Shown here piece after piece: positions 1 to 36,150 of a stretch of 36,150 nt of DNA. Numbering within the stretch: position 1 is the stretch's first letter; the number at the start of each line of letters is the position of its first letter. The notes below the pieces were generated by a model. That model saw only the letters and a program-made list of their open reading frames with translations, made no database searches and was not told the origin of the DNA. The translations under genes and the position numbers were made by a program. The stretch is from Anaerolineales bacterium. GTDB lineage: Bacteria; Chloroflexota; Anaerolineae; Anaerolineales; Villigracilaceae. Location: assembly GCA_919902735.1 (NCBI GenBank), contig CAKKRM010000023.1, forward strand, positions 1-36,150. Reading direction: 5' to 3'.

Positions 1-55
1 CCTACTTTACTCGAAAAGCCCTACTTTTTTAGTTTATCTTTGGCGAAGGTATTGA

Positions 56-496
56 AGAGAAAAAGTATTTATTATCGATCAGCTGTGGTCAACAGCTGAA
101 ACAGAATTATTGCCACTTCTCGAAAAAGATGAAGCAGTTGATGCAATGACTGACCTTCGGATTTTGAACGAGTGGTTTGACCTAGGTGAAAAAGAAGCCA
201 CCCTCAAAAAGGCTATCAAAGATGCCGAAGCCGACCTGGATTCAAAAGCCTACGCCCTTTACCCGAAACTGACCGAAGCCGAGATCAAGACCTTGGTTGT
301 GGACGACAAATGGTTCGCCGCGTTGGATGTCGCTATTCACGGCGAAATGGAGCGTGTGAGCCAGAACCTGACCCAACGTGTGAAGGAACTCACCGAACGC
401 TACGAAACACCAATGCCGCAGATGAACAGCCGTGTGGATGACTTGGAAACCAAAGTGAACCGCCACCTTGAAAAGATGGGGTTCTCATGGAAGTGA
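56..496 (+). pseudogene. hsdM: C-terminal fragment of type I restriction-modification methyltransferase subunit HsdM
   Basis: HsdM is the adenine methyltransferase subunit of type I systems and forms the M2S modification complex with HsdS. Only the helical C-terminus that contacts HsdS is visible. The stretches LLPLLEKDEAVDAMTDLR, LNEWFDLGEKEATLKKA and YPKLTEAEIKTLVVDDKWF are typical of HsdM tails. The frame is open from about base 56, but a TGA at 53-55 lies in the same frame, and the translation before roughly base 70 does not look like HsdM. The SAM-binding and NPPY regions are absent. The nearest possible start is a TTG at 110 without a convincing ribosome binding site. The stop overlaps the hsdS start by 10 bases, the normal hsdM-hsdS arrangement. 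Either the gene is truncated by an upstream rearrangement, or the first bases are a sequence-end artefact. The family call is firm; the broken state is less certain. Confidence 0.65.
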
Positions 497-1776
497 AGGC
501 GGGATACAAGCAAACTGAGGTTGGAATAATTCCAGAAGATTGGGATGTTACTCCTCTTGGCCATCAATTACGAAGAATACCAACCTATGGGATAAATGCA
601 GCCGCTATCCCTTTTGATTTTCGTTTTCCAACTTACCTGCGTATTACTGACATTACTGAAGATGGTCGTTTTGCTGAAGCCACTAAAACCTCAGTTGACC
701 ATCCAACATCAGCATCGTATTTACTTGAACATGGCGATCTTGTTTTTGCACGAACTGGAGCAAGTGTTGGAAAATCTTATCTATATAAATCAACAGATGG
801 CCAGTTGGTTTTTGCTGGATTTCTCATCCGAGTAAGTCCAGATACAAAACGTTTAGCACCTGCATTTCTCAAGTTTTTTGTTCAGAGCCGTACTTATTGG
901 AATTGGATCAAAACCAATTCAATGCGAAGTGGACAACCTGGAATTAACGGACGAGAATTTGCTTCACTCCCTGTCCCAATTCCTCCCACACTCGCCGAAC
1001 AGGAAGCCATCGCCGAAGCATTGAGTGATGCGGATGCCCTCATCGAAGCGCTGGAGCAACTCCTTGCCAAAAAACGTCAGGTCAAGCAAGGGGCGATGCA
1101 GGAATTGCTCACGGGAAAGAGACGATTGGCTGGGTTTAATGAAAAGTGGGAAGTGAAGACCTTTGGCGATTTATTCAATTTCAGTGGTGGTTTCACAGCC
1201 TCACGTGACCAACTCTCTTCAAATGGATATTGTTATTTGCATTATGGTGATATTCACATGTCCACAAAAACCTTTGTAGATGTGCATGCCGAATTTCAAG
1301 ATATCCCAAAACTCAATATTCCCTTGAAAAAAGTTTCTACAACTTCATTGTTGGAAGATGGTGACATTGTATTTGTGGACGCTTCCGAAGACGACGAAGG
1401 CGCAAGCAGGCATGTAGTAATTTTCAATCCAAATAAAATCCCATATATCTCAGGATTGCATACAATAGTTGCCAAAAGTAAAACAGACGAGTTGGAACAT
1501 CAATATCGGCGTTATTGCTTTCAAACCCGTGAAGTGAAAAATCAGTTTCGTTTCTATGCAGTAGGAACCAAGGTTTCAGGTATCAGTAAAACTAATATAG
1601 CCAAAATAAATTTGCCTGTTCCGTCCATTGCCGAACAAACCGCTATCGCCGAAATCCTGAGCGACATGGATGCTGAAATATCCGCGCTGGAAGAGAAACT
1701 GGTCAAGGCACGGCAGGTCAAGGCGGGGATGATGTCCAAGCTGCTGACGGGTAAAATTCGTCTTAACCATGATTAG
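487..1776 (+). CDS. hsdS: Type I restriction-modification specificity subunit HsdS
   Basis: HsdS recognises the bipartite DNA target and holds HsdM and HsdR in the complex. The 429-residue protein has the usual two-fold layout. Target recognition domain 1 spans about residues 18-165, beginning with TEVGIIPEDWDV. A conserved helical spacer runs about 169-215 (LAEQEAIAEALSDADALIE, then ELLTGKRRL). Target recognition domain 2 spans about 220-375, and a second conserved helix about 381-425 (IAEQTAIAEILSDMDAEI, then KLLTGKIRL). The two helices are clear internal repeats, as expected. The ATG lies inside the hsdM tail and gives a 10-base overlap, so translation is probably coupled. The recognition domains are more AT-rich than the helical spacers, in keeping with domain exchange. 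Right after the stop lies a second, diverged copy of the last 40 codons. Confidence 0.95.
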   Translation: MEVKAGYKQTEVGIIPEDWDVTPLGHQLRRIPTYGINAAAIPFDFRFPTYLRITDITEDGRFAEATKTSVDHPTSASYLLEHGDLVFARTGASVGKSYLYKSTDGQLVFAGFLIRVSPDTKRLAPAFLKFFVQSRTYWNWIKTNSMRSGQPGINGREFASLPVPIPPTLAEQEAIAEALSDADALIEALEQLLAKKRQVKQGAMQELLTGKRRLAGFNEKWEVKTFGDLFNFSGGFTASRDQLSSNGYCYLHYGDIHMSTKTFVDVHAEFQDIPKLNIPLKKVSTTSLLEDGDIVFVDASEDDEGASRHVVIFNPNKIPYISGLHTIVAKSKTDELEHQYRRYCFQTREVKNQFRFYAVGTKVSGISKTNIAKINLPVPSIAEQTAIAEILSDMDAEISALEEKLVKARQVKAGMMSKLLTGKIRLNHD

Positions 1777-1794
1777 CAGGATTAGAGGATTGCC

Positions 1795-1917
1795 ATGATT
1801 TCAAAGAGCGACATGGATGGCGAAGTCACCGCGCTGGGAGGGAAACTGTCCAAGGGGCAGGAGGTCAAGGCGGGGATGATGTCCGTGTTGCTGACGGGTC
1901 GGGTCAGGTTGGTGTGA
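1795..1917 (+). pseudogene. Orphan duplicate of the hsdS 3' end
   Basis: This is an open frame of 40 codons starting 18 bases after the hsdS stop. Its translation (SDMDGEVTALGGKLSKGQ, then EVKAGMMSVLLTGRVRLV) matches the end of the preceding HsdS (SDMDAEISALEEKLVKARQ, then VKAGMMSKLLTGKIRLNHD). Nothing of a recognition domain precedes it. It is best read as the remnant of a second hsdS, or of a recombination event between repeated hsdS ends, rather than a working gene. The divergence is moderate and the frame is still open, so the event need not be very old. There is no clear ribosome binding site. Confidence 0.75.
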
Positions 1918-2004
1918 CAATTTATAGAAAATCGTCACTTATGAGATGAGGGATGTCCGCTTTACAATGGCAGGAAATACGTCCAGCCGAGATTGGGAAA
2001 TGCT

Positions 2005-4347
2005 ATGTCCACAAAAGATCGCAAACCTGCATGGAAGAAATCAGCTGCGAAAAAGACAGCGAAGGAACAAGTCAGCGCAAAACCAGCCGTTGAAAATAAA
2101 CAAGCGGAAGCCGAGCCAGTCAAGTCCGCGGCAGCTGAGCCTGCCGAAAATAGTAGTGTCAAAGTTTCCGAAACCAAGCCTCAGACAGAAAAAATTCCCA
2201 TAAAAATATTTGGCTACGATATAAAAAAATTGGGGGTTGCAAGTTTGCTCATTGCTTTCCTCGGTGCATTGCCATCAATTATTGGAGTTGTAGCTGATTC
2301 AATAAGCATTTTTGATCGCATGTCCGCGCTGCCTACCCCAACTTTTGGGTATATTTTTGTTGTCCCGCCCACCACGCAGCCGCAAAACAACCCGTCGAAT
2401 AATCCCTCGTCTCCATCTGCTTCTGATCCAAATGCACCAGTAGTTGTAGCACAAGATCTACCGCTCTACGAATTCCGCGGCAACGAATTTACTGTAGAGC
2501 AGGTTCAGTGTATGACGCCCACGGTCATTCCTGTCAGCGGCGCGTACAATGTCGCCTTCTTCCCTGGCGGGCAGACCTTGGCAGTCCAAGTTGGAGACGG
2601 CGAATCACAGATCGGAATATGGGATCTTCAAAAAAATAGTTTGCAAGGGTCGTTGACCTCTGGAATCCTCCTGACACAATCTCCGTATGGACCTCTCTAC
2701 CTTGTCTATGATTATGATGAAACCTACGTGTTCCTCGCCAAAGACGGCAGTACGATCTACACCGTCCCGAATGAGAATGATGAACAACCTTACGGTTTTG
2801 CCGTCTCACACGATGGGCGCAAAATGGCATTCGGCTACGAAAACGGCAATGTCATTGTTTGGGATATCACCACAGGCGAAAGCTTCACCTTGTTTGGGTC
2901 TTCGTTTATCGTCTCCAATATCGTCTTCTCTAATGATGATAGTCTGATCGCGACAGGGACAGATCAAGCCCCATTTTATATTTGGGATGCTGTCACTCAT
3001 TCCATGAAAACTAAAATTGACGTCTCATCATCGTATTCCTTTGCCTTCTCGCCCAATGGTCAGGCTGTTATTTACCGCGCTTACACAAAAGATGCATCGG
3101 CTCAATATATATATTCCTATGACCTTGAAAGTGGAGAGACAACCCAATTGGTCGGCTCGTCTGAAATTTGGTACAACGAAGAGAGCGTGCGGGCTTTCTA
3201 CTCGGCAGATCAAAGGGTTCTCGTCAACGGCGTTGCATTCTGGAAAACCCCTGAAAATACCGCCCTTCGCAATTTAAAAGATCATGCGGGACAGCCAGGT
3301 TATATGGTCACAGGGTCATTTGAAGGCGATAAACTGATTTCTGCATCTATTGATGAAATCATTGTATGGGATCTGACCTGTTCAAAAGTTACCCTGCCCC
3401 AACAAACTGTCCAAGCCCAGTTTGAGCCAATCACAAAGAATAACCTCAACCGCCTCCAAATAGCCCAAACATTTGAAGATGCGGAACTCGGTCCCTTTGC
3501 ATCAAAAAGTGACCGCTTCGTAATGGGTAAAAAAGTCTATTCTTTGAATACCATGAAGCCCGTGGCAGATTTCACCAATGATGTTAATTTTAGATATTCT
3601 GGAACAGGGGTGGATATTTCTCCAGACGGGAAATATCTCGTATCGTGGGATTATGAAAATGTGTTGAACGTCTGGGATATTGACAACGTATTTTTATTGC
3701 CAGACGTGGAAGGTTGCAGCTATTATTCCATCTTTTTGCCCGATGGGCGTCTACTAGCGATCAATGTCAAAGACCAGATCTGTGTCTGGGACGACCTGAA
3801 CGCTCCGCCAAAAATGAGCGAGTTTCAGGAAGGCTACGGCACTCCTATTACACCTATGGAGGAGACTGGCTACAGCGACATCGTTATCCTGCCTTCGGGA
3901 ACTTATCAGGTGGCACGCAATTACAACGACGAGGGAAAGTACGCTCTAGCTGATCTTTTTGCTGGTAACCCGACCCCAAAATATATTTTCCCCGAATCCT
4001 TTACCTGGGAAGTCTTTTCGCCCAAAGGCACATTTTTAGCAGGTAACTGCAGCAAAATCTATGCCACATGTATTTATCGAGTAGCCAGCCAGTCCCTTCT
4101 CTTTAGCTTTGAAGACCCTGTCTCACCCTATGCATTTTCTGCTGATGAAGAATTATTTGCTATCTATATTTATTCTGATAATCAGAATAAGATCCAAGTC
4201 TACGATACAGACACCTGGCAGCTACAAACTGAAATAGATCCTCCTGTAAATTACTCAGTAGATACACTTCGTTTCTCTCCAGATGGACACTATCTTGCCG
4301 TTGGCGAAATCAGCAAAACCTGGTTTTGGTCTGTGGATGGAAAATAA
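2005..4347 (+). CDS. Membrane-anchored WD40-like beta-propeller protein
   Basis: No specific function is recognised. The 780-residue protein starts with a charged, Lys/Ala/Glu-rich segment (1-65), then one hydrophobic segment at about 76-98 (LGVASLLIAFLGALPSIIGV), then a Pro/Asn/Ser-rich linker (120-145). The rest is a long repeat region with WD40-type signatures: GIWDLQKN, IVWDITTGE, YIWDAVTH, IVWDLTCS, NVWDIDNV, CVWDDLNA and a closing FWSVDG. The likely topology is a cytoplasmic N-terminus and an external propeller, or the reverse; this is inferred. The ATG at 2005 is preferred over a TTG at 1993. The gene lies between hsdS and the higB toxin, but it has its own spacing and is not obviously co-translated with either. 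It may be defence cargo or an unrelated insertion. Confidence 0.8.
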   Translation: MSTKDRKPAWKKSAAKKTAKEQVSAKPAVENKQAEAEPVKSAAAEPAENSSVKVSETKPQTEKIPIKIFGYDIKKLGVASLLIAFLGALPSIIGVVADSISIFDRMSALPTPTFGYIFVVPPTTQPQNNPSNNPSSPSASDPNAPVVVAQDLPLYEFRGNEFTVEQVQCMTPTVIPVSGAYNVAFFPGGQTLAVQVGDGESQIGIWDLQKNSLQGSLTSGILLTQSPYGPLYLVYDYDETYVFLAKDGSTIYTVPNENDEQPYGFAVSHDGRKMAFGYENGNVIVWDITTGESFTLFGSSFIVSNIVFSNDDSLIATGTDQAPFYIWDAVTHSMKTKIDVSSSYSFAFSPNGQAVIYRAYTKDASAQYIYSYDLESGETTQLVGSSEIWYNEESVRAFYSADQRVLVNGVAFWKTPENTALRNLKDHAGQPGYMVTGSFEGDKLISASIDEIIVWDLTCSKVTLPQQTVQAQFEPITKNNLNRLQIAQTFEDAELGPFASKSDRFVMGKKVYSLNTMKPVADFTNDVNFRYSGTGVDISPDGKYLVSWDYENVLNVWDIDNVFLLPDVEGCSYYSIFLPDGRLLAINVKDQICVWDDLNAPPKMSEFQEGYGTPITPMEETGYSDIVILPSGTYQVARNYNDEGKYALADLFAGNPTPKYIFPESFTWEVFSPKGTFLAGNCSKIYATCIYRVASQSLLFSFEDPVSPYAFSADEELFAIYIYSDNQNKIQVYDTDTWQLQTEIDPPVNYSVDTLRFSPDGHYLAVGEISKTWFWSVDGK

Positions 4348-4372
4348 CTACGGCAAATAAAGTTGGGAGCAA

Positions 4373-4429
4373 GGGAATTCCCGAAAAAGGAATGAAAATC
4401 CTTGTAAAATTCCCAAAATGGGATAAAAT
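4373..4429 (+). promoter_or_regulatory. Promoter and operator-like palindromes before higB
   Basis: A -35-like TTGTAA (4402-4407) and a -10-like TAAAAT (4424-4429) are separated by 16 bases. A perfect palindrome GGGAATTCCC lies at 4373-4382, and a TCCC-N5-GGGA inverted repeat (4411-4423) lies inside the promoter spacer. This fits autoregulation by a HigA-type antitoxin, which is known for the family but only inferred here. The -10 ends five bases before the higB ATG, so transcription would begin at or next to the start codon. Confidence 0.5.
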
Positions 4430-4434
4430 ACGAA

Positions 4435-4728
4435 ATGCGCCTGATCTCACGAAAAAAACTAATCGAATTCTGGACTAAATATGTCGACTCTGAGGAACAG
4501 CTCAAAGCATGGGCATGGGAAGTTGAACATGCCGACTGGAAAACTCCCAGCGACGTCAAAGCCCGTTATGGCACAGCCGATATTCTCAAGAATGATCGGG
4601 TCGTGTTCAACATCAAAGGCAACCATTACAGGCTGGTTGTGAAAATCCAATACAATATTCAAATTGTCTTTATACGTTTTGTTGGCACGCACAAGCAGTA
4701 TGAAAAAATAGATGCGGAGAAAATCTGA
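4435..4728 (+). CDS. higB: HigB-family type II toxin (mRNA interferase)
   Basis: HigB toxins are RelE-fold, ribosome-dependent mRNA endonucleases neutralised by a HigA antitoxin. The 97-residue length and the conserved order match the HigB family: MRLISRKKLIEFW at the start, DWKTPSDVKARYG in the middle, then ILKNDRVVFNIKGNHYRL and IVFIRFVGTHKQYEKID. The gene has no visible Shine-Dalgarno sequence, and a promoter -10 lies immediately upstream, so the mRNA may be leaderless. Its TGA overlaps the next ATG by one base (TGATG). The toxin-first order is typical of higBA loci. Confidence 0.9.
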   Translation: MRLISRKKLIEFWTKYVDSEEQLKAWAWEVEHADWKTPSDVKARYGTADILKNDRVVFNIKGNHYRLVVKIQYNIQIVFIRFVGTHKQYEKIDAEKI

Positions 4729-5933
4729 TGAAGCCGAAAGTAATAAAAACCGAAGCCGATTATGAAATGGCTCTGGCTCATCTCGAATCCCTCATGGATG
4801 CCGAACCAGGCTCCCCACAAGAAGAAGAACTGGAACTTTTCGCGGTACTCATTGAAAACTATGAGCGCGAATCCTTTCCCATTGGATTGCCCGATCCCAT
4901 CGAGGCGATCAAGTTCCGCATGGAACAACAGAAGCTCACCCGAAAAGATTTGGAACAATACATAGGCAGCCAGAGCAAAGTTTCCGAGGTGCTGAATCGC
5001 AAACGTCCGCTCAGCATTGGTATGATCCGTGCTTTGCATCAGGGATTGGGGATCCCTGCAGAGGTTTTGTTGCAGGAAGAAGGCGCCGAAATAACCGAGC
5101 CAAAGTATGACTTGAAAAAATATCCCTTCACTGAAATGTTCAGTGAGGGCTACTTCAGCTTTTTCAATGGAACTTTGCAGGAGGCTAAAGAAGCCAAGGA
5201 AGAATTACTCACGCGGCTCTTTTCTGCCTTTCAAGGTCTGACCTTTGAAAGAGCGCTTCCCCGTGCCTCCTCCAAGGAGAGAATGGATGAATTTGCTTTT
5301 GAAGCCTGGCAGGCTCGAGCGCTTGTCCTCGCAGAAGAACAGGAGTTACCGCCTTACACTCCAGGCGCATTGAACGATGAAGACATAAAGTATCTTGTTC
5401 GCCTTAGCGCCTTCGATGAAGGTCCGCTGCTGGCGCAGGAATATCTGCAAAAACGAGGCATCCCCCTGGTGGTTCTAAAAAGTTTGAAACATACCTATCT
5501 GGATGGCGCATGTTTCAACTCTCCCTCTGGGCGTCCAGTTGTCGGCATGACATTGCGCTACGATCGTATGGATAATTTCTGGTTCACTCTGCTTCACGAA
5601 TTAGGTCATGTGTGCCTTCACCTCGATCAAAACAACTTTGCGTTTTTTGATGAAACAGAATCGAAAAAAGGTAAAAAAGAATCTCGTGATCCAAAAGAAA
5701 TAGAGGCGGATGGTTTCGCTACGAAATTTCTTATTCCAGAGGAAGCGTGGAAGCCTTGGAGAAAAGCGAATGCGAAATTGGTCAGTAAGGATGAAATTCG
5801 AATCTTCGCTGATCAACTAGGCATCTCCCCATCCATTGTTGCAGGGCGTTTGCGCTGGGAAACGGGTGATTATGTGAAATATTCGGTTATGCTTGGCAAC
5901 AATACTGTCAAGAAACTGTTCCATCAAAATTAA
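4728..5933 (+). CDS. higA: HigA-like antitoxin fused to ImmA/IrrE metallopeptidase
   Basis: The protein has 401 residues, about three to four times a normal HigA. The first ~115 residues resemble HigA: an acidic helical start, then a helix-turn-helix region (KLTRKDLEQYIGSQSKVSEV, then LNRKRPLSIGMIRAL). The C-terminal half carries the ImmA/IrrE zinc-peptidase signature H290-ELG-H294 (LLHELGHVCLHL) followed by EIEADGFATKFLIPEEAW, which supplies the third metal ligand region. ImmA/IrrE proteins cleave repressors or antitoxins in response to stress or mobile-element signals. Here the peptidase is in the same chain as the antitoxin, next to the toxin, so it could control antitoxin stability; that is inference. 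A one-base overlap with higB implies coupled translation. Confidence 0.88.
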   Translation: MKPKVIKTEADYEMALAHLESLMDAEPGSPQEEELELFAVLIENYERESFPIGLPDPIEAIKFRMEQQKLTRKDLEQYIGSQSKVSEVLNRKRPLSIGMIRALHQGLGIPAEVLLQEEGAEITEPKYDLKKYPFTEMFSEGYFSFFNGTLQEAKEAKEELLTRLFSAFQGLTFERALPRASSKERMDEFAFEAWQARALVLAEEQELPPYTPGALNDEDIKYLVRLSAFDEGPLLAQEYLQKRGIPLVVLKSLKHTYLDGACFNSPSGRPVVGMTLRYDRMDNFWFTLLHELGHVCLHLDQNNFAFFDETESKKGKKESRDPKEIEADGFATKFLIPEEAWKPWRKANAKLVSKDEIRIFADQLGISPSIVAGRLRWETGDYVKYSVMLGNNTVKKLFHQN

Positions 5934-5977
5934 CGTCTCTGCGATAAATTTCCAACAACCAGGAGGATTCGCCTGAT

Positions 5978-7924
5978 ATGAAAATTTCTACCATCCTCGA
6001 CCATATCGACAATGGTCATATGGCTCTCCCCGAATTTCAGCGCGGCTACGTCTGGAACCGCGATCAGGTGCGTGGTCTATTTGATTCTCTATATAAACGT
6101 CATCCCGTGGGCGGTCTGTTGGTTTGGGCAACTGAGTCCAAAACCGCTGCCCATCGTGGCGACGGTCAACTCGCGCCTGGTGTTGTCAAACTTCTGCTTG
6201 ATGGTCAACAACGCATGACCTCCCTTTACGGTGTAGTACGTGGAAAGCCGCCACTGTTCTTTGATGGAGACGAAAAGGCTTTTGCAGGTCTACGTTTCCA
6301 TTTGGGAACTGAAACCTTTTCCTTTTACCAACAACTCAAAATGAAGGATGATCCGCTCTGGGTGGATGTCACCGAATTGATGCAAAAAGGCAATGTTGGG
6401 CTGGGTGAATTTGTCACCCGTCTAAACGCCACTCCTGAGCTGGCTGCCAACATGGGACTCTACGTCGCCCGCCTTGGTCATCTGCTTGGCATTACTGAAA
6501 AAGAATTTCACATCGAAGAAGTTACGGGCAGCGAAAAAACTCTCGACATTGTGGTGGATATCTTCAACCGCGTCAACAGTGGTGGAACAAAGTTGTCCAA
6601 AGGCGATCTTGCACTTGCAAAAATTTGTGCCGAGTGGCCAGAAGCCCGTACCGAGATGAAAACGAAACTCAAGGAATGGAATGCCGCGGGCTATAGCTTC
6701 AACCTCGATTGGTTGTTACGCTCTGTCAATACCGTACTGACTGGTGAAGCAAAATTTTTATACCTGCACGACAAAAGCGCAGAAGAAGTACAGGATGGAC
6801 TTACCCGCGCCATTAAACACATTGACACCAGCCTCAATATGATCAGCGGGCGGTTAGGTCTGGATCATGACCGTGTCTTCTTTGGTCGCTTCGGTGTGCC
6901 TGTCATGGTACGTTACCTCGATAAACACAAAGGTTCCTTGAGCGAAAAGGAACGCGACAAACTCCTCTTCTGGTTTGCCCAGTCAGGCATGTGGGGGCGT
7001 TTCTCTGGTTCTACTGAGTCATACATAGATCAAGATCTGGCTGCACTGGAAGGTGAGGATGGGGGGCTGGATAAGTTGCTTGAACAATTGCGCCTTTGGC
7101 ATGGCGGATTGCGCGTGGAGGCTGGGCATTTTACTGGCTGGAGTTTGGGCGCGCGCTTCTACCCCGTCCTATACCTGCTCACCCGCATGGGCAATGCCCG
7201 CGATTGGGGCACGGGGCTTCCACTCAAAGCCTCCTTGCTTGGAAAAATGAGTCGCCTCGAAGTTCATCATATCTTCGCTAAAGCGCAACTTTACAAACGG
7301 AATTTTGGACGGATGGAAGTCAATGCGCTTGCCAACTTTTGTTTCCTGACAAAAGATACAAATCTCGATATCAGTGACCGTCTGCCCGAGGAATATTTTG
7401 AGGAAATCGAAAATAATCACCCTGGAGCCCTGGCTTCCCAGTGGATTCCTGTAGACCGTAATCTGTGGAAGATGGAGAATTTTCGCGACTTTCTCGAAGC
7501 CCGCAAGGAGCTGCTTGCGACCGAAGTAAATCTGCGCATGGAAGAACTCTTGCATGGTGACACCCGCTGGCTGTCAGGTCCGACCGCGGCGATCACTGCT
7601 GAAACTGCAATTGGCAGTGGCATCACCACTGCCGAGGAAGAACAACAACTTGACGCCTTGAATGCCTGGGTGGAGTCGCAAGGTTTACCCAGCGGCTTGC
7701 TCGCCTATGACTTTTCTGACCCTGAAACAGGCGAACAAAAAGCGGTCTTCGATCTGGCATGGCCCAATGGCATTCAGGAGGAACTCAGTCAGCCCGTTGC
7801 CATCCTTATTGACGAAAGCGCCGAAGTCCTCGCTCTTGCGAATCAGGCAGGCTTCCGTTGCTTCACGAAGGAAAAAGAATTCCGCCAGTACGTCAAGAAG
7901 GAAATCCTATCTGGGGATAGCTAA
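5978..7924 (+). CDS. DUF262 domain protein with C-terminal HNH-like motif (GmrSD-type nuclease)
   Basis: DUF262 (GmrS-like, ParB-fold NTPase) proteins with an HNH/DUF1524 part act in modification-dependent restriction and other anti-phage systems. Here DUF262 is at the N-terminus: LPEFQRGYVW at 17-26 and LLDGQQRMTSLYG at 73-85, with DGQQR at 75-79. FNRVNSGGTKLSKGDLALAK is the typical second motif. Around residues 428-470 there is an HNH-like block, LEVHHIFAKAQLY (H430, H431) then ALANFCFLTKDTN. The last ~90 residues (from about ALNAWVESQGLPSG) form a separate domain not recognised with confidence. An AGGAGG at 5961-5966 precedes the ATG. The stop is two bases before hsdR, so the two nucleases are co-expressed. 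The substrate is unknown. Confidence 0.88.
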   Translation: MKISTILDHIDNGHMALPEFQRGYVWNRDQVRGLFDSLYKRHPVGGLLVWATESKTAAHRGDGQLAPGVVKLLLDGQQRMTSLYGVVRGKPPLFFDGDEKAFAGLRFHLGTETFSFYQQLKMKDDPLWVDVTELMQKGNVGLGEFVTRLNATPELAANMGLYVARLGHLLGITEKEFHIEEVTGSEKTLDIVVDIFNRVNSGGTKLSKGDLALAKICAEWPEARTEMKTKLKEWNAAGYSFNLDWLLRSVNTVLTGEAKFLYLHDKSAEEVQDGLTRAIKHIDTSLNMISGRLGLDHDRVFFGRFGVPVMVRYLDKHKGSLSEKERDKLLFWFAQSGMWGRFSGSTESYIDQDLAALEGEDGGLDKLLEQLRLWHGGLRVEAGHFTGWSLGARFYPVLYLLTRMGNARDWGTGLPLKASLLGKMSRLEVHHIFAKAQLYKRNFGRMEVNALANFCFLTKDTNLDISDRLPEEYFEEIENNHPGALASQWIPVDRNLWKMENFRDFLEARKELLATEVNLRMEELLHGDTRWLSGPTAAITAETAIGSGITTAEEEQQLDALNAWVESQGLPSGLLAYDFSDPETGEQKAVFDLAWPNGIQEELSQPVAILIDESAEVLALANQAGFRCFTKEKEFRQYVKKEILSGDS

Positions 7925-7926
7925 CC

Positions 7927-10900
7927 ATGAACATTGGCAGACCTGAACGCGAAACGCAGGATCGAGTCATTGCTCTTTTTCATAAAGAGTTAAATTACCG
8001 TTACCTCGGTGATTGGACTGACCGCGAAAATAGCAATATCGTAGAGGGTCTGCTGACAGATTGGCTGACCAAAAGCGGGTACTCCACTGCGCAAATCAAT
8101 CGGGCATTGGACATCCTGCGTCGTGAAGCCAATAATCACAACCGAACGCTTTACGGCAACAATCAGGCAGTCTATAAACTTTTGCGTTATGGTGTGCCCG
8201 TCAAGATTGAAGCGGGTAAAGTCACAGAAACCGTCCATCTCATAAACTGGAATGAGCGGTTGGAGAATGATTTTGCCATCGCCGAGGAAGTTACCCTCAA
8301 AGGGAATCACGAGCGCCGCCCCGATATTGTCCTGTATGTGAACGGTATTGCGGTTGGTGTACTGGAATTGAAGAATAGCCGCGTTAGTATCGGCGATGGC
8401 ATCCGCCAAAATCTCTCCAATCAACAGCCTGAATTCAATCAGTGGTTCTTCAGCACCATCCAATTCATCTTCGCGGGCAATGACAGCGAAGGGCTGCAAT
8501 ACGGGACCATCGGCACCGAGGAGAAATATTTTCTCAAGTGGAAGGAAGATGAAGAGGACAATACCCGCTTCAAGCTGGATAAATACCTGCTCAAACTCTG
8601 CGAGAAGAATCGCCTGATCGAATTGATCCATGACTTCATCCTCTTCGACGGTGGAGTCAAAAAACTTCCGCGCACTCATCAATATTTTGGCATCAAAGCT
8701 GCGCAGGAGCATATCCACGGGAGGAAGGGTGGCATTATCTGGCATACACAAGGTAGCGGTAAAAGTATCGTCATGGTCTTGCTTGCCAAATGGATACTGG
8801 AGAATAACCCCAACGCCCGCGTCGCCATCATCACCGACCGCGATGAGTTGGATAAGCAGATTGAACGCGTCTTCACTGAGGCAGGTGAAACCATCAAGCG
8901 CACTAGTAGCGGGCGCGACCTGATGAGGCAGCTGGGTCAGGCAACGCCACGTCTGCTATGTTCACTTATCCATAAATTCGGTCGTAAGGGCGTGGACGAT
9001 TTTGAAGGTTTTATCAAAGAGTTGGAAAACCAACCGAGCAAAGCGTTTGGCGAAGTCTTTGTCTTTGTAGATGAATGTCATCGTACACAGAGCGGTAAAC
9101 TTCGTCGCACGATGAAAGCGATGATGCCCAATGCGGTTTTCATTGGCTTTACTGGTACTCCGCTGTTGAAGCAGGACAAGGAAACCACACTGGAAGTGTT
9201 TGGAAATTATATCCATACATACAAGTTTAGTGAAGGCGTGGAGGATGGTGTTGTGCTCGATCTCGTCTATGAAGCACGAGATATTGATCAGAAACTCGGC
9301 TCGAAGGACAAAATTGATGCCTGGTTCGACGCCAAAACGAAGGGTTTGAATGACTGGCAGAAAGATGAACTCAAAAAGCAGTGGGGAACGATGCAAAACG
9401 TGCTCAGCTCCAGATCTCGCATGGATCGGGTAGTGAGTGATATTGTCTTTGACTTCAGTGTCAAACCGCGCCTGTCTATTGAACGAGGTAATGCCATCCT
9501 GGTGGCTTCGAGCATCTTCGAAGCCTGCAAGTATTTCACGCTATTTCAGAAGACGCCATTCAGGGATAAGTGCGCGGTCGTAACTTCTTACAACCCATTG
9601 GCTCGGGATGTCACATTGGAGGAGACGGGTGCAAACACCGAGACCGACAAGCAGTTCATCTACAACACCTATACGGAACTATTGAAGAATGTCGAAGCCA
9701 AGCCGAATATGTCCAAGACTGAAACCTATGAGGAATGGGCGAAGAATCTCTTTACCAAAGAACCCAACAACATGAAGTTGTTGGTGGTCGTTGATAAGTT
9801 GCTCACTGGCTTCGATGCACCGCCTTGCACCTATCTCTATATTGACAAATCTATGCAGGATCATGGTCTTTTCCAGGCGATTTGCCGTGTCAACCGTCTG
9901 GATGGCGAGGACAAGGACTTTGGTTATATTGTGGATTACAAAGACTTGTTCAAAAAAGTCGAGAATGCCATTGCAGTGTACACTTCCGAACTGGATCATA
10001 GTTCTGGTGGTGCGGATCCCGATATATTATTGCAGGATCGTTTGAAGAAGGGGAGGGAACGCCTTGAAAATGCAATGGAAGCGATTGCCCTGCTTTGCGA
10101 ACCCGTTGAGCCACCGCGAGGCGAATTGGAATACATCCATTACTTTTGCGGTAATACCGAAATTCCATCCGATCTCAAGGAACGTGAACCACAGCGTGTC
10201 TCGTTCTATAAGGCAACTGTTTCTCTTATTCGCGCTTATGCCAATATCGCCGACGAACTCGAACCTGCCGGCTACACTGCTGTGGATATTGCACGCATCA
10301 AACAAAAACTCGACGATTATCTGAATTTGCGAGAGATCATTCGCAAAGCCAGCGGCGAAACTCTTGACTTGAAACCCTATGAAGCCGATATGCGGCATTT
10401 GATCGACACTTACATCGAAGCCGACGAACCGCGTAAAATCTCTCCCTTTGATACTCTTAGTCTCCTTGAGTTGATCGTAAAGACTGGAATAGCGAACACC
10501 ATTACCTCACAGCTCGGCAGTTTGAAAGGTAATAAGACTGCTATTGCTGAAACCATTGAGAATAATGTGCGTAGTAAGATCATCAAAGAGCATCTGAACG
10601 ACCCGGCATTCTACGCAAGAATGTCTACTCTTCTGGATGAGGTCATCGCAGCACGCAAAGCACGCGCTATTGAGTATGAACAATATCTCAAGAGTATTGG
10701 TGAAGTAGCCATTCAGGTAGAAGCTGGTCGCTCTGACGAAACCCCAAAACAATTGAACACTCCTGGCAAACGTGCTGTGTACAATAACCTGAAGAAACCA
10801 TCGGATAACCAGATTGCTGATGCTGCGGGTCTATACCTTGTTGACGACGATCCGGCTCTAAAACTTGCTCTGGAAATTGATACTGCCATCAAGCGGTCCC

Positions 10901-11028
10901 GCCCCGATGATTGGCGTGGCACACAAGCTCGTGAGCAGGTAATCAAAGCAGCTTTATTCGAAATTCTCAAGGATACGGATGAAGTTGAGCGTATTTTCAA
11001 GATTATTTATCAGCAAAACGAGTATTAA
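7927..11028 (+). CDS. hsdR: Type I restriction enzyme endonuclease/translocase subunit HsdR
   Basis: HsdR provides ATP-driven DNA translocation and cleavage for the type I complex. The 1033-residue protein has the standard order. The N-terminal PD-(D/E)xK nuclease has D133 (RRPDIVLY) and E147-L-K149 (GVLELKNS). The superfamily 2 helicase core has Walker A at 275-280 (HTQGSGKS), a DEAD-box-like VDECHR at 381-386 and motif III-like GFTGTP around 407-412. LTGFDAPP and AICRVNRL supply the later helicase motifs. The helical C-terminal region that docks on the methyltransferase follows. The length is normal and no disruption is seen. The gene is separated from hsdS by about 6 kb of cargo and overlaps the following peptidase gene by one base (TAATG). 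Confidence 0.96.
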   Translation: MNIGRPERETQDRVIALFHKELNYRYLGDWTDRENSNIVEGLLTDWLTKSGYSTAQINRALDILRREANNHNRTLYGNNQAVYKLLRYGVPVKIEAGKVTETVHLINWNERLENDFAIAEEVTLKGNHERRPDIVLYVNGIAVGVLELKNSRVSIGDGIRQNLSNQQPEFNQWFFSTIQFIFAGNDSEGLQYGTIGTEEKYFLKWKEDEEDNTRFKLDKYLLKLCEKNRLIELIHDFILFDGGVKKLPRTHQYFGIKAAQEHIHGRKGGIIWHTQGSGKSIVMVLLAKWILENNPNARVAIITDRDELDKQIERVFTEAGETIKRTSSGRDLMRQLGQATPRLLCSLIHKFGRKGVDDFEGFIKELENQPSKAFGEVFVFVDECHRTQSGKLRRTMKAMMPNAVFIGFTGTPLLKQDKETTLEVFGNYIHTYKFSEGVEDGVVLDLVYEARDIDQKLGSKDKIDAWFDAKTKGLNDWQKDELKKQWGTMQNVLSSRSRMDRVVSDIVFDFSVKPRLSIERGNAILVASSIFEACKYFTLFQKTPFRDKCAVVTSYNPLARDVTLEETGANTETDKQFIYNTYTELLKNVEAKPNMSKTETYEEWAKNLFTKEPNNMKLLVVVDKLLTGFDAPPCTYLYIDKSMQDHGLFQAICRVNRLDGEDKDFGYIVDYKDLFKKVENAIAVYTSELDHSSGGADPDILLQDRLKKGRERLENAMEAIALLCEPVEPPRGELEYIHYFCGNTEIPSDLKEREPQRVSFYKATVSLIRAYANIADELEPAGYTAVDIARIKQKLDDYLNLREIIRKASGETLDLKPYEADMRHLIDTYIEADEPRKISPFDTLSLLELIVKTGIANTITSQLGSLKGNKTAIAETIENNVRSKIIKEHLNDPAFYARMSTLLDEVIAARKARAIEYEQYLKSIGEVAIQVEAGRSDETPKQLNTPGKRAVYNNLKKPSDNQIADAAGLYLVDDDPALKLALEIDTAIKRSRPDDWRGTQAREQVIKAALFEILKDTDEVERIFKIIYQQNEY

Positions 11029-11744
11029 TGACTACACAGATCGAAGTCGGCGGTATTCTGGTGGATATTATTTTCAAGGAGATCAAGAACGTCCATCTGA
11101 GTGTTCACCCTCCTACAGGCAGGGTGCGTATTTCTGCACCCAAACGAATGAAACTTGACACCCTCCGTGTTTTTGCCGTTTCAAAGATTGATTGGATTAA
11201 AAAACATCAAAAAAAACAACTAGGACAGGAGCGCGAGACCCCGCGTGAATATCTTGATCGTGAAAGTCATTACGTCTGGGGACGTCGTTACTTGCTGAAG
11301 ATAAATGAGGCATATCAAGCTCCGTTTGTTGAACTAAAACATAACCAAATGATTCTGACTGTCCGCCCAGGGAGTGGGACCGAAAAAAGGGGGGTGATTG
11401 TCTCCGCTTGGTATCGAGAAGAGGTACGAAAAGCTGCTATGCTGCTTATCGCCAAGTGGGAGGCTATCTTAGGGGTCAAAGCCAACAAGTTCTATGTCCA
11501 GCGAATGAAAACGAAATGGGGGAGTTGTGCCTCGCACACTCGCAACATCCGCCTCAACAGCGATCTCGCTAAAAAACCGCGCGAATGTCTGGAATACATT
11601 GTTGTCCATGAATTGGTTCACCTTCTCGAACCGACTCATAATGCCCGCTTCTACGCACTCATGGATAAATTCATGCCGAATTGGCAATCCCTTAGAGATG
11701 AACTAAATCGTATTCCCTTATCCCATGTGGAGTGGGGATATTGA
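11028..11744 (+). CDS. YgjP/DUF45-type zinc metallopeptidase
   Basis: This is a small M48-like (DUF45, YgjP, SprT-like) putative metallopeptidase of 238 residues. The zinc motif is H194-ELV-H198 (VVHELVHLLEPTHN), with the family block KTKWGSCASHTRNIRLNSDL just before it and FYALMDKFMPNW after it. The N-terminal part (ISAPKRMKLDTLRVFAVSKI) is also typical. Members of this family are often found directly downstream of hsdR, but their substrate is not established. The one-base overlap with hsdR makes it part of the restriction operon. Confidence 0.9.
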   Translation: MTTQIEVGGILVDIIFKEIKNVHLSVHPPTGRVRISAPKRMKLDTLRVFAVSKIDWIKKHQKKQLGQERETPREYLDRESHYVWGRRYLLKINEAYQAPFVELKHNQMILTVRPGSGTEKRGVIVSAWYREEVRKAAMLLIAKWEAILGVKANKFYVQRMKTKWGSCASHTRNIRLNSDLAKKPRECLEYIVVHELVHLLEPTHNARFYALMDKFMPNWQSLRDELNRIPLSHVEWGY

Positions 11745-12023
11745 AATAAGGTTTGACAATTGAGCGACACATTTTTGTGCTGTAAAAACGGTAATCTGCC
11801 TTGTTTTTATGAAGGTTTTCTTGGAATATTGTCGCACAAGAGCAGTTGAACTACCTGGAAATTCAATATCTATTTTCCGTTACGTTGATTGCAAAAAAAT
11901 GACATTTGTCAATCAAAATTAGCAGAATGCCATAATTCTACAAATCCTGCAAATCTTCCCCGATAAATCTGGATAATCTTACGAATTGCTAAAGAAATCC
12001 ATCACAAAACTCTCTAGCCTCAT
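11745..12023. other. Intergenic region between restriction and haem operons
   Basis: No gene is seen. A hairpin with arms TAAAAACGG (11783-11791) and CC-tt-GTTTTTA (11799-11809) might end the restriction transcript, but it lacks a clear U-tract. A TTGACA occurs at 11753-11758 without a good -10 partner. Short inverted repeats TTGATTG/CAATCAA (11885-11891, 11910-11916) and TGACA-TT-TGTCA (11900-11911) overlap each other and look operator-like. No tRNA or small RNA was recognised. Confidence 0.4.
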
Positions 12024-12067
12024 CCGCCTTTTGATAATACAGTTGGAACATTCATTATCAAAAGCGG
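12024..12067 (+). promoter_or_regulatory. Inverted repeat directly upstream of hemA
   Basis: The arms CCGCCTTTTGATAAT (12024-12038) and ATTATCAAAAGCGG (12054-12067) are complementary apart from one extra C, around a 15-base loop. The repeat ends seven bases before the hemA ATG, so it covers the ribosome binding region. It could be an operator (the TGATAAT/ATTATCA halves resemble Fur-type sites, though widely spaced) or an RNA hairpin limiting hemA translation. A weak promoter (TTGATA, CATTAT) lies inside it. There is no U-tract. Confidence 0.6.
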
Positions 12068-12074
12068 CTGGTCA

Positions 12075-13394
12075 ATGCACATTTACTGCCTCGGTCTCAA
12101 TCACAACACCACACCCATTGAACTTCGTGAGCAATTCTCGCTAAGCGAGGATGCGATCCGTTCTGCGCTGGCCCGCCTGGCATGCGGACATCTCGCCACA
12201 TCCATCGCTGAACTGGTCATCATATCCACCTGCAATCGTACCGAACTCTACGCTGCCTCCAGTCACATGGCAATTGCCGAACTGGAGGCTTTTTTGTCGG
12301 ATGCGAGCGGCGTACCCGCGAAGCAGTTCAGCGCCCATGCCTATCGATACGAAGATCTCGATGTCGCCGGCCACCTTTTTGAGGTTGCGGCAGGGTTGGA
12401 TTCTCTCGTCATCGGCGAACCGCAGATTTTAGGGCAGATCGTCCGCGCGCTGGAACTTTCCCGTGGACAAAATATGGCGGGGCCTGTGCTCAATCGTCTC
12501 TTTCAATCTGCCATCCATGCAGGGAAGCGCGCCCGCACTGAAACGGGTATCAGCCGTAACCCTGTTTCGGTGTCATCGCTTGCCGCGTCGCTGGCGGAGC
12601 GAGTCGTTCATCCCATTGCCGAAGCACAGGTGGTCATCCTCGGCGCAGGTGAGATGGCAGAGTTGGCAGTAGAAGCGTTGCGAAAACGTGGTGCGCAAAA
12701 ATTCCTCGTTGTCAATCGCACCCTCGAACGCGCCCATGATATTGCCGACCGTTGGGGTGCGCAGATCACAACTTTTGAAAATCTCAATTCGGCTCTACAC
12801 TCTGCCGATATTTTGATTTCATCCACAGGTGCACCACACACGATCCTGTCGGCTGACATGGTCAAACATGCCATGCAAGCACGCGCGCAACGTCCGCTGG
12901 TGCTGATCGACATTGCTGTGCCACGCGACATCGACCCCGATGTATCAAAAATTCCCCACGTCAAATTGTATGACATCGATCACCTGAATGAAAAACTCGA
13001 AGGTGCGCTTGCCGAACGCATGGCAGAAGTGCCGCAAGTTAAATCCATTCTCGATGAAGAGATCAAAGAGTTTTCTGAATACATGAAATCACTGGAGATG
13101 ATTCCGATTATCTCCGATATTCGCCAACAAGCTGAGGGTATCCGCAAGGAAATGCTCGAAAAAACATTGCGCCGACTACCCGACCTGACCGATGCCGAAC
13201 GCGCTCGTATCGAAGCCATGACCCAGGCGCTGGTCAAACAAATTTTGCACGCTCCCACCAACCGTTTGCGCGCCGAAGCGTCGTGTCCTCATGCGCCCGA
13301 ATATGCCGCCGTCGCTCGTACTTTGTTTGGTCTGCAAAGCGAAGGCTTGTGCGGCTTCTCAGGTCAAGCCTGCCCCATCTCTGCCACAGATTAG
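12075..13394 (+). CDS. hemA: Glutamyl-tRNA reductase HemA (GtrR)
   Basis: The enzyme reduces glutamyl-tRNA to glutamate-1-semialdehyde with NADPH, the first committed step of the C5 pathway. The sequence shows the N-terminal catalytic domain with CLGLNHNTTPIELRE and the nucleophile C53 in IISTCNRTELY. A Rossmann segment (VVILGAGEMAELAVEAL) follows, then a long dimerisation helix. At 439 residues the length is normal, with a Cys-rich tail (C404, C426, C433), two of these in Cys-Pro dipeptides. It is the first gene of the haem operon and is preceded by a strong inverted repeat. hemC starts six bases after its stop without a clear ribosome binding site. Confidence 0.97.
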   Translation: MHIYCLGLNHNTTPIELREQFSLSEDAIRSALARLACGHLATSIAELVIISTCNRTELYAASSHMAIAELEAFLSDASGVPAKQFSAHAYRYEDLDVAGHLFEVAAGLDSLVIGEPQILGQIVRALELSRGQNMAGPVLNRLFQSAIHAGKRARTETGISRNPVSVSSLAASLAERVVHPIAEAQVVILGAGEMAELAVEALRKRGAQKFLVVNRTLERAHDIADRWGAQITTFENLNSALHSADILISSTGAPHTILSADMVKHAMQARAQRPLVLIDIAVPRDIDPDVSKIPHVKLYDIDHLNEKLEGALAERMAEVPQVKSILDEEIKEFSEYMKSLEMIPIISDIRQQAEGIRKEMLEKTLRRLPDLTDAERARIEAMTQALVKQILHAPTNRLRAEASCPHAPEYAAVARTLFGLQSEGLCGFSGQACPISATD

Positions 13395-13400
13395 GTACTC

Positions 13401-14321
13401 ATGAAATTGATTTTTGCCACTCGTCCTTCAAAACTCGCCCGCTGGCAAACCCAATGGGTTATCAATGCTTTGCAAACGGTTCATCCAAATCTCGAGTGTG
13501 AAGAAAAAATCATCACCACGCAGGGCGATAAAATTTTAGATAAACCTCTGCCTGAGATCGGCGGCAAGGGACTCTTCACACAAGAACTCGAATCCGAACT
13601 GCTCAACTGGGATGTCCACTGTGCGGTTCACTCGCTCAAAGACCTGCCCGTTGAATACCCTGCTGGATTAACAGTCGGATGTATCCCCGCCCGCGCCGAA
13701 GTGCGTGACGCGCTGATCTCTGCCAACGGATACACCCTCGCCACCCTTCCAAACGGCGCGTCAGTCGGGACCTCAAGCCTGCGTCGTGCTGCCCAGATCC
13801 TTTCCCTCCGCCCAGACATTAAGACCCAATCCCTGCGCGGCAACGTGGACACACGCCTGCGCAAAGCATTGGACGGTCAATACGATGCGATCATTCTTGC
13901 TGGTGCAGGGTTGACCCGCCTCGGCTTGGATAGTCACGTCACCGAATGGCTTTCACTCGACGTCATGCTCCCCGCGCCTGGGCAAGGCGCTCTCGCGATC
14001 CAATGCCGTGCGGACGATGAAGTAACGCTCACACTGCTTTCTAAACTCGAAGATCAAGCCACCCGCAAAGCAGTCACGGCGGAACGGGCTTTTTTGCAAG
14101 GATTAGGTGGTGGGTGTGCCGTGCCTGTGGCAGCGTATGCAACAAACAGTGACCAGTCATCAGTGATCAGTCTGATGGGATTGGTGATTTCAGAAGATGG
14201 AAAGAAGGTTGTGAAAGTCGCAGATGAAGGAACGGACGCGCTTGTACTTGGCAACGAACTTGCACAAAAGGCAATTAACAATGGTGCAGACCAAATCCTT
14301 AAACTGATCACTGTCCATTGA
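13401..14321 (+). CDS. hemC: Porphobilinogen deaminase / hydroxymethylbilane synthase HemC
   Basis: The enzyme condenses four porphobilinogen molecules to hydroxymethylbilane. The sequence has ATRPSKLARWQTQWV at the start, GKGLFTQELE, VHSLKDLPVEYP and GTSSLRRAAQ. The dipyrromethane cofactor site is C239 in LGGGCAVPVAAYA. The length of 306 residues is normal. Two 7-bp repeat arrays affect it. One (14148-14175) encodes part of a loop in the last domain (NSDQSSVISL). The other covers its last codons and stop. The gene sits 6 bases after hemA and 12 before hemD. Confidence 0.97.
   Translation: MKLIFATRPSKLARWQTQWVINALQTVHPNLECEEKIITTQGDKILDKPLPEIGGKGLFTQELESELLNWDVHCAVHSLKDLPVEYPAGLTVGCIPARAEVRDALISANGYTLATLPNGASVGTSSLRRAAQILSLRPDIKTQSLRGNVDTRLRKALDGQYDAIILAGAGLTRLGLDSHVTEWLSLDVMLPAPGQGALAIQCRADDEVTLTLLSKLEDQATRKAVTAERAFLQGLGGGCAVPVAAYATNSDQSSVISLMGLVISEDGKKVVKVADEGTDALVLGNELAQKAINNGADQILKLITVH
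14148..14175 (+). repeat. 7-bp tandem array inside hemC
   Basis: Four consecutive 7-bp units, AGTGACC, AGTCATC, AGTGATC and AGTCTGA, share AGT at the same position. They encode the variable loop NSDQSSVIS in the C-terminal domain of HemC. The open frame is kept. Confidence 0.6.
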
Positions 14322-14331
14322 TAACTGGTTC
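14304..14331 (+). repeat. 7-bp tandem array across the hemC stop and up to hemD
   Basis: The units CTGATCA, CTGTCCA, TTGATAA and CTGGTTC follow with 7-bp periodicity. The array includes the last HemC codons and the TGA stop (14319-14321), and ends two bases before the hemD ATG. It occupies the place of a ribosome binding site, and none is visible for hemD. Confidence 0.6.
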
Positions 14332-14333
14332 TT

Positions 14334-15080
14334 ATGAAAGTCCTCATCACCCGCCCCCGCACTAAAGCCGATGAATTTGCAGAAAAGCTGCGTTCTGCGG
14401 GCTTCGAACCGATCTTTTTTCCAGTCATCGAAATCCAACGGATTGGAAATAATGTTGCACTGGAACGCGCTCTTGAGAAATTGAACTGCTATGAGTGGGT
14501 CGTGTTCACATCGGTCAATGCCGTGGACATTGTGTTTGACGAGTATTCCGTATTCTTATTGAAAGAGAACACAGGCGTGAAGTTCGCCGCTATTGGACCA
14601 AAAACCGCCGAGGCATTACGGAAATACAGCATCGAACCAGACTTTGTCCCCGAGGAATATGTTGCAGAAGCCATTTTGCCTGGCTTGGGTGATCTGCAAG
14701 GTAAGTGGGTCCTGCTCCCACGCGCTGAGATCGCCCGTCAGATGCTGCCTGAAGCGATTGCCAATGCAGGTGGTATTGCACACGAGATCATTGTTTATCA
14801 AACCTTGCCCGCTCAAGTTGATGAAGATGGATTGAGCGCATTGAAGTCAGGTGTGGACGTGATCACCTTCACCAGCGCGTCAACTGTCGAGAATTTTGTG
14901 GCAGTTACTCGTCAGCATAACCTTGATCCCTTGAACTTGCCGAATAACCCGCTCGTTGCCTGTATTGGTCCCATCACAGAACAGGCGGCGAAAGAAGCGG
15001 GATTTCAAAATCTCGTTGTTGCAAAAGAATACACAACGGATGGATTGATCGAAGCGATTACCAATATGGAGAGACTATGA
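14334..15080 (+). CDS. hemD: Uroporphyrinogen-III synthase HemD
   Basis: The enzyme cyclises hydroxymethylbilane with inversion of ring D to uroporphyrinogen III. This family is poorly conserved. Support comes from the start [20 protein letters not shown], then [38 protein letters not shown], a [16 protein letters not shown] segment, [15 protein letters not shown] and [16 protein letters not shown]. The 248-residue length fits, and the position between hemC and hemB strengthens the call. The last codons overlap the hemB ATG (ATGA). Confidence 0.94.
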
Positions 15081-16123
15081 CTCTGCTTGAACCTAAAACT
15101 CGCCAATTACCAATTACTAATTACCAATCTCTAATTACCCGCCCCCGCCGCTTGCGTGCCAACCCCGCCATCCGCGCGATGGTACGGGAGACGGAACTCA
15201 ACGCGCGTGATTTCATCTATCCGCTCTTCGTGCGGCATGGAACGGGACGAACTGCCATCGGCTCGATGCCTGGCGTGTATCAACTGTCCGTGGCGGAAGC
15301 CGTTCGAGAAGCAGAAACAGCCGCAAAGTCAGGGGTGAGCGCTGTCATCCTGTTTGGAATACCAAAAGAAAAAGATCCGATCGGGCTGGAGAATTTTGCA
15401 GAAGATGGAATTGTCCAGCAGGCGATTCGCGCGATCAAGAAGGAAATCCCAGAGATGGTTGTGGTGACGGATGTGTGCCTGTGCGAATACACGGACCACG
15501 GACATTGCGGCATTTTGAACACGGGCGAGCATTTTCATACAGGTTTGCCTGAGGGATATGTGTTGAACGACCCGACGTTGGATGTGCTGGCGAAAGTGGC
15601 GATCTCACATGCCGAGTGTGGTGCAGATATTGTTGCGCCAAGCGGCATGATGGATGGCATGGTAACGGCGATCCGTGAAGGGTTGGATGGTGCTGGGTAT
15701 GAGAGCCTGCCGATCCTGTCGTATGCCGTGAAATACGCATCGTCGTTCTATGGTCCGTTCCGCGACGCGGCAGAAGGCGCGCCAAAGTTCGGCGATAGAA
15801 AATCTCACCAAATGGATCCTGCCAATGTGCGTGAAGCCTTGCGTGAAGCCGCCCTGGATGTGGAAGAAGGCGCGGACATGTTAATGGTGAAACCTGCGCT
15901 GGCGTATCTCGATGTCATTCGCGTGGTGAAGGATGCGTATCCTGAATTGCCGATGGCGGCATACAACGTCAGCGGCGAGTATTCGATGATCAAAGCCGCC
16001 GCCGCGAATGGCTGGATGGATGAAGCGAAGGTCACGCTCGAAACGCTCACATCCATCAAACGTGCAGGCGCAGATGTCATTATCACTTACCATGCCGTAG
16101 ATGCGGCGAAGTGGTTGAAATAA
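15077..16123 (+). CDS. hemB: Delta-aminolevulinic acid dehydratase / porphobilinogen synthase HemB
   Basis: The enzyme condenses two 5-aminolevulinates to porphobilinogen. The active-site lysines are K219 ([18 protein letters not shown]) and K272 ([11 protein letters not shown]). C134, C136 and C144 ([14 protein letters not shown]) mark the zinc-dependent type. The length is 348 residues. The first ~22 residues are odd: residues 10-22 ([13 protein letters not shown]) are encoded by a 7-bp repeat array, and the recognisable family sequence begins at [15 protein letters not shown]. The ATG used overlaps the hemD stop, so the extension is probably translated. A start further in cannot be excluded, but no in-frame ATG occurs before M35. 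Confidence 0.96.
15104..15138 (+). repeat. 7-bp tandem array inside the hemB 5' end
   Basis: Five units, CAATTAC, CAATTAC, TAATTAC, CAATCTC and TAATTAC, encode the peptide ITNYQSLIT (residues 13-21). The same core in the same phase is found inside ccmA (30355-30382). Confidence 0.75.
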
Positions 16124-16172
16124 AAAGTCGAAAGTCACATGTCGCAGGTCAATTGACTTTCAACCTGTGACA
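16124..16172 (+). repeat. Bipartite 7-bp array after hemB
   Basis: Seven units start right after the hemB stop: AAAGTCG, AAAGTCA, CATGTCG, CAGGTCA, then ATTGACT, TTCAACC, TGTGACA. The second half is roughly inverted to the first (AAAGTC with GACTTT, GTCAC with GTGAC), so the transcript could fold. The array ends just before the ribosome binding site of the next gene. Confidence 0.65.
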
Positions 16173-16186
16173 AGAGGAAAACGAAT

Positions 16187-17332
16187 ATGTCATTAGAAAA
16201 CCTAACTCCCCGCGCCGCATCTGAGCGAACGATGCACAACGAACGCATGGTGCATGCCGATTTCAATCTGGCGCCCTTCACCATCGCCTGGGAAGTGACA
16301 CGTGCCTGCGCGTATGCCTGTGTTCATTGCCGCGCGGATGCGATGCACACGCCCGACCCAAACGAATTGAACACGGAAGAAGCGCTTCACCTCATCGACC
16401 GTCTGGCGGATTTTGGTTCCCCGATCCTGATCTTCACAGGTGGCGACCCGATGATGCGCAAGGATTTGCATGAGTTGATCGCGTATGCCACGCAAAAAGG
16501 TCTACGTTGTTCGTTAACCCCGACCGCCACCGCACTGCCAACAACCGCACGGCTTGAGAAAGTGCGTGATGCAGGGATTCGCCGCATTGCACTCTCACTG
16601 GATGCGCCCAGCGCAGAGATCCACGATAATTTTCGGCAGGTTGCCGGCTCATGGCAGCGCACGATGGATATTTTGCACCGTGCTCAGGAGATCGGGATCA
16701 GTGTGCAGGTGAATACGACCATTTCAAAACATAATGTTGATATTCTCGATGAAATGGTGCCATTCATTCAGGAGGTAGGTGCGGTGCAATGGTCGCTGTT
16801 CTTCCTTGTGCCGACGGGACGTGCTCAGGTCAAAAACATGATCTCCGCTGAAGAACACGAGCGTACTTTCAATTGGCTGTATGACCTTTCCAAGACTGCT
16901 CCATTTGACATTAAATCCACGGCTGCACCTATGTATCGCCGTGTGGCGATCGAGCGTAAACGCGCAGAACAGGGCGGTGATCATCCCGTCACTTTTCAGG
17001 GCGCTGGTTTTCAATATGCAGATGGACTCAATCGCCCAACACGCGGCGTCAATGACGGAAATGGTTTCCTGTTTATCTCCCATGTGGGAGACATTCAACC
17101 GTCTGGCTTTTTGCCACTCACAGCAGGCAACGTCCGCACGGATGATGTGATCGATGTCTACCGTAACTCACAACTATTCACCGACCTGCGAACTCCTGAC
17201 AAGATCAAGGGGCGCTGCGGCATCTGCGAATACCGCGATGTGTGCGGCGGTCAGCGTGGGCGCGCCTATGGCGTGACTGGAGATTATCTTGAATCCGACC
17301 CAGCCTGTGTATATATTCCCCAAGGAGCGTAA
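16187..17332 (+). CDS. Radical SAM/SPASM protein in the haem operon (TIGR04053-like)
   Basis: This is a radical SAM enzyme of 381 residues with the 4Fe-4S motif C41-x3-C45-x2-C48 (CAYACVHC), followed by IFTGGDPMMRKDL and SLDAPSAEIHDNFR. A C-terminal SPASM-type cluster has C344, C347 and C353 (CGICEYRDVCGG) and a later C374. The overall pattern resembles the family that includes NirJ and AhbC/AhbD of alternative haem synthesis and the TIGR04053 group. Its place between hemB and hemQ suggests a role in haem formation, perhaps oxygen-independent processing of coprohaem, but no reaction can be assigned. It is not HemN, whose Cys motif and length differ. Its 3' end carries an AAGGAG that serves hemQ. 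Confidence 0.85.
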   Translation: MSLENLTPRAASERTMHNERMVHADFNLAPFTIAWEVTRACAYACVHCRADAMHTPDPNELNTEEALHLIDRLADFGSPILIFTGGDPMMRKDLHELIAYATQKGLRCSLTPTATALPTTARLEKVRDAGIRRIALSLDAPSAEIHDNFRQVAGSWQRTMDILHRAQEIGISVQVNTTISKHNVDILDEMVPFIQEVGAVQWSLFFLVPTGRAQVKNMISAEEHERTFNWLYDLSKTAPFDIKSTAAPMYRRVAIERKRAEQGGDHPVTFQGAGFQYADGLNRPTRGVNDGNGFLFISHVGDIQPSGFLPLTAGNVRTDDVIDVYRNSQLFTDLRTPDKIKGRCGICEYRDVCGGQRGRAYGVTGDYLESDPACVYIPQGA

Positions 17333-18028
17333 ATGACCACGGATACGACCGAACAATCTCTACGCACGTTCAACCACTACTCTTTATTTTCCTTCAAGGA
17401 TGCTTACTGGTTATTGAGTGCGGATGAACGTGCGAACTTCCACAAAAACTGGCTGGCTGCCTTGCGTGCTTCCTCCCAAAAAGTGGACCTGTTTCAAGGC
17501 ACTGAACATGACATAGACCTGATTGTCTGGTCTGCTTTAACGGTAAAAGACAATCAGGATGCTGCCACCTTCTTTAAGAAATTTGCAAAAGCGTTGGCTC
17601 CTTATCGCCATCTGATCGAACAAAAGGATTCACTCTGGGGCTTTACGCGTCCTTCCCAATATTCGAAGGCTCGCTCCAAACAGGAAATCGATCCGTTCTC
17701 GGATGAGCACAAGCCATACCTGATCATTTATCCGTTTTCCAAAACAACCGAATGGTACTTGATGAGCCGCGAGGCACGCCAGGGCATGATGAACGAGCAT
17801 ATCCGCATCGGAAAGCAATACGAAGACATCAGCCAATTGCTGCTTTATTCTTTTGGTTTGCAGAATCAGGAATTCGTTGTGGTGTACGAGACCGATGACC
17901 TGACCCGCTTCTCTGACCTGGTCAACGAACTACGCGACACCGAAGCGCGGCGTTACACCCTGCGTGATACGCCACTGCACACCGCCATCTACCACCCTGC
18001 CGAAGAGACCCTTGCCTTATGGAAATGA
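17333..18028 (+). CDS. hemQ: Coprohaem decarboxylase HemQ (ChdC), chlorite dismutase family
   Basis: ChdC converts iron-coproporphyrin III (coprohaem) to haem b using peroxide. The 231-residue protein matches the chlorite dismutase-like fold. YPFSKTTEWYLMSREARQGM (Y133 at the position of the catalytic Tyr) is followed by MNEHIRIGKQY with the probable haem ligand H156. Then come LLYSFGLQNQEFVVVYETDD and RDTEARRYTLRDTPLHTA. Residue roles are assigned by pattern from the family. The adjoining hemE, hemH and hemY fit the coproporphyrin-dependent pathway, so coprohaem decarboxylation is more likely than chlorite detoxification. The start follows the previous stop directly, with AAGGAG upstream; the end overlaps hemE. 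Confidence 0.88.
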   Translation: MTTDTTEQSLRTFNHYSLFSFKDAYWLLSADERANFHKNWLAALRASSQKVDLFQGTEHDIDLIVWSALTVKDNQDAATFFKKFAKALAPYRHLIEQKDSLWGFTRPSQYSKARSKQEIDPFSDEHKPYLIIYPFSKTTEWYLMSREARQGMMNEHIRIGKQYEDISQLLLYSFGLQNQEFVVVYETDDLTRFSDLVNELRDTEARRYTLRDTPLHTAIYHPAEETLALWK

Positions 18029-19065
18029 ATAGCCGTTTTTTACAAGCTTGCCACCGTCAACCTGTTGACGCAACCCCAGTCTGGTTCATGCGCCAGGCAG
18101 GACGTTACATGCCTGAATACCGCGCCATCCGTGAGAAGTATTCACTGCTCGAAATTTGTTACCAGCCCGAGCTCGCTGCCGAAGTGACGCTACAACCCGT
18201 CCGTGCTTTTGGCGTGGATGCGGCGATTCTCTTCGCTGACATTCTGCTGCCCGCCATTCCGCTCGGTGTCGGGCTTGAGTTTGCCAAGGGTGAAGGTCCC
18301 GTGTTGCAGAATCCTGTTCGCACGATGGAAGATGTCAGGGCGCTTAAACCTGTCGATGCAGAAACAGATCTCGGCTACGTCATGGAAGCGATCCGCATCC
18401 TGCGCAGGGAACTTACGGACACGCCGCTGATCGGCTTCTGCGGCGCGCCGTTCACGGTCGCGTCCTACATCATCGAAGGCGGTTCATCGCGCGAATTTCT
18501 CAAAACCAAAACGATGATGTATTCCGCGCCTGACGTTTTCCATGCCCTGATGGCTAAGCTCGCCGACGTGTTCAGCGATTATCTGACGGCGCAGATTCGC
18601 GCGGGGGCACAGGCGGTGCAGGTCTTTGATTCGTGGGTCGGCGCGCTCAGCCCATCGGATTATGAGACGTTTGTTTTGCCGTATTCGCAAAAACTGCTCA
18701 AAGCCACGCAGGCAATGAACGTGCCCGTCATCCATTTTGGGACGAACACGACGACGCTCCTGCCATTGATGAAACGTGCGGGCGGCGACGTGATCGGACT
18801 CGACTGGCGCATCCCACTTGACGACGGCTGGTCGCTGCTCGGAGACGATGTCGCCGTTCAAGGGAATCTTGACCCCATCACGCTCTTTGCGCCTCTCCCT
18901 GAACTCAAAGCACGTGTGCATGATGTATTGCGCCGCGCGAATGGCAAACCTGGTCACATCTTCAATTTGGGACATGGCATTTTGCAACATACACCTGTTG
19001 ACAGTGTGAAGGCAGTTGTAGATATGGTGCATGAATATTCCTCAGAGCAGGTAGGTGTTAAATGA
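18019..19065 (+). CDS. hemE: Uroporphyrinogen decarboxylase HemE
   Basis: The enzyme decarboxylates the four acetates of uroporphyrinogen III to give coproporphyrinogen III. The family signatures are PVWFMRQAGRYMPEYR near the start, AAILFADILLP, GFCGAPFTVASYIIEGG, VFDSWVGALSP, VIHFGTNT and FNLGHGILQHTP. At 348 residues it is full length. It overlaps hemQ. A second ATG at 18025 would give the ATGA overlap used at other junctions in this operon and removes only two residues. Its own stop overlaps the following membrane gene in the same manner. Confidence 0.96.
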   Translation: MEMNSRFLQACHRQPVDATPVWFMRQAGRYMPEYRAIREKYSLLEICYQPELAAEVTLQPVRAFGVDAAILFADILLPAIPLGVGLEFAKGEGPVLQNPVRTMEDVRALKPVDAETDLGYVMEAIRILRRELTDTPLIGFCGAPFTVASYIIEGGSSREFLKTKTMMYSAPDVFHALMAKLADVFSDYLTAQIRAGAQAVQVFDSWVGALSPSDYETFVLPYSQKLLKATQAMNVPVIHFGTNTTTLLPLMKRAGGDVIGLDWRIPLDDGWSLLGDDVAVQGNLDPITLFAPLPELKARVHDVLRRANGKPGHIFNLGHGILQHTPVDSVKAVVDMVHEYSSEQVGVK

Positions 19066-19436
19066 ATTGGCTCGGTGTAGTCGCTGCACTGACTGCCTTT
19101 CTTAGCATCTGGGCAGGGCATGTTGCAGTACGAAAAATCGAATTCAGCTCGCCAACGATTTGGATTCCTACCTTGATCTTTGCCATAGGCGGCATTGTTG
19201 TGGAATTCATTTCACTATCCACAAGTAACCGACTTCTGTCAGCGGCTCTTGGCATCTTTGGCATCACTCTCCTATGGGATGCGCTTGAATTTACTCGTCA
19301 GCAAAACCGTATCAAAAAGGGGCATGCTCCTGCCAACCCAAACAACCCCCGTCATACCAGCATTCTTGCAGACGCGAACTTCCATGCAACGACTCTCGAT
19401 CTGTTGAAACGAGAACCGACTGGAGAGCAAATATGA
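19062..19436 (+). CDS. Small membrane protein, DUF4491-like
   Basis: The 124-residue protein has about three hydrophobic segments (LGVVAALTAFLSIWAGHVAV, then IWIPTLIFAIGGIVVEFISL, then LLSAALGIFGITLLWDALEF) and a polar tail. The block GIFGITLLWDALEFTRQQNR, ending in KKGHAPANP, parallels the end of the next protein, so the two appear to be paralogues. The DUF4491 link is tentative. Coupled by ATGA overlaps to hemE before and the paralogue after, it is part of the haem operon. Its function is unknown. Confidence 0.7.
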   Translation: MNWLGVVAALTAFLSIWAGHVAVRKIEFSSPTIWIPTLIFAIGGIVVEFISLSTSNRLLSAALGIFGITLLWDALEFTRQQNRIKKGHAPANPNNPRHTSILADANFHATTLDLLKREPTGEQI

Positions 19437-19765
19437 ACTACTTCGGGTTGCTCACTGGAGTTGCCACCTTGCTCATCATCGGGCTTGGTTTTCCACTTGT
19501 CATTCAAGGCGAACGGCGCTTTGGGTATTTGTGGTGGCCCTATATGCTGGGCATTGGCATTGCATTGATCGTCGCTTCTTTATTTATTTATATGGAGTGG
19601 CTTGCCGTTTTCATCGGCGTAGTTGGCGCGACTTTCATTTGGGGTTCAACTGAATTGAAAGAGCAGGCTGTCCGCACGGAAATCGGCTGGTATCCGTTTA
19701 ACAAAAATAAGATCAGACCACCTTTTGAACATATTATCAAAAAATGGAGAGCACCACATTTATGA
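19433..19765 (+). CDS. DUF4491 family small membrane protein
   Basis: The 110-residue protein has three predicted membrane segments: YFGLLTGVATLLIIGLGFPL, a middle segment beginning at LWWPYMLGIGIALIV, and AVFIGVVGATFIWGSTELKE. The start and the GxxGATFIWGSTELKEQ-like end match DUF4491, a family of unknown function. It sits between the upstream paralogue and hemH, overlapping both. Conserved placement in a porphyrin operon would suggest help with membrane-bound late steps or porphyrin handling, but that is speculation. Confidence 0.75.
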   Translation: MNYFGLLTGVATLLIIGLGFPLVIQGERRFGYLWWPYMLGIGIALIVASLFIYMEWLAVFIGVVGATFIWGSTELKEQAVRTEIGWYPFNKNKIRPPFEHIIKKWRAPHL

Positions 19766-20676
19766 TCGGTTTATTGGTAATGGCATACGGCGGACCGAAT
19801 ACGATCGACGAAGTAGAACCTTATTTATTGGATGTGCGCGGTTATCGTCCTACTTCACCAGAGATCATCGACGAAGTGCGCGAGCGTTACCGCGAGATCG
19901 GCGGGCGTTCACCAATTCTGGAACAGACACGTGAACAGGCTGCCGCACTCGAAGCTGCCCTGAACGCAGATGGACAGGATTTCAAAGCCTACATTGGCAT
20001 GCGCCATTGGCATCCATATATCAAAGACACGCTTGCTGAAATGCAGGCACAAGGGATCGAAAAAGCGGTTGGGTTGGTCATGGCTCCGCATTATTCGCGC
20101 ATGAGCATTGGCGCGTATTACAACAAGGTCGAAGAAGCCAACTCCCCCGTCGCATTTTCACGCATCGAAGATTGGCATTTGCAGCCAGGCTACATCAATG
20201 CACTGACTAATCGCGTACGTGACGCATTAAAGCGTTTCCCTGAAGAAGTTCGTGCGGAGGTTCCTGTCATCTTCACCGCGCACAGCCTGCCCGAAAAGAT
20301 TTTGGAATGGAACGACCCCTATCCTACGCAACTGCGCGAAACGGTCACCGCAGTGATGGAACAGCTCGGCTCCCAGCCGCATGAATTTGCATTTCAATCC
20401 GCCGCTATTTCCACCATCCCCTGGCTGGGACCCGACGCAGGAGAAGTGATCGAACGGCTGGTATCGGAAGGTAAAAAACATATTTTGCTCTGCCCGATCG
20501 GCTTTGTTTGCGAACACGTTGAAATTCTGTACGACATCGATATCGTTTATCAAAAATTAGCCAGGTCGCTAGGTGTGCAATTGGAGCGTATCGAAATGGT
20601 TCACACCGCACCGCAAATGGTTACTGGACTGGCTGAACTCATCCGCAAAACGGCAAAGGATTCAAACTGGATATGA
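19762..20676 (+). CDS. hemH: Coproporphyrin ferrochelatase HemH (CpfC)
   Basis: The enzyme inserts Fe2+ into coproporphyrin III (or protoporphyrin IX in the classical route). Motifs include LLVMAYGGPNT at the start, YRPTSPEIIDEVRERYREIG and GRSPILEQT. The active-site His lies in VIFTAHSLPEKI, and the family's conserved late acidic block is PIGFVCEHVEILYDIDI. Of two starts, the ATG at 19762 is preferred: it has GGAGAG at the right distance and gives an ATGA overlap with the previous stop. The ATG at 19744 would add six residues without a ribosome binding site. The coproporphyrin substrate is inferred from hemQ in the operon. Confidence 0.95.
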   Translation: MIGLLVMAYGGPNTIDEVEPYLLDVRGYRPTSPEIIDEVRERYREIGGRSPILEQTREQAAALEAALNADGQDFKAYIGMRHWHPYIKDTLAEMQAQGIEKAVGLVMAPHYSRMSIGAYYNKVEEANSPVAFSRIEDWHLQPGYINALTNRVRDALKRFPEEVRAEVPVIFTAHSLPEKILEWNDPYPTQLRETVTAVMEQLGSQPHEFAFQSAAISTIPWLGPDAGEVIERLVSEGKKHILLCPIGFVCEHVEILYDIDIVYQKLARSLGVQLERIEMVHTAPQMVTGLAELIRKTAKDSNWI

Positions 20677-22109
20677 ATCGAATCATCGTCATCGGTGGCG
20701 GGATTGCAGGTCTTTCCGCCGCGTATTACGCAAAGAAAAATATTCCTGACGCAACGATCACCGTTGTCGAATCTGATTCACGTTGGGGCGGCAAGATCAC
20801 GACTGACCGCGTCTCTTTCGACAATGGTCAGTTCATCATCGAGGGTGGGCCTGACACCTTCCTTGCATCCAAGCCCTGGGGCGTGGCATTATGCAAGGAA
20901 TTAGGTCTGAGCGAACGTTTGAATGGCACCAATCCCAATCAGAAAAATACTTATGTGTTGAACAAAGGAAAACTGCTTCCTCTGCCCGATGGGCTGGCGA
21001 TGATGATCCCCACGAACGTTGAAGCGATTCTAAAGACCCGTCTTGTTTCGTGGTTCGGCAAAGCTCGCATGGGATTTGATTTCGTTCAGCCAGCAAAAGC
21101 TGTCAATGGCGATGAAAGCCTGGGCACGTTTGTCAGCCGTCGACTGGGGCGTGAGGCGTATGAGAACCTCATCGAGCCGCTTATGTCTGGCATCTACGCC
21201 GGCGATGGCGATCAACTTTCGCTGGCGTCCACGTTCCCATATTTGCGTGACCTCGAAACCAAATATGGAAGCCTTGCGCGCGGCGCTCTCAAAATGCGTG
21301 CGCAATCGAACGGCAAAGCAGTGCAAGGTTCGCGCTCGGCATTTCTCACACCCACTACAGGTCTTGCTGAGATCGTCGAAGCGTTGGTTAAACACCTTCA
21401 AAGCAATGACGTGAGTTTGCGCCTCAGCACATTGGTTTCTCAAATCTCAAAGATCGATTCTCGTTATATTGTGAAATTGGAAGATGGTTCAAGCCTCGAG
21501 TTTGACTCTGTTATCCTCGCCACGCCAGCCTATGTGAGCGGGACGCTGCTCGCTTCACTCGACCCCGAGCTTGCTGCGACTCTCAAAAGCATTCCCTACG
21601 CCTCAACCGCGACCGTCTCCCTCGTCTACCGACAGAGTGATCTGCCGCGTCCGCTTGACGGATACGGTTACGTCATCCCGCGCCGCGAAGGACGCAAAGC
21701 CCTCGCCTGCACTTGGACCTCCACCAAGTTCCCGCATCGCGCACCCGAAGGCTATGCCCTCATTCGCGTCTTCGTTGGTCGTGCAGGGCAGGATATTCCG
21801 TGGAGTGAAAATAAATTACTTGAACTGGCAAAGGAAGAACTACAGCTTACACTCGGTATCTCCGTAGAGCCACTGTTCTCGCGTGTCTTCATGTGGGACA
21901 AAGCCATGCCGCAGTACAACCTTGGTCATCCTGAGATATTAAAGCGTATTGACGCAGCGCTGGAAAACCATCCTGGTCTGGCACTGGCAGGTAACGGCTA
22001 TCGCGGCATTGGAATTCCCGATTGCATTCATTCCGGTGAATTGGCGGTTGAGCGCGTCCTCAAATTTTCACGTTCAAAAGTTGAAACATTCCAACCTGCC
22101 AACCTGTAA
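20673..22109 (+). CDS. hemY: Coproporphyrinogen/protoporphyrinogen oxidase HemY (CgoX)
   Basis: This FAD-dependent, oxygen-using oxidase makes the aromatic porphyrin. The N-terminal dinucleotide motif is [17 protein letters not shown], followed by [15 protein letters not shown] and [16 protein letters not shown]. Later blocks are [20 protein letters not shown] and the C-terminal FAD segment [20 protein letters not shown]. At 478 residues the length is normal. With hemQ and hemH as neighbours, coproporphyrinogen III is the expected substrate. The start overlaps hemH (ATGA). The last residues ([11 protein letters not shown]) are low-complexity and look derived from the repeat arrays seen at other gene ends here. 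Confidence 0.93.
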
Positions 22110-22129
22110 ATCTTTTTTCGAGGTCAAAT

Positions 22130-23413
22130 ATGAACATCAACAAATCCATCGCTCTCTTTCAAGAAGCACAGACATTATTCCCTGGCGGCGTGAACTCACC
22201 TGTGCGTGCCTTCCGTGCCGTGAGCGGACAGCCGCTCTTCATTGAGCGCGGCGAAGGTCCGTTTCTCTTTGATGTGGACGGCAATCGTTATATTGATTAC
22301 GTTCTCTCGTGGGGCCCTCTTATCACCGGGCACGCTCACCCAAAAGTAGTTGAAGCCATCCAGCAGGCAGCAATCAAGGGAACATCCTATGGTGCGCCGA
22401 GTCCGCTGGAATTGGAATTGGCGAAAAGCATCATGGAGTTCATGCCCAATATCGAGATGATCCGCTTTGTCAATTCGGGAACGGAAGCGACCATGTCTGC
22501 GTTGCGGCTGGCGCGCGCGTACACCAAGCGCGAGAAGATCATCAAGTTCGATGGCTGTTATCACGGTCATGCGGATATGTTGTTGGTTCAGGCAGGTTCA
22601 GGTGTGGCAACTTTGGGTTTGCCTGATTCCCCTGGTGTGCCAAGTGCGGTTGCTGCAGACACGTTGGTCGCGAATTTCAACGACCGTGAATCTGTTGAAG
22701 CCTTGTTCAAAAAATATCCTGACCAGATCGCAGGCATCATTGTTGAGCCTGTGGCTGGCAATATGGGTGTTGTCCCACCGCAGCCTGGCTTCCTCGAAGG
22801 CTTACGCAAACTGACTACTGAATACGGCGCAGTCTTGATCTTTGATGAAGTGATGACAGGCTTCCGCGTCCACAAAGGCGGCGCGCAGACTCTCTACAAC
22901 ATCAAGCCTGACCTGACCACGCTGGGCAAGGTTATCGGCGGTGGGCTTCCTGTTGGTGCCTATGGCGGAAAGAAGGAGATCATGCAACTAGTTGCGCCGC
23001 TTGGTCCGATGTATCAGGCTGGGACATTGTCGGGCAATCCACTGGCGATGAGCGCGGGCATCGCGGCGTTGAGTCTGATTCGGGAAGATGAATGTTGGAG
23101 GAAACTGGAGCAAGCTGCGGGTCGATTGGAAGTGGGAGTTTTGTCCGCAGCAAAACGGGCGGGGATTCCCATCCAACAAACCAGAGTTGGCACGATGTTC
23201 ACGACCTTCTTTAGTGAAACCACACCTGTGGGTTGGAGCACGGTCAAGGTAGCAGATAAAGAGCAGTTTGGGAAATTCTTTCAAAAGATGCTGGCAAACG
23301 GTGTCTATCTTGCGCCGTCGCAGTTTGAAGCAGGATTCATTTCAACCCTGCATACAGATGAGATTATTGATAAGACAATTGAAGCAGTAACGGAGGCATT
23401 TCGCACATGGTAA
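22130..23413 (+). CDS. hemL: Glutamate-1-semialdehyde 2,1-aminomutase HemL (GsaM)
   Basis: This PLP enzyme converts glutamate-1-semialdehyde to 5-aminolevulinate, the step after HemA. It shows [56 protein letters not shown] and [15 protein letters not shown]. The PLP lysine is K267 in [17 protein letters not shown]. The 427-residue length is normal. GAGGT lies before the ATG. The early-pathway enzyme is placed at the end of the operon, far from hemA, so a single transcript would be needed for balanced supply. The stop overlaps the next gene. Confidence 0.97.
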
Positions 23414-23823
23414 CCGATGGGAAAATTTCTAATGCAGCTTTGGCACGTTATCACTTAGGTTCTGTTCTGATTTGGCTCGGTGTCACGGTTTGGCTGCCGT
23501 TTATTGGTTTGCGATTAGTGGGTGAAAAACCATCTCTGTTTTGGTTTTTGCCGTTTCATTTGATCGGTGTGATCGGTGGAGCGCGACTGCGTTCGTATGC
23601 CCGCAAGGAGTTGGGTATCACACCTGTTAAGAAGAGTATTTTGCAACTCATTGGGCATGGGATGATCTTCCTTGGGATTCTGGTATGGACGCCGTATTTT
23701 TATTTGAAGGTTGTTCATCAGTCCGTTGAAGTGATGGATTATCTGCCGCTTCATTTAGTCGGTGTGCTGGGAGGAGTTGCGATCTTAGGAATTAATTATT
23801 ACCTGGAGAGAAAAACTTACTAA
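23407..23823 (+). CDS. Small four-helix membrane protein with internal repeat
   Basis: The family is not recognised. The 138-residue protein has four hydrophobic segments arranged as two copies of one unit. [19 protein letters not shown] followed by [15 protein letters not shown] parallels [19 protein letters not shown] followed by [16 protein letters not shown]. Each unit has a conserved LPxHLxGVxGG turn, and the single His in each is a possible haem or metal ligand; that is inference. The ATG overlaps the hemL stop and GGAGG precedes it, so it is the last gene of the haem operon. Confidence 0.75.
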
Positions 23824-23911
23824 AAAGTTGATGAAGCTATGCCAATCTAAAGGTTCATATTGTTATTTGTGAATTCCTTCTAATCGGTTTTGAAGAACAT
23901 ATCTGTTTTTG

Positions 23912-23944
23912 ATACATGTCTCTGATATTTTCGGAGACATGTAT
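23912..23944 (+). terminator. Terminator-like hairpin after the haem operon
   Basis: The arms ATACATGTCTCTG (23912-23924) and CGGAGACATGTAT (23932-23944) pair along 13 positions with one G-U, around a 7-base loop. An AT-rich stretch TATTTAATTT follows, without a pure U-run. It lies 88 bases after the last operon stop. An operator role is possible, as the sequence is also a long palindrome. Confidence 0.55.
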
Positions 23945-24223
23945 TATTTAATTTGGTTGCACAGCAACAAAGTAGGAAGTAAAAGTTCTGGCAAAAATTT
24001 GATTTCAACTATGTAATATGAACCTCCTTAACCCCGAAGATATAACAAGCAACGAGACACGCCTTGCACTGGTCAAATGGGTGAATTTTTGAAGAATACT
24101 TAGCGACACGTCAGAAAGACCCCCATACAGTTAATTATAAACTCCTGCCAATCGTGCAATTCTTATCCATTGCATGACAAATTTGACATTTCCTTTTGGA
24201 AATGAACTACAGGAGAAAACGTA
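23945..24223. other. Intergenic region before the recombinase module
   Basis: No gene of convincing length or composition is seen. The segment is AT-rich compared with the haem operon. A TTGACA at 24183-24188 followed by a TTTCC/GGAAA inverted repeat might belong to a promoter for the small ORF and recombinase, but no good -10 is visible. No copy of the repeats found on the other side of the recombinase was recognised here. Confidence 0.35.
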
Positions 24224-24322
24224 ATGAAAAAGATGTTGATCGAAATCCTTGCCGTGATTGCCGCACGCATCGCAGCAAAAAGGAGTAAGAATGATTCGGA
24301 AAAATCTTCGCATAAAAAATGA
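24224..24322 (+). CDS. Small hypothetical ORF (32 residues) upstream of the recombinase
   Basis: The ATG has a good AGGAG (24211-24215) eight bases before it. The product has 32 residues: a hydrophobic helix-prone start (MKKMLIEILAVIAARIAAKR) and a short charged tail. It resembles no known family. Composition and ribosome binding site suggest real translation, perhaps a small membrane-associated peptide or a leader for the recombinase transcript. It ends 55 bases before the preferred recombinase start. Confidence 0.4.
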   Translation: MKKMLIEILAVIAARIAAKRSKNDSEKSSHKK

Positions 24323-24377
24323 ATGGTTTTGCAGATGTTAGAATGCGCACATTTTCATTTTGTACATGGAGATTGTA

Positions 24378-25961
24378 ATGACTGATTATTCTATTCGAAA
24401 TAACGAGACAGTGGAATTTAGTTCCCGGCGCAAACGCAGTCTCAATCGGATGCGATTGATGGATGTTGATAAAAGCACAAATGCCGACCAAATGCCCCCA
24501 GATACACCGATTGCGATCTATTCGCGGGTGTCAAGCGAGGAACAGGTCAATGGCTATTCACTCGAGGCTCAGGTCAATGCTTGTAAAGCATGGGCTGCCC
24601 AGCGAAAATGGAAGATTGCGGAATGCTACTCAGATCCAGGACATTCTGGAAAGGACGATAATCGACCAGGATTTCAAAGTATGATCGCTCATGCCAGAGA
24701 AGGGCATTTCAAGGCAATCATTTTCCATAAATTGGATCGCTTCTCACGGAATGCAGAACAAACTATGCGACATTTCCGCGATCTTAATGCGTATGATGTA
24801 ACCCTTGCTTCGGTTACAGAGGATTTTGACTACACAACCGCTCAAGGCAGGTTTGTTTTTCGTATGATGGCATTGTTTGCCCAATGGTATCTGGAAAACC
24901 TTTCAGCCGAGGTTGTGAAAAGCAAAGTTGAGATGGCACGTCAAGGTGTTCAGAATGGACCGGTTCCGTTTGGATATCTAAAAGACCAGGAGAATAAACA
25001 GATCATTATCGTGCCAGATGAGGCACAAATGATACAAACAGCCTTTACGATGTATGCCTCTGGTAACTTTACGGATCAAACTGTGGCAGATTTCCTAAAC
25101 CAAAGTGGCATCAAAACGCGGAAAGGGAATTTGTGGAGTAAAGACACGGTCACAGATTTCCTGCAAAACGAATTCTATTATGGGAAGGTTGCCTATCGAG
25201 ATCAGTTATGGCCAGGTCGACATCAACCAATCATTAGCAAAGAGTTGTTTGATCAGGCTATGGAAATACGCGCTAAACATGCCAGACGCCCAAGAACCTA
25301 TATTGCCTTGAATAAGATCAGCCACCCAAATCTACTGCAGCGGATTGTGTATTGCAGTGAGTGTGAACGTTCTTTGCGTATCCAATCTTCTAGGCGATAT
25401 GGCTACTATATCGAAACCTCACGCTATCGCGGAAAAGAATGCAGTGCCTCTCGTGGGCGAGCAAGGATGGATTATCTAGATAATCATACACTCGATCTTT
25501 TGAGAAACCTTCGTCTCCCTGAAGATTGGCAACAAGATATTGAGCGCTTGTTAGAAGATCTAGATGTTGTTCGTAAGATTGAAAACCGTCGTATCGAGAT
25601 CGATGAGGAATTACGGCGGGTGGGTAGGGCATTTGCTGATGGCGTGTTCGACGAAGAAAGTTATGAGCGCAGGCGCAAAAAGCTCCTTGCCGAAAAAGAC
25701 AGCCTTATTATTCCTGACGGAGCCAAATCCATAGAAATGGGTATGCAGTTAGAGAATATCGGTGACTTTCTTGATGAAGCAACCACTGAGGAGAAGTACA
25801 AAATCCTGCACTTGCTGTTCGATGCGCTGTATTATGACTTTTCCAAGAAAAAGATAGTTCGGATCAAGCCACAATCAGTGTTTGTCCACATCTTCCGCCT
25901 CGCCGCTTCAGAGCTTGGCTGGACTGAAACCGATGGGTTTATTTTCCATGTTGACGGGTGA
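24378..25961 (+). CDS. Large serine recombinase / site-specific integrase
   Basis: This serine recombinase has an N-terminal resolvase domain, a recombinase domain and a zinc-ribbon region. The catalytic Ser is S52 in AIYSRVSSEEQ. Further motifs are EAQVNACKAWAAQRKW, DPGHSGKDDNRPGFQSM and IIFHKLDRFSRN. A PFGYLKDQ region and a Cys pair in RIVYCSECERSLRI mark the later domains, and a coiled-coil-like stretch follows (IENRRIEIDEELRRVG). The ATG at 24378 with GGAGA is preferred over a TTG at 24360, giving 527 residues. Its ~40-residue lead before the catalytic domain is longer than usual. No phage or transposon genes accompany it, so it may be the remnant of an integrated element next to the tRNA-Ser. 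Confidence 0.92.
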   Translation: MTDYSIRNNETVEFSSRRKRSLNRMRLMDVDKSTNADQMPPDTPIAIYSRVSSEEQVNGYSLEAQVNACKAWAAQRKWKIAECYSDPGHSGKDDNRPGFQSMIAHAREGHFKAIIFHKLDRFSRNAEQTMRHFRDLNAYDVTLASVTEDFDYTTAQGRFVFRMMALFAQWYLENLSAEVVKSKVEMARQGVQNGPVPFGYLKDQENKQIIIVPDEAQMIQTAFTMYASGNFTDQTVADFLNQSGIKTRKGNLWSKDTVTDFLQNEFYYGKVAYRDQLWPGRHQPIISKELFDQAMEIRAKHARRPRTYIALNKISHPNLLQRIVYCSECERSLRIQSSRRYGYYIETSRYRGKECSASRGRARMDYLDNHTLDLLRNLRLPEDWQQDIERLLEDLDVVRKIENRRIEIDEELRRVGRAFADGVFDEESYERRRKKLLAEKDSLIIPDGAKSIEMGMQLENIGDFLDEATTEEKYKILHLLFDALYYDFSKKKIVRIKPQSVFVHIFRLAASELGWTETDGFIFHVDG

Positions 25962-25965
25962 TAAT

Positions 25966-25994
25966 TTGACACGCATAAATTCAGGTGCTATACT
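25966..25994 (+). promoter_or_regulatory. Consensus sigma-70 type promoter without an obvious gene
   Basis: A perfect -35 TTGACA (25966-25971) and a near-perfect -10 TATACT (25989-25994) are 17 bases apart, five bases after the recombinase stop. Transcription would run rightward into the repeat cluster and antisense to the tRNA-Ser. No coding sequence follows on this strand. Confidence 0.65.
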
Positions 25995-26069
25995 GCGGCA
26001 AGTTTGACTTGATCGAATTGCTAACGCCCACCTGGCTTTTGACAATTCATCTGACAACAATTGAATACT

Positions 26070-26162
26070 GATACGTAGTTTGTCTTAAAAAAGTGAGAGC
26101 CCACTTAGCGGAGTGGACTCTCATCAGGACAAACTTCCCATATGCGATACGTAAGTTTGTCC
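26070..26162. repeat. Cluster of direct and inverted repeats between recombinase and tRNA-Ser
   Basis: GATACGTAGTTTGTC (26070-26084) recurs as GATACGTAAGTTTGTCC (26146-26162). GGACAAACTT (26127-26136) is the exact inverse of AAGTTTGTCC (26153-26162), with 16 bases between. A hairpin lies between the copies. The layout suits a recombination (att-like) or operator site for the adjacent recombinase, but no partner site was found in the window. Confidence 0.5.
26087..26123 (-). terminator. Rho-independent terminator of the tRNA-Ser transcript
   Basis: On the - strand a 12-bp stem (TGAGAGTCCACT with AGTGGGCTCTCA, one G-U pair, 6-base loop) is followed after one C by six T residues. It lies about 45 bases downstream of the tRNA 3' end. 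Confidence 0.75.
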
Positions 26163-26167
26163 ATCAG

Positions 26168-26254
26168 CGGAGAGGGCGGGATTCGAACCCGCGAACCTTT
26201 GTGGGTTACACGCTTTCCAAGCGTGCGCGCTAAGCCAGACTACGCGACCTCTCC
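26168..26254 (-). tRNA. tRNA-Ser (anticodon GGA)
   Basis: The 87-base gene folds as a class II tRNA. The acceptor stem is GGAGAGG with CCTCTCC, and the D stem is GCG/CGC with a GTCTGGCTTAG loop region. The anticodon stem CACGC/GCGTG encloses TTGGAAA, giving anticodon GGA. A long variable arm follows, then the T arm GCGGG-TTCGAAT-CCCGC. The discriminator base is G and CCA is not encoded. It has its own promoter and terminator. Confidence 0.96.
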
Positions 26255-26270
26255 CAGTTCAAGCTGGCGA

Positions 26271-26298
26271 ATTATACCACTTGTTATTTATATGACAA
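26271..26298 (-). promoter_or_regulatory. Promoter of tRNA-Ser
   Basis: On the - strand a -35 TTGTCA (26298-26293) and a perfect -10 TATAAT (26276-26271) are 16 bases apart. Transcription should start roughly ten bases before the tRNA 5' end. Confidence 0.75.
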
Positions 26299-26336
26299 TC
26301 CGGGATACCGAATTTTTTTCGATGGTGTAACAGAGA

Positions 26337-27956
26337 TTATTTGCTTATATCGTTGACATAATCCACAGCGCCGGAACATGCGCCTGTGAGGTAGGGGGAA
26401 AGATTTTCCCAGGTAAGAGCCGCGCCGCCCCTCGTGGCGTTTGTGATGGCTTCTGCGAGACACCCGCCGCCTGCGTTGTAGTTGACCAGGGTGAATTTCC
26501 ATAGCTCTTCATAGGAGGCGGCATCTCCCGGAGATTTACCCGTGTAATTGTAGACAACCTGCCCTGTCTGTTCACAATTGGCGATCATGGTGTGGGCAAA
26601 AACGCCGATGGAGAAATCTGCCTGTGTCAGGTCAAGACCGAGCGGGCAATCTTCACAGGTAGCGTCAACGCTGCTTACCAGGGCGCGGCGCAGGACAATT
26701 TGCTGTTCTTCATCGAGGTTCATGTATTTTGCTTCACATGCGCCGGCATCCATGACGAGCGGGCAGAATTGATTGTAGAAGGAGGAATTCCAAAAGAGGG
26801 TGGTATCTGCGCCGTTCTCGGTCAGTTGACCCAGTCCCGTATCGCCGACATCCTGAAAGATGCCCGGCCAAAACTGGCTTTCGCGCGCGAAGAGGTTTTT
26901 TATCAAACGGGCCGGCACCCCTGTTTCATTTGCGGTGTTCAGGATCAATTCATCGAATTGATTTTGCCATGCCGTCACGGCGTCGCGTGATTTTTCCAGG
27001 CCGCATTGGTTTACAAGATTCCCTGGAGCCAGGCCGCCATCTGTACAGGAACTGGCATCCACTGCGCCTTGCAGAATGAGGTTTGCCGCAAGATAGGTGT
27101 ACGGGATGTCGCTGCTGAGTTCCTCGCTTTGTGTGGGGGTGGAGAGCCATGCGGGCACGCCGCCCACGGGAGGGAAGACTCCCCATGAGTCTGAGCAGGT
27201 GGCAACGGCATTTCCCTGCCATTGGGAGGAGAGCACATCCACATACCAGTAGAGTTGATCCGGGTCGCCTTCATCGGCCAGTTGCACACGGACTTCCGCC
27301 GTGAAGACGGGGCTGCTATCTCCGTAGCTTGAATACGACCAGAATTCCACGGTGGCGCCATCTTCGTCTGTTTCGGGGATGTGGAATTTGCAGACATTTG
27401 TCTCGTTGCAGTCAAATGATTCGCCGTTGTAGGCGCCTGCTATTTGGATGATGGATTCGTTTGGAAGTGGTTCCTGCCCTGTAATGACGAGGGTGGGCAG
27501 GGTTTCGCAAATGTTGGTGGATGCGCTGGGGACGTATTCGCAGTCTTCGAGGGATATCCATGCGCTGGCGGGGGCGAGCTGCATGGATATTTCCTTTTCC
27601 TTTTGCTGGCTGGTAATTAGAACGGCGTAGTAGCCTACGCAGGTTTTGTATTCACGGATGATGCAGGGAGGCTGGGTGACCCATTTTTGGTAAATGGTAT
27701 TTCCGCAGTCTCTGTACACTTCCTCGGGGAGGGGCATTCCTTCATGATCCACGATGATGGAGCAGACGAAGCCTTTGTTCTTCCATGCCAGCAGATTCCA
27801 TTCGTGGGCGGTATATTCCACGGCGATGACGGAGAAGCGGTCTGGGCCGGGTGGTGGATTGGGAGCAGGAACAGGCGCGAAATTAGGAATGAACGCCATG
27901 TTCGAGATGGCGATCATGATCGAGAGGAGTCCGATCTTCCAGTGGCGTCTCTGCAT
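26337..27956 (-). CDS. Secreted lytic-transglycosylase-like protein
   Basis: The product is exported: a basic start MQRRHWKIGLLSIMIAI leads into a hydrophobic segment, then a Pro-rich stretch (VPAPNPPPGP). The middle ~300 residues are Cys-containing and unassigned. The C-terminal ~200 residues resemble a soluble lytic transglycosylase fold: VPARLIKNLFARESQFWPG with candidate catalytic E359, then TGLGQLTENGADT and, late, FTLVNYNAGGGCLAEAI. Such enzymes cleave peptidoglycan glycan strands. The ATG at 27956 is preferred over a TTG at 27965. Many Cys residues suggest disulfides in the exported protein. It is a single gene between the tRNA-Ser and the ccm operon, with its own likely -10. Confidence 0.75.
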   Translation of the reverse strand: MQRRHWKIGLLSIMIAISNMAFIPNFAPVPAPNPPPGPDRFSVIAVEYTAHEWNLLAWKNKGFVCSIIVDHEGMPLPEEVYRDCGNTIYQKWVTQPPCIIREYKTCVGYYAVLITSQQKEKEISMQLAPASAWISLEDCEYVPSASTNICETLPTLVITGQEPLPNESIIQIAGAYNGESFDCNETNVCKFHIPETDEDGATVEFWSYSSYGDSSPVFTAEVRVQLADEGDPDQLYWYVDVLSSQWQGNAVATCSDSWGVFPPVGGVPAWLSTPTQSEELSSDIPYTYLAANLILQGAVDASSCTDGGLAPGNLVNQCGLEKSRDAVTAWQNQFDELILNTANETGVPARLIKNLFARESQFWPGIFQDVGDTGLGQLTENGADTTLFWNSSFYNQFCPLVMDAGACEAKYMNLDEEQQIVLRRALVSSVDATCEDCPLGLDLTQADFSIGVFAHTMIANCEQTGQVVYNYTGKSPGDAASYEELWKFTLVNYNAGGGCLAEAITNATRGGAALTWENLSPYLTGACSGAVDYVNDISK

Positions 27957-27979
27957 GAGAATCAAAAGAATCCACTCTA

Positions 27980-27985
27980 ATTATA
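27980..27985 (-). promoter_or_regulatory. Possible -10 element of the transglycosylase-like gene
   Basis: TATAAT on the - strand lies 23 bases before the preferred ATG. No convincing -35 is seen at the usual distance, so this is tentative. Confidence 0.35.
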
Positions 27986-27995
27986 CTCGTCACAG

Positions 27996-28211
27996 TCATA
28001 ATTTGCGCTTTTTCACGGGCGGGAAAGCATGGCTATTGCAAAGTCAGGAAAATCTTAGCGCGAAATACGCGAAATTGGCGAATGGACGCGAAAAAGGAAA
28101 AATTCGCGCTCTTTCGCTTTTTTCGCGGCGTTCGCGTTAAAACAACGCCATGAATTCAGAACCACGTCAAGCGACTTTGCAACAACCATAGCGGGAAAGC
28201 GCAAATTGTGA
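27996..28211. repeat. Palindromic TTCGCG-rich repeat element with imperfect terminal inverted repeats
   Basis: The outer arms (about 27996-28045 and 28173-28211) share AATTTGCGCTTT and TTGCAAAGTC in inverted orientation. The core (28053-28140) holds many GCGAA/TTCGC units, left half mostly GCGAA and right half mostly TTCGC. There is no open frame of note. It fills the gap between the transglycosylase gene and ccmD and resembles a non-autonomous repeat element. Confidence 0.6.
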
Positions 28212-28248
28212 ACGCGGGTATTATATAAGCGGACTCTTTGGATTAGGG

Positions 28249-28413
28249 TTATTTCTTTTTGGTTTGTTCGGCTTCGAGGGCTTCGAGGGTTTCGAGGTCG
28301 CGCTTGAGGTTTTTGGTGCGCAGGTACATGCTGAGGGTGTAGATGCCCATGGTGGCAAATGCAATGAGGTAGCCTGCGATCATGTAGCCTGAGGTGTCGG
28401 GGATGGTTTCCAT
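28249..28413 (-). CDS. ccmD: CcmD-like small membrane protein of cytochrome c maturation
   Basis: The 54-residue protein starts METIPDTSGYMIAGYLIAF, has one transmembrane helix ending around TLSMYLRT, and a charged coiled tail (KNLKRDLETLEALEAEQT). CcmD stabilises the CcmABC haem release complex and is always tiny and poorly conserved, so position right after ccmC is the main support. GGAGA precedes the ATG. A longer frame in this register exists upstream, but it is only the ccmC sequence read in another frame. Confidence 0.75.
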   Translation of the reverse strand: METIPDTSGYMIAGYLIAFATMGIYTLSMYLRTKNLKRDLETLEALEAEQTKKK

Positions 28414-28424
28414 TTTTTCTCCAA

Positions 28425-29123
28425 TTACATCGAGATGTTGAGTTTGAGTTCTTCGACCTTTTCCTGCAAACTGCCGAGGCGGATGCGGCGCCACATCAGG
28501 TCGATGAAGATGACGGTGAAGGCGAAGAGGGCGAAGAAGAAGGCAACTTTCATGTCGCTGGTCATGCTGAAGCCGCCCTGGGCTTCGGCGCTTTGGCTGC
28601 CGATGACGACAGGGTGAATGGTGCGGAAGAGACGGATGACCATGAAGGTGATGGGTGCGCTGAGGCCGCCCAGCAGGGTGTAGACTGCGCCGAAGCGGGC
28701 GCGTTTTTCGGGGTCTTCGATGCCCTGGCGCAGCATGAAGTAGGCGATGTAGATCAGTTCGGTGACGGCGGCGGTGGTGAGGCGGGGGTCCCAGGTCCAC
28801 CAGGTATTCCAGGCGGGGCGCGCCCAGATAGAGCCGAGGACGATGGTGATGAAGAAGAACATGGTGCTGACTTCAACCGCCGCGACTTCGAAGCGATCCC
28901 ATCTCATATCTTTGGTGACGAGGTAGGCGATGCCTGCAATGGCTGCGACAACGAAGCCGAGCAGGCCGACCCAGGCTGTGCCAACATGGAAGTAAAAGAC
29001 GCGCTGTACGTTCCCCATAACCAGTTCGGTGGGGGCGAAGACAAGCGCCAAATAGGCGGCGACGCCGAGTACGATGATGGATATGATGTCTAGAATTGTG
29101 AGTGCGATTGGTTTCGATTGCAT
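28425..29123 (-). CDS. ccmC: Haem exporter/handling protein CcmC
   Basis: CcmC presents haem to CcmE at the outer face of the membrane. The 232-residue protein has about six transmembrane helices and the tryptophan-rich haem-binding motif at 97-116 (WARPAWNTWWTWDPRLT), flanked by conserved H46 (FYFHVGTAWVG) and H170 (FRTIHPVVIG). AAGGAG precedes the start. It lies 11 bases before ccmD and 110 bases after ccmB. Confidence 0.95.
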   Translation of the reverse strand: MQSKPIALTILDIISIIVLGVAAYLALVFAPTELVMGNVQRVFYFHVGTAWVGLLGFVVAAIAGIAYLVTKDMRWDRFEVAAVEVSTMFFFITIVLGSIWARPAWNTWWTWDPRLTTAAVTELIYIAYFMLRQGIEDPEKRARFGAVYTLLGGLSAPITFMVIRLFRTIHPVVIGSQSAEAQGGFSMTSDMKVAFFFALFAFTVIFIDLMWRRIRLGSLQEKVEELKLNISM

Positions 29124-29153
29124 TGGATAAACTCCTTTTTAAAATTTACGATG

Positions 29154-29233
29154 TTTCGACAGGCTCAACACAAGTTTCAGATTTGCGCTTCACTCTGCGC
29201 TGATAACTGTCTGCTGTTTACTGATAACTGATC
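29154..29233. repeat. Repeats between ccmB and ccmC: TTTCGACAGGCTCAACACAAG-type motif plus 7-bp array
   Basis: A 21-base motif at 29154-29174 (core TCGACAGGCTCA) resembles widespread intergenic repeats. At 29200-29233 five 7-bp units follow (CTGATAA, CTGTCTG, CTGTTTA, CTGATAA, CTGATC), ending directly against the ccmB stop codon. Confidence 0.55.
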
Positions 29234-29920
29234 CTATTCTTCGACGACAAAATCAAAAACCATGAAGGCCACAGCGATGAAGATCACGTCGTAGACGATG
29301 AGCAGGTTGAGCGGGGTGAGGATCTCGGCGAAGGTTGCGCCATTTAGTAATCCGCCACTGGCTTTGACGGATGCCAGCAAAACGGGAACTGCCACAGGGA
29401 AGAGCAGGATCGGGAGCAGAACATCCCGCGTGCGGGTTTGGACGGACATGGCGGAGAGCAGCGTGCCGACGGCGATGTAGCCAATCGAGCCAAGCAATAT
29501 CACGCCGAGAAAACTTAATTGAAAGATGCGCACTTCGTTGTAGAGCAGGGCATACAGCGGAAGGACAATCGCTTCGACGATGAGCATGAAGGCCAGGTTG
29601 CTGATGGCTTTTCCGAAAAAGATGGCCGAGCGATCCACGGGCGCGAGCAGGAGACCATCCATGCAGCCGCGGTCTTTTTCAACGGCCATCGAGCGGTTGA
29701 GGCCGAGCGTGCCAGCGAAAGCGAAGGTGGTCCACAAGACGCCAGCGGTGACGGATTGGCGGACTTTGATATCCAACTCCAGGGCGAAGTTGAAGATGAG
29801 GATGACCAGCATGGAAAAAACCAGCATGGCGGAGAGCAGTTCGCGCGAGCGCAATTCTGCGGCAAGGTCTTTATAGACAATGGCCATGGTGGCTTTGAAG
29901 AAGGAGGGGGAGGGGGACAT
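29234..29920 (-). CDS. ccmB: Haem exporter permease CcmB
   Basis: CcmB is the membrane partner of the CcmA ATPase in releasing holo-CcmE. The 228-residue protein shows six hydrophobic segments and typical blocks: IVYKDLAAELRSRELLSAML, FNFALELD, GVLWTTFAFAGTLGLNRSM, EKDRGCMDGLLLAPVDRSAI and RTRDVLLPILLFPVAVPVLL. The ATG at 29920 has no clear ribosome binding site; an internal ATG (M12, MAIVYKDL) is possible. Both the gene before and the gene after are separated by repeat arrays. Confidence 0.93.
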   Translation of the reverse strand: MSPSPSFFKATMAIVYKDLAAELRSRELLSAMLVFSMLVILIFNFALELDIKVRQSVTAGVLWTTFAFAGTLGLNRSMAVEKDRGCMDGLLLAPVDRSAIFFGKAISNLAFMLIVEAIVLPLYALLYNEVRIFQLSFLGVILLGSIGYIAVGTLLSAMSVQTRTRDVLLPILLFPVAVPVLLASVKASGGLLNGATFAEILTPLNLLIVYDVIFIAVAFMVFDFVVEE

Positions 29921-29935
29921 AGGGGTGTGGGGGGG

Positions 29936-30005
29936 CTGGAGATTGGAGACTGGAGATTTGTAAGTGTCCAGTCGCTAATCTCTAACCACTAATCTCAATT
30001 AATTG
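29936..30005. repeat. Bipartite 7-bp array across the ccmA stop
   Basis: Ten units: CTGGAGA, TTGGAGA, CTGGAGA, TTTGTAA, GTGTCCA, GTCGCTA, ATCTCTA, ACCACTA, ATCTCAA, TTAATTG. The left half (GGAGA) is inverted relative to the right half (TCTC). The array contains the last codons (SIN) and stop of ccmA. Confidence 0.7.
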
Positions 30006-30690
30006 ATTGTTTATAAAATGCGAGCAGGTTTGTACTCTGCAATTCGTTTTGTGTGGCCGAAGCGGCGATGACTCCACGCGAGAGGATGTCGAACCGTGTG
30101 GCGAGGTCTTCGGCGCGGGCGAGATCGTGGGAGGTCATGACGACGGTGCGGCCTTTGGCGGCGACGGAGCGCAGAACATCATCCAGCATTTCGGAGGCGT
30201 CCTGGTCGAGGCCGGTGTAGGGTTCGTCGAAGAGCATCACTTCGGGGTCGTGGATGACAGCCCTGCCGATGGCGAGGCGCTGCTGCATTCCGCGTGAAAA
30301 GGTGCGGACGAGGTCTTTGCGGCGGGGTTCGAGGCCGACCATTTGAAGGACTTCGGTAATTCGTGATTGGTAATTGGTAATGCCGTACATGCGGGCGTAG
30401 AATTGCAGGTTTTCCTCGGCGGTTAGGTCTGGGTAGAGCAGGGGCATGTGCGAGACCACGCCTAATTTTGCGCGGACTTGCGCAGACTCATGCGGCAGGG
30501 AGTAGCCTGCCACTTTGACACTTCCCAGACTGGGGCGGGAGAGAGAGGCGAGAATCCGCAGGAAGGTGGTTTTGCCCGCGCCATTCGGTCCGAGCAAGGC
30601 CACGAATTCACCGGGCTGTACGGAAAAATCCACTCCGCGCAGGATGGTTTTTAGCCCAAAGCGTTTGACGAGTTTTTTGGTTTCGATCAT
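29995..30690 (-). CDS. ccmA: Haem exporter ATPase CcmA
   Basis: This ABC ATPase has Walker A at 34-42 (GPNGAGKTT), signature FSRGMQQR at 131-138 and Walker B VMLFDEP at 151-157, followed by YTGLDQ and the H-loop in VVMTSHDLARAEDLA. At 231 residues the length is normal for CcmA, and the adjacent ccmB and ccmC settle the identity. The peptide ITNYQSRIT (104-112), in the helical subdomain just before the signature, is encoded by a 7-bp repeat array. The same peptide occurs in HemB. The last codons lie in a second array. Confidence 0.94.
   Translation of the reverse strand: MIETKKLVKRFGLKTILRGVDFSVQPGEFVALLGPNGAGKTTFLRILASLSRPSLGSVKVAGYSLPHESAQVRAKLGVVSHMPLLYPDLTAEENLQFYARMYGITNYQSRITEVLQMVGLEPRRKDLVRTFSRGMQQRLAIGRAVIHDPEVMLFDEPYTGLDQDASEMLDDVLRSVAAKGRTVVMTSHDLARAEDLATRFDILSRGVIAASATQNELQSTNLLAFYKQSIN
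30355..30382. repeat. 7-bp tandem array inside ccmA
   Basis: Four units on the + strand (GGTAATT, CGTGATT, GGTAATT, GGTAATG) are read from the - strand as ITNYQSRIT in CcmA. The array is in the same phase and orientation, relative to coding, as the one in hemB. Confidence 0.75.
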
Positions 30691-30703
30691 TTAGATTCCA
30701 TAT

Positions 30704-30799
30704 CGTCATTGCGAGGGCGCACTTGCTCTTTGCCCGAAGCAATCTCCGCCAGCATGATGAGATTGCTTCGTCGGGAAAAGCACCCTCCTCCCAATGACG
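30704..30799. repeat. CGTCATTGCGAGG-type palindromic repeat between the cytochrome gene and ccmA
   Basis: This 96-base element begins CGTCATTGCGAGGG and ends CCCAATGACG. Inner arms CGAAGCAATCTC (30735-30746) and GAGATTGCTTCG (30759-30770) are exact inverses around a 12-base loop. Elements of this sequence type are scattered through many bacterial genomes. It contains no gene and would fold in the ccm transcript. Confidence 0.75.
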
Positions 30800-30808
30800 T
30801 GGTTGAGT

Positions 30809-32686
30809 CTACGATTTTCTCTTCAACGCGTCTTTCAATTCTTCGCGTCTTTGTTTGTAGGCCGGGTCAGAGAGTTTGCCGGCGCGGTGCAGTTCGTCGA
30901 TGGCGATAATGGCATCCATGATGGATTCGGTATCTTCAAATTCATCATCTTCCTCTTCGGTCTCTTCCTCTTTTTTGTTGTCACGCATATATATCCACAC
31001 CCCGGCGAGGATGAGCACAAGGCCGAGGCCGCCAATGCCGATCAGCAGGTTTTTATTTTGAGTGACATCGGGGGCGACTGCCGTATTATCCTTTGGCGCG
31101 CCTGTGAGTGTGAAGCCCAGGCTTTCGCCTGCTTTCAGGGCGCTGGCAGAATAGACATGGAAGTTGGTGGTCTGTAAAGTTTGAATGCCTTCATCGGTGA
31201 GGGCTGCGCCTTGCGCTTCCACGCCTTCGGGCAGGAAGAGCGACAACCTGCCGATGGAAAGCAAGACAGGCTGGGAGATGGCGATCTCTTTTGCCTTGGG
31301 AATGGAAGCGAATGCGATCAAGCTGTAGGCTGTTTCGCTGGGCGGCATGGCAAAGCCATCCGCAGTGGGGACGAAGGCGGCGCTGTCCTGGCCGGCCTCG
31401 TAGCCAAGGCCTTCGACGCCTTCGGGGAAGGCGATGAACGGCACTTTTTGCTCATCGCCCATTTTTATGAGGATGGTTTTATCGCCAGGGTTGGAGATGT
31501 TGTAGACTGCAAAAATTTGAGCGATATCTTCGGTTGCGAAATCGAAGTAGATTTGCACGGAATCAATTTTCAATGCGCTGTAATCTTCGGTGGTGGAATA
31601 GACAATGATATCGGGCAGAACCAGTTCAGTGGTTTCGGCCGGCACAACGGCAAACTCGGTCTGGTAGCTCAAACCATCCACTTCAACTTCGGCCAGGTAG
31701 ATTTGGTTTTCGACGATTCCAACATCCACGAAAGCGTACGTCCCATCGGCGTTGACCGTTCCTTCGAGGGTGAGAATTTCCTGCGGGCCGGCGGCTGGGT
31801 CAGCGCCGTGGTCGAAGCCGCGCAAGGTGATTTTGAGATCGGATGGGAAATCCTGGCCTGTGCGGTTCTCGATGAGACCGTTGACTTTGCCCGCGCTGGC
31901 GGCGACAGGTTCGATAGTCGCTTCAGGCGTGACTTGGGCTTGGGCCGTACCATCGAGCGGCGTTGCCTCGGCTGATGGAGTTCCCGCCCCTGCCACAGCG
32001 GCGATGGGTGTCTCAGTAGCAGAGTCAACTACGGGCGCGGGGGGAGGCGCAAAGGTCAATGTGCGGATGTAGGCGGCGAGTTCGGTAAATCCGCCCTCTG
32101 TCATTTTGGATTCCAACGCGGGGAAGTCGGAAGTCCCATCGTGGAGCAATTGCGCGAGTTCCATGTTGGAGATCGAAGCCATCCGCTTTTGGTCGCGGAA
32201 TATTTCGGCAGGGCAATCAACACAAAAATTCTCGTATAATTCCTGGCCCCTTTTCAAATCCTTTTCAGTAACGTGCAATGTGAGTGCGTAGGCCACCACA
32301 TCCCAGCGTTCCTGCTCGTTGAGGCTGACGAAGGGCGGCATGAAGCGGTCGAGGTTGCCTTGCGTGACGGTGGTATACCATTTTGCAGGGGATGCTGTGC
32401 TTGCGGTTTCGGGCAGGCCCAGGGCGGCAACGGTGACAGGAAGCTGTTTGCCATCGGGGCCATCGCCGAGACCTGTGCCGCCATGGCAGGGCGCGCATTT
32501 TTCTGTGTAGATGATTTTGCCGTTTGCAATGTCTGGCGCGCTGGCTGGGTAAAGCGGGCCAAGCGTGGGCGCAGGGGTGGGCGGCACGTAATTCGGCGGG
32601 GGAGTGACATCCGCCGCGAGGGTGAAGTTACATGCGGCAAGGAATGCGGCGCTGATCGCTAAAATAAAGATGTGACGTATTTTCAT
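30809..32686 (-). CDS. Cytochrome c domain lipoprotein with membrane-anchored C-terminus
   Basis: The 625-residue protein has a lipoprotein signal (hydrophobic start, LAAC with C19) and a cytochrome c domain with C64-AP-C67-H68 and a candidate axial Met (M116 in RFMPPF). A second similar segment follows, but its motif is C155-VD-C158-P, without the haem His. About 350 residues of beta-rich, carboxypeptidase-regulatory-like sequence come next. A transmembrane helix at about 547-567 and an acidic then basic cytoplasmic tail close the protein. The position inside the ccm operon suggests an electron carrier or haem-handling client. GAGGA precedes the ATG. It is not a named Ccm component. Confidence 0.8.
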   Translation of the reverse strand: MKIRHIFILAISAAFLAACNFTLAADVTPPPNYVPPTPAPTLGPLYPASAPDIANGKIIYTEKCAPCHGGTGLGDGPDGKQLPVTVAALGLPETASTASPAKWYTTVTQGNLDRFMPPFVSLNEQERWDVVAYALTLHVTEKDLKRGQELYENFCVDCPAEIFRDQKRMASISNMELAQLLHDGTSDFPALESKMTEGGFTELAAYIRTLTFAPPPAPVVDSATETPIAAVAGAGTPSAEATPLDGTAQAQVTPEATIEPVAASAGKVNGLIENRTGQDFPSDLKITLRGFDHGADPAAGPQEILTLEGTVNADGTYAFVDVGIVENQIYLAEVEVDGLSYQTEFAVVPAETTELVLPDIIVYSTTEDYSALKIDSVQIYFDFATEDIAQIFAVYNISNPGDKTILIKMGDEQKVPFIAFPEGVEGLGYEAGQDSAAFVPTADGFAMPPSETAYSLIAFASIPKAKEIAISQPVLLSIGRLSLFLPEGVEAQGAALTDEGIQTLQTTNFHVYSASALKAGESLGFTLTGAPKDNTAVAPDVTQNKNLLIGIGGLGLVLILAGVWIYMRDNKKEEETEEEDDEFEDTESIMDAIIAIDELHRAGKLSDPAYKQRREELKDALKRKS

Positions 32687-32705
32687 GAGTTCCTCAGAGG
32701 GAGCT

Positions 32706-32775
32706 ATTAGTTTTTAGCTGTTAGCGATTAGCTTGTAGCTAACTGCCAAACGCTAAACGCTAAATTGCGAATTAC
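32706..32775. repeat. Bipartite 7-bp array across the zinc-ribbon gene stop
   Basis: Ten units: ATTAGTT, TTTAGCT, GTTAGCG, ATTAGCT, TGTAGCT, AACTGCC, AAACGCT, AAACGCT, AAATTGC, GAATTAC. The TTAGC half is inverted relative to the GCTAA half. The last unit includes the stop codon of the zinc-ribbon gene. Confidence 0.75.
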
Positions 32776-33281
32776 TTCAAAGCCTTCCCGCAGGATGGGC
32801 AGAATTTATCGGTAACCAGAACAGGCTTGCCGCATTTTGGGCAGAAGCCCGCAGATTTGCTTTTGTGCTGTTTGCGCCGCGCCGCGATCATCGATTCGAG
32901 ATCGTCGTCGCTTAATTCCGCGGCCTGCTCGGAAGAGTCTGCGCGTTTTGCGGCGGCGGCTTTTTCGATGCGCCCTTCCGCATTGTTGGCTGAAGTTGAA
33001 ACTGGCGCCAGCTCATCGAGGCTGCGGAGAATGTCCGCGCCTTTTTGCAGGAGCGCGGCGCGTTGGTCGGGATAATCTTCCGCGGGAATTTTCCCCAGTT
33101 TGAAATCGAAATCGAGTTCCTGCAGTGAGTTGATCACGCGGTCACGTTCCGCTTTCAACGCGGAGACCTCATGGGTTTCGCTGACGCGCGCGTATCGTCC
33201 GCGCGATGTGAATGGGGCATACAAATACACGCCGACGATCACAAGCACAGCCAGTACCAAAAATAGTGAGCCTAATTCCAT
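32772..33281 (-). CDS. CcmI-like membrane protein with C-terminal zinc ribbon
   Basis: The 169-residue protein has one N-terminal transmembrane helix (LGSLFLVLAVLVIVGVYLYA), a helical segment resembling the CcmI start (LKAERDRVINSLQELDFDFK, then KIPAEDYPDQRAALLQKG), a charged linker, and a zinc ribbon with C147, C150, C161 and C164 (CPKCGKP, CPSCGK). CcmI is an apocytochrome chaperone of system I; the zinc ribbon replaces its usual TPR part. The role here is inferred from position. It starts nine bases after the ccmG stop. Confidence 0.8.
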   Translation of the reverse strand: MELGSLFLVLAVLVIVGVYLYAPFTSRGRYARVSETHEVSALKAERDRVINSLQELDFDFKLGKIPAEDYPDQRAALLQKGADILRSLDELAPVSTSANNAEGRIEKAAAAKRADSSEQAAELSDDDLESMIAARRKQHKSKSAGFCPKCGKPVLVTDKFCPSCGKALK

Positions 33282-33290
33282 GTTTCCGCC

Positions 33291-33857
33291 TTATTGAAGT
33301 TTCTGATCAATGATCGATTTTATTTCATCCACCGAAAGGAACGGCCCGATCTTCACGTAATACAGCGCGCCGTTTTGGTCTATAAAATAAGTTTCAGGCA
33401 CGCCGCGAATGCGGAACAATTGCGAAATCTTTGTTCCCATATCGGGGCCGTTGAAAAAGGTAATGCCGAATTTTTTCAGGTACGCGCGCGCTTCGGGTTC
33501 CGTGTCCACATAATCTGCGCCGAGGAAAATCACCTTGCCGCTGGGTTCGTAGAACTTCCAGGCTTCTTCAAGTTCGGCGGCTTCCTGTTCGCAAGGCTTG
33601 CACCACGACGCCCAAAAATTCAACACCACGATCTTGCCTTGAAAATCCGAAAGCTTCACTTCGCTTTGGCCTTCGTATTCGTAGCCGCTGAAAAGCGGCA
33701 GCGTAAAATCGGGGATTTTATCGCCGGGCTGCACCGTCCCCTGCTGGCGCTTGCCGAGGATCACACCCACCAGCGCCAGCAAAGCCACCAGAAAAGCCCA
33801 AATCACAATTTGCACCCAGAGCGGCACGCCGCGTTTTTGTGGGGTTGTTTCAGTCAT
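33291..33857 (-). CDS. ccmG: Thiol-disulfide oxidoreductase CcmG/ResA-like
   Basis: This membrane-anchored thioredoxin-like protein keeps apocytochrome CxxCH thiols reduced. The 188-residue product has an N-terminal anchor (about 13-34), then the thioredoxin fold with IVVLNFWASWCKPCEQE (C86, C89) and the cis-Pro region RIRGVPETYFIDQNG. The ATG at 33857 with GGAG seven bases upstream is preferred over the TTG at 33869. It is situated between ccmH and the CcmI-like gene. Confidence 0.92.
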   Translation of the reverse strand: MTETTPQKRGVPLWVQIVIWAFLVALLALVGVILGKRQQGTVQPGDKIPDFTLPLFSGYEYEGQSEVKLSDFQGKIVVLNFWASWCKPCEQEAAELEEAWKFYEPSGKVIFLGADYVDTEPEARAYLKKFGITFFNGPDMGTKISQLFRIRGVPETYFIDQNGALYYVKIGPFLSVDEIKSIIDQKLQ

Positions 33858-33872
33858 AATATTCTCCAATGT

Positions 33873-33982
33873 CCCTCACCACTACCTCCTCTACCCTACG
33901 GGCACGATGTCCCGAAGGGAGAGGAGAACTCCCTTCCCCATCGGGGGAAGGGTTGGGGAAAGTGCCCGTTAGGGTATGAGGG
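33873..33982. repeat. CCCTCACC-type palindromic repeat between ccmH and ccmG
   Basis: Nested inverted arms: CCCTCA (33873-33878) with TGAGGG (33977-33982); CCCTACGGGCAC with GTGCCCGTTAGGG; and CTTCCCC with GGGGAAG at the centre. It fills almost the whole gap between the two genes and could form a long hairpin in the transcript. Repeats of this GC-rich kind are common between genes in many bacteria. Confidence 0.7.
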
Positions 33983-33986
33983 AAAT

Positions 33987-34478
33987 TTATTTTCTTTTCT
34001 TCAACTCTTCTTCGAGCCTGGCGACGTAATCGTCTTTTTCCGGGGATGACGCTGCGCCTCTTTCCCCGCCCACACCTGCCGCTTCGACTTTGGGTTTTGT
34101 CCACTCCCTGAAAGAGCGGAAGAGGAAGAACGCTCCCAAAAGGATAATGGCAGGCGGCAGGAGGTAGACCAGCCAGTTCAATCCTGCGCGCGGAGGTTCC
34201 GCCAGTACGCGCGCGCCGTAGTTATCCATAAAATATTGTTTGATCTCCGTTTCGGTCATACCCTGCGAAAGCTGCAAACGGATCAATTCCCGCCACTGAC
34301 GGCAGGCTTCCGTGGGACAAACATCCAGCGGCGTGTTTTCGCAAACGGGACAATACAACTGACTGGCAATCGCGTTCACTTCATCGTCCGTCGGCGTATC
34401 ATCCTGGGCGAGGGCAACGCCAGTAAACAAGCCCGCCAGTAGCAGCGCCAGCGTGAGTATTTGTAAAGTTTTTTTCAT
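33987..34478 (-). CDS. ccmH: Cytochrome c maturation protein CcmH
   Basis: CcmH is a thiol oxidoreductase of the haem lyase complex with CcmF. The 163-residue protein has a signal peptide (about 1-25, ending VALAQ), the redox pair C43 and C46 in LYCPVCENTPLDVC with further C54 and C59, and the family block LRL-like IRLQLSQGMTETEIKQYFMD, then YGARVL. One transmembrane helix follows (LVYLLPPAIILLGAFFLF) and a charged tail. GGAGA precedes the ATG. Confidence 0.94.
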   Translation of the reverse strand: MKKTLQILTLALLLAGLFTGVALAQDDTPTDDEVNAIASQLYCPVCENTPLDVCPTEACRQWRELIRLQLSQGMTETEIKQYFMDNYGARVLAEPPRAGLNWLVYLLPPAIILLGAFFLFRSFREWTKPKVEAAGVGGERGAASSPEKDDYVARLEEELKKRK

Positions 34479-34490
34479 TTCTTCTCCGTA

Positions 34491-34627
34491 AGGTTGAAGG
34501 TTACAGGTTATAAGTTACAGGTTGTAGGTTACAAGTTACAAGTTACAGGTTACAAGTTAGATGACCTTCAACCTTCAACTTTCAACTTTCAACCTTCAAC
34601 TTTCAACCTTCAACCTTTCAACCTTTC
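34491..34627. repeat. Long bipartite 7-bp array between ccmF and ccmH
   Basis: Ten units of the AGGTTAC/AAGTTAC type (34491-34560) are followed after three bases by nine units of the ACCTTCA/ACTTTCA type (34564-34627, one with an extra base). The two halves are roughly inverted (AAGGTTGAAGG against CCTTCAACCTT). The array touches the ccmF stop at one end and the ccmH ribosome binding site at the other. Confidence 0.85.
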
Positions 34628-36150
34628 TAATCCGCCGCGCTTGGTTGGCGATTGCTGCCCGTCACCTTGCGGTGTGCGGGTTCCTCTGCCGGGTCATTAT
34701 CGGGCCAGGCGGCGAAAATCACGCCAAGCAGGAAGAGCAAACTGCCGATCCATAACCAGTTGACCAGCGGGTTGACGTAAATTTTGAAGGTTGCGCCAAT
34801 GGATGAGACGGGCTGCCAGTCCACCAGCAGGATGTAGAGATCGTCCCTCAGAGTGGAGCGATTACCGGGGATGGTCATGTTTTGCTGGGAGTCGTAGTAA
34901 TAGTCAATGCGCGGGGTGAGCTGGCCGAGATAAATTCCATCCTCGTACACATCCACCACGGCGCGGGTGTAGTTCACGCCTTCGCCCTGGTTATCCCATG
35001 AGGCAAGCTCGCGGTACTCGACGGTATAGCCTGCAATTTCCAATTTTTCGCCTGCGGCCAGCGTTCCCTGTGTCTCTTGTTGGAAGATTTCAATGCCGAG
35101 AATGCCGATGGCCATCAACGCCATGCTGATGTGGATGATGTACCCTCCATAACGGCGGCGGTTGCGTCCCATCAAACGGGCGAGGGCAGTGAAGAAATTC
35201 TCCCCCTGTGTCTTTTGGCGCGCGCGCGCACCCCGCCAGAATTCATGCAAGGTGACGAGCACAATCAGCACGATCAGAAAGAAACCGATCAACGCGCCGA
35301 TATTTTGGGTATAGGTGAAGAACAAGGTAACGGTCACAACCACGGCGGCAATCGCAGATTTCCAGATCGCCTTGCCGAGAGTCTGCACGGTGGAGTGGCC
35401 CCAGGCTGAGAGCGGGGCAACCGCCATCAGGAAGAGCAGAGCCGAGAAGAGCGGGGATGTGGCGCGTTCATAAAACGGCGGGCCGACGGTCACTTTTTGG
35501 CCTGTGAAAAGTTCGGAGATGAGCGGGAATATCACGCCCCAGAAACAGACAACCAGAATGCTCATGAATAACAGGTTGTTGAGCAGAAAAAGCGCCTCGC
35601 GAGAGAGCATGGATTTCATTTCGGTTTCGGCTTGCAACTGCGGCCAACGCCAGATGACCAATGCCACCGAGACGATGAAGGTCAGCGAAACGAAGCCCAT
35701 GAAGAAGGGACCGATTGGGCTGTTCGCAAAAGCGTGGACGGAGGATAGCACGCCCGAACGAGTCAGGAAGGTTCCGAAGATGACCAGCGCATACGTGAGG
35801 ATGATGAGGATCATGTTCCACTGCTTGAGCAGGCCGCGCTTTTCCTGGATCATGACGGAATGTAAAAAGGCGGTGCCTGTCAGCCACGGCATGAAGGCCG
35901 CAATTTCTACGGGGTCCCAGCCCCAATAACCGCCCCAACCTAAAACATCATAGGCCCAGCGTCCGCCGAGCACAAGGCCAAAGGACAGGAATAACCACGC
36001 CCACAAAGACCAGCGGCGGGTGATGCGAATCCAGCGGTCATCGGTGCGGCCTGTGATGAGCGCGGCCATGGCGAAGGCGTAGGGAATCACGTAAGAGACG
36101 AAGCCAAGATAAAGCATAGGCGGGTGGATGACCATGCCCGGGTGGCGCAG
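34627..36150 (-). CDS. ccmF: Haem lyase CcmF (5' end beyond the window)
   Basis: CcmF, with CcmH, ligates haem to apocytochrome c. The visible part is the last ~507 codons; the frame is open to the window edge, reading LRHPGMVIHPPMLYLGFVSY. The tryptophan-rich haem motif is present (LGWGGYWGWDPVEIAAFMPW), as are TFLTRSGVLSSVHAFANS and a dozen or so hydrophobic segments. GGYIIHISMALMAIGILG near the C-terminal part is also typical. The N-terminal third lies off the window. It is the first visible gene of the leftward operon; ccmE was not seen and may lie upstream. Confidence 0.95.
   Translation of the reverse strand: MRHPGMVIHPPMLYLGFVSYVIPYAFAMAALITGRTDDRWIRITRRWSLWAWLFLSFGLVLGGRWAYDVLGWGGYWGWDPVEIAAFMPWLTGTAFLHSVMIQEKRGLLKQWNMILIILTYALVIFGTFLTRSGVLSSVHAFANSPIGPFFMGFVSLTFIVSVALVIWRWPQLQAETEMKSMLSREALFLLNNLLFMSILVVCFWGVIFPLISELFTGQKVTVGPPFYERATSPLFSALLFLMAVAPLSAWGHSTVQTLGKAIWKSAIAAVVVTVTLFFTYTQNIGALIGFFLIVLIVLVTLHEFWRGARARQKTQGENFFTALARLMGRNRRRYGGYIIHISMALMAIGILGIEIFQQETQGTLAAGEKLEIAGYTVEYRELASWDNQGEGVNYTRAVVDVYEDGIYLGQLTPRIDYYYDSQQNMTIPGNRSTLRDDLYILLVDWQPVSSIGATFKIYVNPLVNWLWIGSLLFLLGVIFAAWPDNDPAEEPAHRKVTGSNRQPSAAD

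Follow-up and report, generated by a model that had tools for sequence, protein, structure and literature searches.

Background

Type I restriction-modification (RM) operons with embedded defence genes are already known. The RRDM island of EPEC has the gene order RptR - hsdM - hsdS - DarTG2 - hsdR - M48 peptidase, and its authors regard the site as a potential recombination hotspot (PMC12255303). In V. cholerae a type IV enzyme sits inside a type I operon, and the pairing is presumed to act on complementary DNA (PMC11411939). In PD-lambda-2, a defence system working by abortive infection, the peptidase fusion B is the toxic part, while the HigB-like protein A rescues (Vassallo et al. 2022, PMC9519451). 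Features of all three are met in the Anaerolineales locus analysed here, where the new element is the set of cargo genes.

Gene content and order of the locus

The window analysed (36,150 nt) is an entire contig (C23; CAKKRM010000023.1) of the draft genome GCA_919902735.1. A preliminary description, made from the letters alone, had proposed a composite defence locus with cargo genes placed between hsdS and hsdR and a YgjP-type peptidase closing the run. Our analysis confirms this arrangement: every gene it named is present in its position on the + strand, and the peptidase lies directly 3' of hsdR.

487..1776, + strand: hsdS, intact (Methylase_S 1.2e-27, in two stretches; Specificity_I 7e-91)
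1993..4347, + strand: WD40 beta-propeller protein (WD40-type Pfam matches; single hydrophobic segment at the N-terminus)
4435..4728, + strand: HigB-like protein, PD-Lambda-2_A relative (PF09907 2.8e-32; PADLOC PDLC03979 8.5e-42; solved HigB 5ycl_B 7e-8)
4728..5933, + strand: HigA-like HTH + M78 (IrrE-type) peptidase fusion, PD-Lambda-2_B relative (PADLOC PDLC03982 2e-135; M78 2.5e-11; HTH_3 9.6e-6)
5978..7924, + strand: GmrSD_N (DUF262) protein, HNH-like motif at the C-terminus; predicted to be a type IV restriction enzyme (PF03235 1.6e-25; HEC-05 3.3e-45)
7927..11028, + strand: hsdR, intact (TIGR00348 1e-154; PDLC03044 1422 bits)
11028..11744, + strand: YgjP-type (M48-like) metallopeptidase (PF01863 2e-58)

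HsdR exhibits the HSDR_N, SWI2_SNF2 and T1R_D3 domains, i.e. both its nuclease and its motor parts, and hsdS retains two recognition domains. The tight spacing described from higB onward was also found: higB and higA overlap by 1 nt, 44 nt lie between higA and the GmrSD gene and 2 nt between that gene and hsdR, and hsdR and the YgjP gene again overlap by 1 nt. It would allow the common transcript with hsdR that had been proposed, and transcription from higB on may run into hsdR and the YgjP gene; higB is also preceded by a conserved promoter sequence of its own (see below).

Interruption of hsdM

The hsdM gene is split in the assembly between contig C293 and the window by an IS-like insertion with a 5-bp target duplication, AAGAG.

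1..54, - strand: end of a multicopy IS-like element with terminal repeat (inverted repeat CAATACCTTCGCCAA at 40-54; duplicated target AAGAG directly after)
55..496, + strand: hsdM 3' part (PADLOC MTase_I PDLC03027 positions 689-810), separated from the 5' part by the element
Contig C293, 325-2343: hsdM 5' part (PDLC03027 positions 1-674)

The pattern of the element end occurs nine times in the genome, each checkable listed occurrence lying near a contig end, and the control gave 0 matches. Two pairs of element ends have exact 5-bp flanks in common, AAGAG (C23/C293) and TTTGT (C323/C282), and joining the hsdM flanks with one AAGAG removed yields a single open frame. As the genome is a draft of 356 contigs, the hsdM insertion could be a population polymorphism or reflect contigs joined at a repeat during assembly, but the two flank pairs with matching duplications and the one restored frame speak against this. 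HsdM is required for methylation and restriction alike. Thus, with hsdS and hsdR intact and hsdM interrupted, type I restriction is probably dead here, and the type I enzyme of this locus is probably inactive.

The HigB/HigA-M78 pair and its predicted promoter

The toxin-antitoxin (TA)-like pair is preceded by a block that is conserved in the window and in three other loci (L057, L114 and L115), with its core also present in L116 and L245.

4373..4434, + strand: predicted conserved higB promoter/operator (-35-like TTGTAA at 4402, palindrome TCCCAAAATGGGA at 4411, -10-like TAAAAT at 4424)

L057 is a higBA copy with the same promoter region and no RM genes nearby; therefore, higBA need not rely on an RM promoter, and its layout suggests that the pair is read from its own promoter of the autoregulated type. 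The zinc motif HELGH...E of the M78 domain is intact, with H290, E291, H294 and E324 invariant in 8 homologues.

PADLOC matched the pair with high scores to PD-Lambda-2_A (8.5e-42) and PD-Lambda-2_B (2e-135), which could be taken to mean that a complete PD-lambda-2 system is located here by chance. Against this, none of the 8 window proteins tested matched PD-Lambda-2_C (the Beta protein) and the gene following B encodes the GmrSD_N protein, although the library holds three models (PDLC03983-85) that do detect third genes at other loci. Moreover, only two clades of the HigA tree have Beta-protein partners, and the window falls in a different one. We consider a complete PD-lambda-2 system very improbable. 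In the same tree the RM-adjacent state requires 16 changes, at least 11 of them forced, and many HigA-M78 pairs elsewhere are not adjacent to RM genes. The locus thus shows a relative of PD-lambda-2 lacking C that has recurrently ended up in or beside type I operons.

The GmrSD-type and WD40 proteins

The GmrSD-type protein possesses the DUF262 domain with the DGQQR motif that characterizes GmrSD/type IV restriction proteins. Across 11 sequences LDGQQR is invariant and HHIF..N..N is conserved, while the Pfam GmrSD_C model was not reached. The solved DUF262 protein 7p9k matched residues 3-244 (1e-13). From its family membership the protein is predicted to cleave modified DNA. Full-length relatives at 52-56% identity are located outside type I loci, which rules out a general role as an RM-specific partner.

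For the WD40 protein we found no homologues in related RM loci, and those in the genus are general WD40 proteins, scattered and no more than 42% identical along a portion of the length. We therefore rejected it as a constant member of the cargo, and its link to defence is putative.

Recurring order and exchanged cargo in relatives

The preliminary description would have been refuted by a gene order unique to this genome together with independent transcription of the genes, but the order recurs. A second Anaerolineales genome (L115) has hsdS remnant - [gene] - hsdS remnant - higB - higA - GmrSD - start of hsdR, with a GmrSD protein 86% identical to that of the window. L114 reads hsdM - hsdS - higB - higA - nuclease - nuclease - hsdR - YgjP, L245 has higB and a short higA between hsdS and hsdR, and L243 has a HigA fragment immediately 5' of hsdR. 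Other cargo occupies the hsdS-hsdR slot in L195, L196, L197, L205 and L247, and in some relatives the slot is empty. The YgjP gene follows hsdR directly in all 18 of the 18 hsdR relatives fetched. Differing cargo fills the slot in 6/6 hsdR relatives at about 68% identity or more (the window and L115 included) versus 1/8 of the more distant ones (Fisher p 0.005, with kinship ignored). Hence, among related genomes the slot has been reloaded repeatedly.

Remnants of the hsdS 3' end

Between hsdS and the WD40 gene lies a second, partial copy of the hsdS end.

1804..1917, + strand: additional partial hsdS 3' end (scar), sharing 83% identity with the 3' end of the live hsdS across 94 nt

The scar was matched by nhmmer (E 3.5e-31) and by a sequence model (8.1e-30), with the scar itself among the rows of both profile and model. 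Seven hsdS 3'-end remnants alternate with genes in L115, whose source genome contains this array and one ordinary hsdS, and a 98%-identical tail copy was found in a verrucomicrobial type I locus of an unrelated lineage. In all three cases (window, L115 and the verrucomicrobial locus) the remnants are located at cargo boundaries. A search of 386 genomes of the class with the tail model found no further arrays, the matches mostly resembling ordinary hsdS ends. As to the identity of the tails, attC-like integron sites were rejected: when five of the copies were folded as DNA, z values ranged from +0.4 to -2.7 with inconsistent structures, so the repeats look rather like homologous direct repeats.

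The leftover tails at the cargo boundaries suggest that the cargo was loaded through recombination at the hsdS 3' end. We tentatively propose, as a possibility that we rate at somewhat under even, that defence cargo enters at this end: recombination would import genes, probably along with a new allele of hsdS, the old tail would stay behind as a scar, and repetition would build an ordered, tail-separated array of defence genes. If so, a single event could both alter restriction specificity and add a new defence gene. We found no stated mechanism for cargo entry between hsdS and hsdR in the literature, and the remnants suggest a concrete, testable one.

Layered response or independent modules

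We consider it likely, with good confidence, that the locus is a reloaded slot whose modules act separately, beside a type I enzyme that is probably inactive through its split hsdM. The slot between hsdS and hsdR codes for the WD40 protein, for HigB and HigA-M78 as a two-gene unit under a predicted promoter of its own, and for a predicted type IV enzyme of the GmrSD type. The modules most likely act apart, the HigBA-M78 unit as an abortive-infection TA-like pair and the GmrSD protein on modified DNA as a module of its own. The preliminary description had instead offered a layered response as one reading, in which type I restriction is followed by the GmrSD protein cleaving modified DNA and lastly by toxin release. 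In an integrated system of this kind the parts would be co-expressed and coupled, for instance by a toxin that guards the restriction enzyme, as PrrC does. The tight spacing from higB to YgjP and the higBA-GmrSD-hsdR order kept in two genomes agree with such a system, as does the type IV enzyme within the V. cholerae operon (PMC11411939). The coupling, however, fits poorly with a higBA pair and a GmrSD gene that are intact while hsdM is interrupted; the pair evidently tolerates loss of the RM enzyme, which disfavours a toxin guarding HsdM (the argument applies to HsdM, not to HsdR). Likewise, higBA has its own promoter region and occurs away from RM systems, the GmrSD protein has full-length relatives outside type I loci, and the exchange of cargo among relatives (GmrSD in some, two nucleases or other genes elsewhere) disfavours a single co-evolved three-step mechanism. 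Toxin release as the last step follows the usual picture of HigBA, but it is weakened by PD-lambda-2, where toxicity resides in B and rescue in A (PMC9519451). We regard the integrated layered system as quite improbable.

The separate modules could also be unrelated defence genes that piled up as in any defence island, the hsdS-hsdR position having no special role. The many HigA-M78 pairs that lie elsewhere, away from RM genes, would be expected under such clustering; yet it leaves aside that the same slot is filled with differing cargo in close but rarely in distant hsdR relatives, and that hsdS-tail remnants sit at the cargo boundaries. Such plain clustering seems to us unlikely, and the reloaded slot remains our preferred explanation.

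Comparison with known systems

The window resembles the RRDM island in having a TA-type module between hsdS and hsdR and an M48-type metallopeptidase right after hsdR. It differs in its cargo (HigBA-M78, GmrSD and WD40 versus DarTG2) and in its broken hsdM, and the ORF listing revealed no RptR-like frame (about 79 aa) next to hsdM upstream on C293. With PD-lambda-2 it shares the first two components in the same order, HigB-like A followed by HTH-M78 B (with a 1-nt overlap here), but the pair lacks the Beta protein (C) and belongs to a separate clade. The DUF262 region at the N-terminus of the GmrSD protein resembles BrxU/HEC-05 (7p9k) by sequence (1e-13, residues 3-244), whereas its C-terminal half is unmatched by sequence and its gene is not embedded in BREX or Hma. 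In TgvAB (V. cholerae VPI-2, PMC11411939) and RloF (C. jejuni) DUF262 (GmrSD) proteins likewise lie within a type I operon; TgvAB, however, consists of two proteins, both of which are required, while the window encodes a single protein, 648 aa long and HNH-like at its C-terminus.

Layout of the locus and interruption of hsdM

The draft genome comprises 356 contigs, of which the window is one entire contig (C23). Gene calls and domain matches confirmed the genes named in the preliminary description at the coordinates given there, all on the + strand.

Genes of the defence locus (window coordinates)
487-1776, +, hsdS (present)
1993-4347, +, WD40 protein with a hydrophobic N-terminal segment
4435-4728, +, HigB
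4728-5933, +, HigA-like HTH fused to an M78 peptidase
5978-7924, +, GmrSD_N protein
7927-11028, +, HsdR
11028-11744, +, YgjP-type peptidase

The tight spacing claimed from higB onward was borne out by measurement (1-nt overlap, 44 nt, 2 nt, 1-nt overlap). The GC content of the locus is mostly below that of the heme-biosynthesis genes downstream (hemA, hemC, hemD and hemB at 12075-16123, directly after the locus, as judged from protein sequences). Just 3' of hsdS, bases 1761-1814 are 81-84% similar to two further sites in the genome (contigs C213 and C130) and form with them a small dispersed repeat.

The window holds only the 3' part of hsdM (model positions 689-810); the rest (model positions 1-674) was found on contig C293. 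The window opens with the terminal part of a repeat (bases 1-54) found at the ends of other contigs too, and the inverted repeat CAATACCTTCGCCAA, which terminates both C23 and C293, has 9 occurrences in the genome (reversed control pattern: 0 matches), at least 7 of which can be seen to lie no more than about 55 bases from the end of a contig. The flanks on C23 and C293 have AAGAG in common, and removal of one copy brings both hsdM parts into one open frame; a second pair of contig ends shares TTTGT. Because the ends share these pentamers around the repeat, hsdM appears to be split by an insertion element making a 5-bp target duplication. Restriction by a type I enzyme requires HsdM; with hsdM broken, this genome's enzyme is therefore probably inactive, though the draft assembly could conceal a polymorphism. 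Upstream of hsdM on C293, a tyrosine recombinase gene (7815-8729, - strand) is a possible candidate for a role in rearranging the locus.

Exchange of cargo between hsdS and hsdR

Among relatives the gene order recurs, while the contents of the slot between hsdS and hsdR (the cargo) are swapped, as the following loci indicate. In a second Anaerolineales genome (L115, JACZJB010000106.1) higB, higA and a GmrSD gene are followed by the first hsdR codons at the contig end, and at another locus of that genome (L243) a 78-aa HigA fragment lies immediately 5' of hsdR. L114 contains an intact hsdM-hsdS-higB-higA-(NucS-like PDC-S02 nuclease)-(REase-ARP)-hsdR-YgjP series. L245 carries between hsdS and hsdR (6275-6924, reverse-complement coordinates) higB and a short higA without the peptidase, the HTH part of which is 82% identical to that of the window. 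Elsewhere the slot is occupied by a protein of 300 aa whose N-terminus includes a hydrophobic segment (L195), by opposite-strand genes (L196), by a full GmrSD (L197) or by a REase-ARP relative (L205), and it is empty in L201, L202, L204, L206, L207, L208 and L210. The YgjP gene directly follows hsdR in 18/18 other hsdR relatives. Cargo is present in 6/6 loci whose hsdR has about 68% identity or more (window and L115 counted) vs 1/8 more distant ones (Fisher p 0.005, uncorrected for kinship). The HigB/HigA-peptidase pair lies between hsdS and hsdR also in a type I family unrelated to this one (L121, L122, L129 and L140).

Copies of the hsdS 3' end

Past the end of hsdS, and ahead of the WD40 gene, the window has a further, incomplete hsdS 3' end (1804-1917). 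Seven copies were found in L115 (at 2101, 2775, 3426, 4196, 5801, 6457 and 7713), each separating consecutive genes of one orientation. This region (2101-7842) resembles a gene-cassette array with the hsdS tail as spacer; two of its genes encode recognizable defence-type domains (AbiV and a predicted pPIWI-associating nuclease). A class-wide search revealed no further array of this kind. In L195 a weak second copy and the end of the cargo gene overlap, and in L057, with no RM genes nearby, a weak hsdS-like remnant of 29 nt (86%, nhmmer E 1.4e-4) lies upstream of higB. In the unrelated family, the Verrucomicrobiota locus L121 possesses a 119-nt copy between its HEC-01A/B cargo and higB; this copy specifies the whole HsdS C-terminus and ends in a stop codon of its own.

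Duplicated hsdS 3' region in L121 (CANNQP010000021.1)
7432-7550 and 9447-9565, 98% identical, one being part of the live hsdS

The simplest reading of these sequences is that the copies stem from recombination at the hsdS 3' end, which would bring in cargo, perhaps together with a new hsdS, and would leave the old hsdS tail behind as a scar. Folding of the copies revealed no shared structure. Since eight loci (L129, L140, L122, L123, L114, L196, L197 and L205) have no extra copy, this is not the sole route of cargo entry, or scars decay. We found no description of such scars at cargo boundaries in the literature surveyed, mostly titles and openings of abstracts, with few subscription papers.

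The HigB/HigA-M78 pair and the GmrSD protein

The pair matches PADLOC models PD-Lambda-2_A (8.5e-42) and PD-Lambda-2_B (2e-135). In PD-lambda-2, overexpressed B is toxic and A rescues, and a third component, C, is required for defence against lambda-vir (PMC9519451). The window pair resembles this system in A and B. It differs in that none of the window proteins (8 tested) matches C; the C models did match third genes at other loci (the one checked is a Pfam Beta_protein). When Beta partners were mapped on a tree comprising 86 HigA-peptidases, just 3 changes were needed, so these partners are restricted to two clades; the window HigA lies outside both, where it forms with L114, L115 and L057 a four-member group of full support. 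Proximity to type I RM genes, a rough label on short contigs (hsd genes within 5 kb, same strand), requires 16 changes on the tree, of which 11 or more are forced; thus the pair gained or lost RM neighbours many times. It also carries a promoter-like region of its own (TTGTAA or similar, the TCCCAAAATGGGA palindrome, TAAAAT), kept in the RM-embedded L114 and L115 and also in L057, with the core common to L116 and L245 too. Direct repeats of about 110-130 bp flank pairs of this type from other genomes, in L116 (2644-2763 and 4369-4495) and L131 (7742-7854 and 9428-9540), which suggests other cassette-like carriers.

The GmrSD protein matches GmrSD_N (1.6e-25), HEC-05 (3.3e-45) and, over residues 3-244, the solved DUF262 protein 7p9k (1e-13), which we take to be BrxU. 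HEC-05 has been equated with BrxU (PMC11411939). These matches, together with the LDGQQR and HNH-like HHIF..N..N motifs conserved among 11 sequences, make type IV restriction of modified DNA a fair prediction. Its 86%-identical relative in L115 is inside a type I locus; those at 52-56% elsewhere in the phylum are outside such loci.

Comparison with known systems

The preliminary description offered a layered response as one reading of these genes, and this is only partly supported. A composite, recurrent locus and the close spacing agree with it, but hsdM is broken, the cargo is exchanged and a promoter-like region belongs to higB itself; the locus is better read as a reloadable slot holding independent modules. 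In the E. coli RRDM island, for which its authors propose a recombination hotspot, DarTG2 occupies the position between hsdS and hsdR, and hsdR is followed by an M48 peptidase gene (PMC12255303); V. cholerae has a type I operon with the GmrSD-like TgvAB inside it (PMC11411939). The window shares with the former a TA-type module placed between hsdS and hsdR, though of other genes, and the peptidase after hsdR, and with the latter a GmrSD-type protein within the type I operon. Composite type I loci are thus already known, and the window is a variant of them with new contents.
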